From Sphaerotilus sulfidivorans (lineage in GTDB: Bacteria; Pseudomonadota; Gammaproteobacteria; Burkholderiales; Burkholderiaceae_C): a stretch of 64,000 nt of DNA. Position numbers and translations under genes: made by a program. Position 1 is the stretch's first letter, and every line of letters begins with the position of its first letter. Below, one piece after another: positions 1 to 64,000 of the stretch. The stretch spans positions 62,001 to 126,000 of the forward strand of contig NZ_JACCPY010000006.1 in assembly GCF_013426975.1 (NCBI RefSeq), given 5' to 3'. The notes beneath the pieces were generated by a model. It worked only from the letters and a program-made list of their open reading frames with translations, was not told where the DNA came from and ran no database searches.

Positions 1-167
1 GGATAGCCCAGCGGGCCCCCGGCGGCGGGCGCGGCAGGGGGCGTCGCCTCGCCCGACTGTGGCAGCAGGGACTTCAGATAAGAGCTCAGATCGGTGTTCG
101 ACAGCAGCAGTGCAACAACGCTGGCAATGCTGGCCAAGGTGATGGGGCGGGGGCGGAGCAGGGACAC
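1..167 (-). CDS. Possible N-terminus of a membrane-anchored protein, cut by the window edge
   Basis: An open frame runs leftward off the window from a GTG codon at 165-167. It encodes about 55 residues: a basic start (SLLRPRPITL), one hydrophobic segment (LASIASVVALLLS, about residues 11-23), and then an Ala/Pro/Gly-rich stretch as expected of a linker after a signal anchor. No clear Shine-Dalgarno sequence precedes the GTG, and no family can be recognised from so short a piece. It would be divergent from the exported protein at 288. The start codon and even the reality of the gene are uncertain. Confidence 0.35.
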   Translation of the reverse strand, partial: MSLLRPRPITLASIASVVALLLSNTDLSSYLKSLLPQSGEATPPAAPAAGGPLGY

Positions 168-287
168 GTCGGAACAGGAAATGGACCTGAAGATTCGATG
201 AAGGGTTGTGACACTAACCGAAGTCGACGCGGAACACCGCTCAGATCGGGGAGTCGACTCCTGCCTGTCGCTGCTAACGTCCTGCGC

Positions 288-785
288 ATGAACGATTCCT
301 CGATCCCGTCCCGTCTGCTGCGCGTCTGCACGCTGCCTGTGCTGCTCGCACTGGCTCAGGCCACTGCGGCGGTGCCTGCCGTCGCGGCCAGCACGGCGGC
401 TTCCTCGGCGCTCGACAGCGCCTCCTCGTCGGTCGGCAGCCTGTCGACCTCGATCGGCCAGTCCAGCCGAAGCTCGTCGGGCGGCGATCTGGCCGCCGGC
501 GACTGGCGGGTGACCGATGTCGCCGAGCTGGCGCCTGACGCCGCCGAGCCCGGGCGCGCGCTGCTGGCGCTGACGCTGCAGGCCGAGCCCGGCGGCGCCG
601 AGCTGGTGCTGAAGCTGCCGCGCGTGCTGGCCGAGCGCCAGGTGCTGGGCACCGGCGCGCTGCTGAACGTGCGCCGTCAGGGCTGGGGCTTCGAGCTGGC
701 CCGTGCCGGCGCCGCCGAACCCTTCTTCCTGGTGCTGGACGACATGCGCCACCGCGAGCTCGGCTCGCGCCCGGTCACGCTGTGA
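288..785 (+). CDS. Hypothetical exported protein paired with DUF2145
   Basis: A 165-residue protein that I do not recognise. The ATG at 288 is chosen because it gives a clean signal peptide: a short basic start (MNDSSIPSRLLR), a hydrophobic core to about residue 30, and an AVAAS-type cleavage site near residue 34. An ATG further up at 198 would bury this signal behind 30 polar residues. A Ser/Ala-rich low-complexity stretch follows, then a compact mixed domain ending in RPVTL. The TGA overlaps the GTG of the next gene by four bases, so the two are translationally coupled and probably act together in the periplasm. Function unknown. Confidence 0.7.
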   Translation: MNDSSIPSRLLRVCTLPVLLALAQATAAVPAVAASTAASSALDSASSSVGSLSTSIGQSSRSSSGGDLAAGDWRVTDVAELAPDAAEPGRALLALTLQAEPGGAELVLKLPRVLAERQVLGTGALLNVRRQGWGFELARAGAAEPFFLVLDDMRHRELGSRPVTL

Positions 786-1687
786 TCCGGGCGGCGGCCT
801 GGCCGCTGGCGCTGCTGATCCCGCTGCTGCTGCTGCTGGCGCCGCCGGCCCGGGCGGATCTGCTGCGGCCGTGCGCGGTCGCGCCGGATCCGGGGCCGCG
901 CGCCATCGGCCGGATGCTGATGCTGGCCGAGCGGGTGCGCAGCACGCTGGAATCCTCCGGGCGTCGGGTCGCGCTGGTGTCGCGCGCCGGTCTTGACCTG
1001 GATCGCATCGGCCACCGCTTCTCGCATGCCGGCTTCAGCGTGCGTGCCAGCGCCGACGGGCCGTGGTCGGTGCGCCAGCTCTACTACGCCTGCGAGGAGG
1101 GACGCTCGCGCCTGTTCGACCAGGGGCTGGCCGGCTTCCTGGCCGGTGCCGAGCGGCCTGAGCGCGGCCATCTGTCGGTGGTGCTGCTGCCGCTGGAGGC
1201 CCGCGCCGACGAGGCCGCGCTGGAGACGGCGCTGCTCGATGCCGGCCGCTCGCTCGAGGTGCTGGGCACGGTCTACAGCCCCAATGCGCACGCCTTCTCG
1301 ACCCGCTACCAGAACTGCAACCAGTGGGCGATCGAGCTGATCGCGGCCGCCGGTGGCGCCGGTCCCGGGCGCGAGGCCGCGCAGGCCTGGCTGCGCCGCA
1401 CCGGCTACCAGCCCAGCCGCATCGAGCTGCCGCTCTGGGCGGTCGACCTCACGCGCCTGGTGCCCTGGCTGCACCATGACGACCATCCGCCCGAAGATCT
1501 TGCCGCCGGGCGAATGCAGGTCAGCCTGCCGGCGGCACTCGAGGACTTCCTGCGCCAGCGCTGGCCGGCGGCCGAGCGGCTGGCCTTCTGCCATGCCGGC
1601 GCCCGTGGCGTGCTGCGCCGGGGCTGGGCGCCGCTGAGCGACGACTGCATGCCGGAGCCGGGTGACGAGGTGTTCGCGCTGGAGTGA
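782..1687 (+). CDS. DUF2145 family exported protein
   Basis: A 301-residue protein with an N-terminal signal peptide (hydrophobic residues about 7-22, ending PARA). The body matches my recollection of DUF2145, including the segment with YSPNAHAFSTRYQNCNQW, the family's most recognisable block, which has Cys and Asn/Gln residues resembling a peptidase-like active site. The start is GTG at 782 inside the stop region of the preceding gene (4-base overlap). The family has no settled function. It is seen in Proteobacteria as a secreted protein next to a small exported partner, as here. The gene ends 25 bases from the convergent yheS. Confidence 0.8.
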   Translation: MIRAAAWPLALLIPLLLLLAPPARADLLRPCAVAPDPGPRAIGRMLMLAERVRSTLESSGRRVALVSRAGLDLDRIGHRFSHAGFSVRASADGPWSVRQLYYACEEGRSRLFDQGLAGFLAGAERPERGHLSVVLLPLEARADEAALETALLDAGRSLEVLGTVYSPNAHAFSTRYQNCNQWAIELIAAAGGAGPGREAAQAWLRRTGYQPSRIELPLWAVDLTRLVPWLHHDDHPPEDLAAGRMQVSLPAALEDFLRQRWPAAERLAFCHAGARGVLRRGWAPLSDDCMPEPGDEVFALE

Positions 1688-1712
1688 CGGCCCGCTTCTT
1701 CGGCCGCGTGGC

Positions 1713-3668
<1,956 letters not shown>

Positions 3669-3681
3669 GGGAAAGTCGGGT

Positions 3682-4761
3682 TCAGCGCTGATCGGCGACG
3701 AGCTTCAGCGCCAAGAGCGTGTCGGCCAGGTCGATGACCGCCATCGCGTAGTAGGCCGACCAGTTGTAGCGGGTGATCGTCCAGAAGTTGCCGGTGCCGG
3801 CCACGAAGGAGGGCGGCTCGACGCCGTTGCGCAGCTCCACCAGCGCGAGCGGGCCGGCGAACTGCTGTCCTGCCGGGCTGAGCGTGGCGCCGCGCGCGGC
3901 CATGTCCGCCGCCTTGAAGCTGGGCAGGATGTCGGGCGCCAGCAGCGCCTCGCGATCCGGACCCTCGGGCGGCGGCAGCACGTCGAAATGGGTCGGCAGA
4001 TCGCGCTGCCAGCCATGCACCGACAGGAAGTTCGCCACGCTGCCGACCACATCGGCGATGCTGCGGTGCAGGTCGACGCGGCCGTCCTCGTCGAAGTCGA
4101 CCGCGAACTTCAGCCAGGAGCTGGGCATGAACTGCGGCATGCCCAGCGCGCCGGCATAGGAGCCGCGGATCGTCATCACGTTGACCCGGTCGCGCGCGGC
4201 CAGCACGAACAGGGCTTCGAGCTCGTCGCGGAAGAAGGCCGAGCGGTCGCTGCGCCCGCGCGGAAAATCGAAGGCCAGCGTCGAGAGCGCGTCGATCGCG
4301 CGGAAGCCCCCGGTCTGGCGGCCGTAGATCGTCTCCACGCCGATGATCGCCACGATCACCGCGGCCGGCACGCCCCAGCGCGCCTCGGCCGCCGCCAGCA
4401 CCGCCTCGTTGTCGCGCCAGAACTTCACGCCCTCGCGCACTCGCAGCGTGTCGAGAAAGCGCGAGCGGTAGACCTTCCAGTTCTTCGCCGCCGGACTGGC
4501 CGCCGGCATGATCAGCCGCGCGACCTGCGGCTGGTAGCGCGCGTCGGCCAGCGCGGTGGCGACCACCTCGTCGTCGAGCTGGGGATGGCGGCTGACGAGC
4601 TGGCGCACGAAGGCGGAAACATCCTCCCGGCCTTCGTAGCCGGGCGGCGGCGAGGGCACGGTCTGGGCGGTGGCCAGGGCCGGGGCGACCGCCAGGGCGG
4701 CAGCCGCGGTGGCGAGCCGCGCCGTCAGGCGGCGGCGCATCGGGTTCGGGGTTGCTGACAT
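3682..4761 (-). CDS. mltB: Lytic murein transglycosylase, MltB family
   Basis: A 359-residue periplasmic enzyme expected to cleave the MurNAc-GlcNAc bond of peptidoglycan with formation of the 1,6-anhydro product. The catalytic Glu is E143 in GVETIYGRQTGGF, and the family blocks GALGMPQFMPSSW and FDEDGRVDL follow. The frame is open far upstream, but the ATG at 4761 (MSATPNPMRRR) is chosen because it gives a basic N-region and Ala-rich hydrophobic core ending at about residue 33. There is no lipobox Cys, so this form is soluble and secreted rather than a lipoprotein. It is divergent from the enoyl-CoA hydratase gene, with only 58 bases between the starts. Confidence 0.9.
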   Translation of the reverse strand: MSATPNPMRRRLTARLATAAAALAVAPALATAQTVPSPPPGYEGREDVSAFVRQLVSRHPQLDDEVVATALADARYQPQVARLIMPAASPAAKNWKVYRSRFLDTLRVREGVKFWRDNEAVLAAAEARWGVPAAVIVAIIGVETIYGRQTGGFRAIDALSTLAFDFPRGRSDRSAFFRDELEALFVLAARDRVNVMTIRGSYAGALGMPQFMPSSWLKFAVDFDEDGRVDLHRSIADVVGSVANFLSVHGWQRDLPTHFDVLPPPEGPDREALLAPDILPSFKAADMAARGATLSPAGQQFAGPLALVELRNGVEPPSFVAGTGNFWTITRYNWSAYYAMAVIDLADTLLALKLVADQR

Positions 4762-4819
4762 GGCGTGATTGTCGCCGCTGGCGCTAAGCTGCGCCGTGCC
4801 CCCACCTGAGGAGACCCCG

Positions 4820-5626
4820 ATGAACAACAGCCAGGACAGCCTGTCCGACCCGATCCTGCTGAGCCAGCGCGACGCGCATGGCGTCGTCACGCTGACACTG
4901 AACCGCCCCGACGCCTTCAACGCGCTGTCGGAGGCGATGCTGGCGGCATTGCAGTCCGAGCTTGACGCACTGGCCGGCGACGAGACGCTGCGCGCGGTGG
5001 TGCTGGCCGCCTCCGGCCGGGCCTTCTGCGCCGGCCATGACCTGAAGGAAATGCGCGCCGAGCCCGCGCTGGACTACTACCGCGATCTGTTCGGCCGCTG
5101 CGGCCGGGTCATGACGACGATCCAGCGCCTGGCTGTGCCGGTGATCGCCAAGGTCCAGGGCGTGGCCACCGCCGCCGGCTGCCAGCTGGTGGCGGCCTGC
5201 GACCTCGCGGTGGCCGTCGACCGCGCGCGCTTCGCGGTCAGCGGCGTCAACCTGGGCCTGTTCTGCGCCACGCCCGGCGTGGCGCTGTCGCGCAACGTGC
5301 CGCGCAAGCAGGCCTTCGAGATGCTGGTCACCGGCGAGTTCATCTCCGCCGAGGAGGCGCGCCAGCGCTGCCTGGTCAACCGCGTGGTGCCGGCCGAGGC
5401 GCTGGACGCCGAGGTCGCCCGGCTGGTCGACAGCATCCTGGCCAAGCCGCGCACCGCCATCGCGATGGGCAAGGCGCTGTTCTACCGCCAGCTCGAGATG
5501 GGTCAGGAGGCCGCCTACCAGAGCGCGGTGCAGACCATGGCCTGCAACATGATGGACGACAGCGCGCTCGAGGGCGTGCAGGCCTTCATCGACAAGCGCC
5601 CGCCGGCCTGGGCCCGCCCGGACTGA
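4820..5626 (+). CDS. Enoyl-CoA hydratase/isomerase family protein
   Basis: A 268-residue crotonase-fold protein. The oxyanion-hole segments are visible (AASGRAFCAGHDLKEM and the later KVQGVATAAGCQLVAACDLAVA), as is the C-terminal crotonase tail. The second catalytic Glu of bacterial hydratases is not obvious, because the segment after the second oxyanion block reads VNLGLFCATPGVAL. The reaction (hydration, isomerisation or other acyl-CoA chemistry) therefore cannot be fixed. The sequence most resembles the ECHDC3-type branch. The ATG at 4820 has a GAGGAG sequence upstream. The gene stands alone between mltB (divergent) and the BLUF gene. Confidence 0.85.
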   Translation: MNNSQDSLSDPILLSQRDAHGVVTLTLNRPDAFNALSEAMLAALQSELDALAGDETLRAVVLAASGRAFCAGHDLKEMRAEPALDYYRDLFGRCGRVMTTIQRLAVPVIAKVQGVATAAGCQLVAACDLAVAVDRARFAVSGVNLGLFCATPGVALSRNVPRKQAFEMLVTGEFISAEEARQRCLVNRVVPAEALDAEVARLVDSILAKPRTAIAMGKALFYRQLEMGQEAAYQSAVQTMACNMMDDSALEGVQAFIDKRPPAWARPD

Positions 5627-5653
5627 GACGGCGCCCCTGCGCAGCGGTACCGA

Positions 5654-5681
5654 TCAAGTCCTTGGCATCAACGGCCGAAAG
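5654..5681 (+). promoter_or_regulatory. Candidate FliA (sigma-28) promoter for the BLUF-EAL pair
   Basis: TCAAGTCC at 5654-5661 and GCCGAAAG at 5674-5681 are separated by 12 bases and lie 30 bases before the BLUF start. They resemble the flagellar sigma-28 elements TAAAGTTT and GCCGATAA, whose usual spacing is 11. If real, expression of the light-sensing c-di-GMP module follows the flagellar hierarchy. This is pattern matching only. Confidence 0.45.
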
Positions 5682-5711
5682 AACCGGCCGTCCCGTCACC
5701 AGGAGTCCACG

Positions 5712-6164
5712 ATGGCGACCGAGCCTGATCTCGTCCACTGCATCTACGCCAGCTCGGCCACCCGGCCCTTCTCGTTCGACCAGCTGGTCGATCTGCTGGC
5801 GGTGGCGCGGCGCAACAACGCCGCGCTGGGCGTGACCGGCATGCTGCTGCATGACCGGGGCAGCTTCTTCCAGGTGCTGGAGGGCCCGGGGGCGAAGGTC
5901 GACGCGCTGTACGCGCGCATCGCCGCCGATGCCCGCCATGCGGAGATCGTGCGCATCATCCATGAGCCGGTCGCGCGGCGCAGCTTCGGCCAGTGGTCGA
6001 TGGGCTTCGTGCAGGTCGACGACGAGCTGCTGCGCAGCGTCGAGGGCACCAACGACTTCTTCCGCGGCGGCACCGCGCTGAGCGCGATCGACAGTGGCCG
6101 CGCGCGCAAGCTGCTGCAGGCCTTCGGCGCCGGCCGCTGGCACCGGCGAGACGGCGCCGCCTGA
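5712..6164 (+). CDS. BLUF-domain blue-light photoreceptor
   Basis: A 150-residue stand-alone BLUF protein binding FAD. The photocycle residues sit at the canonical spacing: Y12 (in CIYASS), N36 (RNNAALGVTG) and Q54 (FFQVLEG) match AppA Y21, N45 and Q63 with identical intervals, and W95/M97 (GQWSMGF) match W104/M106. About 40 residues after the core form a C-terminal cap of the kind that transmits the signal in small BLUF proteins. The ATG has an AGGAG upstream. The EAL gene begins 11 bases after the stop, so the pair looks like a split version of fused BLUF-EAL proteins such as BlrP1 and YcgF. It should be cytoplasmic. Confidence 0.93.
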   Translation: MATEPDLVHCIYASSATRPFSFDQLVDLLAVARRNNAALGVTGMLLHDRGSFFQVLEGPGAKVDALYARIAADARHAEIVRIIHEPVARRSFGQWSMGFVQVDDELLRSVEGTNDFFRGGTALSAIDSGRARKLLQAFGAGRWHRRDGAA

Positions 6165-6175
6165 GGTCGACGACC

Positions 6176-6889
6176 ATGGACCGCTCGGCCTTCTCCTTCG
6201 CGTTCCAGCCGATCGTGCATGCGCCGAGCGGCCGCGTCTGGTCGCATGAGGCGCTGATCCGCGGTCCGGCGGGCGAGCCGGCCGGGCAGGTGCTGTCCGG
6301 CCTGGACGAGCCGGCGCTGCACCGGCTCGATGCGACCGGCCGCGGCCGCGCAATCGACCTGGCGGTGCGGCTCGGGCTGCAGGGGCGGCTCAACCTCAAT
6401 TTCCTGCCGCGCAGCCTGGGCGAGGACGACGGGGTGCTCGAGGCGATGTTTCTCGCCGCGCAGCGCCACGGCCTGCCGCTGGAGCGGCTGGTGCTGGAGG
6501 TGACCGAGAGCGAGGCGATCGGCGACTTGGCCGGCTTCGCGCAGCGCATGCGCCGGGTGCGGGCGCTGGGTCTGCAGCTGGCGATCGACGACTTCGGCGC
6601 CGGCCACTGCGGGCTGAACCTGCTGGCGGAGTTCCAGCCTGACCTGCTCAAGCTCGACATGGCGCTGCTGCGCGGCATCGAGCGCAGCGGGCCGCGCCAG
6701 GCGATCGTGCGCGCGGTGCTCGGCGCCTGTCTCGACCTGGGCATCGAGGCAGTCGCCGAGGGCGTCGAGACGCCCGAGGAATACCGCTGGCTGGCCGGCG
6801 AGGGCGTGGAGCTGTTCCAGGGCTACCTGTTCGGCCGCCCCGGCTTCGAGGCGCTGCCCGCGCCCCGCCTGCCTCACATGCCGGCGTAG
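6176..6889 (+). CDS. EAL-domain cyclic-di-GMP phosphodiesterase
   Basis: A 237-residue protein consisting of an EAL domain alone. The metal and substrate ligands expected of an active enzyme are all present: E25 (EAL motif), N75, E108 (LEVTES), D138-D139 (IDDFGAG), K159 (LLKLD), E195 and E198 (AEGVET) and Q215 (FQGY). It should therefore hydrolyse c-di-GMP to pGpG, unlike the degenerate EAL domain of E. coli YcgF. It lacks its own sensor, and the BLUF protein encoded 11 bases upstream is the obvious input. The 3' end overlaps the convergent ETF-QO gene by 16 bases. Confidence 0.92.
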   Translation: MDRSAFSFAFQPIVHAPSGRVWSHEALIRGPAGEPAGQVLSGLDEPALHRLDATGRGRAIDLAVRLGLQGRLNLNFLPRSLGEDDGVLEAMFLAAQRHGLPLERLVLEVTESEAIGDLAGFAQRMRRVRALGLQLAIDDFGAGHCGLNLLAEFQPDLLKLDMALLRGIERSGPRQAIVRAVLGACLDLGIEAVAEGVETPEEYRWLAGEGVELFQGYLFGRPGFEALPAPRLPHMPA

Positions 6890-8559
6890 TTCGGACCGCC
6901 GCCGCCTTCCGGCGTGACCCAGACGATGTTCTGCGTCGGGTCCTTGATGTCGCAGGTCTTGCAGTGCACGCAGTTCTGCGCGTTGATGACGAGCTTGTCG
7001 TGGCCGTTGTCGGTCTTGACGAACTCGTACACGCCGGCCGGGCAGTAGCGGGTCTCCGGCCCGGCGTAGACCGCCAGGTTGGTCTCGACCGGCACGCGCG
7101 CGTCCTTCAGCGTCAGGTGCGCGGGCTGGTGTTCCTCATGGTTGGTGTTGGAGACGAACACCGAGCTGAGGCGGTCGAAGGTGATGACGCCGTCCGGCTT
7201 CGGGTATTCGATCTTCTCGCACTCGGCGGCCGGCAGCAGGCGGGCGTGGTCTGGCTCGGTGCGGTGGATGGTCCACGGCGGCGCCTCCAGGCCGATCTTC
7301 GGCAGCAGCCAGTGCTCGATGCCGGTCATCAGCGAGCCGACCCACACGCCCTTCTTGAACCACTGCTTGAAGTTGCGCGAGCGGTCGAGTTCCTTGTGCA
7401 GCCAGCTGGCCTCGAACGCCTCGGGGTAGGCGGAGAGCTCGTCGCTCTGGCGGCCGGCGGCCAGCGCGTCGAAGGCAGCTTCGGCGGCGAGCATGCCGGT
7501 CTTGATCGCGGCGTGGCTGCCCTTGATGCGTGCGGCATTCAGGTAGCCGGCGTCGCAGCCGACCAGCGCGCCGCCCGGGAACACCGTCCTGGGCAGGCTC
7601 AGCAGGCCGCCGGCGGTGATCGCGCGTGCGCCGTAGCTCAGGCGCTTGCCGCCCTCGAGGTACTGGCGGATCGACGGATGCGTCTTCCAGCGCTGCATTT
7701 CCTCGAACGGGCTCAGCCACGGGTTCTTGTAGTCCAGGCCGACGACAAAGCCCAGCGTGACCTTGTTGTCCTCCAGGTGGTAGAGGAAGCCGCCGCCGTA
7801 GGTGTCGGGCTGCATCGGCCAGCCGGCGGTGTGCACCACCAGACCGGGCTTGTGCCTGGCCGGATCGATCTCCCACAGCTCCTTGATGCCGATGCCGTAG
7901 CTCTGCGGATCCTTGCCTTCGTCGAGCTGGAAGCGGGCGATCAGCTGCTTGCCCAGATGGCCGCGTGCGCCCTCGGCGAAGAGGGTGTACTTGCCGTGCA
8001 GCTCCATGCCGATCTGGAAGGCGTCGCTGGGCTCGCCGTCCTTGCCCACGCCCTGGTTGCCGGTGGCGATGCCCTTGACACTGCCGTCGTCGTTGTAGAG
8101 CACTTCGGCCGCTGCGAAGCCGGGAAAGATCTCCACGCCCAGGCCTTCGGCCTGCTCGGCCATCCAGCGCACCACGCTGCCCAGGCTGATGACATAGTTG
8201 CCGGCGTTGTGGAAGCAGTCCGGCACCAGGAAGTCGGGCGTCCTGGTGGCGCCCGTCTCGTTCAGGAACAGCACCTCGTCGGCGGTGACCGGCTGGTTCA
8301 GTGGTGCGCCGCGCTCCTTCCAGTCCGGGAACAGCTCGTTCATCGCGATCGGGTCCATGACCGCACCCGACAGGATGTGCGCGCCCGGCTCCGAGCCCTT
8401 CTCGATGACCACCACCGAGAGTTCCTGCCCCTTTGCGCTGGCGAGCTGCTTGAGACGGATGGCTGCAGCCAGTCCGGCCGGGCCGGCACCGACGATGACG
8501 ACGTCATATTCCATCGCGTCGCGCGGGCCGTACTGGGCGAGGATCTCCTGGGGAGTCAT
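6874..8559 (-). CDS. Electron-transfer flavoprotein:ubiquinone oxidoreductase
   Basis: A 561-residue membrane-associated flavoprotein that passes electrons from reduced ETF (fatty and amino acid acyl-CoA dehydrogenases) to ubiquinone. It has an N-terminal FAD motif GAGPAG (24-29). The C-terminal [4Fe-4S] ligands are C506 (YCPAGVYEF) and C530, C533 and C536 (NCVHCKTCDIKDP). Length matches the bacterial family. The ATG at 8559 (MTPQEILAQYG) is preferred; the frame extends upstream, but through the palindrome and promoter region. etfAB are not in the window. The operator-like palindrome at 8613-8634 lies 54 bases before the start. Confidence 0.95.
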   Translation of the reverse strand: MTPQEILAQYGPRDAMEYDVVIVGAGPAGLAAAIRLKQLASAKGQELSVVVIEKGSEPGAHILSGAVMDPIAMNELFPDWKERGAPLNQPVTADEVLFLNETGATRTPDFLVPDCFHNAGNYVISLGSVVRWMAEQAEGLGVEIFPGFAAAEVLYNDDGSVKGIATGNQGVGKDGEPSDAFQIGMELHGKYTLFAEGARGHLGKQLIARFQLDEGKDPQSYGIGIKELWEIDPARHKPGLVVHTAGWPMQPDTYGGGFLYHLEDNKVTLGFVVGLDYKNPWLSPFEEMQRWKTHPSIRQYLEGGKRLSYGARAITAGGLLSLPRTVFPGGALVGCDAGYLNAARIKGSHAAIKTGMLAAEAAFDALAAGRQSDELSAYPEAFEASWLHKELDRSRNFKQWFKKGVWVGSLMTGIEHWLLPKIGLEAPPWTIHRTEPDHARLLPAAECEKIEYPKPDGVITFDRLSSVFVSNTNHEEHQPAHLTLKDARVPVETNLAVYAGPETRYCPAGVYEFVKTDNGHDKLVINAQNCVHCKTCDIKDPTQNIVWVTPEGGGGPNYAGM

Positions 8560-8612
8560 GAGGGTTGTCCTGTGTTGTTGGAGCGGCGTGAATTCTAACG
8601 GTCCGGGTACAA

Positions 8613-8634
8613 AAAAAGAACGACCGTTCTTTTT
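8613..8634. promoter_or_regulatory. Perfect palindrome upstream of the ETF-QO gene, probable repressor operator
   Basis: Two 10-base arms, AAAAAGAACG (8613-8622) and CGTTCTTTTT (8625-8634), are separated by AC. The element lies between the divergent ETF-QO gene and the H-NOX-like gene, 54 bases before the ETF-QO ATG. Its size and symmetry fit a dimeric TetR-type fatty-acid/acyl-CoA regulator site. A-rich arms in GC-rich DNA make chance unlikely. On the minus strand it could also fold as an RNA hairpin, but no gene ends nearby, so an operator is the better reading. Confidence 0.6.
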
Positions 8635-8820
8635 AGTGGCGATGCGGATGCGCCACAGCGCTGCACGCCACGGGCGCGGCGAGATGCCCCTGTGCACGCG
8701 GCCTTTTCCGTGCACCTGGTACCGGGCGATATTTCTATTCTCCCGACATCAGGCGCAGTCAGTGCAAACCCGGAGGAGTCCGGTCGATCGGCGAGCGCCC
8801 AGGCAACAGGGGTAGGTGTC

Positions 8821-9333
8821 ATGCTGGGACTGCTGGTTTCAGAACTGGTCGGAATGGTCGAGGCGCGTCATGGTGCGGTCATGGCCGATGTGCTGATGTT
8901 CGCGACCGATGTGCCGGCGCGTGATCCGGTGCAGCCGCTCGACGGCTATCCGGCCGAGCAGCTCGAGGTGCTGATCGATGCGCTGGCGCTGCGCACCGGA
9001 GAGTCTCCTCGAGAGCTGGTGCGGGTCTTTGCGTCGCGGCTGGTGCGCCGCATCCAGCATGTGCATCCGACGCTCTACCAGCGCCATGCCGATCTGCTCG
9101 ATCCGCTGCTGCTGCCGGCGCAGGATCTGCCGCTGCCGCCCGCGCGACCGGCCAGCGACCTGGCACGCCGCGAGATCGAGATCCTGTTCGGCGATCGATG
9201 CGAGGTGCAGCGCCTGGTCGACGGTCTGCAGCAGGACATCGCCCGCCTCCCGCTGCAGCGCCGGGCCGGCAGCGGGCGACATGCTATCGTCAGCGACCAC
9301 CCGAAGCGCAAGTTTCGGCAGATTCCCACCTGA
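8821..9333 (+). CDS. H-NOX-like (heme NO-binding fold) protein lacking the proximal His
   Basis: A 170-residue protein. The first ~110 residues follow the H-NOX/HNOB pattern: MLGLLVSELVGMVEARHG, then a block LEVLIDALALRTGESPRELVRVFASRLV like the helix that precedes the heme pocket, then HPTLYQRHADLLDPLL. The position that holds the heme-ligating His in H-NOX proteins (MGIHDVIHLEV-type segment) reads LLLPAQDLPLPP here, so ordinary heme binding is doubtful. The second half (EIEILFGDRCEVQRLVDGLQQDI) is helical. The ATG at 8821 is chosen because the family begins there; the longer frame from 8692 reads through untypical sequence. It lies 13 bases before the SDR gene. Confidence 0.6.
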   Translation: MLGLLVSELVGMVEARHGAVMADVLMFATDVPARDPVQPLDGYPAEQLEVLIDALALRTGESPRELVRVFASRLVRRIQHVHPTLYQRHADLLDPLLLPAQDLPLPPARPASDLARREIEILFGDRCEVQRLVDGLQQDIARLPLQRRAGSGRHAIVSDHPKRKFRQIPT

Positions 9334-9346
9334 CCAGGAGCATGTC

Positions 9347-10129
9347 ATGAGCTATTCGATCGACCTGTCCGGCCGTGTCGCGCTGATCACCGGCGCGTCC
9401 AGCGGCCTGGGCGCCCAGTTCGCCCGCGTGCTGTCGCAGGCCGGTGCCGCGGTGGTGCTGGGCGGCCGGCGCTCCGACCGGCTCAAGGAGCTGCGGGCCG
9501 AGATCGAGGGCCAGGGCGGCGACGCGCATGTCGTCGAGCTGGATGTGACCGATCTCGACAGCATCAAGTCGGCGGTGGCGCATGCGGAGACCGAGGTCGG
9601 GGTGCTCGACATCCTGATCAACAACTCCGGCGTCAGTGCGACCCAGAAGATCCTCGATGTCACGCCCGACGACTTCGACTTCATCTTCGACACCAATGTG
9701 CGCGGTGCCTTCTTCGTCGCGCAGGAGGTCGGCCGGCGCATGGTGGCGCGCGCGCGCGGCGCCGCGCCCGGCACCTACACCGGCGGGCGCATCGTCAACA
9801 TCGCCTCGATGGCCGGCCTGCGCGTGCTCAGCCAGATCGGGCCCTATGCGATGAGCAAGGCCGCGGTGATCCACATGACCCGCGCGATGGCGCTGGAGTG
9901 GGGCAAGTTCGGCATCAATGTCAACGCGATCTGCCCGGGCTACATCGACACCGAGATCAACCACCACCACTGGGACACCGAGGCCGGCCACAAGCTGGTG
10001 AACATGCTGCCGCGCAAGCGCCTGGGCAAGCCGGAAGACCTCGACCTGGTGCTGCTGATGCTCTGTGCCAACGAGAGCCACTTCGTCAACGGCGCGGTGA
10101 TTCAGGCCGACGACGGCTTCGGCCTGTGA
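9347..10129 (+). CDS. Short-chain dehydrogenase/reductase (SDR)
   Basis: A 260-residue classical SDR using NAD(P)H. It has the cofactor motif TGASSGLG (about 16-23), NNSG (structural motif, with Ser in place of the common Ala), catalytic Ser in NIASMAGL, YAMSK (Tyr/Lys pair) and NAICPGYIDTEIN. A GGRR after the second beta strand suggests NADP preference. The substrate is not predictable. Relatives next to acyl-CoA genes are often annotated as acetoacetyl-CoA or 3-oxoacyl reductases. AGGAG precedes the ATG at 9347; an ATG five bases earlier opens only a two-codon frame. It is followed directly by yceH. Confidence 0.88.
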   Translation: MSYSIDLSGRVALITGASSGLGAQFARVLSQAGAAVVLGGRRSDRLKELRAEIEGQGGDAHVVELDVTDLDSIKSAVAHAETEVGVLDILINNSGVSATQKILDVTPDDFDFIFDTNVRGAFFVAQEVGRRMVARARGAAPGTYTGGRIVNIASMAGLRVLSQIGPYAMSKAAVIHMTRAMALEWGKFGINVNAICPGYIDTEINHHHWDTEAGHKLVNMLPRKRLGKPEDLDLVLLMLCANESHFVNGAVIQADDGFGL

Positions 10130-10143
10130 TGCAAAGGACCGTG

Positions 10144-10788
10144 ATGATCCGCCGCACGCTGACCGCGCTGGAAGCCCGCATCGTCGCGGTGCTGGTCGAG
10201 AAGGAATCGACCGTGCCCGATACCTATCCGCTGTCGCTCAACGCGCTGTGCGCGGGCTGCAGCCAGAAGACCGCCCGCGATCCGGTCATGAGCGTGAACG
10301 AGGCGCAGGCCCTGGCCGCGATCGAGGAGCTCAAGGCGCTGAGCCTGGTCGTCGAGATCAGCGGCACGCGCACCGTCAAGTTCGAGCACAACCTCGGCCG
10401 CGCGCTGGGCGTGCCGGGCGCGGCGGTGGCGCTGCTGGCCACGCTGATGCTGCGCGGCCCGCAGACCGCAGCCGAGCTGCGCCTGCACAGCGAGCGGCTG
10501 CACCGCTTCGCCGACGTGTCCTCGGTCGAGGGCTTCCTCGACGAGCTGGCCGGCAAGGCCGAGCCGATGGTGCGCAAGCTGCCGCGTGCGCCGGGTGCGC
10601 GCGAGTCGCGCTGGGTGCATCTGCTGTGCGGCGAGGTGCAGATCGAGGCGACCGGCGCCGAGCCGGGCGCGACGGCTGCAGCCGCCGACGCCGGCCTGGC
10701 CGAGGAGGTCGCGGTGCTGCGCGCCGAGGTGGCCGAGCTGCGCGCGCGCCTGGACCGCCTGGCCGCTGCGCTGGGCATCGAGGTCTGA
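10144..10788 (+). CDS. yceH: YceH family protein (DUF480)
   Basis: A 214-residue protein with two winged-helix domains, the YceH/DUF480 family, whose role is unknown. The family N-terminus LTALEARIVAVLVEKESTVPDTYPLSLNAL is recognisable in part (EARIVAVLVEKE; PDTYPLSLNAL; CSQKTARDPVM). The last ~50 residues, after an Ala-rich linker, form a leucine-patterned coiled coil (VAVLRAEVAELRARLDRL). Two starts are possible. ATG 10129 overlaps the SDR stop; ATG 10144 has AGGA six bases upstream and matches the family start, so it is preferred. rmuC follows 13 bases downstream. Confidence 0.9.
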   Translation: MIRRTLTALEARIVAVLVEKESTVPDTYPLSLNALCAGCSQKTARDPVMSVNEAQALAAIEELKALSLVVEISGTRTVKFEHNLGRALGVPGAAVALLATLMLRGPQTAAELRLHSERLHRFADVSSVEGFLDELAGKAEPMVRKLPRAPGARESRWVHLLCGEVQIEATGAEPGATAAAADAGLAEEVAVLRAEVAELRARLDRLAAALGIEV

Positions 10789-10801
10789 CGCCCGGCAGCG
10801 C

Positions 10802-12082
10802 ATGAGCGGTCTCGAGACGGCGCTGCTGGCGCTGGGGCTGGCGCAGTCCGGCCTGCTGGTCTGGCTGCTGCTGCGCCCGGCGCCGCCGGCTGCGGTGGAT
10901 GCGCAGCTGGAGGCCCGGCTGGCCGAGCGGCTGCAGGAGCTGAGCGACGCGGTGATCGACGCCGGCCACGCGCACAGCGAGCGTGTCGAGCGCGAGCTGC
11001 GCGCCGAGATCCAGGCCAGCGCCCGCGGCCTGCGCCAGGAGTCGAACGCGCAGCTCGTGCAGCTTCAGCGTCTGCTGATGACCCAGTCGGGCGAGGCGCT
11101 GCGCACCCAGGACGAGCACCTGCACCGCCTGGCCGAGGCCAGCGAGCGCCGGCTGCAGGCGCTGCAGCAGATGGTGGAGCAGCAGCTCGACCAGATGCGT
11201 GCCACCGTCGACGACCGGCTTCAATCGACGCTGGAGACCCGCCTGGGCGAGAGCTTCCGACAGGTGGCCGAGCGGCTCGAGCAGGTGCACCGCGGCCTGG
11301 GCGAGATGCAGACGCTGGCGCAGGGCGTGGGCGACCTGCGCCGGGTGCTGGGCAATGTCAAGACGCGCGGCATCCTGGGTGAGGTGCAGCTGGCGGCGCT
11401 GCTCGAGCAGGTCTTCACGCCGCAGCAGTTTGCGGTCAATGTGGCGACCGTGCCCGGCAGCCGCGAGCGTGTCGAGTTCGCGATCCGTCTGCCCGGACAG
11501 GGCGCGCGGGCGGGCGAGGCGCCGGTCTGGCTGCCGATCGACGCGAAGTTCCCGCGCGAGGATTTCGAGCGGCTGCTCGACGCGCAGGACCGCGCCGACC
11601 GCGATGCGGCCGAGTCCGCCGCGCGGGCGCTGGAAGCGCGCATCCGCGACGAGGCGCGCACCATCGCCGCCAAGTACCTGGCGCCGCCGCACACCACCGA
11701 CTTCGCGGTGCTCTTCGTGCCGACGGAAGGGCTCTATGCCGAGCTGCTGCGCCGCCCCGGCCTGTTCGAGCGGCTGCAGCGCGAGCACCATGTGACGCTG
11801 GCCGGGCCCACCACGCTGCTGGCGATGCTCGGCAGCCTGCAGATGGGTTTCCGCACGCTGGCGCTGGAGCAGCGCTCGACCGAGGTCTGGAAGATCCTCG
11901 GTGGCGTCAAGACCGAGTTCGCCCGCTTCGGCGAGGTGCTCGAGAAGACCCGGCGCAAGCTCCAGGAGGCCAGCTCCAGCATCGAGTCGGCCGAGGTGCG
12001 CACCCGCGCGATGGCGCGTCAGCTGCGCTCGGTCGAGGGGCTGACGGACGAGCGGCCCCCCGGCGACCGCGCCGAGGACTGA
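10802..12082 (+). CDS. rmuC: DNA recombination protein RmuC homologue
   Basis: A 426-residue protein with an N-terminal transmembrane helix (about 3-24), a long coiled coil (about 40-165), and then the RmuC nuclease-like domain with [23 protein letters not shown] and [11 protein letters not shown], all typical of the family. RmuC limits rearrangements between inverted repeats and was named in E. coli for an effect on inversion frequency. It is tethered to the membrane facing the cytoplasm. Its last 64 bases overlap the 3' end of the convergent mnmC. Confidence 0.93.
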
Positions 12083-14037
12083 CGCGCCGGGTCGATCGCG
12101 TCGCGCAGGTCGGCCGCGACCGGGCAGGGCGCGCCGGTGATCCAGGACGCCAGCACCTCCCCGGCCAGCGCCGCGCTGGCCAGCCCGCGCGAGCCCAGGC
12201 CGGCCAGCAGGTAGAGGCCGCCTTCTTCGTCATGCCGACGCGGGCGCAGCCGCAGCGCGTCCAGGCGCTGGCGCCCGGCCGCGGCGGCGGCGGCCAGGGC
12301 CGCTTCGTCCACCGGCGGCCCGGCCAGCGGCAGTCGGTCCGGCGTGACCGCGCGCCAGCCGACCCGGCCCGCCAGATCCTCGATTCTTTCCAGGGCGGCG
12401 TTCGCTTCGACCAGCCCCAGGCGCTGCGCGCGCTGCAGGTTGTGGCGGTGGTCGGCCGCACGCACCTGGGGATCGGGGTCGTCATGCTGGGTGGTGGCGC
12501 CGGTCAAGATCCGGCCGTCGGGCAGCGCCAGGGCATAGCCCTGGCCGGAGAGCGGGCGCAGCCGTGATGGCGCCACCCGCAGCCCCGGCCAGCCCGCGGG
12601 CAGCACCGTGGTCTGGCCGCGCACCGGTGCCAGCGACAGCCGGGCGCGGTCCTGCAGCAGCGCCGGGCTGCCCAGCGCGGCCGCGACCACCAGCACCGGC
12701 GCGGCCGCCAGCACCCGGCCGTCCGCATCCAGCGCTTGCCACAGGCCGTTTTCGCGCCTCAGATGCTGCACCGCCAGCCCGCCGCGGAAGGTGGCGCCTT
12801 GCAGCAGGTGGCGGCTCCAGTCGGCCGGAGAGAGCCAGCCGCCCTGGCCGAACTGCCAGCCGCCGCAGCCGTCACCGCCGTCAATGCCGATCGGCAGGCC
12901 GCTGAAGGCGGCTGCGGCCGCGGCGTCCTGCCAGTCGATCCAGTCGGCGGGCAGGCCGACTGTGGCGAGCTGGGCGCGGGCGCGGGCCTCGTCCAGCCGC
13001 GGCTCCAGCCGCAGGAAGCCGTCGAGCCGGCCGGACACGCGCCCTTGCGCCAGCGCCGGTGCGGCCAGCCGCGCGGTGCGCAGCGCGGCGGCGCGGAACC
13101 AGCGTGCGTGCAGGCTGTCGGGCGCATTGAAGATGCCGTGCATCAGCCCGCCGGGATTGCCCGAGGTCTCGGCCGCCGGCGTGGCCTGGCGGTCGATCAC
13201 CTCGACCTGCCAGCCCTGGCGCAGCAGGCCGTGTGCGGCAGCCGCGCCGGCCAGGCCCGCGCCGATCACCAGTGCGTGGCGCGGTCCGGCGTGCGGCGGG
13301 CGCCACGCGGCGGGCCGTGGCGGCACGAAGCGCGGCGCGTGCCGCGCCACCGTGATGTCGCGCTTGCCGCCGAAGCCGGGCGCGCGCTCGACCGCGAAGC
13401 CGATCGAGGCCAGCCCGTCGCGCACCGCCCGCGCCGCGCTCCAGGTCGCAGCGGTGGCGCCGGGCGCGACCAGGCGGGCGAGCCGGCGGAACAGCTCGGC
13501 GCTCCACAGCTCGGCATTGCGCGCGGGCGCGAAGCCGTCCAGGTAGAGCGCGTCGGCCTCGGCCTGCAGCCCGGGCAGCGTCTGCAGCGCGTCGCCGAAG
13601 ACCAGCAGCAGCTGCACCCGGCCGCCCTCGAAGTCGAGCGCGTGCAGGTCGGGCGTCAGCGGCGGCCACTGCGCGACCAGCTTGGCCGCCAGCGCTGCCT
13701 CCTCGCTGCTGCGGTGTACGCGCGCCATGTCCTCGGGCGTGAGCGGGTGCTTTTCCAGCGAGATGAAGACCAGCCGCTCGCAGCGCTGCGGATCTGCGCG
13801 CCAGGCCGCCCAGGTGGCGAGAAAGTTGTTGCCCAGGCCGAAGCCGGTCTCCAGCACCACGAAGCGCTCGCGGCCCTGCCAGCGCCCGGGCAGGCCGTTG
13901 CCGGCCAGGAAGACATGGCGAGCCTGAGCGAAGGCGCCGGCGGTGGCGTGGTAGACATCGCCGTAGTCGGGCGCGCAGGGGGTGCCGTCGGGCAGCAGGT
14001 CGATGCGGGCGGGGGAGATCGGGGCAGCAGCGTTCAT
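12019..14037 (-). CDS. mnmC: Bifunctional tRNA wobble-uridine modification enzyme MnmC
   Basis: A 672-residue fusion that completes the mnm5(s2)U34 modification of tRNA. The N-terminal half (about 1-245) is the MnmD SAM methyltransferase ([27 protein letters not shown]). The C-terminal half is the FAD oxidoreductase MnmC1, starting at [16 protein letters not shown], which removes the carboxymethyl group. The ATG at 14037 gives the usual short N-terminus ([14 protein letters not shown]). The frame continues upstream but into the divergent cytochrome promoter region. The 3' end overlaps rmuC by 64 bases tail to tail; the last ~15 residues are probably unstructured. Confidence 0.95.
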
Positions 14038-14122
14038 CGGGGCGGCATTGTCGGGGATTGCGGTGCGGCCCGGACGGGCAGGGCACACTTGCGGCTTTTG
14101 CCTCTGGCGCCTGCGTCCTGAC

Positions 14123-14614
14123 ATGACATCGAACCGCTCCACGAACCGTTTGTTCTCACGCTCCCTGCTGATGCTGGCCGGTGCCGGCACGCTGGCCGTG
14201 ACGCTGGCCGGCTGCTCGGCCGAGCCGGCCGACACCCATCCCGACCAGCCGGTGAGCAAGCGGCGCGAGATCTTCAAGTCCTTCACCCGCAACTTCGAGC
14301 CGATCGGCCAGGTCGCGCGCGACCGCAAGCCCTACCAGGCGGCCGAATTCCTGGCGCAGGCGCAGGCACTGCAGAAGCTGGCCGATCAGCCCTGGGCGCT
14401 GTTCCCGGCCGACAGCAACTACCCGCCGACCCGCGCGCTGTCGGCGGTCTGGGACAAGCCGGCCGAGTTCGCCCAGGCCAGCGCCGACTACCGGCAGAAG
14501 GTGGATGCGCTGGTGGCCGCGGCCCAGGGTTCCGACCTGGATCGCATCAAGGCGGCGGTCAGCCAGGTGGAGGGCAGCTGCCGCAGCTGCCACGACGCGT
14601 TCCGCAAGCCGTGA
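14123..14614 (+). CDS. Cytochrome c', predicted lipoprotein
   Basis: A 163-residue periplasmic four-helix cytochrome c'. The single c-type heme site is CRSCH near the C-terminus, as in all cytochromes c'. The N-terminus has a hydrophobic core followed by a lipobox-like LAGC (Cys near residue 31), so the protein is probably lipid-anchored, which is less common for this family. Cytochromes c' bind NO at a five-coordinate heme and are linked to NO tolerance. It is divergent from mnmC with an 85-base spacer. Confidence 0.9.
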
Positions 14615-14672
14615 TGCCGGGCGGGCGGCGGTGTCTGCGCCGGCGGCTGCGCTCTCTGGGACAATCCGGCCC

Positions 14673-16061
14673 ATGAGCGACCTCCAGAACATTTCCTCCA
14701 CCTCCGCCGCCCCGAAGATCGGCTTCGTGAGCCTCGGCTGCCCGAAGGCCCTGACCGACTCCGAGCTGATCCTGACCCAGCTCTCGGCCGAGGGCTATGC
14801 CACCAGCAAGACCTTCCAGGGCGCCGACCTGGTGATCGTCAACACCTGCGGCTTCATCGACGATGCGGTCAAGGAGAGCCTGGACACCATCGGCGAGGCG
14901 CTGGCCGAGAACGGCAAGGTCATCGTGACCGGCTGCCTGGGCTCGCGCACCGCCGACGGCGGCGAGAACCTGGTGCGCCAGGTCCACCCCAAGGTGCTGG
15001 CGGTGACCGGCCCGCACGCCACCCAGGAGGTGATGGACGCGGTGCACCAGCATGTCCCGAAGCCGCACGACCCCTTCATCGACCTGGTGCCGGCCGCCGG
15101 CGTCAAGCTGACCCCGAAGCACTACGCCTATCTGAAGATCAGCGAGGGCTGCAACCACCGCTGCAGCTTCTGCATCATCCCGTCGATGCGCGGCGACCTG
15201 GTCTCGCGCCCGGTGGGCGATGTGCTGAGCGAGGCCCGCGCGCTGTTCGAGGGCGGCGTGAAGGAGCTGCTGGTCATCAGCCAGGACACCTCGGCCTATG
15301 GCGTGGACGTGAAGTACCGCACCGGCTTCTGGGACGGCACGCCGGTCAAGACCCGTATGTTCGACCTGGTGGCGAAGCTGGGCGAGATCGCCAAGCCTTA
15401 TGGCGCCTGGGTGCGGCTGCACTATGTCTACCCGTATCCGCATGTCGACGAGATCATTCCGATGATGGCCGAGGGTCTGGTGCTGCCCTATCTCGACGTG
15501 CCCTTCCAGCACGCGCATCCGGATGTGCTCAAGCGCATGAAGCGCCCGGCCAGCGGCGAGCGCAACCTCGAGCGCCTGCAGAAGTGGCGCGAGCTCTGCC
15601 CGGACCTGGTGGTGCGCTCGACCTTCATCGCCGGCTTCCCCGGCGAGACCGAGGCCGAGTTCGAGTACCTGCTCGACTTCCTGAAGGAGGCGAAGATCGA
15701 CCGCGCCGGCTGCTTCGCGTACTCGCCGGTCGACGGGGCCGCCGCCAACGAGCTGCCCGGCGCGCTGCCCGACGCGGTGCGCGAGGAGCGCCGCGCGCGC
15801 TTCATGGCGGTGGCCGAGCAGGTCTCGATCGAGAAGCTGAAGTCGCGCGTGGGGGCGACGATGCAGGTGCTGGTCGACAGCGCGCCGGCCCTGGGCCGCA
15901 AGGGCGGCGTGGCGCGCACCTACGCCGACGCGCCCGAGATCGACGGCACCGTGAAGATCCTGCCGCCGTCGAAGGCCTCGCGCACGATGAAGGTCGGCGA
16001 GTTCGCGCGGGTGCGCATCAGCGGCGTGCTCGGCCACGACCTGATCGGCGAGCTGCTGTGA
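14673..16061 (+). CDS. rimO: Ribosomal protein uS12 methylthiotransferase RimO
   Basis: A 462-residue radical-SAM enzyme that methylthiolates the conserved Asp of ribosomal protein S12. The N-terminal UPF0004 domain ([31 protein letters not shown]) provides the auxiliary [4Fe-4S] Cys residues. The radical-SAM motif CNHRCSFC follows in [18 protein letters not shown], and a TRAM domain closes the protein. SMRG and QDTSAYG favour RimO over MiaB. The stop overlaps the GTG of the next gene by four bases. Confidence 0.96.
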
Positions 16062-17278
16062 GCGCTTCCAGCCGCCCGATGCAGCCGGAGACCGCGCAGG
16101 TCCACCACCCGTACGCCGCGCCGGCGGGCTTCGATGCCCAGCTGCCCGCGGTGCACAAGGCCTCGTCGGTGTTCTTCCCGTCGGTCGAGGCGCTGCGCCG
16201 CACCGAGTGGATCGACGGCAGCGGCTACACCTACGGCCTGCACGGCACGCCTACCACGCTGACGCTGCAGGCGCGGCTGGCCACGCTGGAGGGCGCGAAC
16301 CATGTCCTGCTGGCCCCCAGCGGCCTGGCGGCGATCACGCTGGTCGACATCGCGCTGCTGGCCCGCGGCGACGAGCTGCTGCTGCCCGACAACGTCTACG
16401 GCCCGAGCCGCAGCTTCGCCACGCACGAGCTCCAGGCCTGGGGCATCGCGCACCGGATCTACGACCCGATGGACCCGGCCTCGCTGGAGGCGGCGCTGAC
16501 GCCCGCCACGAAGCTGGTCTGGCTGGAGGCGCCGGGCTCGGTCACGCTGGAGTTCCCGGACCTGCGCGGCCTGGTGCGGCGGGTGCGCGAGCGCGCGCCG
16601 CAGGCGCTCATCGCACTGGACAACACCTGGGGCGCGGGCCTGGCCTTCGATGCCTTCGACCTGGGCGAGGGCCTGGCGGTGGACCTGACGGTGCATGCGC
16701 TGACCAAGTACCCCTCGGGCGGCGCCGACGTGCTGATGGGCTCGGTCGCCTGCCGGGACGAGGCGCTGTACCGGCGGCTGGCGCTGGCGCATGCGCGCCT
16801 GGGCCTGGGCGTGGGGCTGAACGATGTCGAGGCGGTGCTGCGCGGGCTGCCGTCGATGCGGCTGCGCTACGAGGCGCAGGACGCCGCGGCGCGGCGCATC
16901 GCGCAGTGGGCGCAGGGCCGGCCGGAGTTCGTGCGGGTGCTCAGCCCGACGCTGCCGGGCTCGCCCGGCCACGAACACTGGGCGGCGCTGTGCCGCTCGG
17001 CCGCCGGGCTGCTGACGCTGGAGCTTGATCCGCGCTTCGACCGGGCCGCGGTCGATGCCTTTGTCGACGGCTTGCGTTTCTTCCGCATCGCCTGGTCCTG
17101 GGGCGGGCCGGTGAGTCTGGCCGTGCCCTACGAGGCCCGCGCGATGCGCAGCCTGGCCACGCCCTACCGGGGCACGCTGGTGCGGCTGTGCATCGGCCTG
17201 GAGTCGGTCGACGATCTGATCGCCGATCTGGCCGCGTCGGCCGACGCGGCGCTGAAGATTGACGATCTGAAGGTCTGA
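16058..17278 (+). CDS. metC: Cystathionine beta-lyase (PLP enzyme)
   Basis: A 406-residue trans-sulfuration PLP enzyme expected to convert cystathionine to homocysteine, pyruvate and ammonia. The schiff-base Lys lies in [23 protein letters not shown] holds the PLP-nitrogen Asp, and [12 protein letters not shown] is the family's phosphate-binding region. The proteobacterial MetC-like form is favoured over cystathionine gamma-synthase by [15 protein letters not shown] and the C-terminal [14 protein letters not shown] 16058 overlaps the rimO stop; an ATG eight codons in (16079) is an alternative. Confidence 0.88.
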
Positions 17279-17291
17279 AGGGCAGCAGGGC

Positions 17292-18953
17292 ATGCATCTT
17301 CTTTCGTGGAATGCCTGGGGCCGAGCGCTGCAGCTGGCGGCGATCGGGCTGACGATGGCGGCCGCCGCGGTGTCGGCTGGTGAACCGGTCTTCACTCATG
17401 TGGTCACCCGTGAGGAGACCCTGATCGCGCTGAGCCGGCGCCTGCTGGCCGATCCGCGCCAGTGGCCGCAGCTGCAGCAGCACAACCGGATCGTGGACGC
17501 GCGCCGCATTCCGGTCGGCACGGTGCTGAAGATTCCGGTGCGCCTGCTGGCCACCGAGCCGGTGCCGGCGCGGGTGCTGTCGGCCTCTGGCGAGGTGTCC
17601 GGCCCGCAGGGCGTGGCGGTGGCGGCGGGTCAGGCCCTGCCGCAGGGCGCCCGCCTGCAGGCCGGCGACGGTGGCCAGGCCACGCTGCAGCTGGTCGACG
17701 GCACCGTGCTGCGGCTGCGTGCGGGCAGCGCCGTCCAGGTCGAGACCTCGCGGCGCCTGCCCCGATCGGGCGAGGTGCTGTCGGGCGTCAAGGTCGAGGC
17801 CGGTCAGGTGGAGGTCCAGGCGCAGAAGCGCCCTGGCGCGGGCGCGCCCGGCTTCCAGATCAGCACGCCGCAGGGCCTGCTGGGCGTGCGCGGCACCGAG
17901 TTCCGGGTGAGCGTCGATGCCCGCGCGGAAACCACCCGCAACGAGGTGCTCGAAGGCCAGGTGATGACCGAAGGCCGCGACGGCCGTGCGGGCCGCAGCG
18001 TGGCGGCGGGCTTCGGCGTCGTGGTCGACCGCAGCGGCACGGTGACGCCGCCGGTGCGGCTGCTGGCGCCGCCCGATGTGTCTGCCTGGCCGGCGCTGCA
18101 GGAGCGGGTGCTGGTGCGCTTCCCGATCCGGCCGCAGCCGGCAGTGGTGGCGTACCGGGCGCAGGTGGCTGCGGCCGCCGACCCGGCTTTCGAGCGGGTG
18201 CTCCAGGATGTGCGAAGCACCGGCGCCGAGCTGCGTCTGGTCGATCTGCCGGATGGCGACTACCGGATTCGGGTTCGGGCCGAGGACGCGCAAGGCCTGC
18301 AGGGCCGGGATGCGCTGCATCTTTTCACCCTCAAGGCCCGTCCGGAGCCGCCGCTGCCCACGGGTCCGGGGCCCAAGGCTGTCGTGTCCGGTGCGCGGCT
18401 GGACTTGGCCTGGGCGTCCGTCGACGAGGCTCGCAGCTACCGCCTGCAGCTGGCTCGCGACGAGGCCATGCGCGAGCCGCTCCGGGACCAGCGCGCCCTG
18501 GCGGGTACGGCCTGGTCGGTGGACGCGCTGGCGCCCGGCGTCTATTTCTGGCGACTGGCCAGCGAGCGCAGTGCCACCGACCAGGGCCCGTTCGGTCCGG
18601 TGCAGCGGGTCGAGCTGCGGGCCCTGCCTGCGCCGCTGCCGCCGCCACGCGTGGGCGAGGACAGTCTGAAACTGGCCTGGGAGGGCCTGCCGGGACAGAC
18701 CTTCGAGGTCGAGTTCGCGCGCAGTGCCGACTTTGCCGTGCTGGAGCTGACCCGCCGCACCGAGCAGTCCGCGCTGGAGCTGAGGCTGCCGGGCACCGGC
18801 CGCTATTGGGTCCGGATGCGCGCGCGCGACCCCGATGGCTTCGTCGGCCCCTACACCGCGCCGCAGGCCTTCACCGTTCCGAACTGTCTGCGCGATGGTC
18901 AGCAGCGCTGCGTCGGCGGGGCGGACGGGGGCTCGGTGCTGATCTCGCCATGA
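17292..18953 (+). CDS. Exported LysM/FecR-domain protein
   Basis: A 553-residue periplasmic protein. It has a signal peptide (hydrophobic residues about 15-30, ending VSAG) and a LysM-type segment (about 35-85: HVVTREETLIALSRRLL ... VGTVLKIP) likely to bind peptidoglycan. A FecR domain follows (about 95-250: GQATLQLVDGTVLRLRAG and GVRGTEFRVSV), then two fibronectin-III-like repeats (each with a LAW...YRLQLA-type pattern) and a Cys-containing tail (CLRDGQQRCVGG). FecR here is the stand-alone kind that is not linked to TonB. The ATGA overlap with the CHASE2 kinase indicates coupled translation and a shared signalling role. Confidence 0.88.
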   Translation: MHLLSWNAWGRALQLAAIGLTMAAAAVSAGEPVFTHVVTREETLIALSRRLLADPRQWPQLQQHNRIVDARRIPVGTVLKIPVRLLATEPVPARVLSASGEVSGPQGVAVAAGQALPQGARLQAGDGGQATLQLVDGTVLRLRAGSAVQVETSRRLPRSGEVLSGVKVEAGQVEVQAQKRPGAGAPGFQISTPQGLLGVRGTEFRVSVDARAETTRNEVLEGQVMTEGRDGRAGRSVAAGFGVVVDRSGTVTPPVRLLAPPDVSAWPALQERVLVRFPIRPQPAVVAYRAQVAAAADPAFERVLQDVRSTGAELRLVDLPDGDYRIRVRAEDAQGLQGRDALHLFTLKARPEPPLPTGPGPKAVVSGARLDLAWASVDEARSYRLQLARDEAMREPLRDQRALAGTAWSVDALAPGVYFWRLASERSATDQGPFGPVQRVELRALPAPLPPPRVGEDSLKLAWEGLPGQTFEVEFARSADFAVLELTRRTEQSALELRLPGTGRYWVRMRARDPDGFVGPYTAPQAFTVPNCLRDGQQRCVGGADGGSVLISP

Positions 18954-21307
18954 ACGGTGCGGCCGTGCGGCCGCGCTGGCCCGCGGGCGTCGGCGTCGCG
19001 GTGGTGCTGGCCGCGCTGGCCTTTGCGCTGGCGCTGGGCGGCTGGACCTGGCGCGCCGACCGGCTGGTCTACGACATCGGCCTGTCCTTCTGGCGCCGCC
19101 CGGTGCCCGAAGGCATCGTCATCGTCGCGATCGACGATGCCAGCGTGGCGGCCATCGGGCGCTGGCCCTGGCCGCGTGCGGTGCACAGCACGCTGCTGGC
19201 CCGTCTGGCCGCGGCCCGGCCCCGGGCGATCGGCCTGGACGTGACCTTCAGCGAGCCCGACGCCGATCCGGCACAGGATGCGCTGCTGGCGCGTCAGCTC
19301 GCGGCGGCCGCGCCGGTGGTGATGTCGGTGGACTGGGTGATCGCCGGACCCGGCCAGACCCCGCAGCTGCTGGCGCCGGTCACCGGTCTGCCGCCCGGCG
19401 TGAGCCTGGGCACGGCCGAGGCTTCGGTCGATGCCGACGGGGTGATGCGCCATGCCTTCCTGGGCGCCGGGCCGGCGGCGGCCCCGCTGCCGCACATGGC
19501 GCTGGCGCTGCTGCGCGCCGGTGGCGAGACACCGGCGCCGGGTCTGCCGGTGGCCGTGCAGGACGAGCAGGTGCCGGTGGCCGGTCGGGCGCCCTGGCTG
19601 CGCCAGCAGCGCTTTCTGGTGCGCTATGCCGGCCCGCCCGGCCACATCGAGCGGGTCTCCTATCTGGATGTGCTGCGCGGCGCGGTGCCGCCTGAGCGCC
19701 TGGCCGGTCGCTATGTGCTGGTCGGCATGACCGCCACCGGCCTGGGCGACACCGTGGCCACGCCGGTCAACCGCCAGCACCATGCGATGCCGGGTGTCGA
19801 GGTGCTCGCCCACACGCTGCACACGCTGCGCAGCGGCGATACCGTGCGGCCGCTCTCGCCGCTGGAGGGGGCGACGCTGTCGGCGGCGCTGGTGCTGGCG
19901 CTGCTGGCGGGCATCGAGCGGCTCGGTGCCGGTCGGGGTGCGCTGGTGCTGGCGGTGGGCTCGGTGCCGCTGGTCGTCGGCATCAGCCTGGCGGCGCTCG
20001 GGGCCGGAGTGTGGTGGAGTCCGGTGCCCTGGGGGCTGGCGGCGGTGCTGGCCTATCCGCTGTGGAGCTGGCGGCGGCTGCAGCAGGCGGTGGATGCGCT
20101 GGATGCCGAGATCGGCCTTCTCGGTCCGGAGGCCGGCCTGAGTCCGGGTGCGCCGGCGCCGCTGCCCTCGCGCCGGCGCGATGCGCTGGCGCTGCGGCTC
20201 GATGCGCTGCATGCGGCCACCGACACGGTGCGCAGCGCGCGGCGTTTCCTGTCGGATGCGCTGGCCGGCCTGCCCACCGCGATGGCGGTGACCGACGAGC
20301 GCGGCCGGGTGCTGCTGGCCAATGCGCTGGCGGCGCAGCTCTTCGAGCTGGATCGGGCCGAAGACATGCCCGGCCTGGAGCTGCCGGGCCTGCTGGTGGA
20401 GTTCATGCCGGTGCCGGGCGCGCCGGTGACGGAGCTGGAGGCGATCTTCCAGCCCGGACCGACCGCGCCGGCGGCCTGCGTGGTCGAGGCCCGCGCCGAG
20501 CGCCTGGGTGACTTCCTGCTGCATTTTGCGCCGGTGCTGCTGCTCGGCCAGCAGCGCTGGGTGGTGACCTTCTCGGATGTGAGCGCCATCCGCCAGGCCC
20601 AGCGACGCCGTGACCGCGCGCTGGCCTTCGTCTCGCACGATCTGCGCTCGCCGGCCAATGCGCTGATGCTGATGGCCGATCTGTACCGGCGCGGGCGCAT
20701 GGACATGACGCAGGAAGCCTTTCTCGACGAGGTGCAGCGCCTGGGCGCGCGCACCCAGCAGCTGGCCGACGACTTTGTCCGGGTCGCGCATGTCGAGACC
20801 CGGCCGCTGCAATGCCAGCCGGTGGCGCTGGCTGCGCTGCTCGACGAGGTGGTGGCGGACTTCCGGCCCCAGGCCCTGGCCGCGCAGATCCGGCTGGGCT
20901 GGCAGACCGATCCGACGGCGGGTCGATCTGCCTCGGTCTGGCCGATGGACCGGGCGCTGGTGCAGCGCGCGGTAGGCAATCTGGTCTCCAACGCGATCAA
21001 GCACAGCCCGGCCGGCGGCGAGGTCGTGATCTGGGTGCGCACCCATGCTGACACCGACCTCCATGCGGAGGACGCGCTGTCTCTGACGGTGTGCGATCAG
21101 GGGCCGGGCCTGTCGGCCGAACAGCGCGAACGGCTGAACCAGGGCGACGAGGGCCTGCCCTCGGGCGATGCCGGCGGGGTCGGCCTGGGGTTGCAGTTCG
21201 TGCAGATCGTGGCGCGGCGCCACGGTGGGCGGCTGCGCGCGCTGCCCGGCCGTGCCGAGGCGACCGGCCGCTTCGAGCTGGCCCTGGGCCGGGTGGGTGC
21301 AGGCTGA
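18950..21307 (+). CDS. CHASE2-PAS hybrid-free sensor histidine kinase
   Basis: A 785-residue membrane kinase. TM1 is at about 10-30, followed by a periplasmic CHASE2 domain (about 40-300; IVIVAIDDASVAAIGRWPWPR is typical). Three TM helices (about 308-370) follow, then a PAS-like region (about 430-550) and a HisKA domain with H563 in FVSHDLRSPANAL. The HATPase has N-box NLVSNAIKHS, G1 DQGPGL and G2 GVGLGLQFV. No receiver domain is fused, and no response regulator lies nearby, so it is an orphan kinase. The coupled FecR/LysM protein could sense the wall and feed the CHASE2 domain; that is inference. hrpA starts 19 bases later. Confidence 0.9.
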   Translation: MNGAAVRPRWPAGVGVAVVLAALAFALALGGWTWRADRLVYDIGLSFWRRPVPEGIVIVAIDDASVAAIGRWPWPRAVHSTLLARLAAARPRAIGLDVTFSEPDADPAQDALLARQLAAAAPVVMSVDWVIAGPGQTPQLLAPVTGLPPGVSLGTAEASVDADGVMRHAFLGAGPAAAPLPHMALALLRAGGETPAPGLPVAVQDEQVPVAGRAPWLRQQRFLVRYAGPPGHIERVSYLDVLRGAVPPERLAGRYVLVGMTATGLGDTVATPVNRQHHAMPGVEVLAHTLHTLRSGDTVRPLSPLEGATLSAALVLALLAGIERLGAGRGALVLAVGSVPLVVGISLAALGAGVWWSPVPWGLAAVLAYPLWSWRRLQQAVDALDAEIGLLGPEAGLSPGAPAPLPSRRRDALALRLDALHAATDTVRSARRFLSDALAGLPTAMAVTDERGRVLLANALAAQLFELDRAEDMPGLELPGLLVEFMPVPGAPVTELEAIFQPGPTAPAACVVEARAERLGDFLLHFAPVLLLGQQRWVVTFSDVSAIRQAQRRRDRALAFVSHDLRSPANALMLMADLYRRGRMDMTQEAFLDEVQRLGARTQQLADDFVRVAHVETRPLQCQPVALAALLDEVVADFRPQALAAQIRLGWQTDPTAGRSASVWPMDRALVQRAVGNLVSNAIKHSPAGGEVVIWVRTHADTDLHAEDALSLTVCDQGPGLSAEQRERLNQGDEGLPSGDAGGVGLGLQFVQIVARRHGGRLRALPGRAEATGRFELALGRVGAG

Positions 21308-21326
21308 GCGCGGATAATCCCGCCCC

Positions 21327-24300
21327 GTGACTGCACCGACCGTTTCCCCGACCGCCCCGCCGCCGGCCCGCCCGCCGCGTTCCTCCCGTCCGCCCCGTGC
21401 TGCGCGCCCGCCGGTGGCGCCCAATCCGGTGCCGCCGATCACCTATCCCGACAGCCTGCCGGTCAGCGCGCGCCGCGACGAGATCGCGCAGGCGATGCGC
21501 GATCATCAGGTGGTCATCGTCTGCGGCGAGACCGGTTCGGGCAAGACGACGCAGCTGCCCAAGATCGCGCTCGAGCTGGGCCGCGGCCTGGGCGCGGGCG
21601 GCTCCGGCCTGATCGGCCACACGCAGCCGCGCCGCATCGCCGCCAGTTCGGTGGCCAAGCGCATCGCCGAGGAGCTGAAGTCGCCGCTGGGCGAGGTGGT
21701 CGGCTACAAGGTGCGCTTCCAGGACCGGCTGCAGGCCGGCGCCTCGGTCAAGCTGATGACCGACGGCATCCTGCTGGCCGAGACGCAGACCGATCCGCTG
21801 CTGAAGGCCTACGACACGCTGATCATCGACGAGGCGCACGAGCGCAGCCTCAACATCGACTTTCTGCTTGGCTATCTGCGGAGAATCCTGCCGCGCCGGC
21901 CGGACCTGAAGATCGTCGTCACCTCGGCCACCATCGACGCCGAGCGCTTCGCGCAGCACTTCGCCTCGCGCCAGGGGCCGGCGCCGGTGATCATGGTCAG
22001 CGGCCGCACCTTTCCGGTCGAGCAGCGCTGGAAGCCCTTCGAGGAGGCGAAGGACTACGACCTGAACGACGCGATCGCCGACGCGGTCGACGACCTCTGG
22101 CGCGGCGCCGGCGGGGGCGACATCCTGATCTTCCTGCCGGGCGAGCGCGAGATCCGCGAGGCCGCCGACCACCTGCGCAAGCACCTCAGCCACCAGCCGC
22201 TGCACCGCCATGCCGACATCCTGCCGCTGTTCGCGCGGCTGTCGCAGGCCGAGCAGGACCGCGTCTTCGAGACCGGCGGCGCTAAGCGCATCGTGCTGGC
22301 CACCAACGTGGCCGAGACGTCGCTGACGGTGCCGGGCATCCGCTATGTGATCGACGCCGGCACCGCGCGCGTCAAGCGCTACAGCTACCGCAACAAGGTC
22401 GAGCAGCTGCAGGTCGAGCCGGTCAGCCAGGCGGCGGCCAACCAGCGCGCCGGCCGCTGCGGCCGCGTGGCCAACGGCATCTGCATCCGGCTCTATGACG
22501 AGAAGGACTTCCAGAGCCGCCCGCGCTTCACCGACCCGGAAATCCTGCGCTCCTCGCTCGCCGGGGTGATCCTGCGGATGAAGTCGCTCGGCCTGGGGCT
22601 GGTGGAGGACTTTCCCTTCATCGAGCCGCCGCCGCGCAAGGCGATTGCCGACGGCTACGCGTTGCTGGGCGAGCTGGGCGCGGTCGACGAGGCCAACGAG
22701 CTGACCGCCATCGGCCGGGAACTCGCCAGGCTGCCGCTCGATCCGCGCGTGGGCCGCATGATCCTGGAGGCGCGCAGCCGCGAGGCGCTTCATGAAGTGC
22801 TGGTCATCGCCAGTGCCTTGAGCGTGCAGGACGTGCGCGACCGCCCGCTGGAGGCCCAGCAGGCGGCCGACGAGAAGCACAGGAAATTCGACGACGAGCG
22901 CTCCGAGTTCATGGGCTACCTGAAGCTCTGGAACTGGATCGAGGAGGGCCGCGGCAGCCACGGCCACGCCGATGCAGCCAAGGCCGGGCAGAAGGTCGAC
23001 ACCCACAAGCTCAGCAACCGCCAGCAGGAGCAGCGCCTGCGCGAGAGCTTCGTCAACCCGCGCCGGGTGCGCGAGTGGCGCGACATCCACAGCCAGCTCC
23101 ACACCGTGGTGGCCGAGCACGGCTGGCGCCTGAACGGCACGCCCGCCACCTACGAGCAGGTGCACCAGTCGATGCTGGCGGGCTTGTTGGGCAACATCGG
23201 CTGCAAGGCCGACGATGACGAGTGGTATCTGGGCGCGCGCGGCATCAAGTTCTGGCGCCATCCGGGCGCGCACCTGTCGAAGAAGCCGGGGCGCTGGCTG
23301 ATCGCCGCCGAGCTGGTCGACACCACCCGCCTGTTCGGGCGCGGGCTGGCGGCGATCGAGCCGCAGTGGATCGAGCCGATCGCCGGCCATCTGCTTAAAA
23401 AACAGCTGCTCGAGCCGCACTGGGAGAAGAAGGCGGGCGAGGTGGTCGCCTTCGAGCGCGCCACGCTCTACGGCATCGTCGTCTACAACCAGCGCCGGGT
23501 GAACTTCGGGCTGGTCGACCCGGTGGCCGCGCGCGAGATCTTCATCCGCGAGGCGCTGGTGAACGGCGAGTGGGAGACGCGGCTGCCTTTCCTGGCCCAC
23601 AACCAGAAGATGATCCGCCAGGTCGAGGAGCTGGAGCACAAGTCGCGCCGCCAGGATGTGCTGGTCGACGAGCACCTGATCTTCGCCTACTACGACGCGC
23701 AGCTGCCGCAGGAGGTGGTCAGCGGCGCGAGCTTCGAGCGCTGGTACCGCCATGAGCAGAAGCTCAACCCGAAGCTGCTGCATCTGACGCGCGACGAGCT
23801 GATGCGCCACGAGGCCGCCGGCATCACCACCGCGGCCTTCCCGAAGACGATCCGCCTCGGCGGCATCGACTGCACCGCCACCTACCTGCACGCGCCGGGC
23901 GATGCCAAGGACGGCGTGACCGTCACCGTGCCGATCTACGCGCTCAACCAGGTCAGCGAGGAGCGCTGCGACTGGCTGGTGCCCGGCATGCTGGAGGCCA
24001 AGGTGCTGGCGCTGGTCAAGAGCCTGCATCAGCGCCCGCGCTCGCGGCTGATGCCGCTGGCCGAGTTCGTCGCCGAGTTCGTCGAGCTGAACCCGTTCGC
24101 GCAGGGGCCGCTGCTGGAGACGCTGCTGAAGGCGGTGCGCGAGCGCACCCAGCTGGCGGTGCAACGCAACGACTTCAAGCTCGACATGGTGGCGCCGCAC
24201 CTGTTCATGAACTTCCGTGTCGTCGACGAGCATGGCCGCCAGCTCGGCACCGGACGCAACCTGGCGGCGCTGAAGGCCGAGCTGGGCGGGCAGGCGCGTT

Positions 24301-25298
24301 CGGCCTTCCAGGCGCTGGCGGCGCTGAAGACGGGCAGTGGCCCGACGTCCCCGGCCGCCGCGGTCACGCCGGCGCCGACGGCCGTGTCGGCGGGCAGCCG
24401 CAGCGCGAAGGTCAGTCCGCCGCCGCCGGCTGCGCCCGAGCCGCTTGCGCCCCAGGCCTACACCGCCTGGACCTTCGGCGAGCTGCCCGAGCTGATGGAG
24501 ATCCGCAAGGCCGGCCAGACGCTGATCGGATTTCCCGCGCTGATCGACCGCGGCACGCAGGTCGAGATCGAGGTCTTCGACGAGCCGGCCGCCGCGGCCG
24601 TGAAGCACCGCGCCGGCCTGCGCCGTCTGCTGGCGCTGAATCTCAAGGAGCCGCTGAAGTACCTCGAGAAGAACATTCCCGACCTGCAGAAGATGGCGGT
24701 GGCCTTCATGCCGCTGGGCACGCAGGAGGAACTGCGCACCCAGATCATCGATGTGGCGCTGGAGCGCGCCTTCCTGGCCGAGCCGCTGCCGCATGACGCC
24801 GCCTCCTTCCAGGCGCGCATCGACGAGGGCCGCACCCGGCTTAACCTGATCGCGCAGGAAATCGCCCGTCAGGCCGGCACGGTGCTGCTGGAGTTCGCCG
24901 CGGCACAGCGCAAGCTCAAGGACGCCCGCGCGCCCAGGGAGGTCGCCGACGACATCGCCGCACAGCTGCAGCGCCTGATGGGCAAGCGCTTCATCGCCAC
25001 GACGCCGTGGGCGCAGCTGCAGCACCTGCCGCGCTACCTCAAGGGCGTGCAGCTGCGGCTCGACAAGCTGCGCGGCGATCCGGCGCGCGATGCGCAGCGC
25101 CTGGCCGAGCTGCGCCCGCTCGAGCAGCGCTGGAGCCGGCGGGTGGCCGAGCTCAAGGGCGCGCCCGATGCCCGCCTCGACGAGTACCGCTGGCTGATGG
25201 AGGAGCTGCGCATCAGCTTCTTTGCCCAGGAGCTGAAGACGCCGCAGCCGGTCAGCACCAAGCGGCTGGACAAGGTCTGGGCGCAGATGTCGATGTGA
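21327..25298 (+). CDS. hrpA: ATP-dependent RNA helicase HrpA (DEAH box)
   Basis: A 1323-residue DEAH/RHA helicase, close to the E. coli length of 1300. Visible motifs are Walker A GETGSGKTTQ (about 67), DEAH (IIDEAHERS, about 168), SAT (TSATIDAERF), TNVAETSLTVPG and QRAGRCGR. The HA2/OB region and the large DUF3418 C-terminal domain typical of HrpA follow. A Pro/Ala-rich insert (about residues 1005-1048, SPAAAVTPAPTAVSAG and PPPPAAPEP) splits the C-terminal part. HrpA rescues ribosomes that collide on mRNA and processes some fimbrial mRNAs in E. coli. The start is GTG at 21327. Confidence 0.96.
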   Translation: MTAPTVSPTAPPPARPPRSSRPPRAARPPVAPNPVPPITYPDSLPVSARRDEIAQAMRDHQVVIVCGETGSGKTTQLPKIALELGRGLGAGGSGLIGHTQPRRIAASSVAKRIAEELKSPLGEVVGYKVRFQDRLQAGASVKLMTDGILLAETQTDPLLKAYDTLIIDEAHERSLNIDFLLGYLRRILPRRPDLKIVVTSATIDAERFAQHFASRQGPAPVIMVSGRTFPVEQRWKPFEEAKDYDLNDAIADAVDDLWRGAGGGDILIFLPGEREIREAADHLRKHLSHQPLHRHADILPLFARLSQAEQDRVFETGGAKRIVLATNVAETSLTVPGIRYVIDAGTARVKRYSYRNKVEQLQVEPVSQAAANQRAGRCGRVANGICIRLYDEKDFQSRPRFTDPEILRSSLAGVILRMKSLGLGLVEDFPFIEPPPRKAIADGYALLGELGAVDEANELTAIGRELARLPLDPRVGRMILEARSREALHEVLVIASALSVQDVRDRPLEAQQAADEKHRKFDDERSEFMGYLKLWNWIEEGRGSHGHADAAKAGQKVDTHKLSNRQQEQRLRESFVNPRRVREWRDIHSQLHTVVAEHGWRLNGTPATYEQVHQSMLAGLLGNIGCKADDDEWYLGARGIKFWRHPGAHLSKKPGRWLIAAELVDTTRLFGRGLAAIEPQWIEPIAGHLLKKQLLEPHWEKKAGEVVAFERATLYGIVVYNQRRVNFGLVDPVAAREIFIREALVNGEWETRLPFLAHNQKMIRQVEELEHKSRRQDVLVDEHLIFAYYDAQLPQEVVSGASFERWYRHEQKLNPKLLHLTRDELMRHEAAGITTAAFPKTIRLGGIDCTATYLHAPGDAKDGVTVTVPIYALNQVSEERCDWLVPGMLEAKVLALVKSLHQRPRSRLMPLAEFVAEFVELNPFAQGPLLETLLKAVRERTQLAVQRNDFKLDMVAPHLFMNFRVVDEHGRQLGTGRNLAALKAELGGQARSAFQALAALKTGSGPTSPAAAVTPAPTAVSAGSRSAKVSPPPPAAPEPLAPQAYTAWTFGELPELMEIRKAGQTLIGFPALIDRGTQVEIEVFDEPAAAAVKHRAGLRRLLALNLKEPLKYLEKNIPDLQKMAVAFMPLGTQEELRTQIIDVALERAFLAEPLPHDAASFQARIDEGRTRLNLIAQEIARQAGTVLLEFAAAQRKLKDARAPREVADDIAAQLQRLMGKRFIATTPWAQLQHLPRYLKGVQLRLDKLRGDPARDAQRLAELRPLEQRWSRRVAELKGAPDARLDEYRWLMEELRISFFAQELKTPQPVSTKRLDKVWAQMSM

Positions 25299-25312
25299 TG
25301 CCACAACCTTGG

Positions 25313-25334
25313 TCGTGACATCCGTCACGATTTT
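25313..25334 (+). terminator. Rho-independent terminator after hrpA
   Basis: A perfect 7-base inverted repeat, TCGTGAC / GTCACGA (25313-25319 and 25324-25330), has a 4-base loop and is followed at once by TTTT. It begins 14 bases after the hrpA stop and ends 60 bases before the next start, so it separates the two transcripts. The T tract is short. Confidence 0.6.
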
Positions 25335-25394
25335 CCATCAGAATCGGAACGCCATCGAACCGGTGGCGCAATCCTTTCTGGAAGGACAGTGACC

Positions 25395-25652
25395 ATGGGT
25401 CTCATCGGCACGATCGTGATCGGTTTTCTGGTGGGCTGGCTGGCCCGCGCCATCCTGCCCGGCACGCAGGCGCTGGGCTTCATCCTGACCACGCTGCTGG
25501 GCATCGGCGGCTCGCTGGCGGCCGGCTATGTCGGCCAGGCGCTGAACTGGTACAGCGTCGGCCAGCCGGCCGGCTTCATCGCCTCGGTGGTCGGTGCGGT
25601 GGTGCTGCTGTTCGTGGTCGGCAAGCTGCGGGGCGGCTCGGCCTCGGCCTGA
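25395..25652 (+). CDS. GlsB/YeaQ/YmgE family stress-response membrane protein
   Basis: An 85-residue inner-membrane protein with three hydrophobic helices (about 3-20, 27-47 and 58-77) and conserved glycines. The family signature GFLVGWLARAILPG at the start is typical of the transglycosylase-associated/GlsB group. Members are small stress-induced membrane proteins of unknown biochemical role. AAGGA lies 8 bases before the ATG at 25395; a GTG two codons earlier is less well placed. It is convergent with the ROK regulator. Confidence 0.88.
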   Translation: MGLIGTIVIGFLVGWLARAILPGTQALGFILTTLLGIGGSLAAGYVGQALNWYSVGQPAGFIASVVGAVVLLFVVGKLRGGSASA

Positions 25653-25658
25653 GGCGCC

Positions 25659-26930
25659 TCAGTCGCTGTCCTGTCGGCGCGGGTCGGCCTTCAGGAAGAC
25701 CTCGGGGTGCGGCGCGAAGTCGGCGTGCAGCGGCAGCAGCGCGCCGCCCAGCGCCCGCGCGTCCGAGCCGATGCTGCCGGCATGCAGGCGAGGGCGGCGC
25801 ACGCCCTCCCAGCAGTGCGCATCGAGCGCATCGCCGCTCTGGGCGATCAGCCGGGCCAGCAGGCGGCGGTCGATCACGCCGTCGATGACGACATCGTCGA
25901 TGTCGAGCACGCAGCTGGCGCCGACGATGGCCATCGCCAGCGCCCGCGAGGCATGGCCCAGCCAGGCCTGGGTGTGCGGATGCCAGGGCGGCTCGAGCGC
26001 GCGCTCGTCCAGCGCGGCCGAGGGATCGATCCGGGCGGTCTCGTACAGGCGCTGCAGGTTCAGCAGCGAGGCCGCACCCAGCAGCTGCGTGCTGGCGGTG
26101 CCTGCGCCAGGCACCGCCAGCGGCATCGAGCCGATCGCGCCGGCATTGCCGTGGGCGCCGGGATGCAGCCGGCTGTCGAGCACCAGGCCGCCGCCGCTGA
26201 AGGTGTCGACGAAGATGTAGAGAAAGTTGCGCAGGCGACGGCCCTCGCCGCCGACCAGCTCGGCCAGGCTGGCGGCCACCGTGTCCTTGGCGGCATGCAC
26301 CGGCAGGCCGGTCGCCGTGGCCAGATGGCCGGCCAGGTCCAGCGTCTCCCAGGTCCGCGCCTGGGCTTCGGGCATGCCGAACAGCCCGGTCCAGCCGCCG
26401 ATCGACAGCGGTGCGGCCACGCCGATGCCGCACAGCCGCTCCGGCCGGTCCAGCGGCAGCATGCGTGCGCTCAGCGCCTCGCGGCAGCGCCGGATCATCG
26501 CCAGCAGCGCCGCGGGCAGATGCTCGGGATCGGGCCAAGCGTAGGGCAGGCCCTCGCGGTGATGGACCCGGCCGAGAAAGTCGACCAGCAGCACATCCGC
26601 ATGCTGGCGCCCGACCTTGACGCCGATCGCCCAGGCGCCCTCCGGATCGAGCGCGATCGGCACCGAGGGCTGGCCGATGCGCCCGCGCAGCGGCTCGCGC
26701 TTGAGCAGCAGGCCCTCGTCGAGCAGCGCGTTGACGATCATCGAGATCGTCTGGGTGCTCAGCCCGGTGACCCGCGCCAGCTCGGCCTTGGGCAGCTCGC
26801 CGTGCAGCCGGATGGCCTGCAGCACCACCCGCTCGTTGAACTGGCGCATGCCGTTCTGGTTCGAGCCGCGCGGCGGGCGGCGGCTGGAAGAGGAGGGGGC
26901 GTCAGGGAAGGGCTGATCCGGATTCACCAT
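25659..26930 (-). CDS. ROK family transcriptional repressor of the sugar operon
   Basis: A 423-residue ROK protein. It has an N-terminal winged helix-turn-helix (about 28-85: ERVVLQAIRLHGELPKAELA, STQTISMIVNALLDEGLL) followed by a sugar-kinase-like ROK domain (about 98-400) with a glycine-rich DTFSGGGLVL segment. The usual ROK zinc motif CxCGxxGC is not seen, so zinc-dependent binding is unlikely. It is the last gene of the leftward sugar-transport operon and probably represses it and the divergent kinase through the palindrome at 30548-30568, released by the imported sugar. That regulatory link is inferred from context. Confidence 0.85.
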   Translation of the reverse strand: MVNPDQPFPDAPSSSSRRPPRGSNQNGMRQFNERVVLQAIRLHGELPKAELARVTGLSTQTISMIVNALLDEGLLLKREPLRGRIGQPSVPIALDPEGAWAIGVKVGRQHADVLLVDFLGRVHHREGLPYAWPDPEHLPAALLAMIRRCREALSARMLPLDRPERLCGIGVAAPLSIGGWTGLFGMPEAQARTWETLDLAGHLATATGLPVHAAKDTVAASLAELVGGEGRRLRNFLYIFVDTFSGGGLVLDSRLHPGAHGNAGAIGSMPLAVPGAGTASTQLLGAASLLNLQRLYETARIDPSAALDERALEPPWHPHTQAWLGHASRALAMAIVGASCVLDIDDVVIDGVIDRRLLARLIAQSGDALDAHCWEGVRRPRLHAGSIGSDARALGGALLPLHADFAPHPEVFLKADPRRQDSD

Positions 26931-26990
26931 GGCAGAAGGCCCGCACGAAGGCGGGCCGGTCTCGAGGAATGAGGCGGGTGCTGCCGAGCC

Positions 26991-27455
26991 TCAGACGTCG
27001 AGCGGCTCTCCGATCACGCCCTTCTTGAACAGGAAGTTGCCGTAGGGCTGCAGGTCGGAGGTCAGCACGATCGCGAAGGCCTCGCGGACGCGATCATAGA
27101 ACGCGAAACGCTCCACCGCCTCGCATTGCTCGGAGCGGGCATGGCCGCCCTGCTCGAGCATCGCCACCACATCGCGTTGCAGCCGGCTGCGGTAGCCGTC
27201 GGGCATGGTGCAGACCTGCATGTAGGCCACCGGCTGCTCGACCGCCGCATCCAGATTCATCAGCGACAGCACTGCCTGCGAGGCGCGCAGCACATCGGCG
27301 CCGGGCAGATGGATGACCGGCTTGCTGCGGCCTTCGGTGGCCAGCCGGGCGGCGGTGAAGTTGGCATCGGCGATGACGATGGCATCACCATGACCCATCT
27401 CGGCCAGCACCTTCAGCAGGTCCGGCGTCAGCAGCGGATCGATTCCCTTGAGCAT
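26991..27455 (-). CDS. RbsD/FucU family sugar mutarotase-like protein
   Basis: A 154-residue protein of the RbsD/FucU fold (MLKGIDPLLTPDLLKVLAEMGHGDAIVIADANFTA in part; ALVLTSDLQPYGNF-type C-terminus). Members interconvert sugar anomers, ribopyranose in RbsD and fucose in FucU. The length and GHGD plus the ERFAFYDRVREAF segment favour the FucU side. It sits between the ABC ATPase gene and the ROK gene, so it probably converts the incoming sugar to the anomer used downstream. Confidence 0.88.
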   Translation of the reverse strand: MLKGIDPLLTPDLLKVLAEMGHGDAIVIADANFTAARLATEGRSKPVIHLPGADVLRASQAVLSLMNLDAAVEQPVAYMQVCTMPDGYRSRLQRDVVAMLEQGGHARSEQCEAVERFAFYDRVREAFAIVLTSDLQPYGNFLFKKGVIGEPLDV

Positions 27456-27480
27456 GACGAAGGATCTCCGGGGTTTTTCT

Positions 27481-28284
<804 letters not shown>

Positions 28285-28285
28285 T

Positions 28286-29245
28286 TCAGCGGGCTCCCTT
28301 GCGAGACAGTTGGTCGACGGTGACGGCGATGATGACGAGGATGCCGGTGATCAGCACCTGGTAGACGGAGGACACGCCCATCAGCGTCAGGCCGTTGCGC
28401 AGCACGCCGACGACGATGGCGCCGGCCAGCGTGCCCAGGATCACGCCTCGGCCGCCGAACAGGCTGGTGCCGCCCAGCACGACCGCGGTGATCGCGTCCA
28501 GGTTCTCGGTCTGGCCGGCGTTGGGATCGCCCACACCGGTGCGGGCCACCGCCAGCAGCGAGGCGACGCCGTAGAAGGCGCCGGCCAGCACATACACGCC
28601 CAGCAGCACGCGGTCGGTCGGAATGCCCACCAGGCGGGTGGCCTCGGGGTTGTTGCCGACCGCGTAGACATGGCGGCCCGAGGGCGTGTCGCGCAGCCAG
28701 AACCAGACGCCCAGATAGAGCAGCACCATCAGCACCGTGCCGTAGGCGATCGGGGTGTCGCCGATCTTGAAGGTGTTGCCCAGCCACAGCATGGCGTCAG
28801 GCACGCTGGTGACGGTCTGCGCACCGGAGTAGAGCTGCGTGATCGCGAAGGCGATGTTGAAGGTGCCCAGCGTCACGATGAAGGGCGGCAGCTTGATGCG
28901 GGTCACCAGCAGGCCGTTGACCAGGCCGAAGCCGGCGGTGACGGCAATGCCCAGCAGGATGGCCAGCGGCGCGGGAATGCCGAAGTCCTCGGCGACCTTG
29001 GTCATGACGATCGAGCCCAGCGCCATGACCATGCCGCACGACAGGTCGATGCCGGCGGTCAGGATGATCAGCGTCTGGCCGATGGCGATCACGCCCACGA
29101 CCATGACCTGCTGCAGGATCAGCGCGAAGTTGGCGCCGCTGAAGAAGTTGTCGGTGGTGAGCCCGAAGATGGTGCAGGCGATCGCCAGGGCGATGAAGGG
29201 CCCGAGCTGGCTGACCGGCGGCAGCTTGTCTTTCAAGGTAGTCAC
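28286..29245 (-). CDS. Sugar ABC transporter permease (CUT2/FrcC type)
   Basis: A 319-residue inner-membrane permease with about 8-10 hydrophobic helices of the RbsC-like family. The EAA-like loop is visible as NNPEATRLVGIPTDRVLLGVY, and TAGIDLSCGMVMALG and VLGGTSLFGGRGVILGTL are family blocks. The frame is open further upstream, but the GTG at 29245 is chosen because AAGGA sits 7 bases before it and the protein then starts like its relatives (TTLKDKLPPVSQ). It probably works as a dimer with the ATPase at 27481. Confidence 0.9.
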   Translation of the reverse strand: MTTLKDKLPPVSQLGPFIALAIACTIFGLTTDNFFSGANFALILQQVMVVGVIAIGQTLIILTAGIDLSCGMVMALGSIVMTKVAEDFGIPAPLAILLGIAVTAGFGLVNGLLVTRIKLPPFIVTLGTFNIAFAITQLYSGAQTVTSVPDAMLWLGNTFKIGDTPIAYGTVLMVLLYLGVWFWLRDTPSGRHVYAVGNNPEATRLVGIPTDRVLLGVYVLAGAFYGVASLLAVARTGVGDPNAGQTENLDAITAVVLGGTSLFGGRGVILGTLAGAIVVGVLRNGLTLMGVSSVYQVLITGILVIIAVTVDQLSRKGAR

Positions 29246-29342
29246 GCGGGAATCCTTGCGCAAGAGGAGGAGAGAGGGCGAAAAAGGCGGGCGACGGGCG
29301 GCACGAGGCCGAGCGCCGGCCGCGGCACGGCAGGAGCCGAAA

Positions 29343-29442
29343 GGCCCTCTTGCGAGGGCCATGGAGGAGAACCGGAAGGGGCGCCGCGGTGCCGCGTCGG
29401 GCACCGGGCGAGGTCTGGGCGCCGGCGCGGATCAGCGCCGGC
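29343..29442 (-). promoter_or_regulatory. Two intercistronic hairpins between binding protein and permease
   Basis: The 213-base spacer holds two GC-rich stem-loops: GCCGGCGC / GCGCCGGC (29421-29428, 29435-29442; 6-base loop), 16 bases after the binding-protein stop, and GGCCCTC / GAGGGCC (29343-29349, 29354-29360; 4-base loop). Neither has a good T tract. Such structures often stabilise the upstream mRNA or cause partial termination, giving an excess of binding protein over permease. Confidence 0.5.
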
Positions 29443-29458
29443 GGCCATCACCGTCAGA

Positions 29459-30457
29459 TCACTTCTTGCCCCAGCACAGGTCGACGCCGACCTTGGTGTC
29501 CTTGCTGTCGACGCCGGCCACCGGCTTGGCGGCGATCAGGGTCACGCCGGTGTCGACATAGCCGCTGACCTTCTTGCCGGTCTTGGCGTACTCGACGCCG
29601 GCGGCCACGCCCATGGCGGCCATCTTCAGCGGGTACTGCTGCGAGGTCGCGGCGATCTTGCCGCCGGCGACGTCCTTGACGCCATCGCAGCCACCGTCGA
29701 CCGACACGATCACCACATCCTTTTCCTTGCCGGCGGCCTTCAGCGCGTTGTAGGCACCCGCAGCGGCCGGCTCGTTGATCGTGTAGACTAGGTTGATGTT
29801 CGGGTTCTTCTGGAGGCAGTTCTCCATGCCGGTCTGGCCCTTGGCGCGGTCACCGAAGGAGTCGGCCATGCAGACCACCTCGGCCGGCTTGGCCAGCTCG
29901 TTGTTCTTCGCGTCGAAGGACTGCAGGCCATAGCCCTGCAGGAAGCCGTTGTGGCGCTGCGCACCCACTGGATGGCCGGGGAACAGGTCCAGCGTCGCGA
30001 TCACCGGGGCCTTGCCGCCCAGCGCGGCCTTGGCGTACTGGCCGATCAGCACGCCGGCCTTGTAGTTGTCGGTGGCGAACAGCGCATCGGTGGCGTCGAC
30101 CGGATCGGTCGGGCTGTCCAGCGCGATCACCATCACGCCCTTGTCGCGCGCCTTCTTGATGGCCGGGATGATGGCCTTCGAGTCGCTCGGGGTGATCAGG
30201 ATGGTCTTGGCACCGGCGGCGATCATGTTCTCCATCGCGGTGACCTGGCCGGCGTTGTCGCCGTCGGTCTTGCCCGCGCCGCTCAGCAGCTTGGCGCCGA
30301 GCTTCTTGGCCTCGGCCTGGGCGCCTTCCTTCATCTTGACGAAGAAGGGATTGGTCTCGGTCTTGGTGATCAGGCCGATGACCGGCTCGGCCGCCATCGA
30401 CGACGAGGCCATGCAGGCCAGAGCGGCGGCGATGCTCAGGGTGGAAAGACGCTTCAT
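29459..30457 (-). CDS. Sugar ABC transporter periplasmic binding protein (FrcB-like)
   Basis: A 332-residue exported type I binding protein. The signal peptide ends at about residue 22 (SSSMAAEP). Family blocks include ITKTETNPFFVKMKEGA, LITPSDSKAIIPAIKKA, ALDSPTDP and YTINEPAAAGAYNAL. The pattern resembles fructose/ribose-type binding proteins such as FrcB; the true ligand cannot be read from the sequence. It is the first gene of the leftward operon and is divergent from the PfkB kinase. Confidence 0.9.
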   Translation of the reverse strand: MKRLSTLSIAAALACMASSSMAAEPVIGLITKTETNPFFVKMKEGAQAEAKKLGAKLLSGAGKTDGDNAGQVTAMENMIAAGAKTILITPSDSKAIIPAIKKARDKGVMVIALDSPTDPVDATDALFATDNYKAGVLIGQYAKAALGGKAPVIATLDLFPGHPVGAQRHNGFLQGYGLQSFDAKNNELAKPAEVVCMADSFGDRAKGQTGMENCLQKNPNINLVYTINEPAAAGAYNALKAAGKEKDVVIVSVDGGCDGVKDVAGGKIAATSQQYPLKMAAMGVAAGVEYAKTGKKVSGYVDTGVTLIAAKPVAGVDSKDTKVGVDLCWGKK

Positions 30458-30547
30458 GGTGTTGTCTCCGTTGCGCTAGGAACGACCCGCTTGGCAGGCC
30501 CGGTGGTGAGGTGAGGTGTGGGATGAATTCTTGTCCTTGGGACTAAT

Positions 30548-30568
30548 TAAATCAACTAGCTTGATTTA
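30548..30568. promoter_or_regulatory. Perfect 21-base palindrome, probable ROK operator
   Basis: Arms TAAATCAA (30548-30555) and TTGATTTA (30561-30568) flank CTAGC. It lies in the AT-richer divergent spacer between the binding-protein gene (ATG 91 bases away) and the kinase gene (ATG 108 bases away), where it can control both promoters. The ROK repressor encoded in the operon is the obvious ligand; that is inference. Confidence 0.6.
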
Positions 30569-30675
30569 GTGCTTTCCCTAGTGTCTTGCCGAGCCTGAAA
30601 TGAGACGATGATTGCCCACACGACACGCAAACCATTGCGTCGCCTCCTCAACAGGACAAGAACCGGACAAGACCC

Positions 30676-31626
30676 ATGAGCGCGAGCCTGCCCATCGTCA
30701 TCTGTGGCGAATCCCTGCTGGATGTGTTCCAGAACGGCACGACCCCCAACGGACTGCACCTGGATGCCGTCGTGGGCGGCTCGCCACTGAATGTCGCCGC
30801 CGGCGTGCAGCGCATGGGCGGCCGCGCGGTCTTCCTGGGCGCGGTCTCGCGCGACTTTCTCGGCGACCGCATCCTCGCCAGCATCGAGCAGGAAGGCATC
30901 TCGACCGAGGCACTGGTGCGCTGCGACGCACCGACGACGCTGAGCCTGGTCGGCGTGGATGCCGCCGGCGTGCCGAGCTACCGCTTCTACGGCCACGGCG
31001 GCGCCGACCGCCAGCTGCTGCCCGCGCATCTGGCGGCGCTGCCGGCCCAGGTCGCGGCGATCCACTTCGGCTCCTACGGCTGCGTGGTCGAGCCGATCGG
31101 CTCGACGCTGCGTGCGCTGGTCGAGGCACGCCACCGCGACACGGTCATTTCCTTCGACCCGAACGTGCGCCTGAATGTCGAGCCCTCGCATGCGGTCTGG
31201 CGCGAGCACATCGAGTGGATGGCCTCGCGTACCCATCTGCTCAAGCTCAGCGACGAGGATTTCGAGCGTCTGTACCCGGGCGAGAACATCGAGGCGCTGG
31301 CCGAGCGCTGGCTGGGTGCCGGCGTGGCGCTGGTGATGATGACCCGCGGCGGCGAGGGCGCCTTCGCCTGGACGAGGGCCGGGCGGGTGCAGGTCGCCGC
31401 GCCGAAGGTCACGGTGCAGGACACCGTCGGCGCCGGGGACACCTTCCAGGCCGCGACGCTGATCGCGCTGGCCGAGATCGGGCGGCTGTCGCCGCAGGCG
31501 CTGGCGGACATCACGCCCGATGAAGTGGGTCGGGTGGCCGATTTCGCCGCCCGGGCTGCGGCGATCACCTGCACCCGACGCGGCCCGGATCTGCCGCGCC
31601 GCGCCGAGCTGCGCGCCCAGGTCTGA
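30676..31626 (+). CDS. PfkB-family sugar kinase, probable fructokinase
   Basis: A 316-residue ribokinase-fold kinase. The N-terminal substrate block VVGGSPLNVAAGVQRMGG and the C-terminal catalytic motif DTVGAGDTFQAA (Asp is the base) are intact. FDPNVRLNVEPS is typical of bacterial fructokinases. It is divergent from the sugar ABC operon and presumably phosphorylates the sugar that operon imports, the FrcK position in fructose-uptake loci. The tRNA-Pro gene begins 26 bases after the stop. Confidence 0.9.
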   Translation: MSASLPIVICGESLLDVFQNGTTPNGLHLDAVVGGSPLNVAAGVQRMGGRAVFLGAVSRDFLGDRILASIEQEGISTEALVRCDAPTTLSLVGVDAAGVPSYRFYGHGGADRQLLPAHLAALPAQVAAIHFGSYGCVVEPIGSTLRALVEARHRDTVISFDPNVRLNVEPSHAVWREHIEWMASRTHLLKLSDEDFERLYPGENIEALAERWLGAGVALVMMTRGGEGAFAWTRAGRVQVAAPKVTVQDTVGAGDTFQAATLIALAEIGRLSPQALADITPDEVGRVADFAARAAAITCTRRGPDLPRRAELRAQV

Positions 31627-31652
31627 GAATTTGCTATGATCGCGGTCTTCGT

Positions 31653-31729
31653 CGGGGTGTAGCGCAGTCTGGTAGCGCATCTGCTTTGGGAGCAGAGGGT
31701 CGTGAGTTCGAATCCCACCACCCCGACCA
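31653..31729 (+). tRNA. tRNA-Pro (anticodon UGG)
   Basis: A 77-nt cloverleaf with encoded CCA. The acceptor stem is CGGGGTG pairing with the 3' end before ACCA. The anticodon stem TCTGC/GCAGA holds loop TTTGGGA, giving anticodon TGG. The T-loop is TTCGAAT. A TATGAT box lies about 12 bases upstream. Confidence 0.97.
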
Positions 31730-31739
31730 CCGAATCCAG

Positions 31740-31767
31740 CGCCCCGCCATGCGGGGCGTTTTCGTTT
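31740..31767 (+). terminator. Terminator after tRNA-Pro(UGG)
   Basis: CGCCCCGC (31740-31747) and GCGGGGCG (31751-31758) form an 8-bp stem with loop CAT, followed by TTTTCGTTT. It starts 11 bases after the tRNA and lies before the convergent chemoreceptor gene. Confidence 0.85.
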
Positions 31768-31796
31768 GCGGCCGGCTTCGGCCAGCGACTCAGGCC

Positions 31797-33347
31797 TCAG
31801 GCCGGCGTGCGGAACGAGGCCACCGCCTGCAGCAGGCCGCCGGCCTGCTCGCGCATGTCCTGCGCGGCGGCGGCACTCTCCTCGACCAGCGCGGCATTCT
31901 GCTGGGTGCTGCGGTCCATCTGGGTGATCGCCTGACCGACCTGCTCGATGGCGGCGTTCTGGTCCTGGCTGGCGTCGCTGATGTCGGCGACGATGCTGCT
32001 GACCCGCTCGATCGAGCGCACGATGTCTTCCATCGTCGCGCCGGCGCGGCCCACCAGCGCAGAGCCCTGCTCGACCCGGCCGACGCTGGTCGAGATCAGG
32101 TTCTTGATCTCGCGCGCCGCCTCGGCCGAGCGCTGCGCCAGATTGCGCACCTCGCTGGCCACCACCGCAAAGCCCCGGCCCTGCTCGCCGGCGCGCGCAG
32201 CCTCCACGGCCGCATTCAGCGCCAGGATGTTGGTCTGGAAGGCGATCGAGTCGATCACGCCGATGATGTCGCCGATCTTGCGCGAGGACTCGCTGATGCC
32301 GTCCATCGTCTGCACCACGTCGCGCATCAGCGTGCCGCCGCCGGTGGCGATCTGCACCGCATCCTGGGCCAGCCGGGTGGCTTCCTGGGCATGGCCGGTG
32401 TTGGTACGCACGGTGTTGCTCAGCTCGTCCATCGTTGCGGCGGTCTGCTGCAGCGCGCTGGCCTGATCCTCGGTGCGCCGGCTCAGGTCGTTGTTGCCCT
32501 CGGCGATCTGGTTGCTGGCCTGGGCGACCGTCTCGGCACTGCCGCGCACGCCGCTCACGATCTGCGTCAGCGAGGCCTGCATCTCCTGCAGCGCGCGCAG
32601 CAGCGGCGAGAACTCGTCATGCTCGCGGTCGGTCACCGGGGTGGCCAGATCGCCGTCGCGCACCCGCTCGGCGATGCGCGTGCTCTCCTCGACCCGCCGG
32701 CTCATCGTGCGGCCGAGCTGCACCATGTTCCACAGCATGCCTGCAGCCAGCAGTGCCAGGATCGCCAGCAGCACGGTCAGGGTCTGGTTGACCGCCTGGT
32801 TGATCTGCTCGATCTCGTTCTTCAGCGCCGCATCCTGGTAGCCGACGTTGTCCTGCAGGGCCGCCAGCAGCGCATTGCGTGCAGGAATCGTGTGGTCGAC
32901 CAGGTAGGCGAATGCCTCCTCCCTGCGCCCTTGCCGCACCAGCTCCAGATTGCCTTCGCCATGAGTCCAGAAGGCCTTCATCAGGCCCGGAATGCTCGAG
33001 AAGCGCTGGCGCCCCTGCTCGCTGAAGAGCTTGCTCTCGTAGCTGGCAGTCGACTGCTCGATGAGCTGGCGCCGCTTCAGGATGTCGTCGATCGCCGCCT
33101 GACGTTCGTCGGCGTTGCGTGCCAGCATGCCGTGGCGCAGCTGCAGCGAGGACTGGGTGACATACAGCTCGATCTGGGCGATCTCGCGCAGCTGCGCGGT
33201 GCGCACCGCTTCGGTCCGTCGGGCGATGTCGTTGGCTTCGCCGAGCTTCCAGTATGAAAAGCCGGCCGTGCCAGCCATCAGCGTCACCGTCAGCATGGAA
33301 AAGAGATATTGGCGGCGTGTCACGCCGGGTGCGGGCCAGAGAGCCAT
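31797..33347 (-). CDS. Methyl-accepting chemotaxis protein
   Basis: A 516-residue chemoreceptor. TM1 is at about 14-33, followed by a helical periplasmic sensor (about 35-180, four-helix-bundle type), TM2 (about 185-206), a HAMP domain, and a long cytoplasmic coiled coil with the signalling tip IDSIAFQTNILALNAAVE and AGEQGRGFAVVASEVR. There is no CheR-binding pentapeptide at the C-terminus (ends SFRTPA). The ATG at 33347 (MALWPAPG) is preferred over one nine codons upstream because the basic pre-TM segment then fits. A FliA-like promoter lies at 33394-33420. Confidence 0.93.
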   Translation of the reverse strand: MALWPAPGVTRRQYLFSMLTVTLMAGTAGFSYWKLGEANDIARRTEAVRTAQLREIAQIELYVTQSSLQLRHGMLARNADERQAAIDDILKRRQLIEQSTASYESKLFSEQGRQRFSSIPGLMKAFWTHGEGNLELVRQGRREEAFAYLVDHTIPARNALLAALQDNVGYQDAALKNEIEQINQAVNQTLTVLLAILALLAAGMLWNMVQLGRTMSRRVEESTRIAERVRDGDLATPVTDREHDEFSPLLRALQEMQASLTQIVSGVRGSAETVAQASNQIAEGNNDLSRRTEDQASALQQTAATMDELSNTVRTNTGHAQEATRLAQDAVQIATGGGTLMRDVVQTMDGISESSRKIGDIIGVIDSIAFQTNILALNAAVEAARAGEQGRGFAVVASEVRNLAQRSAEAAREIKNLISTSVGRVEQGSALVGRAGATMEDIVRSIERVSSIVADISDASQDQNAAIEQVGQAITQMDRSTQQNAALVEESAAAAQDMREQAGGLLQAVASFRTPA

Positions 33348-33393
33348 GTCTTTTGTTCCTGCCGTGATCGACACTGGTTGAACGTGCTTTCCG

Positions 33394-33420
33394 GTATCGG
33401 CAGATTCATGCGGATCTGAA
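33394..33420 (-). promoter_or_regulatory. Candidate FliA promoter for the chemoreceptor gene
   Basis: On the minus strand GCCGATAC (33401-33394) matches the sigma-28 -10 element GCCGATAA in seven of eight bases. TTCAGATC (33420-33413) stands 11 bases before it as a moderate -35 match. It ends 46 bases before the ATG. Chemoreceptor genes are common FliA targets. Confidence 0.5.
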
Positions 33421-33443
33421 CCCCGGTGGTATCATGCAGGGCT

Positions 33444-33520
33444 CTGCCTGTAGCTCAACTGGATAGAGCAGCTGCCTTCTAAGCAGCAGGTCGGGGGTTC
33501 GAGTCCCTCCGGGCAGGCCA
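33444..33520 (+). tRNA. tRNA-Arg (anticodon UCU)
   Basis: A 77-nt cloverleaf with encoded CCA. The acceptor stem CTGCCTG pairs with CGGGCAG (one G-T pair). The anticodon stem GCTGC/GCAGC holds loop CTTCTAA, giving anticodon TCT. The T-arm is GGGGG-TTCGAGT-CCCTC. Confidence 0.96.
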
Positions 33521-33565
33521 GTCGGCTTGCTGGCCCTGTGCCAGAACATCCGCCCAACACAAGCA

Positions 33566-33603
33566 CGAAGCCCCTGGGAGATCACTCTCCCCCAGGGGCT
33601 TCG
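33566..33603. terminator. Bidirectional hairpin between tRNA-Arg and the leftward cyd/sulfide gene series
   Basis: A perfect 13-bp stem, CGAAGCCCCTGGG (33566-33578) with CCCAGGGGCTTCG (33591-33603), has a 12-base loop. It lies 45 bases after the tRNA and 40 bases beyond the last leftward ORF, so it can stop both. There is no T tract on the plus strand, so efficiency is unclear. Confidence 0.65.
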
Positions 33604-33643
33604 CGCATTGGATCGCTGGAGCGACCCGATCAGTGGTCAGTGG

Positions 33644-33844
33644 TCAGAGATCGGCGTCCGCCGACTCCAGCATTCTCTGGCTCTGCTGGGCCAGCGGCTT
33701 GGTGGCCCAGGCCCAGGCCGAGGCCACGCCCTCGCGACGAACGCAGGCCCGGACCTGGGCGCGCAGCTCGCGGCGCGGGCCGCGGATCCGCTCGACGGTG
33801 CAGCGGCCGGTGACCGCCTCGACGATGTGCATGTCGACTTTCAT
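33644..33844 (-). CDS. Small hypothetical protein at the end of the leftward gene series
   Basis: A 66-residue basic protein beginning MKVDMHIVEAVTGRCTVERI. AAGGA lies 5 bases before the ATG at 33844; the frame extends further but with no better start. It is Arg- and Ala-rich, with two Cys and no membrane segment. It follows the alpha/beta hydrolase by 61 bases and precedes the strong hairpin at 33566. I do not recognise it. The good ribosome site is the main support. Confidence 0.5.
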   Translation of the reverse strand: MKVDMHIVEAVTGRCTVERIRGPRRELRAQVRACVRREGVASAWAWATKPLAQQSQRMLESADADL

Positions 33845-33905
33845 GGAGTCCTTGGAGTTGTGGCGGCCCATGGAGGAAGGACCGCCAGGATGGGAGAGCC
33901 CAGCA

Positions 33906-34823
33906 TCATGCCAGTGCGGCCGCCGCCCTGACCCCGAGATGCATGCCGAGAAAGTCCACAAGCTCATCGATGCGATGCACCAGCGGTGCCCGCAGATCAT
34001 GATCGCCGTCCACGATCAGCAGCCTGCCATGGCCACGGGGCAGCGCCTCATGCAGTCGGAGTGCGTCTGACAGCGGCACCGTCTGGTCCTGGGCGCCGTG
34101 CACCACCAGAACCGGGCAGCCGATCCGTGCCATCTGGCGCTCGGGTGCGATGTGATCGAAGCGCTCGCCGATCACCTCCTGCACATGCTCGAGAATGGCT
34201 GCGCCGATCCAGCGGCCGGGAATGCGATGCGCTCGAAGCCAGCGCTCCATCACCTCCTGGGGATGGGCGAATGACGACAGGCTGGCGACGCACTTCACCT
34301 CGCCATGGCGCGCCGCGTGCAGCAGCACGGCCGCACCGCCCAGAGAATGGCCCAGCAGCCCGACGCGGCGCGTGTCGAGCGCCGGGAAGCGGCGCAGCGC
34401 CTCCAGGACCGCGGCCAGATCCTCCGCGAAACGCGGCAGCGAGCTGAAGGCCTCGCGGGAACTGTCTCCGTGGCTGGCCGCATCGAAAAGCACCACCGCC
34501 ATGCCGGCGCCCACAAGTGGCACGATCAGCGATGACAGCATGGCGGCATGGGATCCCCAGCCGTGCACCGCCACGACCACCGGTACGGGCTCTTCGGTGC
34601 TGACGCCCTGAGGTTCGGCTCGCCAGCAGGCCAGGCGCTGACCGCGTGCGCCGTGCACGACAAACGGGGTCAGCGCCTGGCCGTGCTGCTGGTCGAGCCA
34701 CCTGTTGCGCGGCGGTGGCCTGCGCGTCGGTCGCAGACCCTGCAGCAGCAGGACATGCAGCAGGGCACGCCACGCACGCGGCAGACGGCGCGTGGCTGGC
34801 GGAGGCACGGTCTGCAGGTTCAT
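33906..34823 (-). CDS. Alpha/beta hydrolase
   Basis: A 305-residue alpha/beta hydrolase. The nucleophile elbow is GHSLGG (LLGHSLGGAAVLLHAA), the oxyanion region is AVHGWGSHAAML, an Asp lies in HGAQDQTVPLSDAL, and the catalytic His is probably in VDGDHDLRAPL. The N-terminal ~60 residues are basic with a short hydrophobic patch (RALLHVLLLQGL), perhaps a membrane contact. The ATG overlaps the stop of the preceding small membrane protein (ATGA), which ties it to the series. The substrate is unknown. Confidence 0.85.
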   Translation of the reverse strand: MNLQTVPPPATRRLPRAWRALLHVLLLQGLRPTRRPPPRNRWLDQQHGQALTPFVVHGARGQRLACWRAEPQGVSTEEPVPVVVAVHGWGSHAAMLSSLIVPLVGAGMAVVLFDAASHGDSSREAFSSLPRFAEDLAAVLEALRRFPALDTRRVGLLGHSLGGAAVLLHAARHGEVKCVASLSSFAHPQEVMERWLRAHRIPGRWIGAAILEHVQEVIGERFDHIAPERQMARIGCPVLVVHGAQDQTVPLSDALRLHEALPRGHGRLLIVDGDHDLRAPLVHRIDELVDFLGMHLGVRAAAALA

Positions 34824-35167
34824 GGCGTGTCCGGATGGTGAAGCCGCAGCGTGATGACTGGCCAGGCGAAGGCCAGTGCGGCCGCGCCCATGCCCAGCGA
34901 GATGCCAGCCAGGTTCGCCCAGTCGACCCAGTAGGTCAGTTCCTGCAGTGAAGAACGCGTCGCCGCCGGCACCACCACAAAGCCGATTCCCGCAGCCAGT
35001 GCTGCCGTGCTCGCGGCCAGAGGCAGCGCGCTGCGCCACTGCGCCATCGACCGACGCCCTGCCCGCATCATCAGCACCAGCCAGGCCAGGGCACCCAGTG
35101 CCAGCAGTGGCCAGAGGCCCAGCGCGATCTCCCAGACGATGTTCATCACGAGCCAGATTTCGTACAT
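34820..35167 (-). CDS. Small three-helix membrane protein, function unknown
   Basis: A 115-residue protein with three predicted helices (about 5-30, 43-65 and 78-104; WLVMNIVWEIALGLWPLLAL is the first). AGGAG precedes the ATG at 35167. It lies 14 bases after the sulfide:quinone oxidoreductase gene and overlaps the hydrolase gene by four bases, so it is part of the same transcript. A role as membrane partner of the SQR is possible, but nothing in the sequence proves it. Confidence 0.75.
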   Translation of the reverse strand: MYEIWLVMNIVWEIALGLWPLLALGALAWLVLMMRAGRRSMAQWRSALPLAASTAALAAGIGFVVVPAATRSSLQELTYWVDWANLAGISLGMGAAALAFAWPVITLRLHHPDTP

Positions 35168-35181
35168 GTCGTCTCTCCTGT

Positions 35182-36525
35182 TCAGACCCGGCCCTTGAGC
35201 ACCGCCATGTAGGCGGGCTTGAGCATGCGGTACTTCATCAACCACGCGAAGAAGCTGTCATTCAGCGGCTCGATCATCGGCAGCGACGGTGTCAGCCGGC
35301 CTTCGTAGTCGAACTCGATCAGCATTGCCGAGCCCTCGCGTGTGATCAGTGGGCACGAGGTGTAGCCATCGAAGGTCTCGTCGGCCTGGCGACCGGCGAT
35401 CACCTCCACCAGGTTGTGGGCCACCAGCGGCGCACTCTTCTTCACCGTGGCCGCGGTCTTGCCGCGCGGCGTGCCGTTGATGTCGCCGATGCCGAACACG
35501 TTGGGGTAGCGGCGGTGCTGGAGCGTGCTCTTGTCCACCTCCAGCCAGCCGCCGGCGGCGAAGGGGCCTTCCTTCCAGGCGAGCTCGCTGTTCTTCACGG
35601 CGTCAGGCGCGCGCATCGGCGGCACGACGTGGATGAAGTCATAGGGCATCTCCTGCTTCTCGCCTTCGGGCGAGACGAAGGTGGCGCGGCGCGCGCCGAT
35701 GTCGATGGCGGCCAGCTTGCGCGAGAACTCGACATCGATGCCCAGCGACTTCCATCGCTCCAGCACGTTGTCGTTGACCACCTTGACACCGAAGACATTG
35801 CCCAGCGCCGACTGGAAGCTGATCTTCGAGTTGCCCAACGTGCCCGCCTTCAAGAGGCGGTCGCGGAGCATGAAGCTCATCTTCAAGGGGGCGCCGGCGC
35901 ACTTGAGCGGCGTGGCTGGCAGCGTCATCACGGCGTTGCCGCCCTTGGCCGTGAAGGCCTGCATGGCCGCCCAGGTGGCCTGTGCCGCCTGCGGGCTGGG
36001 GTAGACGCTGGCCAGGCCTGGTGCCTTGTCCGTGCCGATGGCGCCGACATCCATGCCCTCGATCTGCGCGAAGTCCAGGTGCACGCCGGTGGCCACCACC
36101 AGGAAGTCGTACGGGATTCGCTGGCCACCCGCAGTGACGACGGTGTTGGCCGCCGGGTCGAAGCCGGCCACCATGTCCTTCACCCACTCCACGCCGGCAG
36201 GCTGGTAGTCGGCGTTGCGGTCGCGCACCTTCTCCACCGGCCACACGCCGGTGGCCACCAGCGTGTAGCCGGGCTGGTAGTTGTGCTCTTCCTTGCGGTC
36301 GATGATGGTGATCTTCGCGCCATCGAGCATGCGTGACAGCCGGTTGGCCACGGCGATGCCGCCCAGGCCGCTGCCGGCGATGACGATGCGGGCCGATGTC
36401 TTGACGGCGGCACGCGCGGGTGCCGGCCCTGCGGCGGCACCTGCCAGGACCGGTGCTGCCGTCAGCGCTTGCAGCCAGCGTCGGCGGGACGAGTCCATGC
36501 CAGATGTGGGGCGGTTCTGCTTCAT
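35182..36525 (-). CDS. Tat-exported sulfide:quinone oxidoreductase-like flavoprotein
   Basis: A 447-residue FAD protein. The N-terminus carries a twin-arginine-like signal (DSSRRRWLQALTAAPVLAG, about 11-30), so it should act on the periplasmic face. The FAD motif is GSGLGG (51-56) and the second FAD contact is VFGIGDINGTPRGKTAATV. Two Cys in the right places, C209 (PLKCAGAP) and C391 (YTSCPLI), match the catalytic pair of SQRs. The third Cys of classical bacterial SQRs is absent, as in type II enzymes. It would oxidise sulfide to (per)sulfide sulfur and reduce quinone, directly feeding the bd oxidase encoded in the same series. Confidence 0.82.
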   Translation of the reverse strand: MKQNRPTSGMDSSRRRWLQALTAAPVLAGAAAGPAPARAAVKTSARIVIAGSGLGGIAVANRLSRMLDGAKITIIDRKEEHNYQPGYTLVATGVWPVEKVRDRNADYQPAGVEWVKDMVAGFDPAANTVVTAGGQRIPYDFLVVATGVHLDFAQIEGMDVGAIGTDKAPGLASVYPSPQAAQATWAAMQAFTAKGGNAVMTLPATPLKCAGAPLKMSFMLRDRLLKAGTLGNSKISFQSALGNVFGVKVVNDNVLERWKSLGIDVEFSRKLAAIDIGARRATFVSPEGEKQEMPYDFIHVVPPMRAPDAVKNSELAWKEGPFAAGGWLEVDKSTLQHRRYPNVFGIGDINGTPRGKTAATVKKSAPLVAHNLVEVIAGRQADETFDGYTSCPLITREGSAMLIEFDYEGRLTPSLPMIEPLNDSFFAWLMKYRMLKPAYMAVLKGRV

Positions 36526-36592
36526 GCTTGTCTCCTTGTGGGGGCCGCGGTCCGGCCCGGACGCGCAGTGGACTGCGCTGTTCGAGGTGGGG

Positions 36593-37006
36593 TCAGAAGG
36601 CCAGCGTGTTGACGCCGGGCTTGAGCAGGTGGGCCGCCACTTCGGCCGGCTTGGCCGGGGTCACGCCGGCGATCAGGTCGCTGGCCTGCTTGCCGGTGTT
36701 GGGCAGGTACAGGGCGCAGACCTCGACCTTCGCACCGGCCTTGATCACGCCCTGCAGCATCTGCTGCGGCGTGACGTTGCGCGGCTTGAGCGTGGGCATG
36801 TCCTTGCCGGTCAGCGCGATGTCGCCGGCCGCGTCGCACAGCAGCACCCGCACCGTGGCCTTCTGCTCCAGGGCCTGGCCCGCGAGCACCAGCCCGGCGC
36901 CCTGCGCCATGGCATTGCCGGAGTGGATGTTGACGAACAGCTCCTCGGCCTGCACCGCGGCGGCGGTGGACAGCAGGGCGGCGGCGATGATCAGAGACTT
37001 CTTCAT
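36593..37006 (-). CDS. Periplasmic DsrE-family protein
   Basis: A 137-residue DsrE/DsrF-like protein with a signal peptide (MKKSLIIAAALLSTAAAVQA, about 1-20). Cys residues occur in VRVLLCDAAG and KVEVCALYLPN; the second sits where DsrE-family sulfur carriers have their active Cys. These proteins bind persulfide sulfur or form complexes in sulfur trafficking. An exported form next to SQR suggests it receives sulfane sulfur in the periplasm (inferred). Confidence 0.8.
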   Translation of the reverse strand: MKKSLIIAAALLSTAAAVQAEELFVNIHSGNAMAQGAGLVLAGQALEQKATVRVLLCDAAGDIALTGKDMPTLKPRNVTPQQMLQGVIKAGAKVEVCALYLPNTGKQASDLIAGVTPAKPAEVAAHLLKPGVNTLAF

Positions 37007-37080
37007 GGGTCAGAACTCCAGGGGTGGGTGGACAGGGTTGAGGAACAGGGTTGAAAAGAAAAACGTCTTGCTGAAGCTGG

Positions 37081-37629
37081 TCAAAGTGTGGTCGGCTTCG
37101 CAGGCAAGCCCAGCAGCGTGCGCAGTTCATCGGCCAGTCGGACCGTGGCCACCTGGGCCACACGGCCGTTGTCCAGCCGCAGGACGGTGGCGGCGCCCTT
37201 CACGCGCGGGATGTCGGCCACCTGCGCGAGATGAGCGCCTTCGCGGACGAGGGCGATCGGGAAGGGCAGTTCGCGCAACTTGGGCAGGGCGAACATGCGG
37301 GTCACCAGCGCCGGCATGCCGCTGATGTCGGCCACGTAGACGAGGCGCATACGCTCGGCCACACCGGCGGGCTCGGCAGCGAGCACGGCACTGACCATGT
37401 CGCTGACCGGCTTCTCGGACGTGAAGATCACCCAACGTGTCTGGGAGCTGACAGCAGCCGGCTTGTCGTGCTGGTCGTTCAGGCTCAGTGTGGGCATGGC
37501 CGAGCCTTCCGTCAGTGGCGCGGCATCTGCCCTCAGCGGCAAGGACAAGGCCACGGCACAGATCAGCGCGGTCAGGGTTGTGGCCCAGGCGGCGCGCATG
37601 CCAGGCTGGCGGGGATTCATCGGGTTCAT
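37081..37629 (-). CDS. Exported thioredoxin-fold-like protein without catalytic Cys
   Basis: A 182-residue exported protein with a signal peptide (hydrophobic about 16-33, ending ADAAP). The remainder has a peroxiredoxin/TlpA-like opening (GSAMPTLSLNDQHDKP), but the place expected to hold the active Cys reads WVIFTSEKPVSD, and there is no Cys in the mature part. The ATG overlaps the globin stop by four bases. It may be a binding or structural relative rather than a redox enzyme. Function unknown. Confidence 0.72.
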   Translation of the reverse strand: MNPMNPRQPGMRAAWATTLTALICAVALSLPLRADAAPLTEGSAMPTLSLNDQHDKPAAVSSQTRWVIFTSEKPVSDMVSAVLAAEPAGVAERMRLVYVADISGMPALVTRMFALPKLRELPFPIALVREGAHLAQVADIPRVKGAATVLRLDNGRVAQVATVRLADELRTLLGLPAKPTTL

Positions 37630-38057
37630 CGCGGGTACCGTGCGGCGTTGCCGGTGTTGACCATGTGCTCGGCCATGCCGGTGAAGGCCCGCTCGACCGC
37701 TTCACGCAATGCTGGGTCAGCCACCTGCTCGGCCAGTGCCTGCCGCATGCACAGCATCCACTCGTCGCGCTCCATGACGCCGATGGCGTAGGGCGCGTGC
37801 CGCATGCGCAGTCGGGGGTGGCCGCGCTCGCGGATGTACAGCGGCGGCCCACCGAACCAGCCACTCAGGTACTTGAAGAGGCTGTCCGCGCTGCCAACCA
37901 GGCTCTCGGGGTGCAGGCGGCGCACCGTGTAGGCCTCGGGCAGCTCGTCCATCAGCGCGTAGAAGCGGTCCACCAGGGCGCGGATCGCCGATGCGCCGCC
38001 CAATCGGGCATAGACGCTGTCGGTCGCGACTGCAGTTTCGGCCAGGGCTTCGGTCAT
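37626..38057 (-). CDS. Group II truncated haemoglobin
   Basis: A 143-residue 2-on-2 globin. Recognisable parts are VYARLGGASAIRALVDRFY at the N-terminus, proximal His H87 in RLRMRHAPYAIG, and the Trp in DEWMLCM, equivalent to the G8 Trp of group II. The ATG at 38057 is preferred to an upstream TTG. Group II globins bind O2, NO and sulfide tightly, so a scavenging or sensing role beside bd oxidase and SQR makes sense. It is coupled to the gene after it by an ATGA overlap. Confidence 0.9.
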   Translation of the reverse strand: MTEALAETAVATDSVYARLGGASAIRALVDRFYALMDELPEAYTVRRLHPESLVGSADSLFKYLSGWFGGPPLYIRERGHPRLRMRHAPYAIGVMERDEWMLCMRQALAEQVADPALREAVERAFTGMAEHMVNTGNAARYPR

Positions 38058-38111
38058 GGTGTGTCGGGTTTCCAGGTTCAGCGGCAAGTTCAAGCGCCAA
38101 TCAGCGGCAGA

Positions 38112-39038
38112 TCACCGGTACTGACGCAGATAGTTCCACTCGAAGCCGCGCTTGGCCCAATGGAACAGACGGGTGGACGGCAGCAGCCAGTTGCGCTCGG
38201 GCGTGCGCCAGATCAGCGTGCCGTGGTCGACGGCGTCGACGATGCAGATCAGCTCGACCTTGAAGGTGGCGCTGGACGGCTTGCCCTGCAGGTCGGCGAG
38301 CAGGTTCTCCGCTGCCGCCGCGGCCTGCAGGTCGGCCATGTGCGCCTGCTTGGGCATCCAGTCGGGGCCGGGGAAACTGCCCGAGTCGCCCACCACGTAG
38401 ACGCGCTCGGTGCCGGGAATGCGGCACTGCGCATCGGCCTGCAGCAGGCCACCGGGCGAGCGCGGCAGGCCGGTGGTGTCGAACCATGCGTTGCCCGTCA
38501 TGCCGGGCATGAAGAGGATCAGATCGGCGGCGAACTCGCCGCCCTCGGTCACGACCTTGTCGGTGTCGAAGCGCTTGAGCTTGTAGCCCAGGTGGGTGCG
38601 GATGCCGCGCCGCGCCATCTCGCCCAGCAGGTGCTTCACGGCCTTGGGGCCGAGGCGGTTACCGGGCTCGGTGCTGGGGTTGAAGAAGACGATCTCGAAG
38701 CGTTCGCGCCGGCCTTCGCGCCGGAGTTGCTCGTCGATGCCGAAGAGAAACTCGAACATCGGCCCACCGCGTACCGCGGTCGGCTCGTTCGGGTTGCCGG
38801 CGAAGCCGACCGCGATGGTGCCGCCCTGCATCTCGCGCAGGCGGTCGCGGATGCGCTCGGCCGCGGTGATGCCCTCGCAGGGCGTGATCGCGTGTTCGAT
38901 GCCCGGCAGCCTCTTGATGAAGCGACCGCCGGTGGCGATGACCAGTGCATCGTTGGTCACTTCGCCCAGGCTCGTGTGCACCGTACGGCCACCGTCGCCC
39001 AGCACGGTGATGTGGGCGGGGTTGCTGCGAGCGGTCAT
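38112..39038 (-). CDS. N-terminally truncated FAD-dependent (SQR/NDH-2-like) oxidoreductase
   Basis: A 308-residue protein that begins in the middle of the pyridine-nucleotide-disulfide oxidoreductase fold. The first 35 residues correspond to the end of the first FAD domain (NDALVIATGGRFIKRLPG), then the NAD/second domain (GTIAVGFAGNPNEP) and the second FAD contact VYVVGDSGSFPG. The N-terminal Rossmann GxGxxG segment, about 85-90 residues, is missing. It is not encoded upstream in any frame, since the DUF302 gene occupies that DNA. The ATG overlaps the DUF302 stop by four bases, so it is still translated. It may be a decaying gene or a protein repurposed without full FAD binding. Confidence 0.75.
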   Translation of the reverse strand: MTARSNPAHITVLGDGGRTVHTSLGEVTNDALVIATGGRFIKRLPGIEHAITPCEGITAAERIRDRLREMQGGTIAVGFAGNPNEPTAVRGGPMFEFLFGIDEQLRREGRRERFEIVFFNPSTEPGNRLGPKAVKHLLGEMARRGIRTHLGYKLKRFDTDKVVTEGGEFAADLILFMPGMTGNAWFDTTGLPRSPGGLLQADAQCRIPGTERVYVVGDSGSFPGPDWMPKQAHMADLQAAAAAENLLADLQGKPSSATFKVELICIVDAVDHGTLIWRTPERNWLLPSTRLFHWAKRGFEWNYLRQYR

Positions 39039-39472
39039 GAGGCGTTCGCTGCTGTGCTGGCCGTGCCTTCATTGCCGTTGGCCAGGCGCGCCACCACCCG
39101 CTGCAGCGCGGCGGTGGCCGTCTCGCAGGCGGCGTGCACGGCGGCGTTGTCGGTGGCTGCCGCGATCACCGCCGGGTCCTGCAGCGCGATGCGTGTCACG
39201 CCGGGACGGGCCTCGGCGACGCCACAGCCACAAGGCAGCATCGCGCCCATGTCGGGCTCCGCACTCAGGATCGAGTGGGCCACCTTGGGGCTGCAGATGC
39301 CCAGCAGCTTCTGCGGGTGGCTGTCCAGGCCCAGCTTGGCCTTGAGCGTGGCCTGCACGTCGACCTCGCTGACGATGCCCATGTGCTCGGCCGCAAGTGC
39401 CGCCCTCAAGGTCTCGATGGCAGAGGGCAGAGGCTGCGGCAGGTCGATGGTGAGGGCGTAGGCGGTGGTCAT
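39035..39472 (-). CDS. DUF302 family protein
   Basis: A 145-residue soluble protein of the DUF302 fold (family blocks AALAAEHMGIVSEVDVQATLKAKLG, HPQKLLGICSPKVA and LLPCGCGVAE-like in part). It has the CGC motif (PCGCGVAEA) often seen in these proteins, which could bind a metal or sulfur. DUF302 genes recur next to sulfur oxidation and bd-oxidase genes. Its biochemical role is not established. It overlaps the truncated oxidoreductase gene by four bases. Confidence 0.85.
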   Translation of the reverse strand: MTTAYALTIDLPQPLPSAIETLRAALAAEHMGIVSEVDVQATLKAKLGLDSHPQKLLGICSPKVAHSILSAEPDMGAMLPCGCGVAEARPGVTRIALQDPAVIAAATDNAAVHAACETATAALQRVVARLANGNEGTASTAANAS

Positions 39473-39522
39473 GGGCTCGATGCTCGGTGTTGGGGCGGTG
39501 TTGGGGTGAAGGTCAGAGCGGG

Positions 39523-40158
39523 TCAGGCGGGCTCGGCGAGAGGCAGCTCACGCACCCGGGCCAGGAACTCGTCGCGCGTGGCGCCGCCGAACCAGGGATG
39601 CCAGCGCCGCTGTTCCAGCACGTTGGAGACGGCACGCGAGCGCTGGGCATGGCCGGTGAACAGCAGCGTCTCGGCCGGCCGCTTGAAGACGTCGTTCACC
39701 ACGCTGTCCCACAAGGCCTCGGGCAGGGCCGGACGCGGCTGGAAGGGGCAGGCGTCCACGGCCAGCAGGCCGCCGCAGAACAGGCGGTCGCGCCACAGGT
39801 AGCTCAGGCATCCGGCGGTGTGGCCCGGTGTCTGCAGCACCTGGACATGCTCGTTGCCGAAGGTCAGCACGCCATGCTCGGCCTCGCCCGCTGCCGCTGC
39901 CGCCGCGGCGGGAAGGTGGTGCTGGATGCGGGGCGCACCCAGCGCATCCAGCGCCGCGGCCTCGCCCGTCAGCAGCGCGTCGTGCTCATGGGTGCGCAGC
40001 AGCCAGCGCAGGCGCAGCTGGTGTTCGTCGAGCATCGCTCCCAGCAGGGGAACGTCGGCGCCGCGCGGGTCGATCAAGACGGCTTCGCCGGCATCCAGAT
40101 CGGCCAGCAGGTAGCTCACCGCACCGCTGCGTTCGTCGTGCAGGAGTCGGAAGTACAT
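39523..40158 (-). CDS. ETHE1-like MBL-fold protein with a degraded metal site
   Basis: A 211-residue metallo-beta-lactamase-fold protein that starts like persulfide dioxygenases (MYFRLLHDERSGAVSYLLAD; EAVLIDPRGADVPLL). The family metal motif THxHxDH reads THEHDALL, so the final Asp-His is lost. The later TPGHTAGCLSY is intact, but the usual GD Asp is replaced (FCGGLLAVDA). The iron centre of an active dioxygenase is therefore doubtful. The ATG at 40158 has GGGAG upstream. It lies between ybgE and DUF302. Confidence 0.78.
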   Translation of the reverse strand: MYFRLLHDERSGAVSYLLADLDAGEAVLIDPRGADVPLLGAMLDEHQLRLRWLLRTHEHDALLTGEAAALDALGAPRIQHHLPAAAAAAAGEAEHGVLTFGNEHVQVLQTPGHTAGCLSYLWRDRLFCGGLLAVDACPFQPRPALPEALWDSVVNDVFKRPAETLLFTGHAQRSRAVSNVLEQRRWHPWFGGATRDEFLARVRELPLAEPA

Positions 40159-40179
40159 GGATCGCTCCCTGGGCACTTG

Positions 40180-40467
40180 TCAGTGCTGAAGCTTCAGCAC
40201 GGCGGCCAGCAGCAGCGCCGCGGCGCAGGCCCACCCGGAGAAGATGGCGCGCCAGATCCAACGTCGCGGCACGAAGCCGACGCCGCGCACGAAACCCGCG
40301 CTCATGGCCCAGAACAGCGCCATCGCCAGGTTGTGGTCGGCCTTGCCGGCTGCATCGGCCATCAGCGGGGGGTACAGCGTGCCGCCTACCATGATCAACA
40401 GGGCCACTGTCAGGCTGGGCCACTGGATCCGGGAGGGCGTGGGCACCGGCACGTGCACGGTGTTCAT
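40180..40467 (-). CDS. ybgE: Cyd operon protein YbgE
   Basis: A 95-residue membrane protein with three hydrophobic segments. The most telling part is FVRGVGFVPRRWIWRAIFSGW, matching the HGVGFRPQ...W...FCP region of E. coli YbgE. YbgE is encoded with cytochrome bd oxidase; its exact role is unsettled. The ATG overlaps the cydX stop (ATGA). Confidence 0.85.
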   Translation of the reverse strand: MNTVHVPVPTPSRIQWPSLTVALLIMVGGTLYPPLMADAAGKADHNLAMALFWAMSAGFVRGVGFVPRRWIWRAIFSGWACAAALLLAAVLKLQH

Positions 40468-40595
40468 TGCATGGCTCCGTCATCACCGTCGCGAGTGGCT
40501 TGTGCTCGTGCAGCCTCGTTCTCGCCCCACATCGCATTCATGATCGCCAGCAGCACGGCGAAGCCGACCCCCAGCATCCAGGCGAAGTACCACAT
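40464..40595 (-). CDS. cydX: Cytochrome bd oxidase small subunit CydX
   Basis: A 43-residue single-helix protein, read from the ATG at 40595 with AAAGGAAAG upstream. It starts MWYFAWMLGVGFAVLLAI, nearly identical to the start of E. coli CydX (MWYFAWILG), and ends in a charged tail. CydX is needed for stability and activity of CydAB. Here it is separated from cydB by the Rieske gene. Confidence 0.93.
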   Translation of the reverse strand: MWYFAWMLGVGFAVLLAIMNAMWGENEAARAQATRDGDDGAMQ

Positions 40596-40607
40596 GACTC
40601 TTTCCTT

Positions 40608-41228
40608 TCAGGCAGCGTCGCCGCCGATGAGGATTCGCGTGTCGCCCGCATAGCGGTGCGGCGGAATCTCGAGGTTGGTCGGAGCCGGCTTGTTCTTGAA
40701 GACGCGGCCGGCGCCGTCGAAGGTGGAGCCGTGGCAGGGGCAGAAGAAGCCGCCCGGCCAGTCCGCCGGCAGGCTGGGGCTGTTGCCGCCCTGGGGCGCG
40801 TTGCTGGGCGAACAGCCCAGGTGCGTGCAGATGCCGATGGCCACGAAGACCTCGGGCTTGACGGCGCGCGCCGGGTTGCGCGCGTAGTCGGGCTGCTGGG
40901 CCTGGGCGGACTGCGGGTCCACCAGCTGGTCGTCGTGGCCCTGCAGCGCCGCGATCATCTCGGGTGTGCGCCGCACCACCCATACCGGCTTGCCGCGCCA
41001 TTCCACGGTCTTGGATCCCCCGGGGGGAATGTCGGAGATGTCGACCTCCACCGGGCCGCCGGCAGCTCGGGCGCGCTCGCTGGGCGCGAAGGTCGACACG
41101 AAGGGCACGGCGGTGGTCAAGGCTGCGACACCGCCGGCCACGCCCGTGGCGATCAGCCACAGCCGCTTCTCGGGATCATGTGGCGCTGTGTCGATCGAGG
41201 GGCAGGCGACGGGAAGTGATGGGTTCAT
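40608..41228 (-). CDS. Rieske iron-sulfur protein inside the cyd operon
   Basis: A 206-residue Rieske protein. It has an N-terminal anchor (about 22-45: KRLWLIATGVAGGVAALTTAVP) and a soluble [2Fe-2S] domain with box 1 CTHLGC (C134, H136, C139) and box 2 CPCHGS (C163, C165, H166). C139 and C165 are the disulfide pair of bc1-type Rieske proteins. The pattern is that of the ubiquinol-cytochrome c reductase subunit (PetA), but no cytochrome b or c1 gene lies near. The Tat-like region has KR rather than RR. It sits 27 bases after cydB and 12 bases before cydX, so it is cotranscribed with the bd oxidase. Confidence 0.92.
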   Translation of the reverse strand: MNPSLPVACPSIDTAPHDPEKRLWLIATGVAGGVAALTTAVPFVSTFAPSERARAAGGPVEVDISDIPPGGSKTVEWRGKPVWVVRRTPEMIAALQGHDDQLVDPQSAQAQQPDYARNPARAVKPEVFVAIGICTHLGCSPSNAPQGGNSPSLPADWPGGFFCPCHGSTFDGAGRVFKNKPAPTNLEIPPHRYAGDTRILIGGDAA

Positions 41229-41255
41229 GACGTGCTCCGTAGGTCGAGACAGGGA

Positions 41256-42398
41256 TCAGTACGCGGTGTGCTCGTTGGCGCGAATGTGTTCCGCGGTCAC
41301 CTTGCCGCGCATCACCCGGTAGGCCCAGGCGGTGTAGAACACGATCAGCGGCATGAAGATCAGCGTGGCCCAGAACATCAGGCCCAGCGTGAGATGGCTG
41401 GAGACGCTGTCCCACACCGTCAGGCTGGCGTTGGGCTGGCTCGACGACGGCATCACGAACGGGAACATCGCCGCGCCGGCTGTGCCGATCACGCCCACCA
41501 GGGCCAGCGCCGAGGCGATGAAGGCGCTCAGCGTGCGCCGCGCCGCCACCAGCGTGGCAGCGGCCAGCGCGCCGGCGATGCCCAGCGCCGGCAGCAGCCA
41601 CAGCAGCGGCTGCTGGCGATAGTTGAGCCACCAGGCGTCGGCGCTGCGTGCCACGGTCTTCGACATCGGGTCGGGCAGGGCGGCAGGATCGATCTGCGAA
41701 GTGATGACATAGCCCTCGATGTCGCCGAACTTCAGCCACAGGCCGGCGCCGACGAAGGCCAGCACCATCACCAGCGCCGCGCCCACCGCACCGCGCACGG
41801 CGCGCTGCTGGATGGATCCTTCGGTGCGATGCGCCAGGTAGGTGCCGCCGTGCATCGTGATCATCGCGCTGCTCACCACGCCGGCCAGCAGCGCGAAGGG
41901 GTTGAGCAGCTGCCAGAACGTGCCGGTGTAGGTGCTGATCAGATAGTCGTCGAAGCCGAAGGGCACGCCCTGCAGCAGATTGCCGAAGGCCACGCCGAAG
42001 ATCAGCGGCGGCACCGCCCCGCCGACGAACAGGCCCCAGTCCCAGGTGCTGCGCCAGGTGGCGTTGTGGATCTTGCTGCGGTAGTCGAAGCCCACCGGGC
42101 GGAAGAACAGCGCCCACAGCACCGCCAGCATCGCCCAGTAGAAGCCGCTGAAGGCCGTGGCATAGACCAGCGGCCAGGCCGCGAAGATGGCGCCGCCACC
42201 GGTGATGAACCAGACCTGGTTGCCGTCCCAGTGCGGGCCGACGGTGTTGATGACGACGCGGCGTTCTTCATCGCCTTTGCCGACGAAGGGCAGCAGCGTG
42301 CCCACGCCCATGTCGTGGCCGTCCATGATGGCGAAGCCCACCAGCAGCACGCCGACGAGCAGCCACCAGATGATCTTGAGGGTCGGATAGTCGATCAT
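41256..42398 (-). CDS. cydB: Cytochrome bd ubiquinol oxidase subunit II
   Basis: A 380-residue polytopic membrane protein with about nine helices. Strong CydB blocks are GFAIMDGHDMGVG, NTVGPHWDGNQVWFITGGGAIFAAWP and VSSAMITMHGG-type sequence. It forms the heterodimer with CydA and needs CydX. The start ATG is 10 bases after the cydA stop. Length is the same as E. coli CydB (379). Confidence 0.96.
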   Translation of the reverse strand: MIDYPTLKIIWWLLVGVLLVGFAIMDGHDMGVGTLLPFVGKGDEERRVVINTVGPHWDGNQVWFITGGGAIFAAWPLVYATAFSGFYWAMLAVLWALFFRPVGFDYRSKIHNATWRSTWDWGLFVGGAVPPLIFGVAFGNLLQGVPFGFDDYLISTYTGTFWQLLNPFALLAGVVSSAMITMHGGTYLAHRTEGSIQQRAVRGAVGAALVMVLAFVGAGLWLKFGDIEGYVITSQIDPAALPDPMSKTVARSADAWWLNYRQQPLLWLLPALGIAGALAAATLVAARRTLSAFIASALALVGVIGTAGAAMFPFVMPSSSQPNASLTVWDSVSSHLTLGLMFWATLIFMPLIVFYTAWAYRVMRGKVTAEHIRANEHTAY

Positions 42399-42408
42399 GG
42401 TGCGTGCC

Positions 42409-43965
42409 TCAGGCGTGTGCGGGTTCGAACTGGTAGCGGCCGGTGCCCAGTGAGCCGGGCCCCTGACGCGCGAACTTCTGCATCAGGTAGATCTCGACGA
42501 TCAGCAGCACCGTGTAGAAGCCGATGAAGCCCGCCAGCGAGCCGTACAGGCTGTTCACGCTGAGCGTGGAGACGCTCATGTGCGTCGGCAGCACGCCGTA
42601 GATGGTCCAGGGCTGGCGGCCGTATTCGGCCACCACCCAGCCCAGCTCGCAGGCGATCCACGGCGCCGGCAGCATCAGCACCGCAGCGCGCAGCAGCCAG
42701 GGCCGCGTCTGGAACTCGCCCTTCAGCGTGGCCCAGAAACTCAGGCCGAACAGCAGCAGCATCGCGAAGCCCAGCCCGACCATGATCCGGAAGCTCCAGA
42801 ACATCGGCGTCACGCGCGGCACGGTGTCGTGCATGGCCTGGTCGATCATCGCGGGGGTGGCCTGGCGCACGTCGGCGGTGTACTTCTTCAGCAGCAGGCC
42901 GAAGCCGAGGTCGCCCTTGGTCGCTTCGAGCACGCGCTTGGCCTCGGCGTCGTCGCGGTTCTTGCGCAGGGTTTCCAGTGCAGCGACGGCGGTGATGCCG
43001 TTGACGATGCGCTCACGGTTCTTCGCCTTGATCTCGTGGATGCCGGGGATTTGCTTCGTCACCGAGCGGGTGCCGATCAGGCCCATCACCCACGGGATTT
43101 CGACAGCCCAGTCGTTCTTCTGTTCAGCCTCGTTGATGCCCGCGATGACGTTGAAGCTGGCGGGCGCGGGCTCGGTCTCCCACATGGCCTCGATGGCGGC
43201 CATCTTGGTCTGCTGGGCCTCGCCCACGGTGTAGCCGCTTTCGTCACCGAGCACGATCACGCTCAGCACGCTGGCCAGCCCGAAGGCCGACGCCACGCGG
43301 AAGCTGCGCTTGGCGAACTCGATATCGCGGCCCCGGAGCAGGTACCAGCTCGACACCGACAGCACGAACATCGCGCCGGTGACATAGCCCGCGGAGACGG
43401 TGTGCACGAACTTGACCTGCGCGTCGGGATTGAAGACGACCGCCCAGAAGTCCGTCATTTCCATGCGCATCGTCTGGTAGCTGAACTCCGCGCCCACCGG
43501 GTTCTGCATCCAGCCGTTGGCGATCAGGATCCACAGCGCGCTGAGGTTGGTGCCCACGGCCATCAGCGTGGTCACCATCAGGTGCTGGGTCTTTGTCAGC
43601 CGGTCCCAGCCGAAGAAGAACAGGCCGATGAAGGTCGACTCCAGGAAGAAGGCCATCAATCCTTCGATGGCCAGCGGCGCGCCGAAGATGTCGCCGACGT
43701 AGTGCGAGTAGTAGGCCCAGTTGGTGCCGAACTGGAACTCCAGCGTGATGCCGGTGGTGACGCCAAGCGCGAAGTTGATGCCGAAGAGCTTGCCCCAGAA
43801 GCGGGTCATGTCCTTCCAGATGACCTGGCCGGTCATCACGTAGACGCTCTCCATGATCACCAGCAGCCACACCATGCCCAGCGTCAGCGGCACGAAGAGG
43901 AAGTGGTACATCGCGGTGGCAGCGAACTGCAGGCGCGACAGGTCGACGAGTTGTTCCGGAATCAC
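42409..43965 (-). CDS. cydA: Cytochrome bd ubiquinol oxidase subunit I
   Basis: A 518-residue quinol oxidase subunit. LSRLQFAATAMYHFLFVPLTLG carries H21, equivalent to heme ligand H19 of E. coli. GRQPWTIYGVLPTH is the conserved bd signature. A Q-loop of full length (total length close to the E. coli 522) marks the long-loop, CydAB-type enzyme rather than the short cyanide-insensitive CioA type. The GTG at 43965 with GGAG upstream is the start and overlaps the cydP stop. Bd oxidases keep working in the presence of sulfide and NO, in line with the neighbouring genes. Confidence 0.96.
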   Translation of the reverse strand: MIPEQLVDLSRLQFAATAMYHFLFVPLTLGMVWLLVIMESVYVMTGQVIWKDMTRFWGKLFGINFALGVTTGITLEFQFGTNWAYYSHYVGDIFGAPLAIEGLMAFFLESTFIGLFFFGWDRLTKTQHLMVTTLMAVGTNLSALWILIANGWMQNPVGAEFSYQTMRMEMTDFWAVVFNPDAQVKFVHTVSAGYVTGAMFVLSVSSWYLLRGRDIEFAKRSFRVASAFGLASVLSVIVLGDESGYTVGEAQQTKMAAIEAMWETEPAPASFNVIAGINEAEQKNDWAVEIPWVMGLIGTRSVTKQIPGIHEIKAKNRERIVNGITAVAALETLRKNRDDAEAKRVLEATKGDLGFGLLLKKYTADVRQATPAMIDQAMHDTVPRVTPMFWSFRIMVGLGFAMLLLFGLSFWATLKGEFQTRPWLLRAAVLMLPAPWIACELGWVVAEYGRQPWTIYGVLPTHMSVSTLSVNSLYGSLAGFIGFYTVLLIVEIYLMQKFARQGPGSLGTGRYQFEPAHA

Positions 43966-44150
43966 GAGGGTTCTCCGCGGGTGACGACAGGTGCAGGGCC
44001 GCCCAGGTGGGCCGCAGCCCGATCGGCATCGACGCTGACCTGTTCGTCCTGCACGAAGGCTGCCCACAGGCCGGTCAGCACCATGAGCTTCAGCACGATG
44101 GCGACGGCCAGATGGCGGACCAGGCGATCCTGGGCAGAGGGCTTGTTCAT
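43962..44150 (-). CDS. cydP: Putative cytochrome oxidase small subunit CydP
   Basis: A 62-residue single-helix protein (HLAVAIVLKLMVLTGLWAAF, about 13-32, then QDEQVSVDADRAAAHL). This matches my recollection of the small CydP family encoded at the head of some cydAB operons. It overlaps cydA by four bases. It is the first gene of the leftward series, facing the sigma-54 activator across a 199-base spacer. Confidence 0.75.
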   Translation of the reverse strand: MNKPSAQDRLVRHLAVAIVLKLMVLTGLWAAFVQDEQVSVDADRAAAHLGGPAPVVTRGEPS

Positions 44151-44239
44151 GCCTTCTCTTTCTCAAGATGCGTGCCACGGATCGAGATTGGAAAAAATCC
44201 TTTCAGAACAATGACTTGTGAAGTATCGATCTTTGTTCA

Positions 44240-44293
44240 TGCCAGTTTGGCAGTTCAGTGGCTGCCATTCATGGCATTGACATGCCATTCATG
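44240..44293. promoter_or_regulatory. Cluster of TGGCA/TGCCA dyads, likely activator binding sites
   Basis: The divergent spacer holds TGCCA-GTT-TGGCA (44240-44252), TGGC-TGCCA (44259-44267) and ATGGCAT-TGAC-ATGCCAT (44271-44288). An 11-base direct repeat TGCCATTCATG occurs at 44263-44273 and 44283-44293, offset by 20 bases (two helical turns). Such phased repeats 90-130 bases from the regulated gene fit upstream activator sites for the sigma-54 enhancer-binding protein encoded alongside. Confidence 0.55.
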
Positions 44294-44349
44294 CAGCCGC
44301 TGTCATGATGGCCGTAGACTCGGTCCCACCCCGCCGATCTTCCTGGAGC

Positions 44350-45702
<1,353 letters not shown>

Positions 45703-45706
45703 GGGC

Positions 45707-46510
45707 TCAACCGCGCATCAGGAAGGCCGCCGTCATCGCCAGGCCGGTCAGCACCACGCCGGTGCGCACCCAGGCAGCCGGCAGCCGTCGTGCCAGCCGC
45801 GCGCCGATGAAGCCGCCCAGCGTGGCGGCCACCATCATCACCAGCGCCTGCGGCCAGGCCACTGCGCCGGCCCAGGCGAAGGCGGCCACCGACAGCAGCG
45901 ACAGCACCAGCGAGTTCAGGTTCTTCAGCGCGTTGGCGGTGTTGAGGCTGGATTCGCCGGTCAGCGTGTACAGCGCCATCAGCAGGATGCCCAGGCCGCC
46001 GTTGAAATAGCCGCCGTAGACGGCCACCGCGAACAGGCCGAGCCGCTGCGCCCGCAGCGAGGAGGCGGAAGAAGAGGGCGAGGGCGCCGACGTGCTGGCG
46101 TCCCGCGCCCGGCGTGCGGCCACCAGGCGCGGTCCGAGCGCGAACAGCACGGTAGCGAACAGCAGCAGCCACGGCACCGCGGCCGAGAACAGCCGGGCCG
46201 GCGTGACCAGCAGCAGCCCGGCTCCGGCCAGGCCGCCCAGCGCGCAGATCAGCGCCTCGGCATGGCGGCGTGCGGCCGGCAGCTCGGCGAGTTCGCGCCG
46301 GAAGCCCAGCGCGCTGCCGAGGTAGCCGGGACTGACCGCCACCGCGCTGGTCGCATTGGCGACGATCGGCGGCAGGCCGGTCCAGACCAGCGCAGGAAAG
46401 GTGAGAAAGCTGCCGCCTCCGGCGATCGCGTTGAGCGCGCCGGCGCCCAGCGCCGAGGCGCTCAGCAGCAGAAGATGGGAGAGGTTCAGGGGCAGATCAA
46501 GTGCGGACAT
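45707..46510 (-). CDS. TSUP family (TauE/SafE) membrane anion exporter
   Basis: A 267-residue membrane protein with about seven to eight helices. The two family repeats are visible as LNAIAGGGSFLTFPALVWTG and VYGGYFNGGLGILLMAL. TSUP members export sulfite, sulfoacetate or related organosulfur anions, among others. Located next to the sulfide locus, it could remove oxidised sulfur products, but TSUP substrates vary widely. It converges with the sigma-54 activator, 4 bases apart. Confidence 0.87.
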   Translation of the reverse strand: MSALDLPLNLSHLLLLSASALGAGALNAIAGGGSFLTFPALVWTGLPPIVANATSAVAVSPGYLGSALGFRRELAELPAARRHAEALICALGGLAGAGLLLVTPARLFSAAVPWLLLFATVLFALGPRLVAARRARDASTSAPSPSSSASSLRAQRLGLFAVAVYGGYFNGGLGILLMALYTLTGESSLNTANALKNLNSLVLSLLSVAAFAWAGAVAWPQALVMMVAATLGGFIGARLARRLPAAWVRTGVVLTGLAMTAAFLMRG

Positions 46511-46522
46511 GCCCCGAGTGTC

Positions 46523-47080
46523 TCAGCTCCGTGCGTCTCTGCTCCGCGCGCGGCGGGCGCGGGCCTCGCCGGCCTGCGGGCGCACCATCAGCTGGCGGCG
46601 CGCCTCCGGATAGATCAGCGACTCCTCCAGATCGATGTGGTCCTTGTAGAGCTCGGTGAAGACGGCGGTGCCCTGGCGCAGCGCATCGATGTCGTACCAG
46701 CTGTAGCCCTGAGCGACTGCATCGATCTGCGCCGACAGCTCCAGCCAGTCTTCCTCGAGCCAGCCGTGATCCTGCTGCAGGCGCAGGATGTGCTGCACCA
46801 GCTCGGCGTCGCCGCTGGCGAGCAGGCCGGGAAAGACCAGCCGCTCCTCGTCGGCATGGTGCGCGCGTGCGGTCTGGCTGAAGAAGCGCACGATGTCGGA
46901 GGCCATGCGGCGTGCCACCGCATCGACGCCCTTGTCGTCCAGATGATCGACCAGGGCGGCCATGTCGCGCAGCGTCGCCAGCACCTCGCGGTGGCAGGTG
47001 TCCAGCGCCTCGAATTCCTGCTCGACCGGGATCGGCACCGGCAGGACGGCTTCAGCGGCAAGGGATGCGGACAGGCTCAT
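46523..47080 (-). CDS. Hemerythrin-like HHE-domain protein
   Basis: A 185-residue four-helix protein. The metal ligands are spread as in hemerythrin-like proteins: H30 (LDTCHREV), H74-H75 (ARAHHADEERLVFP), H104 (QQDHGWLEEDW), and H146 with E150 (YKDHIDLEESLIYP). Such proteins carry a di-iron site and are linked to NO, oxygen or iron-sulfur repair. It lies 12 bases before the TSUP gene on the same strand, probably one transcript. A basic tail rich in Arg/Ala ends the protein. Confidence 0.88.
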   Translation of the reverse strand: MSLSASLAAEAVLPVPIPVEQEFEALDTCHREVLATLRDMAALVDHLDDKGVDAVARRMASDIVRFFSQTARAHHADEERLVFPGLLASGDAELVQHILRLQQDHGWLEEDWLELSAQIDAVAQGYSWYDIDALRQGTAVFTELYKDHIDLEESLIYPEARRQLMVRPQAGEARARRARSRDARS

Positions 47081-47219
47081 GATCGACTCCTGGGTGGTGC
47101 GCTGCAGCAGCGCGATGGGCCCATTCTTGGCCTGTCGCCGGCACGCGGGTTGAGCGAGGTCAACCCGGGATCAGTCCGGAGGAAATTCACATTTCAGGTG
47201 CATCCGTGCCGATCTTGCC
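47081..47219. other. Spacer between ureohydrolase and hemerythrin genes
   Basis: 139 bases between two leftward genes. I see no clear hairpin, palindrome or ORF; it presumably carries the promoter of the hemerythrin-TSUP pair. Confidence 0.4.
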
Positions 47220-48155
47220 TCATTCTGGTGCCTTCTTCGCCGCCTGGCCGCACAGATAGGTCCAGACCAGCGTCGCGGCGGCATTGCTGCTGAGATCGGC
47301 GTGGTCGTAGGGTGGCGCGACCTCGACGCAGTCCATGCCGACCCAGTTCTCGCCGGCCAGCTCCTCGAGCAGCGTCAGCGCCTGCGCGGTGGTCAGGCCG
47401 CCGGGCTCGGGCGTGCCGGTGCCGGGTGCGAAGGCCGGATCGAGCGCGTCGATGTCGAAGCTGAGGTAGAGCGGCGGCTGGCCGCGGGCGGCCCAGCGCG
47501 CCTTCAGCGTGTCGATGACCTCGGCGAGCTGGGCGGCGCTCTCGCGCCCGCGCAGGTCGCGCGCGGTCCAGATCAGGCCGCCCTGGTCGCACACGTAGTC
47601 GCGCGCGGCGCGGTGGCCGGCGCTGCGGATGCCGATCTGCGCAAACGCCTGCGGATCGACCAGGCCCTCCTGGATCGCCTCGTACACCCAGGTGCCGTGG
47701 CCGCTGGGCTCGCCGAAATGGTCTTCCCAGGTGTCGCAGTGGGCATCGAAGTGCAGCACGCCGAGCGGGCGGCCGTGCTGCCGGCGCTGGGCGCGCAGCA
47801 GCGACAGCGTGATCGAGTGGTCGCCGCCGAGCCAGACCATGTGCTGGCGCGCCAGCAGCGCCGCGGCCTGCGGCTCCAGCGCCGCGCGCATGCGCTCCAG
47901 GCTGGTGTTGGGCAGCGCCAGGTCGCCGTGGTCGCACAGCAGCGCGTCGGGCGAGACGTCGAACAGCGGATGGATGCCGTCGCACAGCATGTGGCTGGCC
48001 TGGCGGATCGCGCGCGGGCCGAAGCGCGCGCCGGGGCGGTTGGTGACGGCGCCGTCCCAGGCGATGCCGGCCAGGCCGAAGGGGCGGGGCTGCGGGCCGG
48101 CAGGCACTTTCATGAAGGTGTGGGCGGACAGGAAGGCGAAGGCGTGGTCGCTCAT
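47220..48155 (-). CDS. Ureohydrolase: agmatinase or guanidinobutyrase
   Basis: A 311-residue arginase-fold enzyme. The binuclear manganese motifs are all present: GGDHS, DAHCDTW, and SFDIDALDPAFAPGTGTPEPGG. The last stretch is of the agmatinase/guanidinobutyrase type. It hydrolyses a guanidino compound to urea and an amine; agmatine and 4-guanidinobutyrate are the main candidates. The ATG at 48155 is chosen at the family start. It is divergent from an aminotransferase gene, 48 bases between starts. Confidence 0.88.
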   Translation of the reverse strand: MSDHAFAFLSAHTFMKVPAGPQPRPFGLAGIAWDGAVTNRPGARFGPRAIRQASHMLCDGIHPLFDVSPDALLCDHGDLALPNTSLERMRAALEPQAAALLARQHMVWLGGDHSITLSLLRAQRRQHGRPLGVLHFDAHCDTWEDHFGEPSGHGTWVYEAIQEGLVDPQAFAQIGIRSAGHRAARDYVCDQGGLIWTARDLRGRESAAQLAEVIDTLKARWAARGQPPLYLSFDIDALDPAFAPGTGTPEPGGLTTAQALTLLEELAGENWVGMDCVEVAPPYDHADLSSNAAATLVWTYLCGQAAKKAPE

Positions 48156-48203
48156 GGCTTGAACCGAGGGTCGATCAGGCCCGCAGTGTGCAAGATCCGC
48201 GGC

Positions 48204-49559
48204 ATGAAGACCTCGCCCGAAACCCTGCAGGCCCTGCACGCCGCCGAGGTGCAGCGCTATCTCGACACCCACCCGCGTTCGGTCGCGCTGGCCGACGAGG
48301 CCACCCGCCACTGGCTCTACGGCCTGCCGATGCACTGGATGCGCGACTGGCCGGCGCCGCGGCCGCTGTTCGTCGCCGAGGCGCGCGGCGCGCGGCTGCG
48401 CTGCGTCGATGGGCATGTCTACGACGATTTCTGCCTGGGCGACACCGGCGCGATGTTCGGCCACGGCCCGGCGCCGGTGGCGCAGGCGCTGGCGCTTCAG
48501 GCCGGGCGCGGCCTGACCGCGATGTTGCCGCCCGGGACGCTGCCCGACATCGGCCGGCGGCTGGCTGCGCTGTTCGGGCTGCCGCGCTGGCAGGTCACGC
48601 TGAGCGCGACCGACGCCAACCGCTTCGTGCTGCGCTGGGCGCGCGCGATCACCGGGCGGCCGAAGCTGCTGGTCTTCGAGGGCTGCTATCACGGCACCGT
48701 CGACGACACGCTGGTCGACCGCGCCGACGACGGGCGCACGCTCACCCGCGCCAGTCTGCTCGGCCAGGTGCAGGATCTGGCGATCGGCACCGTCGTCGTG
48801 CCCTTCAACGATGCCGCGGCGGTCGAGGCGGCGCTGGCCGGCGGCGACATCGCGGCGGTGCTGACCGAGCCTGCGCTCACCAACTGCGGCCTGGTGCCGC
48901 CGCTGCCGGGTTTCCTGGAGGCGGTGCAGGCGGCCTGCCGGCGCCACGGCACGCTGCTGGTGCTCGACGAGACGCACACGCTGTCGAGCGGTCCCGGCGG
49001 ACTGGGGCGCCGGCTCGGGCTGCAGCCGGACTTCCTGGTCGCCGGCAAGGCGGTGGCCGGCGGCATGCCCTGCGCGGTCTACGGCTTCACCGATGCGGTG
49101 GCCGAGCGCATGGCGCGCACGAAGGAGGCCGCGCCCGAGGGCCATTCCGGCATCGGCACGACGCTCTCGGGCGGCCTGCTCGGGCTGGCAGCGCTGCAGG
49201 CCTGTCTGGCCGAGGTGATGACGCCTGCGGCCTGGGCGCGCATGGAAGCCGGCGCGGCGCGGCTGCAGGCCGCGCTGGAGCAGGTGATCGCCGCGCGTGC
49301 GCTGCCCTGGAGCGTGACCCGGCTGGGCGCGCGCATGGAGCTGCAGTTCTGTGCCCGCGCGCCGCGCGACGCGCGCGAGGCCGCCGCGGCGATGCACGCG
49401 CCGCTGGAGCGGCTGCTGCACCTGTGGCTGCTCAACCGCGGCGTGCTGCTGACGCCCTTTCACGACATGCTGCTGGTCTCGCCCGAGACGGACGATGCGG
49501 CGATCGACCGGGTCGCGGCGCTGCTCGACCGCTTCCTTGCCGGTCTGACCCCGGCCTGA
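48204..49559 (+). CDS. Class III (aspartate aminotransferase-like fold) PLP aminotransferase
   Basis: A 451-residue PLP enzyme. The cofactor Lys is in LVAGKAVAGGMP (about 281), and the Asp partner in LVLDETHTLSSG. FEGCYHGTVDD is typical of the glutamate-1-semialdehyde aminomutase-like subgroup. The divergent ureohydrolase suggests it works on a product of guanidino-compound degradation such as 4-aminobutyrate or putrescine, but no substrate signature can be read. Confidence 0.87.
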   Translation: MKTSPETLQALHAAEVQRYLDTHPRSVALADEATRHWLYGLPMHWMRDWPAPRPLFVAEARGARLRCVDGHVYDDFCLGDTGAMFGHGPAPVAQALALQAGRGLTAMLPPGTLPDIGRRLAALFGLPRWQVTLSATDANRFVLRWARAITGRPKLLVFEGCYHGTVDDTLVDRADDGRTLTRASLLGQVQDLAIGTVVVPFNDAAAVEAALAGGDIAAVLTEPALTNCGLVPPLPGFLEAVQAACRRHGTLLVLDETHTLSSGPGGLGRRLGLQPDFLVAGKAVAGGMPCAVYGFTDAVAERMARTKEAAPEGHSGIGTTLSGGLLGLAALQACLAEVMTPAAWARMEAGAARLQAALEQVIAARALPWSVTRLGARMELQFCARAPRDAREAAAAMHAPLERLLHLWLLNRGVLLTPFHDMLLVSPETDDAAIDRVAALLDRFLAGLTPA

Positions 49560-49598
49560 TCCGGAATTTTCATGCTGCCGAACATCGTTCCATAATGC

Positions 49599-49634
49599 GG
49601 AAAATTGTTCTGCTGCGGCGCATCAAAATTTTCC
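49599..49634. promoter_or_regulatory. AT-rich spaced inverted repeat upstream of aceA
   Basis: GGAAAATT (49599-49606) and AATTTTCC (49627-49634) are mirror copies 20 bases apart in an AT-rich block that contrasts with the surrounding DNA. A further AATTTTC occurs at 49565-49571. It may be a second regulator site for isocitrate lyase or for the end of the aminotransferase transcript. Confidence 0.35.
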
Positions 49635-49704
49635 ATCGTGAGAAAACTTTTGCCATGATGTGAAATGATCTCTATAAGTTGTTGATTTCATTGGGATCAA
49701 AAAG

Positions 49705-49722
49705 ATGTCTTATATAAGACAT
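49705..49722. promoter_or_regulatory. 18-base perfect palindrome upstream of aceA, probable operator
   Basis: ATGTCTTAT followed directly by its complement ATAAGACAT, at 49705-49722. It ends 92 bases before the aceA ATG in the AT-rich promoter region. The central TTATATAA also looks like a -10 region, so a bound protein would block RNA polymerase. It is a good candidate for the regulator of the glyoxylate shunt. Confidence 0.6.
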
Positions 49723-49814
49723 AAGTGTTGGCGTCCGGAAGGGGCGGGATTAAGCTTGAGCCATCGAACACGCCGTGTTCAGCCTCCTTGAAACACCGTC
49801 GAACGGAGAGACTC

Positions 49815-51131
49815 ATGACGAACCTGACCCGCGAACAACAGATCGCCGCCCTCGAGAAGGACTGGGCCGAGAACCCCCGCTGGAAGCTGGTGAAGCGTGG
49901 CTACAGCGCTGCTGACGTCGTGCGCCTGCGCGGCTCGCTGCAGCCCGAGTACACCCTGGCCCAGCGCGGTGCCCAGGTCCTGTGGGACAAGGTCAACGGC
50001 GGCGCCAAGAAGGGCTATGTCAACGCCTTCGGCGCGATCACCGCCGGTCAGGCGATGCAGCAGGCCAAGGCCGGCCTAGAAGCGGTGTACCTGTCGGGCT
50101 GGCAGGTCGCCGCCGACGGCAACACCTCGGAAACGATGTACCCGGACCAGTCGCTGTACGCCTACGACTCGGTGCCGACGATGGTGCGTCGCATCAACAA
50201 CACCTTCAAGCGCGCCGACGAGATCCAGTGGAGCCGCGGCATCAACCCGGGCGACGAAGGCTACATCGACTACTTCCTGCCGATCGTCGCTGACGCGGAA
50301 GCCGGCTTCGGCGGCGTGCTGAACGCCTTCGAGCTGATGAAGAACATGATCGCGTCGGGCGCTGCCGGCGTTCACTTCGAAGACCAGCTGGCCGCGGCCA
50401 AGAAGTGCGGTCACATGGGTGGCAAGGTGCTGGTCCCGACCCGCGAGGCCGTCGAGAAGCTGATCTCCGCCCGTTTCGCCGCCGACGTGATGGGCGTGCC
50501 GACCCTGATCCTGGCCCGCACCGATGCCGAAGCGGCCAACCTGATCACCTCGGACTACGACGAGAACGACAAGCCCTTCCTGACCGGCGAGCGCACCCAG
50601 GAAGGCTTCTTCCGCGTGAAGAACGGTCTGGAGCAGTCGATCAGCCGCGGCGTCGCCTACGCGCCCTACGCCGACCTGGTGTGGTGCGAGACCGGCGTGC
50701 CCGACATCGGCTTCGCCCGTGAATTCGCGCAGGCCGTGCTGTCGGCCTGCCCGGGCAAGCTGCTGTCGTACAACTGCTCGCCGTCGTTCAACTGGAAGAA
50801 GAACCTGAGCGACAGCCAGATCGCTTCCTTCCAGGAAGAGCTGAGCGCGCTGGGCTACAAGTACCAGTTCATCACGCTGGCCGGCATCCACGTCAACTGG
50901 TACAACACCTTCAAGTTCGCCCACGCCTATGCCCGCGGCGAAGGCATGAAGCACTACGTCAACATGGTCCAGGAGCCGGAATTCCAGGCCCGCGAACAAG
51001 GCTACACCTTCGTGTCGCACCAGCAGGAAGTCGGCACCGGCTACTTCGACGAAGTGACCACCGTGATCCAGGGCGGGTCGTCCAGCGTCAAGGCGCTGAC
51101 CGGCTCGACCGAGGAAGAGCAGTTCCACTGA
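49815..51131 (+). CDS. aceA: Isocitrate lyase
   Basis: A 438-residue enzyme that splits isocitrate into glyoxylate and succinate, the first step of the glyoxylate shunt for growth on acetate and fatty acids. The catalytic loop KKCGHMGGK and the SYNCSPSFNW block are intact. Codon choice is markedly biased to C-ending codons, as expected for a highly expressed gene. GGAGAG precedes the ATG. The intrinsic terminator at 51241-51276 follows. Malate synthase is not in the window. Confidence 0.97.
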   Translation: MTNLTREQQIAALEKDWAENPRWKLVKRGYSAADVVRLRGSLQPEYTLAQRGAQVLWDKVNGGAKKGYVNAFGAITAGQAMQQAKAGLEAVYLSGWQVAADGNTSETMYPDQSLYAYDSVPTMVRRINNTFKRADEIQWSRGINPGDEGYIDYFLPIVADAEAGFGGVLNAFELMKNMIASGAAGVHFEDQLAAAKKCGHMGGKVLVPTREAVEKLISARFAADVMGVPTLILARTDAEAANLITSDYDENDKPFLTGERTQEGFFRVKNGLEQSISRGVAYAPYADLVWCETGVPDIGFAREFAQAVLSACPGKLLSYNCSPSFNWKKNLSDSQIASFQEELSALGYKYQFITLAGIHVNWYNTFKFAHAYARGEGMKHYVNMVQEPEFQAREQGYTFVSHQQEVGTGYFDEVTTVIQGGSSSVKALTGSTEEEQFH

Positions 51132-51240
51132 TGACTGCTCCGGCGCCCGTGCGGGCCGGTCCGTGATCCGGTCGGCCGTGCGGGTGCCAACCCACAGTTC
51201 ATGTGGCTTTGCAACGTTCTGTTTTGAGTTCTGTTCTTGA

Positions 51241-51276
51241 AGGCCTCGGAGTTCATGCCTCCGGGGCCTCTTTTTT
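51241..51276 (+). terminator. Rho-independent terminator after aceA
   Basis: An 11-bp stem, AGGCCTCGGAG (51241-51251) with CTCCGGGGCCT (51259-51269) including one T-G pair, has a 7-base loop and is followed by C and six T. It lies 110 bases after the aceA stop. Confidence 0.9.
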
Positions 51277-51367
51277 GGTGCGATCGCGATGCCGGGAAGC
51301 ATCGGATAAAATGCGAAGATCCTTCCGATCCACCGACCAGCAAGACACGGGAAAGGCACCAAGGGTT

Positions 51368-51415
51368 ATGACACCGCGAACTTCACCGTCATCACGGACC
51401 GCCACCGCGGTCTGA
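51368..51415 (+). CDS. Putative thrS leader peptide, 4 Thr in 15 residues
   Basis: A short ORF reading [15 protein letters not shown] with Thr codons ACA, ACT, ACC and ACC. It ends 40 bases before the terminator in front of thrS. A weak GGGAAAGG lies 12 bases upstream. An in-frame ATG at 51311 would lengthen it, but overlaps the likely -10 box. If translated, ribosome stalling at Thr codons under threonyl-tRNA shortage could prevent the terminator from forming. This is inferred from arrangement. Confidence 0.45.
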
Positions 51416-51429
51416 CCGGTCGGCCGCGG
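51405..51429 (+). promoter_or_regulatory. Leader hairpin overlapping the end of the Thr-rich ORF
   Basis: CCGCGG at 51405-51410 and 51424-51429 can pair with a 13-base loop. The left arm overlaps the last codons of the leader ORF, the position of a pause or protector hairpin in attenuators. The 3' arm has partial complementarity to the terminator stem. Confidence 0.35.
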
Positions 51430-51455
51430 CTTGTTTCCCGACAGTCCCCAGACGG

Positions 51456-51480
51456 AAAGCGCGGCGACCCCGCGCTTTTT
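51456..51480 (+). terminator. Intrinsic terminator in the thrS leader (attenuator)
   Basis: AAAGCGCGG (51456-51464) pairs with CCGCGCTTT (51470-51478) around a 5-base loop, merging into a T run to 51480 and continuing GCTTTT. It stands 36 bases upstream of the thrS ATG and downstream of the putative promoter, so it must be overcome for thrS expression. Confidence 0.75.
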
Positions 51481-51516
51481 GCTTTTCCGAATTCCTCTTC
51501 CGTCCAAGGTTCCCCG

Positions 51517-53442
51517 ATGATCTCGATCCAGCTCCCCGATGGCTCCCTGCGTGAATTTCCCGGCCCGGTCACGGTGGCCGATGTCGCCGCGTCGATCGGC
51601 ACCGGCCTGGCCAAGGCGGCCCTGGCCGGTCGGGTCGGCGCGGGCGAGGGCGCGCGCCTGGTCGACACCAGCCACCTGATCGAGGCCGACACGAAGCTGG
51701 CGATCATCACCGCCAAGGATGCCGACGGCCTGGACATCATCCGCCACTCGACCGCCCACCTGCTGGCCTACGCGGTCAAGGAGCTCTTCCCCGACGCGCA
51801 GGTCACCATCGGCCCGACGATCGAGCACGGCTTCTACTACGACTTCGCCTACAAGCGCCCCTTCACGCCCGAGGATCTGGCGGCCATCGAGAAGAAGATG
51901 CTTGAGCTGGCGAACAAGGACGAGAAGGTGGTGCGCCGCGTGCTGCCGCGCGACGAGGCGGTCGACTACTTCAAGTCGATCGGCGAGGCCTACAAGGCCG
52001 AGATCATCGAGAGCATCCCGGCCGACCAGGACGTCTCGCTCTACGCCGAGGGCGCCTTCACCGACCTGTGCCGCGGCCCGCACGTGCCCAGCACCGGCAA
52101 GCTCAAGTTCTTCAAGCTGATGAAGGTGGCCGGCGCCTACTGGCGCGGTGACCACCGCAACGAGATGCTGCAACGCGTCTACGGCACCGCCTGGGCCACC
52201 AAGGACGATCTGCAGAAGTACCTGACGATGCTGGAAGAAGCCGAGAAGCGCGACCACCGCCGCCTGGGCCGCGAACTCGATCTCTTCCACATGGACGAGC
52301 ATTCGCCCGGCACCGTCTTCTGGCACCCGAAGGGCTGGACGGTCTGGCAGGCGGTCGAGCAGTACATGCGCGCGGTCTACCGCGACAACGGCTACCAGGA
52401 GGTCAAGGGCCCGCAGATCCTCGACAAGGGTCTGTGGGAGAAGACCGGCCACTGGGACAAGTACCGCGACAACATGTTCGTGACCGAGTCGGAGAAGCGC
52501 GACTATGCGCTCAAGCCGATGAACTGCCCCGGCCACATCCTCATCTACAAGCAGGGCATCAAGAGCTACCGCGACCTGCCGCTGCGCTACGGCGAGTTCG
52601 GCCAGTGCCACCGCAACGAGCCCACAGGCGGTCTGCACGGCATCATGCGCGTGCGCGGCTTCACGCAGGACGATGGCCACATCTTCTGCACCGAGGACCA
52701 GATCCAGGCCGAGTGCGACGCCTTCACCGCGCTGCTGCAGAAGGTCTACGCCGATTTCGGCTTCACCGAGATCCTCTACAAGGTCGCGACGCGGCCCGAG
52801 AAGCGCATCGGCGCCGACGCGCTCTGGGACAAGGCCGAGAGCGCGCTGATCGAGAGCCTGCGCCGCACCGGCTGCGAGTTCGAGATCGCCCCGGGCGACG
52901 GCGCCTTCTACGGCCCGAAGATCGAGTACACGCTGAAGGATGCGCTCGGCCGCCACTGGCAGTGCGGCACGATCCAGGTCGATTTCTCGCTGCCTGAGCG
53001 ACTGGGTGCGGAATATGTCGCGGAATCGGGCGACCGGGTGCATCCGGTGATGCTGCACCGCGCCATTCTCGGCAGCCTGGAGCGTTTCATCGGCATCCTG
53101 ATCGAGGAGCACGCCGGCGCGCTGCCTTCCTGGCTGGCGCCGATCCAGGTCGTGGTGCTGAACATTACCGATGCGCAGGCCGACTACGCGCGCGACGTGG
53201 CCAAAACGCTGCAAAAACAAGGACTTAGGGTCTCGCTCGATTTGCGCAATGAAAAGATCACGTATAAAATCCGCGAGCATTCTTTGCAGAAGGTTCCTTA
53301 CCTGCTCGTTGTCGGTGACAAGGAGAGGGCCGCGGGGGCCGTTGCAGTGCGCGCCCGAGGCAATCAGGACCTCGGGGTGATGGCTCTCGAAGCCTTCTCC
53401 CAGAAGATCGCCGCCGAACTGGCTCCTGTGCGGAGCGAGTGA
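51517..53442 (+). CDS. thrS: Threonyl-tRNA synthetase
   Basis: A 641-residue class II synthetase. It has an N-terminal TGS domain (about 1-62) and an editing domain with the HxxxH motif ([11 protein letters not shown]). The catalytic core follows with MNCPGH (zinc Cys), [12 protein letters not shown] (motif 2) and a motif 3 containing [16 protein letters not shown], then the anticodon-binding domain. Length equals E. coli ThrS (642). Near its 3' end, codons become AT-richer (around 53200-53300). It heads the thrS-infC-rpmI-rplT cluster. Confidence 0.98.
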
Positions 53443-53519
53443 GGTCCGGCGCCTTCGGTCCTTGTCCCCAGGCGTGAATCCATGGTTTTTGGGTCGCCAG
53501 CCCTTGAAGGAATCTCACC

Positions 53520-54068
53520 ATCGCTACCTTTCTTGATCGCCGCACGCCCAACGCGGAGCGCAAGCATCGTCTCAACCGCGAGATCGTCGTCCCCGAAGTT
53601 CGTCTGAACGGACCGGAAAACGAGCCGCTGGGCATCGTCAGCATCCAGGAGGCCCTGCGGCTGGCCGCCGAAAGCGACGTGGACCTGGTGGAGATCTCCG
53701 CGACGGCGCAGCCGCCGGTGTGCCGCCTGATGGACTACGGCAAGTTCAAGTATCAGGAACAGAAGCGTGCCGCGGAGGCCAAGGCCAAGCAGCACGTCAT
53801 CGACGTGAAGGAAGTCAAGTTCCGTCCGGGCACGGACGAAGGCGACTACCAGATCAAGATGCGCAACCTGCGCCGCTTCCTCGAGGATGGCGACAAGGGC
53901 AAGGTCACGCTGCGTTTCCGTGGCCGCGAGATCACCCACCAGGACATCGGCATGCGCCTGCTGGAGCGGGTGCGCGACGAGCTGACCGATGTGTCGGTGG
54001 TCGAGCACATGCCCAAGCTCGAAGGCCGCCAGATGATCATGGTGCTGGCGCCGAAGCGCAAGAAATGA
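53520..54068 (+). CDS. infC: Translation initiation factor IF-3 with ATC start
   Basis: A 182-residue factor that keeps the 30S subunit free and checks start-codon fidelity. The N-domain ([33 protein letters not shown]) and C-domain ([35 protein letters not shown]) are complete. No ATG/GTG/TTG starts the frame at the right place; ATC at 53520, with AAGGA 8 bases before it, fits the family N-terminus. Non-canonical AUU/AUC starts in infC allow IF-3 to repress its own synthesis. Confidence 0.95.
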
Positions 54069-54073
54069 TCTCC

Positions 54074-54124
54074 GCCAGCTCCCGCGCTTGCGCGGGGCTG
54101 GCACAAAAGTCGCCGCTCGGCGAC
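54074..54124 (+). promoter_or_regulatory. Stem-loops in the infC-rpmI spacer, possible L20 control region
   Basis: Directly after infC a 13-bp stem with one bulge forms: GCCAGC-T-CCCGCGC (54074-54087) with GCGCGGG-GCTGGC (54090-54102). A second hairpin, GTCGCC/GGCGAC (54109-54114, 54119-54124), follows. In E. coli, ribosomal protein L20 represses rpmI-rplT by binding RNA structure in this spacer. The position agrees, but the sequence does not prove the same mechanism. Confidence 0.4.
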
Positions 54125-54239
54125 AATCGACGTTTTTCGAGCGCGCAGCGGTCTGGTCGCCGCTGTCGCTCAGTGCCCGCAGGCCCCCAAGAGTCCGAGT
54201 CGTTCGGGCCGCCTCGCAGGAACATTCCAAGGAGCAGTC

Positions 54240-54443
54240 ATGCCCAAGATGAAGACCAAGAGCAGCGCGAAGAAGCGTTTTCGCGTGCGTCCGGGTGGTA
54301 CCGTGAAGCGCGGCCAAGCCTTCAAGCGCCACATCCTGACCAAGAAGTCGACCAAGACGAAGCGCCAGCTGCGCGGTGCCGCCAATGTGCATGAGACCAA
54401 CATGGGTCACATGGCACAGATGCTGCCGTTCGCCGGTCTGTAA
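54240..54443 (+). CDS. rpmI: Ribosomal protein bL35
   Basis: A 67-residue, very basic protein with the family start [14 protein letters not shown] and the block [22 protein letters not shown] lies 7 bases before the ATG. rplT follows 25 bases later. It is part of the large ribosomal subunit. Confidence 0.98.
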
Positions 54444-54468
54444 TTCACCACACTGAAGGAGTCACACA

Positions 54469-54825
54469 ATGCCTCGCGTCAAACGTGGTGTTACCGCCCG
54501 CGCCCGTCACAAGAAGGTCCTCGCCCTCGCCAAGGGTTTCCGTGGTCGTCGCAAGAACGTCTATCGCATCGCCAAGCAGGCGGTGATGAAGGCGGGCCAG
54601 TACGCCTACCGTGACCGCCGTGCCAAGAAGCGCGAATTCCGTCGCCTGTGGATCGCGCGTATCAACGCCGGTTCGCGCGCTCTGGGCCTGACGTACAGCA
54701 AGTTCGTCGCCGGCCTGAAGAAGGCCAAGATCGACCTGGACCGCAAGGTCCTGGCCGACCTCGCCGTCAACGATCCTGCCGCCTTCGGCAGCATCGTCGA
54801 GAAGGTGAAGGCCCAGCTCGCTTGA
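54469..54825 (+). CDS. rplT: Ribosomal protein bL20
   Basis: A 118-residue 50S protein essential for early assembly. The N-terminal basic tail ([18 protein letters not shown]) and the C-terminal globular part ([21 protein letters not shown]) are typical. It probably also represses its own operon, as in E. coli. AAGGAG precedes the ATG. A strong terminator follows. Confidence 0.98.
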
Positions 54826-54870
54826 GTCTGACGGCACCGGAAGCGGTTCGCGCCGTTTCCGTGTCCCTCG

Positions 54871-54902
54871 AAAAAGGCCGACACTGCGTTCGGCCTTTTT
54901 TC
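54871..54902 (+). terminator. Rho-independent terminator after rplT
   Basis: AAAAAGGCCGA (54871-54881) pairs with TCGGCCTTTTT (54890-54900) around an 8-base loop, and the T run continues by one base. It separates rplT from pheS, 57 bases further on. Partial read-through would allow coexpression. No Phe-rich leader ORF is visible here. Confidence 0.9.
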
Positions 54903-54958
54903 TTGGCTGTCGCCGCCCGCAGGTGCGCGCGACGGCAGCATGCACAACCCGTCCCCCG

Positions 54959-56002
54959 ATGAACGATCTCGACCAACTCGTGCAGGCCGCGCAGGCCGAC
55001 TTCGCGGCGGCCACCACGCCCGCCCAGCTCGAAGACGCCAAGGCGCGCTACACCGGCAAGACCGGTCAGGTGACCGAGCTGCTCAAGGGCATGGCGAAAC
55101 TGTCGCCCGAAGAGAAGAAGACCCGCGGCGCCGCGATCAACGAGACCAAGCAGCGCATCGAAGCCGCGCTCACCGCCCGCCGCCAGGCGCTGGCCGAGGC
55201 CGAACTGCAGGCGCAGCTCAAGGCCGAGGCGCTCGATGTCACGCTGCCCGGTCGCGGCCGCTCCGTCGGGGGCCTGCATCCGGTGTCGCGCACGATGGAG
55301 CGCATCGAGCAGATCTTCGGCTCGATGGGCTTCGACGTCGCCGACGGCCCCGAGATCGAGACCGACTGGTACAGCTTCACCGCGCTGAACAATCCGGAGA
55401 ACCATCCGGCGCGTTCGATGCAGGACACCTTCTACGTCGACATGAAGGACGAGGCCGGCCGCCCGCTGTGCCTGCGCCCGCACACCTCGCCGATGCAGGT
55501 GCGCTATGCGCGCCAGCATGCCGCCACCCATGCCGGCAAGGATCCGCTGCCCGAGATCCGCGTCATCGCGCCGGGCCGCACCTACCGCGTCGACAGCGAC
55601 GCGACCCATTCGCCGATGTTCCACCAGTGCGAAGGCCTGTGGATCGGCGAGAACGTCTCGTTCAAGGACCTGAAGGCGGTCTTCACCGACTTCTTCCGCA
55701 CCTTCTTCGAGACGGACGATCTGCAGCTGCGCTTCCGCCCCAGCTTCTTCCCCTTCACCGAGCCGTCGGCCGAGGTCGACATCGCCTTCTCGTCGGGGCC
55801 GCTGAAGGGCCGCTGGCTGGAGGTGGCCGGCTCCGGCCAGGTGCACCCGAACGTGGTGCGCAACTTCGGCCTGGATCCGGAGCGCCACATCGGCTTCGCC
55901 TTCGGCATGGGCCCGGACCGGCTGACGATGCTGCGCTACGGCGTGGCCGACCTGCGCCTGTTCTTCGAGGGCGATCTGCGCTTCCTCGGCCAGTTCCGCT
56001 GA
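54959..56002 (+). CDS. pheS: Phenylalanyl-tRNA synthetase alpha subunit
   Basis: A 347-residue class II catalytic subunit. The N-terminal coiled-coil arm (about 1-90) is followed by the active-site core with [24 protein letters not shown] (motif 2 vicinity) and [17 protein letters not shown] (motif 3, with the amino acid pocket residue Gly in FGMG). It pairs with PheT as an alpha2beta2 enzyme. pheT starts 45 bases later. Confidence 0.98.
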
Positions 56003-56047
56003 TTTCCCGGCCCAGCCCGCCACGCCCCGGATTCCAAGGACCAGAAG

Positions 56048-58510
56048 ATGCAATTTCCCGAATCGTGGTTGCGCGAGTACTGCAACCCTGAGCTGACGAC
56101 GCAAGAGCTTGCCGACCTGCTGACGATGTCCGGCATGGAAGTCGAGGAGCTCCAGCCGGTCGCACCGCCCTTCACCGGCATCGTCGTCGCCGAGATCCTG
56201 ACCGCCGACCAGCACCCCAACGCCGACAAGCTGCGGGTGTGCACCGTCGCGGCCGGCCCGTTCAGCAAGGACGGCCCGCTGCAGATCGTCTGCGGCGCCC
56301 CGAATGCCCGCGCCGGCATCAAGATCCCGCTGGCCACCGTCGGCGCGGAGCTGCCGCCCGGCGAGGACGGCAAGCCCTTCAAGATCGGCAAGGGCAAGCT
56401 GCGCGGCGTCGAGAGCTTCGGCATGCTGTGCTCGGCGCGCGAGCTCAGAATCGCCGACGACCACGGCGGCCTGCTCGAGCTGCCGGCCGACGCGCCGGTG
56501 GGCACCGACATCCGCGAGTACCTGAACCTCGACGACACGCTGTTCACGCTCAAGCTCACGCCGAATCTCGGCCACTCCCTGAGCGTCTACGGCATCGCGC
56601 GCGAAGTGTCGGCGCTGACCGGCGCGCCGCTGAAGGCGCTGACGGCCGAGCCGGTCGTGCCGACGCTGGACGACACGGTGGCGGTGCGCGTCGAGGCGAC
56701 CGACCTGTGCGGCCGCTTCTCCGGCCGCATCGTGCGCGGCATCGACACCACCGCCAAGACCCCGCAGTGGATGGTCGACCGGCTGGCGCGCTGCGGCCAG
56801 CGCCCGGTCAGCGCGCTGGTCGACATCTCGAACTACGTCATGTTCGAGACCGGCCAGCCCAGCCACATCTTCGACCTCGACAAGATCCACGGTGGCCTGG
56901 TGGTGCGCTGGGGCCGCGAGGGTGAAAGCCTGAAGCTGCTCAACGGCAACACCATCACGGTCGACGGCCAGGTCGGCGTGATCGCCGACGAGCATGCCGA
57001 CGGCCGCCAAGTGGTCGAGTCGCTCGCCGGCATCATGGGCGGCGATGCCACCGCGGTGGGCGACGACACGAAGAACGTCTATGTCGAGGCCGCCTTCTGG
57101 TGGCCGGACGCGGTCGCCGGCCGGGGCCGTCGCTACAACTTCAGCACCGACGCCGGCCACCGCTACGAGCGCGGTGTCGACCCGGCGCAGACCGTGGCGC
57201 GCATCGAGCGCATCACGCAGCTGATCCTCGAGATCTGCGGCGGCGAGGCCACCGCCTGCGGCCCGGTGACCGACGTGCAGCCGAACCTGCCGGCGCGCTC
57301 GCCGGTGGCGCTGCGGGTGGCGCGCGCGGCCAAGGTCATCGGCATGCCGGTGACGCAAGGCCAGTGCGCCGAGGTCTTCCGCCGCCTGGGCCTGGCGTTC
57401 ACCGAGGCCGAGGGCGTGCTGACCGTCACCCCGCCGAGCTGGCGCTTCGACCTCGAGATCGAGGAAGACCTGATCGAGGAGGTGATCCGCGTCATCGGCT
57501 TCGACAAGCTGCCGCTGAGCGCGCCGCTGGCCCCCGTCAGCGCTCGGGTGCGCCCGGAGGCGCAGCGCGGCGGCCATGCGCTGCGCCGTGCGGTCGCCGC
57601 GCTCGACTACCAGGAGACGATCAACTTCTCCTTCGTCGAGGAGCGCTGGGAGGCGGAGCTGGCCGGCAACCTCGAGCCGATCCGCCTGCTCAACCCGATC
57701 GCCGCACCGCTGTCGGTGATGCGCTCGAGCCTGCTGGGCTCGCTGGTGCAGGTGCTGCGCCACAACCTGGCGCGCCGCGCCACCCGCGTGCGGGTGTTCG
57801 AGCTGGGCCGCGTGTTCCGCCGCGACGCCTCGGTGCAGACCAGCGAGCAGACGGTGGTCGGCATCGACCAGCCGCTGAAGCTCGCCGGTCTGGCCTGGGG
57901 CCCGGTCGAGCCGCTGCAGTGGGGCGCCAGGGAGCGCGCGGTCGACTTCTTCGATGTCAAGGCCGATGTCGAGGCGCTGCTGGCGCCGCGGGTGGCGACC
58001 TTCGTCGCCGCCGAGCATCCGGCGATGCACCCGGGCCGCTGCGCCCGCGTCGAGCTGGACGGCCGCACGATCGGCTTCGTCGGCGAGCTGCATCCGCGCT
58101 GGAAGCAGGGCTACGAGCTGCCGGCCGGGCAGGGCGCGCCGGTGCTGTTCGAGCTGGATGTGCCGGCGCTGCTGGCCCGTCCGGTGCCGGCCTACCAGCC
58201 GGTGGCGCGCCAGCAGGCGGTCAACCGCGACATCGCGCTGATCGTCGGCGAGGCGGCCGGCCATGACGCGGTGATCGGCAGCCTGCTGGCGGCCGACACC
58301 GGCGGGCTGCTGCGCTCGGCGCGGCTGTTCGATGTCTACCGGCCGGCGCCGGGGGCTGCAGGCTTCCAGCCCGGCGAGCGCAGCCTGGCGATCCGCCTGG
58401 AGCTGCTCGACGACGAGGCTCCGCTGACCGACGAGCGCAGCGATGCGGCGGTCAAGGCCGCGATCGAGGCCGCCCGCCAGGCGGTGGGCGCGCGCCTGCG
58501 TGGCGAGTGA
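56048..58510 (+). CDS. pheT: Phenylalanyl-tRNA synthetase beta subunit
   Basis: An 820-residue subunit with a tRNA-binding EMAP-like domain (about 40-150), B3/B4 editing domain, B5, a degenerate class II core and a C-terminal anticodon-binding FDX-ACB domain (VNRDIALIVGEAAGHDAV ... LFDVYRP). Length is slightly above E. coli (795). ihfA follows after 32 bases, the usual order in Proteobacteria. Confidence 0.97.
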   Translation: MQFPESWLREYCNPELTTQELADLLTMSGMEVEELQPVAPPFTGIVVAEILTADQHPNADKLRVCTVAAGPFSKDGPLQIVCGAPNARAGIKIPLATVGAELPPGEDGKPFKIGKGKLRGVESFGMLCSARELRIADDHGGLLELPADAPVGTDIREYLNLDDTLFTLKLTPNLGHSLSVYGIAREVSALTGAPLKALTAEPVVPTLDDTVAVRVEATDLCGRFSGRIVRGIDTTAKTPQWMVDRLARCGQRPVSALVDISNYVMFETGQPSHIFDLDKIHGGLVVRWGREGESLKLLNGNTITVDGQVGVIADEHADGRQVVESLAGIMGGDATAVGDDTKNVYVEAAFWWPDAVAGRGRRYNFSTDAGHRYERGVDPAQTVARIERITQLILEICGGEATACGPVTDVQPNLPARSPVALRVARAAKVIGMPVTQGQCAEVFRRLGLAFTEAEGVLTVTPPSWRFDLEIEEDLIEEVIRVIGFDKLPLSAPLAPVSARVRPEAQRGGHALRRAVAALDYQETINFSFVEERWEAELAGNLEPIRLLNPIAAPLSVMRSSLLGSLVQVLRHNLARRATRVRVFELGRVFRRDASVQTSEQTVVGIDQPLKLAGLAWGPVEPLQWGARERAVDFFDVKADVEALLAPRVATFVAAEHPAMHPGRCARVELDGRTIGFVGELHPRWKQGYELPAGQGAPVLFELDVPALLARPVPAYQPVARQQAVNRDIALIVGEAAGHDAVIGSLLAADTGGLLRSARLFDVYRPAPGAAGFQPGERSLAIRLELLDDEAPLTDERSDAAVKAAIEAARQAVGARLRGE

Positions 58511-58542
58511 GACGATGATGCTGTGAGCCGCCAGGAGACCGA

Positions 58543-58905
58543 ATGCCCATCGACGACCACGATCCCGTGCCCGCCCGCGTCGTCTCGATCGAGACTCCGA
58601 CGCTGACCAAGGCCGAGCTGGCCGAGCTGCTCTTCGAGCGGCTGGGCCTGAACAAGCGCGAGTCCAAGGACATGGTCGAGGCCTTCTTCGAGTTCATGCA
58701 TGCCTCGCTCGCGCGTGGCGAGGAGGTCAAGCTCTCCGGCTTCGGCAACTTCCAGGTGCGGCGCAAGGCGCCGCGCCCGGGCCGCAACCCGCGCACCGGC
58801 GAGTCGATCCCGATCGAGGCGCGCAAGGTCGTGACCTTTCACGCCAGCCACAAGCTCAAGGATGCGGTCCAGGGCGATGCCCCCGGCGACGGGGACTCGG
58901 AGTAA
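58543..58905 (+). CDS. ihfA: Integration host factor alpha subunit
   Basis: A 120-residue DNA-bending protein of the HU/IHF fold. [20 protein letters not shown] and [25 protein letters not shown] carry the dimer core and the beta-arm with the intercalating Pro (GRNPRTGE). There are about 18 extra N-terminal residues before the conserved core. IHF is needed for activation at many sigma-54 promoters, including possibly that of the cyd series. Confidence 0.95.
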
Positions 58906-58940
58906 AGTCTCCGGACTTTCTCCGAACCCGTTGATCCGGA

Positions 58941-59417
58941 ATGGAAAACAACCTGCCCGCCATCCCGCCGAAGCGCTATTTCACGATCGGCGAAGTCAGC
59001 GAGCTGTGCGGCGTCAAGCCGCATGTGCTGCGCTACTGGGAGCAGGAGTTCGCGCAGCTGCGCCCGGTCAAGCGGCGCGGCAACCGGCGCTACTACCAGC
59101 GCCACGAGGTGCTGCTGGTGCGCCGCATCCGCGATCTGCTCTACGAGCAGGGCTTCACCATCAGCGGCGCGCGCAACCGGCTGGCCGAACTGGGCCCCGG
59201 CGCGATCCGGGCCCTCGAGGACGAGCAGGATCTGGACGAGGCCCTGGCCGAGGCCGCCGCGCCGCCGCTGGCTGCGGCCGGCGCCGAGCCTGATGAGGCC
59301 TTGCCCTCGCCATCGGCGTTGCTGCTGCTGCCGCCGCTGCCCGAGCCCTCGGACGGGCCGCTGACGCCGCAGCAACTGCGCGCCGAGCTGCTGGCGATCC
59401 GGGCCTTGCTGGCCTGA
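58941..59417 (+). CDS. MerR-family regulator linked to ihfA
   Basis: A 158-residue protein with an N-terminal MerR helix-turn-helix (YFTIGEVSELCGVKPHVLRYWEQEF) and RRGNRRYYQRHEVLLVRRI wing. A long acidic Ala/Pro-rich C-terminus replaces the metal-binding helix of classical MerR proteins. Genes of this type follow ihfA across Beta- and Gammaproteobacteria; the function is not established. Confidence 0.88.
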   Translation: MENNLPAIPPKRYFTIGEVSELCGVKPHVLRYWEQEFAQLRPVKRRGNRRYYQRHEVLLVRRIRDLLYEQGFTISGARNRLAELGPGAIRALEDEQDLDEALAEAAAPPLAAAGAEPDEALPSPSALLLLPPLPEPSDGPLTPQQLRAELLAIRALLA

Positions 59418-59484
59418 TCAAAAAAAATCGCCCGAAACGCTGGACTCTATCGCGCAATTCATCCTATAATTTCTTTCTCAGCAG

Positions 59485-59562
<78 letters not shown>

Positions 59563-59569
59563 ATGAACT

Positions 59570-59604
59570 CAACGGGTTGGACCTCACAAGGGTCCAACCC
59601 GTTG
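59570..59604 (+). terminator. Terminator after tRNA-Pro(GGG)
   Basis: A 14-bp perfect stem, CAACGGGTTGGACC (59570-59583) with GGTCCAACCCGTTG (59591-59604), 7-base loop, followed by GCCTTT. It begins 7 bases after the tRNA. Confidence 0.85.
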
Positions 59605-59670
59605 GCCTTTGTGGGCTCCGAAAGTCGCACGGGTGCCTGATGGGCTGCTGTGACGTGCGCGCTGTCACAC

Positions 59671-59702
59671 AAGGGTCCGCTCCCGTGAGGGGGCGGGCCC
59701 TT
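59671..59702. terminator. Second hairpin between the tRNA and the hsd operon
   Basis: AAGGGTCCGC (59671-59680) pairs with GCGGGCCCTT (59693-59702), including one T-G pair, with TGGCTTTT after it on the plus strand. It lies 14 bases beyond the leftward hsdS stop, so it can also serve the hsd operon. Both this and the previous hairpin contain CACAAGGGTCC or close to it. Confidence 0.55.
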
Positions 59703-59715
59703 TGGCTTTTCGGCG

Positions 59716-61197
59716 TCAGCCCGCCGCTGTTGCCACCGCCTGCTTCACCAGCGCCTCGGCCAGCTGCGCCTGCTTGGCCCGCGCCGCCACGATTCCGGCC
59801 TTGAGCTGGTCGCACAGGGCGAGGAGTTCGGTGACCCGGCTGACAACCTGTCTCTGCTCCTCCAAGGTAGGCAAAGGCATCTCGTATTCCCTCACGCTAC
59901 TTGCCGCGAGATTGGGTTGTGCCGAACCGTTGTCGAACTTCCAGATCCATCGACGTCCTTGCGGACTTACCAGAAAGTAGTAAGCAAATTCAGGGAGTAC
60001 CGACTTGGCGAAGCGCAGGATTACCAGGGAAGAAGCAATTGCACCTTCAGTGAATGGGCGCACGAAGGCAGTCTTTCCCAGGGTCGCTCCTCGCAGGCAA
60101 TAGATAAGATCATCAGGTTCGATTTTTCCAGAGCGCAACGATTCGAATTTGTCGCGGGTCAGGTAGTGCATGGCATCAAGGTCCAAGCTGCCGTCTGGAT
60201 TAATGTGCCCGGTGTTGATGAACGCAATGCCTTCGGGCACGTATTCGCTGCGATTCGGGTAGTTTGAGCCACGGTCGCCGTTGATCAACTTGGCCACCGA
60301 ACCTAGTTTTACATACTGCCACGGCTCATTCCGACTACACGCCGTCAGTCGACCCTGAAAGGCCAATTCCAATACTGCAGCGCGCAGTCCGTCCATAGAT
60401 GAGTCAGTGGTCACCAGATCATTGAACTTCCCCTCCACCCGCTCCCACGCCGCCTGAAACTCCTCCGCATCCCGCGCCTGCGTCAGGCTGTCGAGCAGCG
60501 CCTGCACCAGCCGGGCGTGGGCGTGCTGCGCGTCGGCTTGCCGCGCTTCCAGGCGGTCGCACAGGGCCATCAGTTCATCGACTTTGGCGACGATGCGGTG
60601 TTGTTCGGCGAGGGGAGGGAGCAGAACTGGAAGCGCCAGGATTTGCTCGCGTGACACGTTCTTCATCGAGCTGCTGGTGCCCCCGGCAACTCTGCCGTAG
60701 TAGGCGCGAGCCTCAGGAGCAGCATTGACCAGCTGGATGAATCGCGGTTCACACGCTTCTGACAGCCGAAGACGAACGATCTTGTCGCTCAGAATCAGGC
60801 GGGGCGGTGTGTCCGCAACGACGACGCTGCGCGCCACCAGTTCGGCCGTATTGGCCCGCGAGATCAGAAAATCTCCGGGACGAACTTCAAGTTCAGGCCG
60901 GGGTTCCAGGTATGCCGGCAGTGCCTTGTTTTCATCTGGATTGAACTGCGCCCACGACACAGCGCTGACCTTGAGAACGCCCCATTCATTACCTGACCGT
61001 GGCCGGTTCTCGCAACTCGGACTCCAACCGGCTCCGCTGCTTGTGACCAGTTCACGCAGTTGCGTCTGACGCCAAACGGAACCTGTCTCTGTCAGGCGGC
61101 CTTGTGTGGCCAATTCGAGAATCAGGCCGCGCAGCTTCTTGATGCCATCGGGCGCCTCCGCCAGCAACTCCAGGTTCTCCATCCATGCCGCGGTCAT
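59716..61197 (-). CDS. hsdS: Type I restriction-modification specificity subunit
   Basis: A 493-residue protein with two target-recognition domains (about 65-210 and 300-450), each followed by a conserved helix (EQHRIVAKVDELMALCDRLEAR; EEQRQVVSRVTELLALCDQLKAG). These are the two half-site readers of HsdS. The DNA of both recognition domains is visibly poorer in GC than the neighbours, a common sign of exchange. The ATG at 61197 (MTAAWMENLELL) has AAGG upstream; the frame is open through the adjacent MITE to 61350, which would add about 50 residues. Confidence 0.92.
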   Translation of the reverse strand: MTAAWMENLELLAEAPDGIKKLRGLILELATQGRLTETGSVWRQTQLRELVTSSGAGWSPSCENRPRSGNEWGVLKVSAVSWAQFNPDENKALPAYLEPRPELEVRPGDFLISRANTAELVARSVVVADTPPRLILSDKIVRLRLSEACEPRFIQLVNAAPEARAYYGRVAGGTSSSMKNVSREQILALPVLLPPLAEQHRIVAKVDELMALCDRLEARQADAQHAHARLVQALLDSLTQARDAEEFQAAWERVEGKFNDLVTTDSSMDGLRAAVLELAFQGRLTACSRNEPWQYVKLGSVAKLINGDRGSNYPNRSEYVPEGIAFINTGHINPDGSLDLDAMHYLTRDKFESLRSGKIEPDDLIYCLRGATLGKTAFVRPFTEGAIASSLVILRFAKSVLPEFAYYFLVSPQGRRWIWKFDNGSAQPNLAASSVREYEMPLPTLEEQRQVVSRVTELLALCDQLKAGIVAARAKQAQLAEALVKQAVATAAG

Positions 61198-61218
61198 TCG
61201 GGCGCCTTGGTGGGCGGA

Positions 61219-61330
61219 AATCCCCCCCGGCCCCCCTTTTTCAAAGGGGGGAGTGGTGGTGAAGTCGAGTTCGGCTTGGGCTGGGACGGGACTTGTTCCC
61301 CCCTTTGAAAAAGGGGGGCTAGGGGGGATT
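61219..61330. mobile_element. MITE-like element with terminal inverted repeats
   Basis: A 112-base block with matching ends: AATCCCCCC(C/T)..GCCCCCC then TTTTTCAAAGGGGGGA on the left (61219-61251) and its complement on the right (61297-61330), with about 45 bases between. Both ends are open-reading compatible and encode PPFEKGG/PPFSKGG-type peptides. This is the pattern of dispersed non-autonomous repeats found in many genomes. It lies between the DUF559 stop (61337) and the hsdS start (61197). Confidence 0.8.
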
Positions 61331-61336
61331 CGCATT

Positions 61337-61705
61337 TCACCTCGCATCAATCGACTTCCTCACACTCGCTTCAATCACGGCCATCACCCCATCCAGTTCG
61401 GTCAGCACCTGCCGGTTGTCGAAGCGCAGCACCTCCAGCCCCAGCGCCTGCAGCACCTGCGTGCGCTGCCGGTCGTAGTCCTGCGCATCGGGCTCATGGT
61501 GCTGCGAGCCGTCGAGTTCGATCACCAGGCTGGCCGCCGCGCAGTAGAAATCCACGATGTAGCCGGCGATCGGCTTCTGCCGATAGAACTGCACGCCGGC
61601 GACCTGCTTGCGGCGCAGGCACGCCCAGAGGCGCTGCTCGGCCTCGGTCGGATCGCTGCGCAACTGCCGGGACAGCGGCTTGAGCCGGCGTTGGTAGGGC
61701 AGCAC
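61337..61705 (-). CDS. DUF559 endonuclease-like protein
   Basis: A 122-residue protein of the DUF559/Vsr-related PD-(D/E)xK fold. RSDPTEAEQRLWACLRRKQVAGVQFYRQKPIAGYIVDFYC and VIELDGSQH contain the likely catalytic acids (IVDFYC..., ELDGSQH). Its start is GTG at 61705, 3 bases after the hsdM stop, and it is encoded inside the type I operon. Members are widespread and uncharacterised. A role as accessory nuclease of the restriction system is possible. Confidence 0.87.
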   Translation of the reverse strand: MLPYQRRLKPLSRQLRSDPTEAEQRLWACLRRKQVAGVQFYRQKPIAGYIVDFYCAAASLVIELDGSQHHEPDAQDYDRQRTQVLQALGLEVLRFDNRQVLTELDGVMAVIEASVRKSIDAR

Positions 61706-61708
61706 GGC

Positions 61709-63157
61709 CTATCGCTCCAACGCCTCGGCCAGCGCCGCCTTCAACTGCCCCTGCAGCGCCGCAATCTCCGCCTGCATCTGCCGGTATTCGGCCAGCAGCT
61801 CGTCCGGGTCGTGGCTGACCTGCTCGCCGACGTGCGGGTTCTTGCAGTCGAGATTCCAGTGGCGGGCGCGGATCTCGTCGATGCCGACCTTCCAGGCCTG
61901 CGGCGTCTCCTGCCGGTCGCCCCACCACGCCTCCTCGGTGGCGAACTCCTCGATGCGCATCGGCCGCGTCTTGGAATAGTTCTTCACGCCCGCCGGATAC
62001 GGGTGCTCGTAGAACCAGACCTCGCGGGTCGGCTCGCCCTTGGTGAAGAACAGCAGATTGGTCTTGATGCCGGTGTAGGGGTTGAACACGCCATTGGGCA
62101 GCCGCACCACGGTGTGCAGGTTGCACTCGGTCAGCAACTTCTCCTTGATCCGGCTCTTGATGCCCTCGCCGAACAGGAAGCCGTCGGGCAGCACCACCGC
62201 CGCGCGGCCGCCGCTCTTCAGCAGATGCATGATCAGCACCATGAACAGGTCGGCCGTCTCGCGGGTGCGGAAGGCGGCGGGGAAGTTGCCCTCGATGCCG
62301 TCTTCCTCCATGCCGCCGAAGGGCGGGTTGGCGACGATGCAGTCCACCCGCTCGCCCGGCCCCCAGCTGATCAGCGGCCGCGCCAGCGTGTTGTCATGGC
62401 GGATCTGGCTCGGCACCTCGATGCCGTGCAGGATCATGTTCGTGGTGGCCAGCAGATGCGGCAGCGGCTTCTTCTCCACGCCGAAGACGCTGGCCTGCAG
62501 CACCGCCTCGTCCTCGGGCGTCTTCACATGGCGGCGGCGCTTGTGCTCGATGGTGCAGGTCAGAAAGCCGCCGGTGCCGCAGGCCGGGTCCATCACCTTC
62601 TCGTGCAGCTGCGGGTCCACCATGCGCACCATGAATTCGGTGACGGGGCGCGGCGTGTAGAACTCGCCCGCATTGCCGGCGTTCTGCAGGTCGCGCAGCA
62701 GCTGCTCGTACATGTCGCCGAAGGCGTGGCGCTCCTGCGCCTTGTTGAAGTCCACGCTCTCCTGGATCTTGTTGAGCACCTGCCGCAGCAGCTGCCCGGA
62801 CTTCATGTAGTTGTAGGCGTCCTCGAACACGCCGCGGATCACGCGCGCCACCGGCCGCAGCTCGCCGCCATCGTCGCCCAGGCTCTGCAGCGTCGGGAAC
62901 AGCTCGTTGTCGACGAAGCTCATCAGCTCGTCGCCGGTCATGCCCTCGGCATCGGCCGCCCAGTTCCGCCAGCGGTAGGACTCGGGCAGCGGCGAGCGGT
63001 AGTCGTCGTCGAACAGCTCCCACTCCGTCTCGCGGTCATCGAAGACCTTCAGGAACAGCATCCAGACCAGCTGCCCGATGCGCTGCGCATCGCCGTCGAC
63101 GCCGACGTCCTTGCGCATGATGTCCTGGATGGATTTGATGGCGGTGGTGATGGACAT
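61709..63157 (-). CDS. hsdM: Type I restriction-modification DNA methyltransferase subunit
   Basis: A 482-residue N6-adenine methyltransferase. Motif I is DPACGTGGF and motif IV is NPPFGG (VANPPFGGMEEDG). The N-terminal helical domain is SIQDIMRKDVGVDGDAQRIGQLVWMLFLK. The ATG at 63157 is chosen because the family begins MSITTAIKSIQ; the frame extends upstream into hsdR DNA in the wrong frame for that gene. It forms the M2S methylase with HsdS. Confidence 0.94.
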   Translation of the reverse strand: MSITTAIKSIQDIMRKDVGVDGDAQRIGQLVWMLFLKVFDDRETEWELFDDDYRSPLPESYRWRNWAADAEGMTGDELMSFVDNELFPTLQSLGDDGGELRPVARVIRGVFEDAYNYMKSGQLLRQVLNKIQESVDFNKAQERHAFGDMYEQLLRDLQNAGNAGEFYTPRPVTEFMVRMVDPQLHEKVMDPACGTGGFLTCTIEHKRRRHVKTPEDEAVLQASVFGVEKKPLPHLLATTNMILHGIEVPSQIRHDNTLARPLISWGPGERVDCIVANPPFGGMEEDGIEGNFPAAFRTRETADLFMVLIMHLLKSGGRAAVVLPDGFLFGEGIKSRIKEKLLTECNLHTVVRLPNGVFNPYTGIKTNLLFFTKGEPTREVWFYEHPYPAGVKNYSKTRPMRIEEFATEEAWWGDRQETPQAWKVGIDEIRARHWNLDCKNPHVGEQVSHDPDELLAEYRQMQAEIAALQGQLKAALAEALER

Positions 63158-63225
63158 GCAGGAAAAGAGGAGGGAAGGAAGAGAAGGAAAAATGGGTTTC
63201 CGGCCGCTCAGGATCAGGATCAGGT

Positions 63226-64000
63226 TCAGGCATAGAGCTGGGTTTCCAGCTCCTGCACCGCACGCCTGAAGCCGGCCGGGCCGCCCAGCGCCCGCAGCAG
63301 CTCCACCGGCGCCCCCAGCCGAGTGAACGGATCGAGGGTCAGGATTCTGCGGTCTTCGATCGGCTCGATGCCGGTGTCGGCGTACTTGTCGAGCAGGGCT
63401 TCCAGCACCTGACGCGCGATGCCCTCGTAGCGGCCGAACAGATCGCGCTTCCTCACATTGTCGGCGCGCTCGCGCCGCGTCAGCGGCGGGCGGCCGAAGG
63501 CGACATGGCAGACCAGATCGAAGGGGTCGAGCGCCGGGCCGCCCCGCGCGCCGATCTCCTCCTGCAGCGCCTCCCAGATCACGCCCTGCGCGGCCAGCTC
63601 GTCGATGACCGCCTTCTTCTGTTCGGCGCCGTTCCAGCGGCGCAGGAACTCGTCGAGCGAGGCGAACCGCTTCTGGACGCACGAGCGGGTGTAGTCGCGC
63701 AGGCTCTCGGTGACGAGCCGGCCGTCGGCGCCGTAGTACTGCACCCGCTCGGCCACGATCTGCACGCTGACCTGATCGGCGCCGACGCGGTACTTCACGC
63801 GGCGGCCTTCGCCCGCCCCATCGCCGCCGCCGTCCGGGAAAACGCCGTCGGGCGAGGGGGAGGGCGCCGCCGGGGCGCTGCCGTCCGGCGTGTCCGGCGG
63901 CTCGTCCGGCGGCGTGACGGGATCGCCGGGGGCGGGCTCGAAGACCGCCACCGGCTCGCCGTCGAAGGCCGGATCGGCGAACAGCTCGGTCGCCTTCTTG
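63226..64000 (-). CDS. hsdR: Type I restriction enzyme R subunit, C-terminal part only
   Basis: The frame enters from the window edge (FADPAFDGEPVAVFEP at the entry point) and ends at 63226. The visible ~258 residues are the C-terminal EcoEI-like domain (DPFDLVCHVAFGRPPLTRRERADNVRKR), after a Pro/Asp/Gly-rich linker. The helicase and nuclease domains lie outside the window. The stop is followed in frame by three more TGA codons within 18 bases. Confidence 0.88.
   Translation of the reverse strand, partial: KKATELFADPAFDGEPVAVFEPAPGDPVTPPDEPPDTPDGSAPAAPSPSPDGVFPDGGGDGAGEGRRVKYRVGADQVSVQIVAERVQYYGADGRLVTESLRDYTRSCVQKRFASLDEFLRRWNGAEQKKAVIDELAAQGVIWEALQEEIGARGGPALDPFDLVCHVAFGRPPLTRRERADNVRKRDLFGRYEGIARQVLEALLDKYADTGIEPIEDRRILTLDPFTRLGAPVELLRALGGPAGFRRAVQELETQLYA

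Follow-up and report, generated by a model that had tools for sequence, protein, structure and literature searches.

The window, a 64,000-nucleotide stretch of the Sphaerotilus sulfidivorans genome, contains a gene for a bc1-type Rieske iron-sulfur protein (petA2) between cydB and cydX of a cytochrome bd oxidase operon, which faces a divergent gene for a putative FisR-like regulator. We consider it probable that PetA2 serves the bc1 complex as an alternative Rieske subunit, and that the FisR-like regulator induces it jointly with sulfur genes and a sulfide-tolerant bd oxidase.

The petA2 reading frame is intact, with both the CTHLGC and CPCHGS boxes, and its product passed the model for bc1 iron-sulfur subunits (Table 1). 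It belongs to a tight run of minus-strand genes, cydP-cydA-cydB-petA2-cydX-ybgE, followed on the same strand by genes encoding a metallo-beta-lactamase-fold (MBL) protein, a DUF302 protein, a sulfide:quinone reductase (SQR)-like protein, a globin, two uncharacterised proteins and a second SQR-like protein. The gaps between cydB and petA2 and between petA2 and cydX are 27 and 12 bases, cydX and ybgE overlap by 4 bases, and no intergenic gap from cydA through ybgE exceeds 27 bases; the GTG start of cydA overlaps the cydP stop, as read from the sequence by eye. This spacing suggests that petA2 is cotranscribed with the cyd genes. A preliminary description, made from the sequence alone, had reported a Rieske gene with intact boxes between cydB and cydX, and the family models confirmed this for petA2 and both flanking genes. 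CydB and CydX scored above their model cut-offs for a bd-I oxidase and CydA below its own, the CydA family searches having been run on a longer reading frame (42409-44004). The ybgE product passed the Pfam model but not the NCBIfam YbgE model (42.9 bits, cut-off 89.55).

Table 1. Genes and regulatory elements of the petA2 island, numbered from the first nucleotide of the window
Feature	Position	Strand	Basis
Sulfide:quinone reductase-like flavoprotein	35182..36525	-	NF049943, 200.8 bits, below cut-off 525
Uncharacterised protein recurring in related loci	36593..37006	-	DsrE-like by eye; one sub-cut-off NCBIfam match
Uncharacterised protein recurring in related loci, label TRXL	37081..37629	-	No family match
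Bacterial-like (truncated) globin	37626..38093	-	PF01152
SQR-like flavoprotein without the N-terminal part of its relatives	38112..39038	-	Family search, alignment
DUF302 protein	39035..39472	-	PF03625
Metallo-beta-lactamase-fold protein	39523..40176	-	Pfam Lactamase_B, 17.8 bits, below cut-off
ybgE-type cyd operon protein	40180..40467	-	PF09600, 85.7 bits, cut-off 25.2
cydX, 43 aa	40464..40595	-	TIGR02106, 41.7 bits, cut-off 31.6
petA2, bc1-type Rieske iron-sulfur protein, 206 aa	40608..41228	-	TIGR01416, 212.7 bits, cut-off 97.4
cydB, bd oxidase subunit II	41256..42398	-	TIGR00203, 502.7 bits
cydA, bd oxidase subunit I	42409..43965	-	NF011677, 797.5 bits, below cut-off 968
cydP, putative small subunit, heading the run	43962..44150	-	NF045611, 50.7 bits, cut-off 29.6
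Putative sigma-54 promoter, -24/-12-like, upstream of cydP	44163..44177	-	One mismatch; motif recurs across loci
Five TGGCA/TGCCA half-sites, probable activator-binding region	44240..44287	-	Motif count, comparative
Divergent PAS/sigma-54 activator, FisR-like, cysteines 76, 87 and 94	44305..45702	+	Pfam domains, comparison
TauE/SafE exporter, convergent with the activator	45707..46510	-	PF01925

Elsewhere in the S. sulfidivorans genome, petA1, petB and petC are consecutive on contig C60 and form a complete bc1 set; the window is on contig C111. Matches to PetB and to cytochrome c1 (PF02167) were found in this genome on C60 only, in agreement with the earlier statement that petA2 lacks a cytochrome b or c1 gene nearby. 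PetA1 and PetA2 are 67% identical over the matched part. The complete petABC on C60 rules out the window gene as the only PetA and bears out the suggestion that it is a second PetA paralogue. The preliminary description had named, as the finding that would speak against it, a sole PetA that pairs with a bc1 complex encoded elsewhere; its first half fell with the petABC set on C60, while pairing with that bc1 complex is what we judge most likely.

Comparison with the 63 alignment columns showing at least 95% conservation across 95 operon-encoded PetA proteins indicated that PetA2 is, by sequence, a bc1 subunit. The window PetA2 keeps 61 of these 63 near-invariant columns, the two changes being G35A in the membrane anchor and A58G near the hinge, and the 39 PetA2 rows keep a mean of 59.8. 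The cluster ligands, disulfide boxes and Pro loop are kept in PetA2, as are most hinge columns. Anchor position G35 is the column that PetA2 loses most consistently (kept in 2 of the 39 rows and lost in 37), and alanine at this column is also found in two of six Rhodocyclales operon PetA proteins. The anchor itself is present in the window PetA2, with a PF10399 score (19.6 bits) below the cut-off of 24. Among solved structures, the strongest matches were bc1 Rieske subunits (best 7yr9), and matches to b6f proteins were lower and weak.

PetB was matched in 39/39 (the window's genome included), 10/11 and 16/18 PetA2 carriers, and two members of the 18-carrier set (G405 and G407) repeat the 11-carrier set, giving a total of 64 of 66 carrier handles, among which some genomes occur under two handles. 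The two exceptions (G407 and G793) had neither a PetB nor a PetA1 match, and either genome may be incomplete. A PetA match was found in 379 of the 399 same-family genomes drawn; 15 of the other 20 also had no PetB match, and ten of these 15 (L162-L171) keep a CydA that is 56-63% identical to that of the window. It may be that petA2 was never present in the lineages of these genomes without bc1. The suggestion in the preliminary description that PetA2 acts in an alternative complex or as a redox sensor is disfavored by the retained bc1 columns, by the co-occurrence with PetB, and by the interchangeable second Rieske protein reported in Rubrivivax gelatinosus (PMC4013037, PMC6256036).

In order to place PetA2 among other PetA proteins, a tree was rooted with 27 class-wide PetA sequences, all of which precede a petB and which were drawn for use as outgroups only. 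The 37 Burkholderiales PetA2 rows formed one clade (SH-aLRT 98) and the 20 PetA1 rows a separate one (SH-aLRT 99), so that the phylogeny against PetA, a check proposed in the preliminary description, set the two apart. The PetA1 rows comprised four others and 16 of the 62 Burkholderiales rows that were used, together with the 39 PetA2 rows, for the residue counts. Three sequences identical or almost identical to others (L111, L114 and L116, to L014, L026 and L055) had been dropped to give the 39 rows, and L104 and L024 were additionally dropped to give the 37; L022 was tagged 'other', yet grouped with the pet rows. In the free tree, the grouping of six Rhodocyclales-type PetA2 rows with the 37-row clade had no support, and L088 stood apart; forcing all 43 PetA2 rows to be monophyletic gave a higher likelihood and was not rejected (p-AU 0.865). 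The family was thus seen in both Burkholderiales and Rhodocyclales, the latter label being taken from record names (Dechloromonas and Azonexus belong to the Azonexaceae, Rhodocyclales), while the record name of L053 gives Betaproteobacteria only. Four clade-specific residues (M91, Q112, T184 and F162) were considered as signs of PetA2 specialization and rejected, as they are the commonest state in outgroup PetA, which makes Burkholderiales PetA1 the derived form at those sites.

The neighborhoods of 60 PetA2 loci were mapped with tblastn. These consisted of 40 loci from the top of the matches listed, 20 from named genomes and the window, minus L156, which proved to be a pet-operon PetA1; several genomes are represented by two locus names (such as L014/L142, L026/L145 and L012/L243), and the counts are therefore of loci or handles and not of independent events. 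The order cydB, petA2, cydX was found in 13 of the 60 loci, the window included, and this recurrence shows that petA2 is neither a chance reading frame nor an assembly quirk. Together with L130, in which a CIO-like cydAB precedes petA2, these 13 bd-I-like loci bring the number with cydAB just upstream to 14, with interruptions between cydB and petA2 by another gene in L012 and by about 0.8 kb in L138. In the other 46 loci no cydAB was found just upstream, seven of them holding less than 2.7 kb of upstream sequence, four of which could not be judged. The regular cydAB linkage expected of a bd subunit was thus not found. The commonest neighbor among those tested was a PAS/sigma-54 activator like that of the window (34/60 loci, above 400 bits), which occurred together with cydAB in 11 loci and without adjacent cydAB in 23, while 26 loci had no full activator match nearby and 23 had neither. 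The activator gene was upstream and divergent, if not always adjacent, in 31 of the 34 loci; it has the same direction as petA2 in L139 and L140 and lies downstream in L148. The linkage to a bd oxidase that was noted in the preliminary description therefore stands, but the more frequent link to the regulator had been overlooked.

Other arrangements were also observed. The bd oxidase gene that precedes petA2 in L130 and L241 is divergent and CIO-like rather than of the bd-I type, with a CydB 32-33% identical to that of the window. Genes that appear octahaem-c-like by eye are near petA2 in L024, L066, L088, L132 and L133, with a b561-like gene (by eye) beside them in the last four but not in L024. 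The CydA proteins encoded beside petA2 in L053 and in Dechloromonas L079 are 77-78% identical to that of the window and thus closer than those of the ten same-family genomes without PetA, which suggests either island transfer or distinct cyd lineages. A draw of 60 genomes around that of L012 (a Rubrivivax record) gave 17 PetA2-type loci that were mapped with short flanks, including seven with the activator, six with cyd genes and four with neither. Photosynthetic reaction-centre genes were found in 13 of 18 genomes tested; the window's own genome was one of the 18 and had none. The PetA2 of R. gelatinosus is likely the same orthologue as that of the window.

The window activator contains PAS, sigma-54 AAA+ and Fis-type HTH domains (the latter two by Pfam), and comparison across loci points to a divergent sigma-54-type promoter. 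A -24/-12-like motif was found at most 500 bases upstream of the first gene (petA2 or cydPAB) in 31 of the 34 activator-linked loci, and elsewhere in 12 of the 26 other PetA2 loci (14 without) and 7 of the 63 petA1 controls, two controls having fewer than 300 bases to search. In the 160 bases upstream, these 31 loci contained a mean of 3.9 TGGCA/TGCCA half-sites, compared with 0.32 in mononucleotide shuffles; both motifs were picked once these very sequences had been inspected, and the control was searched with the same promoter pattern. The promoter match in the window is not significant on its own (5 matches found vs 6.2 expected), and its weight is comparative. Only 3 of the 31 loci contained a strict IHF motif, so no role of IHF is claimed.

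Three cysteines of the activator, at positions 76, 87 and 94 (spacings of 11 and 7), were invariant in all 34 loci. In the FisR of Cupriavidus, the third sensor cysteine is presumably at position 71. Sulfane sulfur is reported to link Cys53 and Cys64 of Cupriavidus pinatubonensis FisR by a tetrasulfide, a pair with the same spacing as C76-C87 of the window activator (PMC9495516), and Cupriavidus FisR is described as sensing through three conserved cysteines (PMC9774590). Furthermore, a homologue in C. metallidurans CH34 (52.6% identity, both cysteine spacings identical) has the same promoter type and half-sites by eye and faces a persulfide-dioxygenase-like gene, with an SQR-like gene beyond; the dioxygenase-like product matches Blh in its dioxygenase half, and its score of 389 bits falls short of the cut-off of that bifunctional model. 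A dioxygenase-like gene of this kind faces the activator in one PetA2 locus (L125). A 45% identical homologue in Pseudoalteromonas xiamenensis shares the cysteine spacing and is encoded opposite a cyd operon, where no petA match was found. In Acinetobacter baumannii, sulfide reportedly induces cydAB, CydAB is refractory to H2S, and FisR is without those cysteines (PMC7315123), so the cysteines do not define FisR. The window activator is thus FisR-like and a likely sensor of sulfane sulfur.

By eye, the metal motif of the MBL-fold protein is degenerate (THEHDAL in place of HxHxDH); an MBL match lies inside the mapped stretch of 19 of the 60 PetA2 loci, a count that takes in the dioxygenase-like match of L125. 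The shorter SQR-like protein has 308 residues, aligns from residue 76 of its 381-residue relative in L114, and is without the N-terminal part carrying the FAD motif (by eye), owing either to an in-frame internal loss or to assembly collapse. With a degenerate MBL motif and one shortened SQR-like protein, the local sulfur pathway of the window may be impaired.

Several other explanations of the position of petA2 have to be weighed. It is unlikely that PetA2 works as a genuine bd oxidase partner, its Rieske head taking or passing electrons at CydAB on the periplasmic side. The recurrent cydB, petA2, cydX order in Burkholderiales and in a Rhodocyclales Dechloromonas is what such a partner would give, as are the CIO-like cydAB preceding petA2 in L130 and the CIO-like cydB in L241, the two perhaps incomplete carriers without a PetB match, and the loss of anchor G35; however, the 46 loci without cydAB just upstream (four unjudgeable), the retained bc1 residues, the Pseudoalteromonas activator homologue facing a cyd operon without petA, and the ten genomes with CydA but neither PetB nor PetA, perhaps of lineages that never had petA2, all argue against it. 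A stronger form of this idea, a Rieske-assisted quinol oxidase with PetA2 supplying or substituting for an electron step of CydAB and being kept in genomes without bc1, with both bd-I and CIO-like oxidases, is quite unlikely; its bc1-less carriers would be G407 and G793, if these genomes are complete, and its oxidase types those of the window, L130 and L241.

The view that PetA2 merely duplicates PetA1, having reached the operon by drift and being co-expressed to no purpose, is unlikely: it agrees with the interchangeability and redundancy reported in R. gelatinosus (PMC4013037, PMC6256036) and with the differing gene contexts across the family, but not with a strongly conserved clade of its own or with the recurrent activator linkage and promoter motif. 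It is very unlikely that PetA2 serves another quinol-oxidizing or multihaem module of these islands, such as the SQR-like proteins or the octahaem-c-like and b561-like proteins. The five loci with such genes near petA2 (four for b561-like) speak for it, but neither of the latter two was matched in the island of the window or in the majority of the 60 loci, and the conserved bc1 residues are retained. That PetA2 acts on its own in the membrane, sensing redox state or storing electrons, is highly improbable. The missing adjacent cytochrome b or c1 gene could speak for it, but PetA2 resembles bc1 subunits in its cluster boxes, its Pro loop and most of its hinge columns, and the locus already holds a candidate sensor in the activator.

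In the explanation that we favor, an alternative bc1 Rieske subunit, the FisR-like activator would sense reactive sulfane sulfur and turn on cydPAB-petA2-cydX and the sulfur genes from the sigma-54 promoter. The sulfide-tolerant CydABX would carry respiration past sulfide-sensitive oxidases, while PetA2 would enter the ordinary bc1 complex, with PetB and PetC encoded elsewhere, in place of PetA1. The benefit might be the replacement of a damaged Rieske head or a tuning of bc1. Duplicated Rieske genes, called redundant in the accounts cited here, would thereby gain a concrete and testable role, a stress-induced swap of the bc1 Rieske subunit, and bc1 would be remodelled, not merely bypassed, when a bd oxidase is induced.

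Orphan petA genes were also observed on plasmids of Cupriavidus gilardii (L260), C. oxalaticus (L262) and Burkholderia contaminans (L264), where their neighbors include cueR or genes for a heavy-metal P-type ATPase or a multicopper oxidase. These were three of the five plasmid regions opened from 31 matching records, and the five plasmid PetA proteins keep 53-60 of the 63 conserved columns. From this copper or heavy-metal setting one may suspect a broader connection between spare Rieske genes and stress.

A duplicated bc1 Rieske gene is of a known kind. R. gelatinosus PetA1 and PetA2 are reported to be interchangeable in bc1 (PMC4013037, PMC6256036), and the likeness to the window is that of a second bc1-type Rieske gene in a betaproteobacterium with one copy outside the bc1 cluster; in the available excerpts of these accounts there is no mention of a cyd operon or of a FisR-like regulator. 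Mesorhizobium loti likewise has two Rieske genes, with differential regulation reported in the title (PMC6256036), but the main text of PMC6256036 contains no word beginning with 'cyd'. In the available text of two papers on bd oxidases, Rieske proteins are named once, as a phylogenetic comparison (PMC5322542), and never (PMC4325964), and no printed description of a Rieske gene in a cyd operon, or of such a place under a FisR-like regulator, was found in the open-licence literature searched. The window operon resembles cydABX(ybgE) bd-I operons in its CydA, CydB, CydX, CydP and YbgE, as identified by family models, and differs in the Rieske gene between cydB and cydX. It also resembles the FisR-controlled sulfide oxidation operons of Cupriavidus and Acinetobacter in the divergent sigma-54 activator, the sulfur genes and the nearby TauE exporter, and that of Cupriavidus in the spacing of the cysteine pair, but starts with a bd oxidase and a Rieske protein instead of a persulfide dioxygenase.
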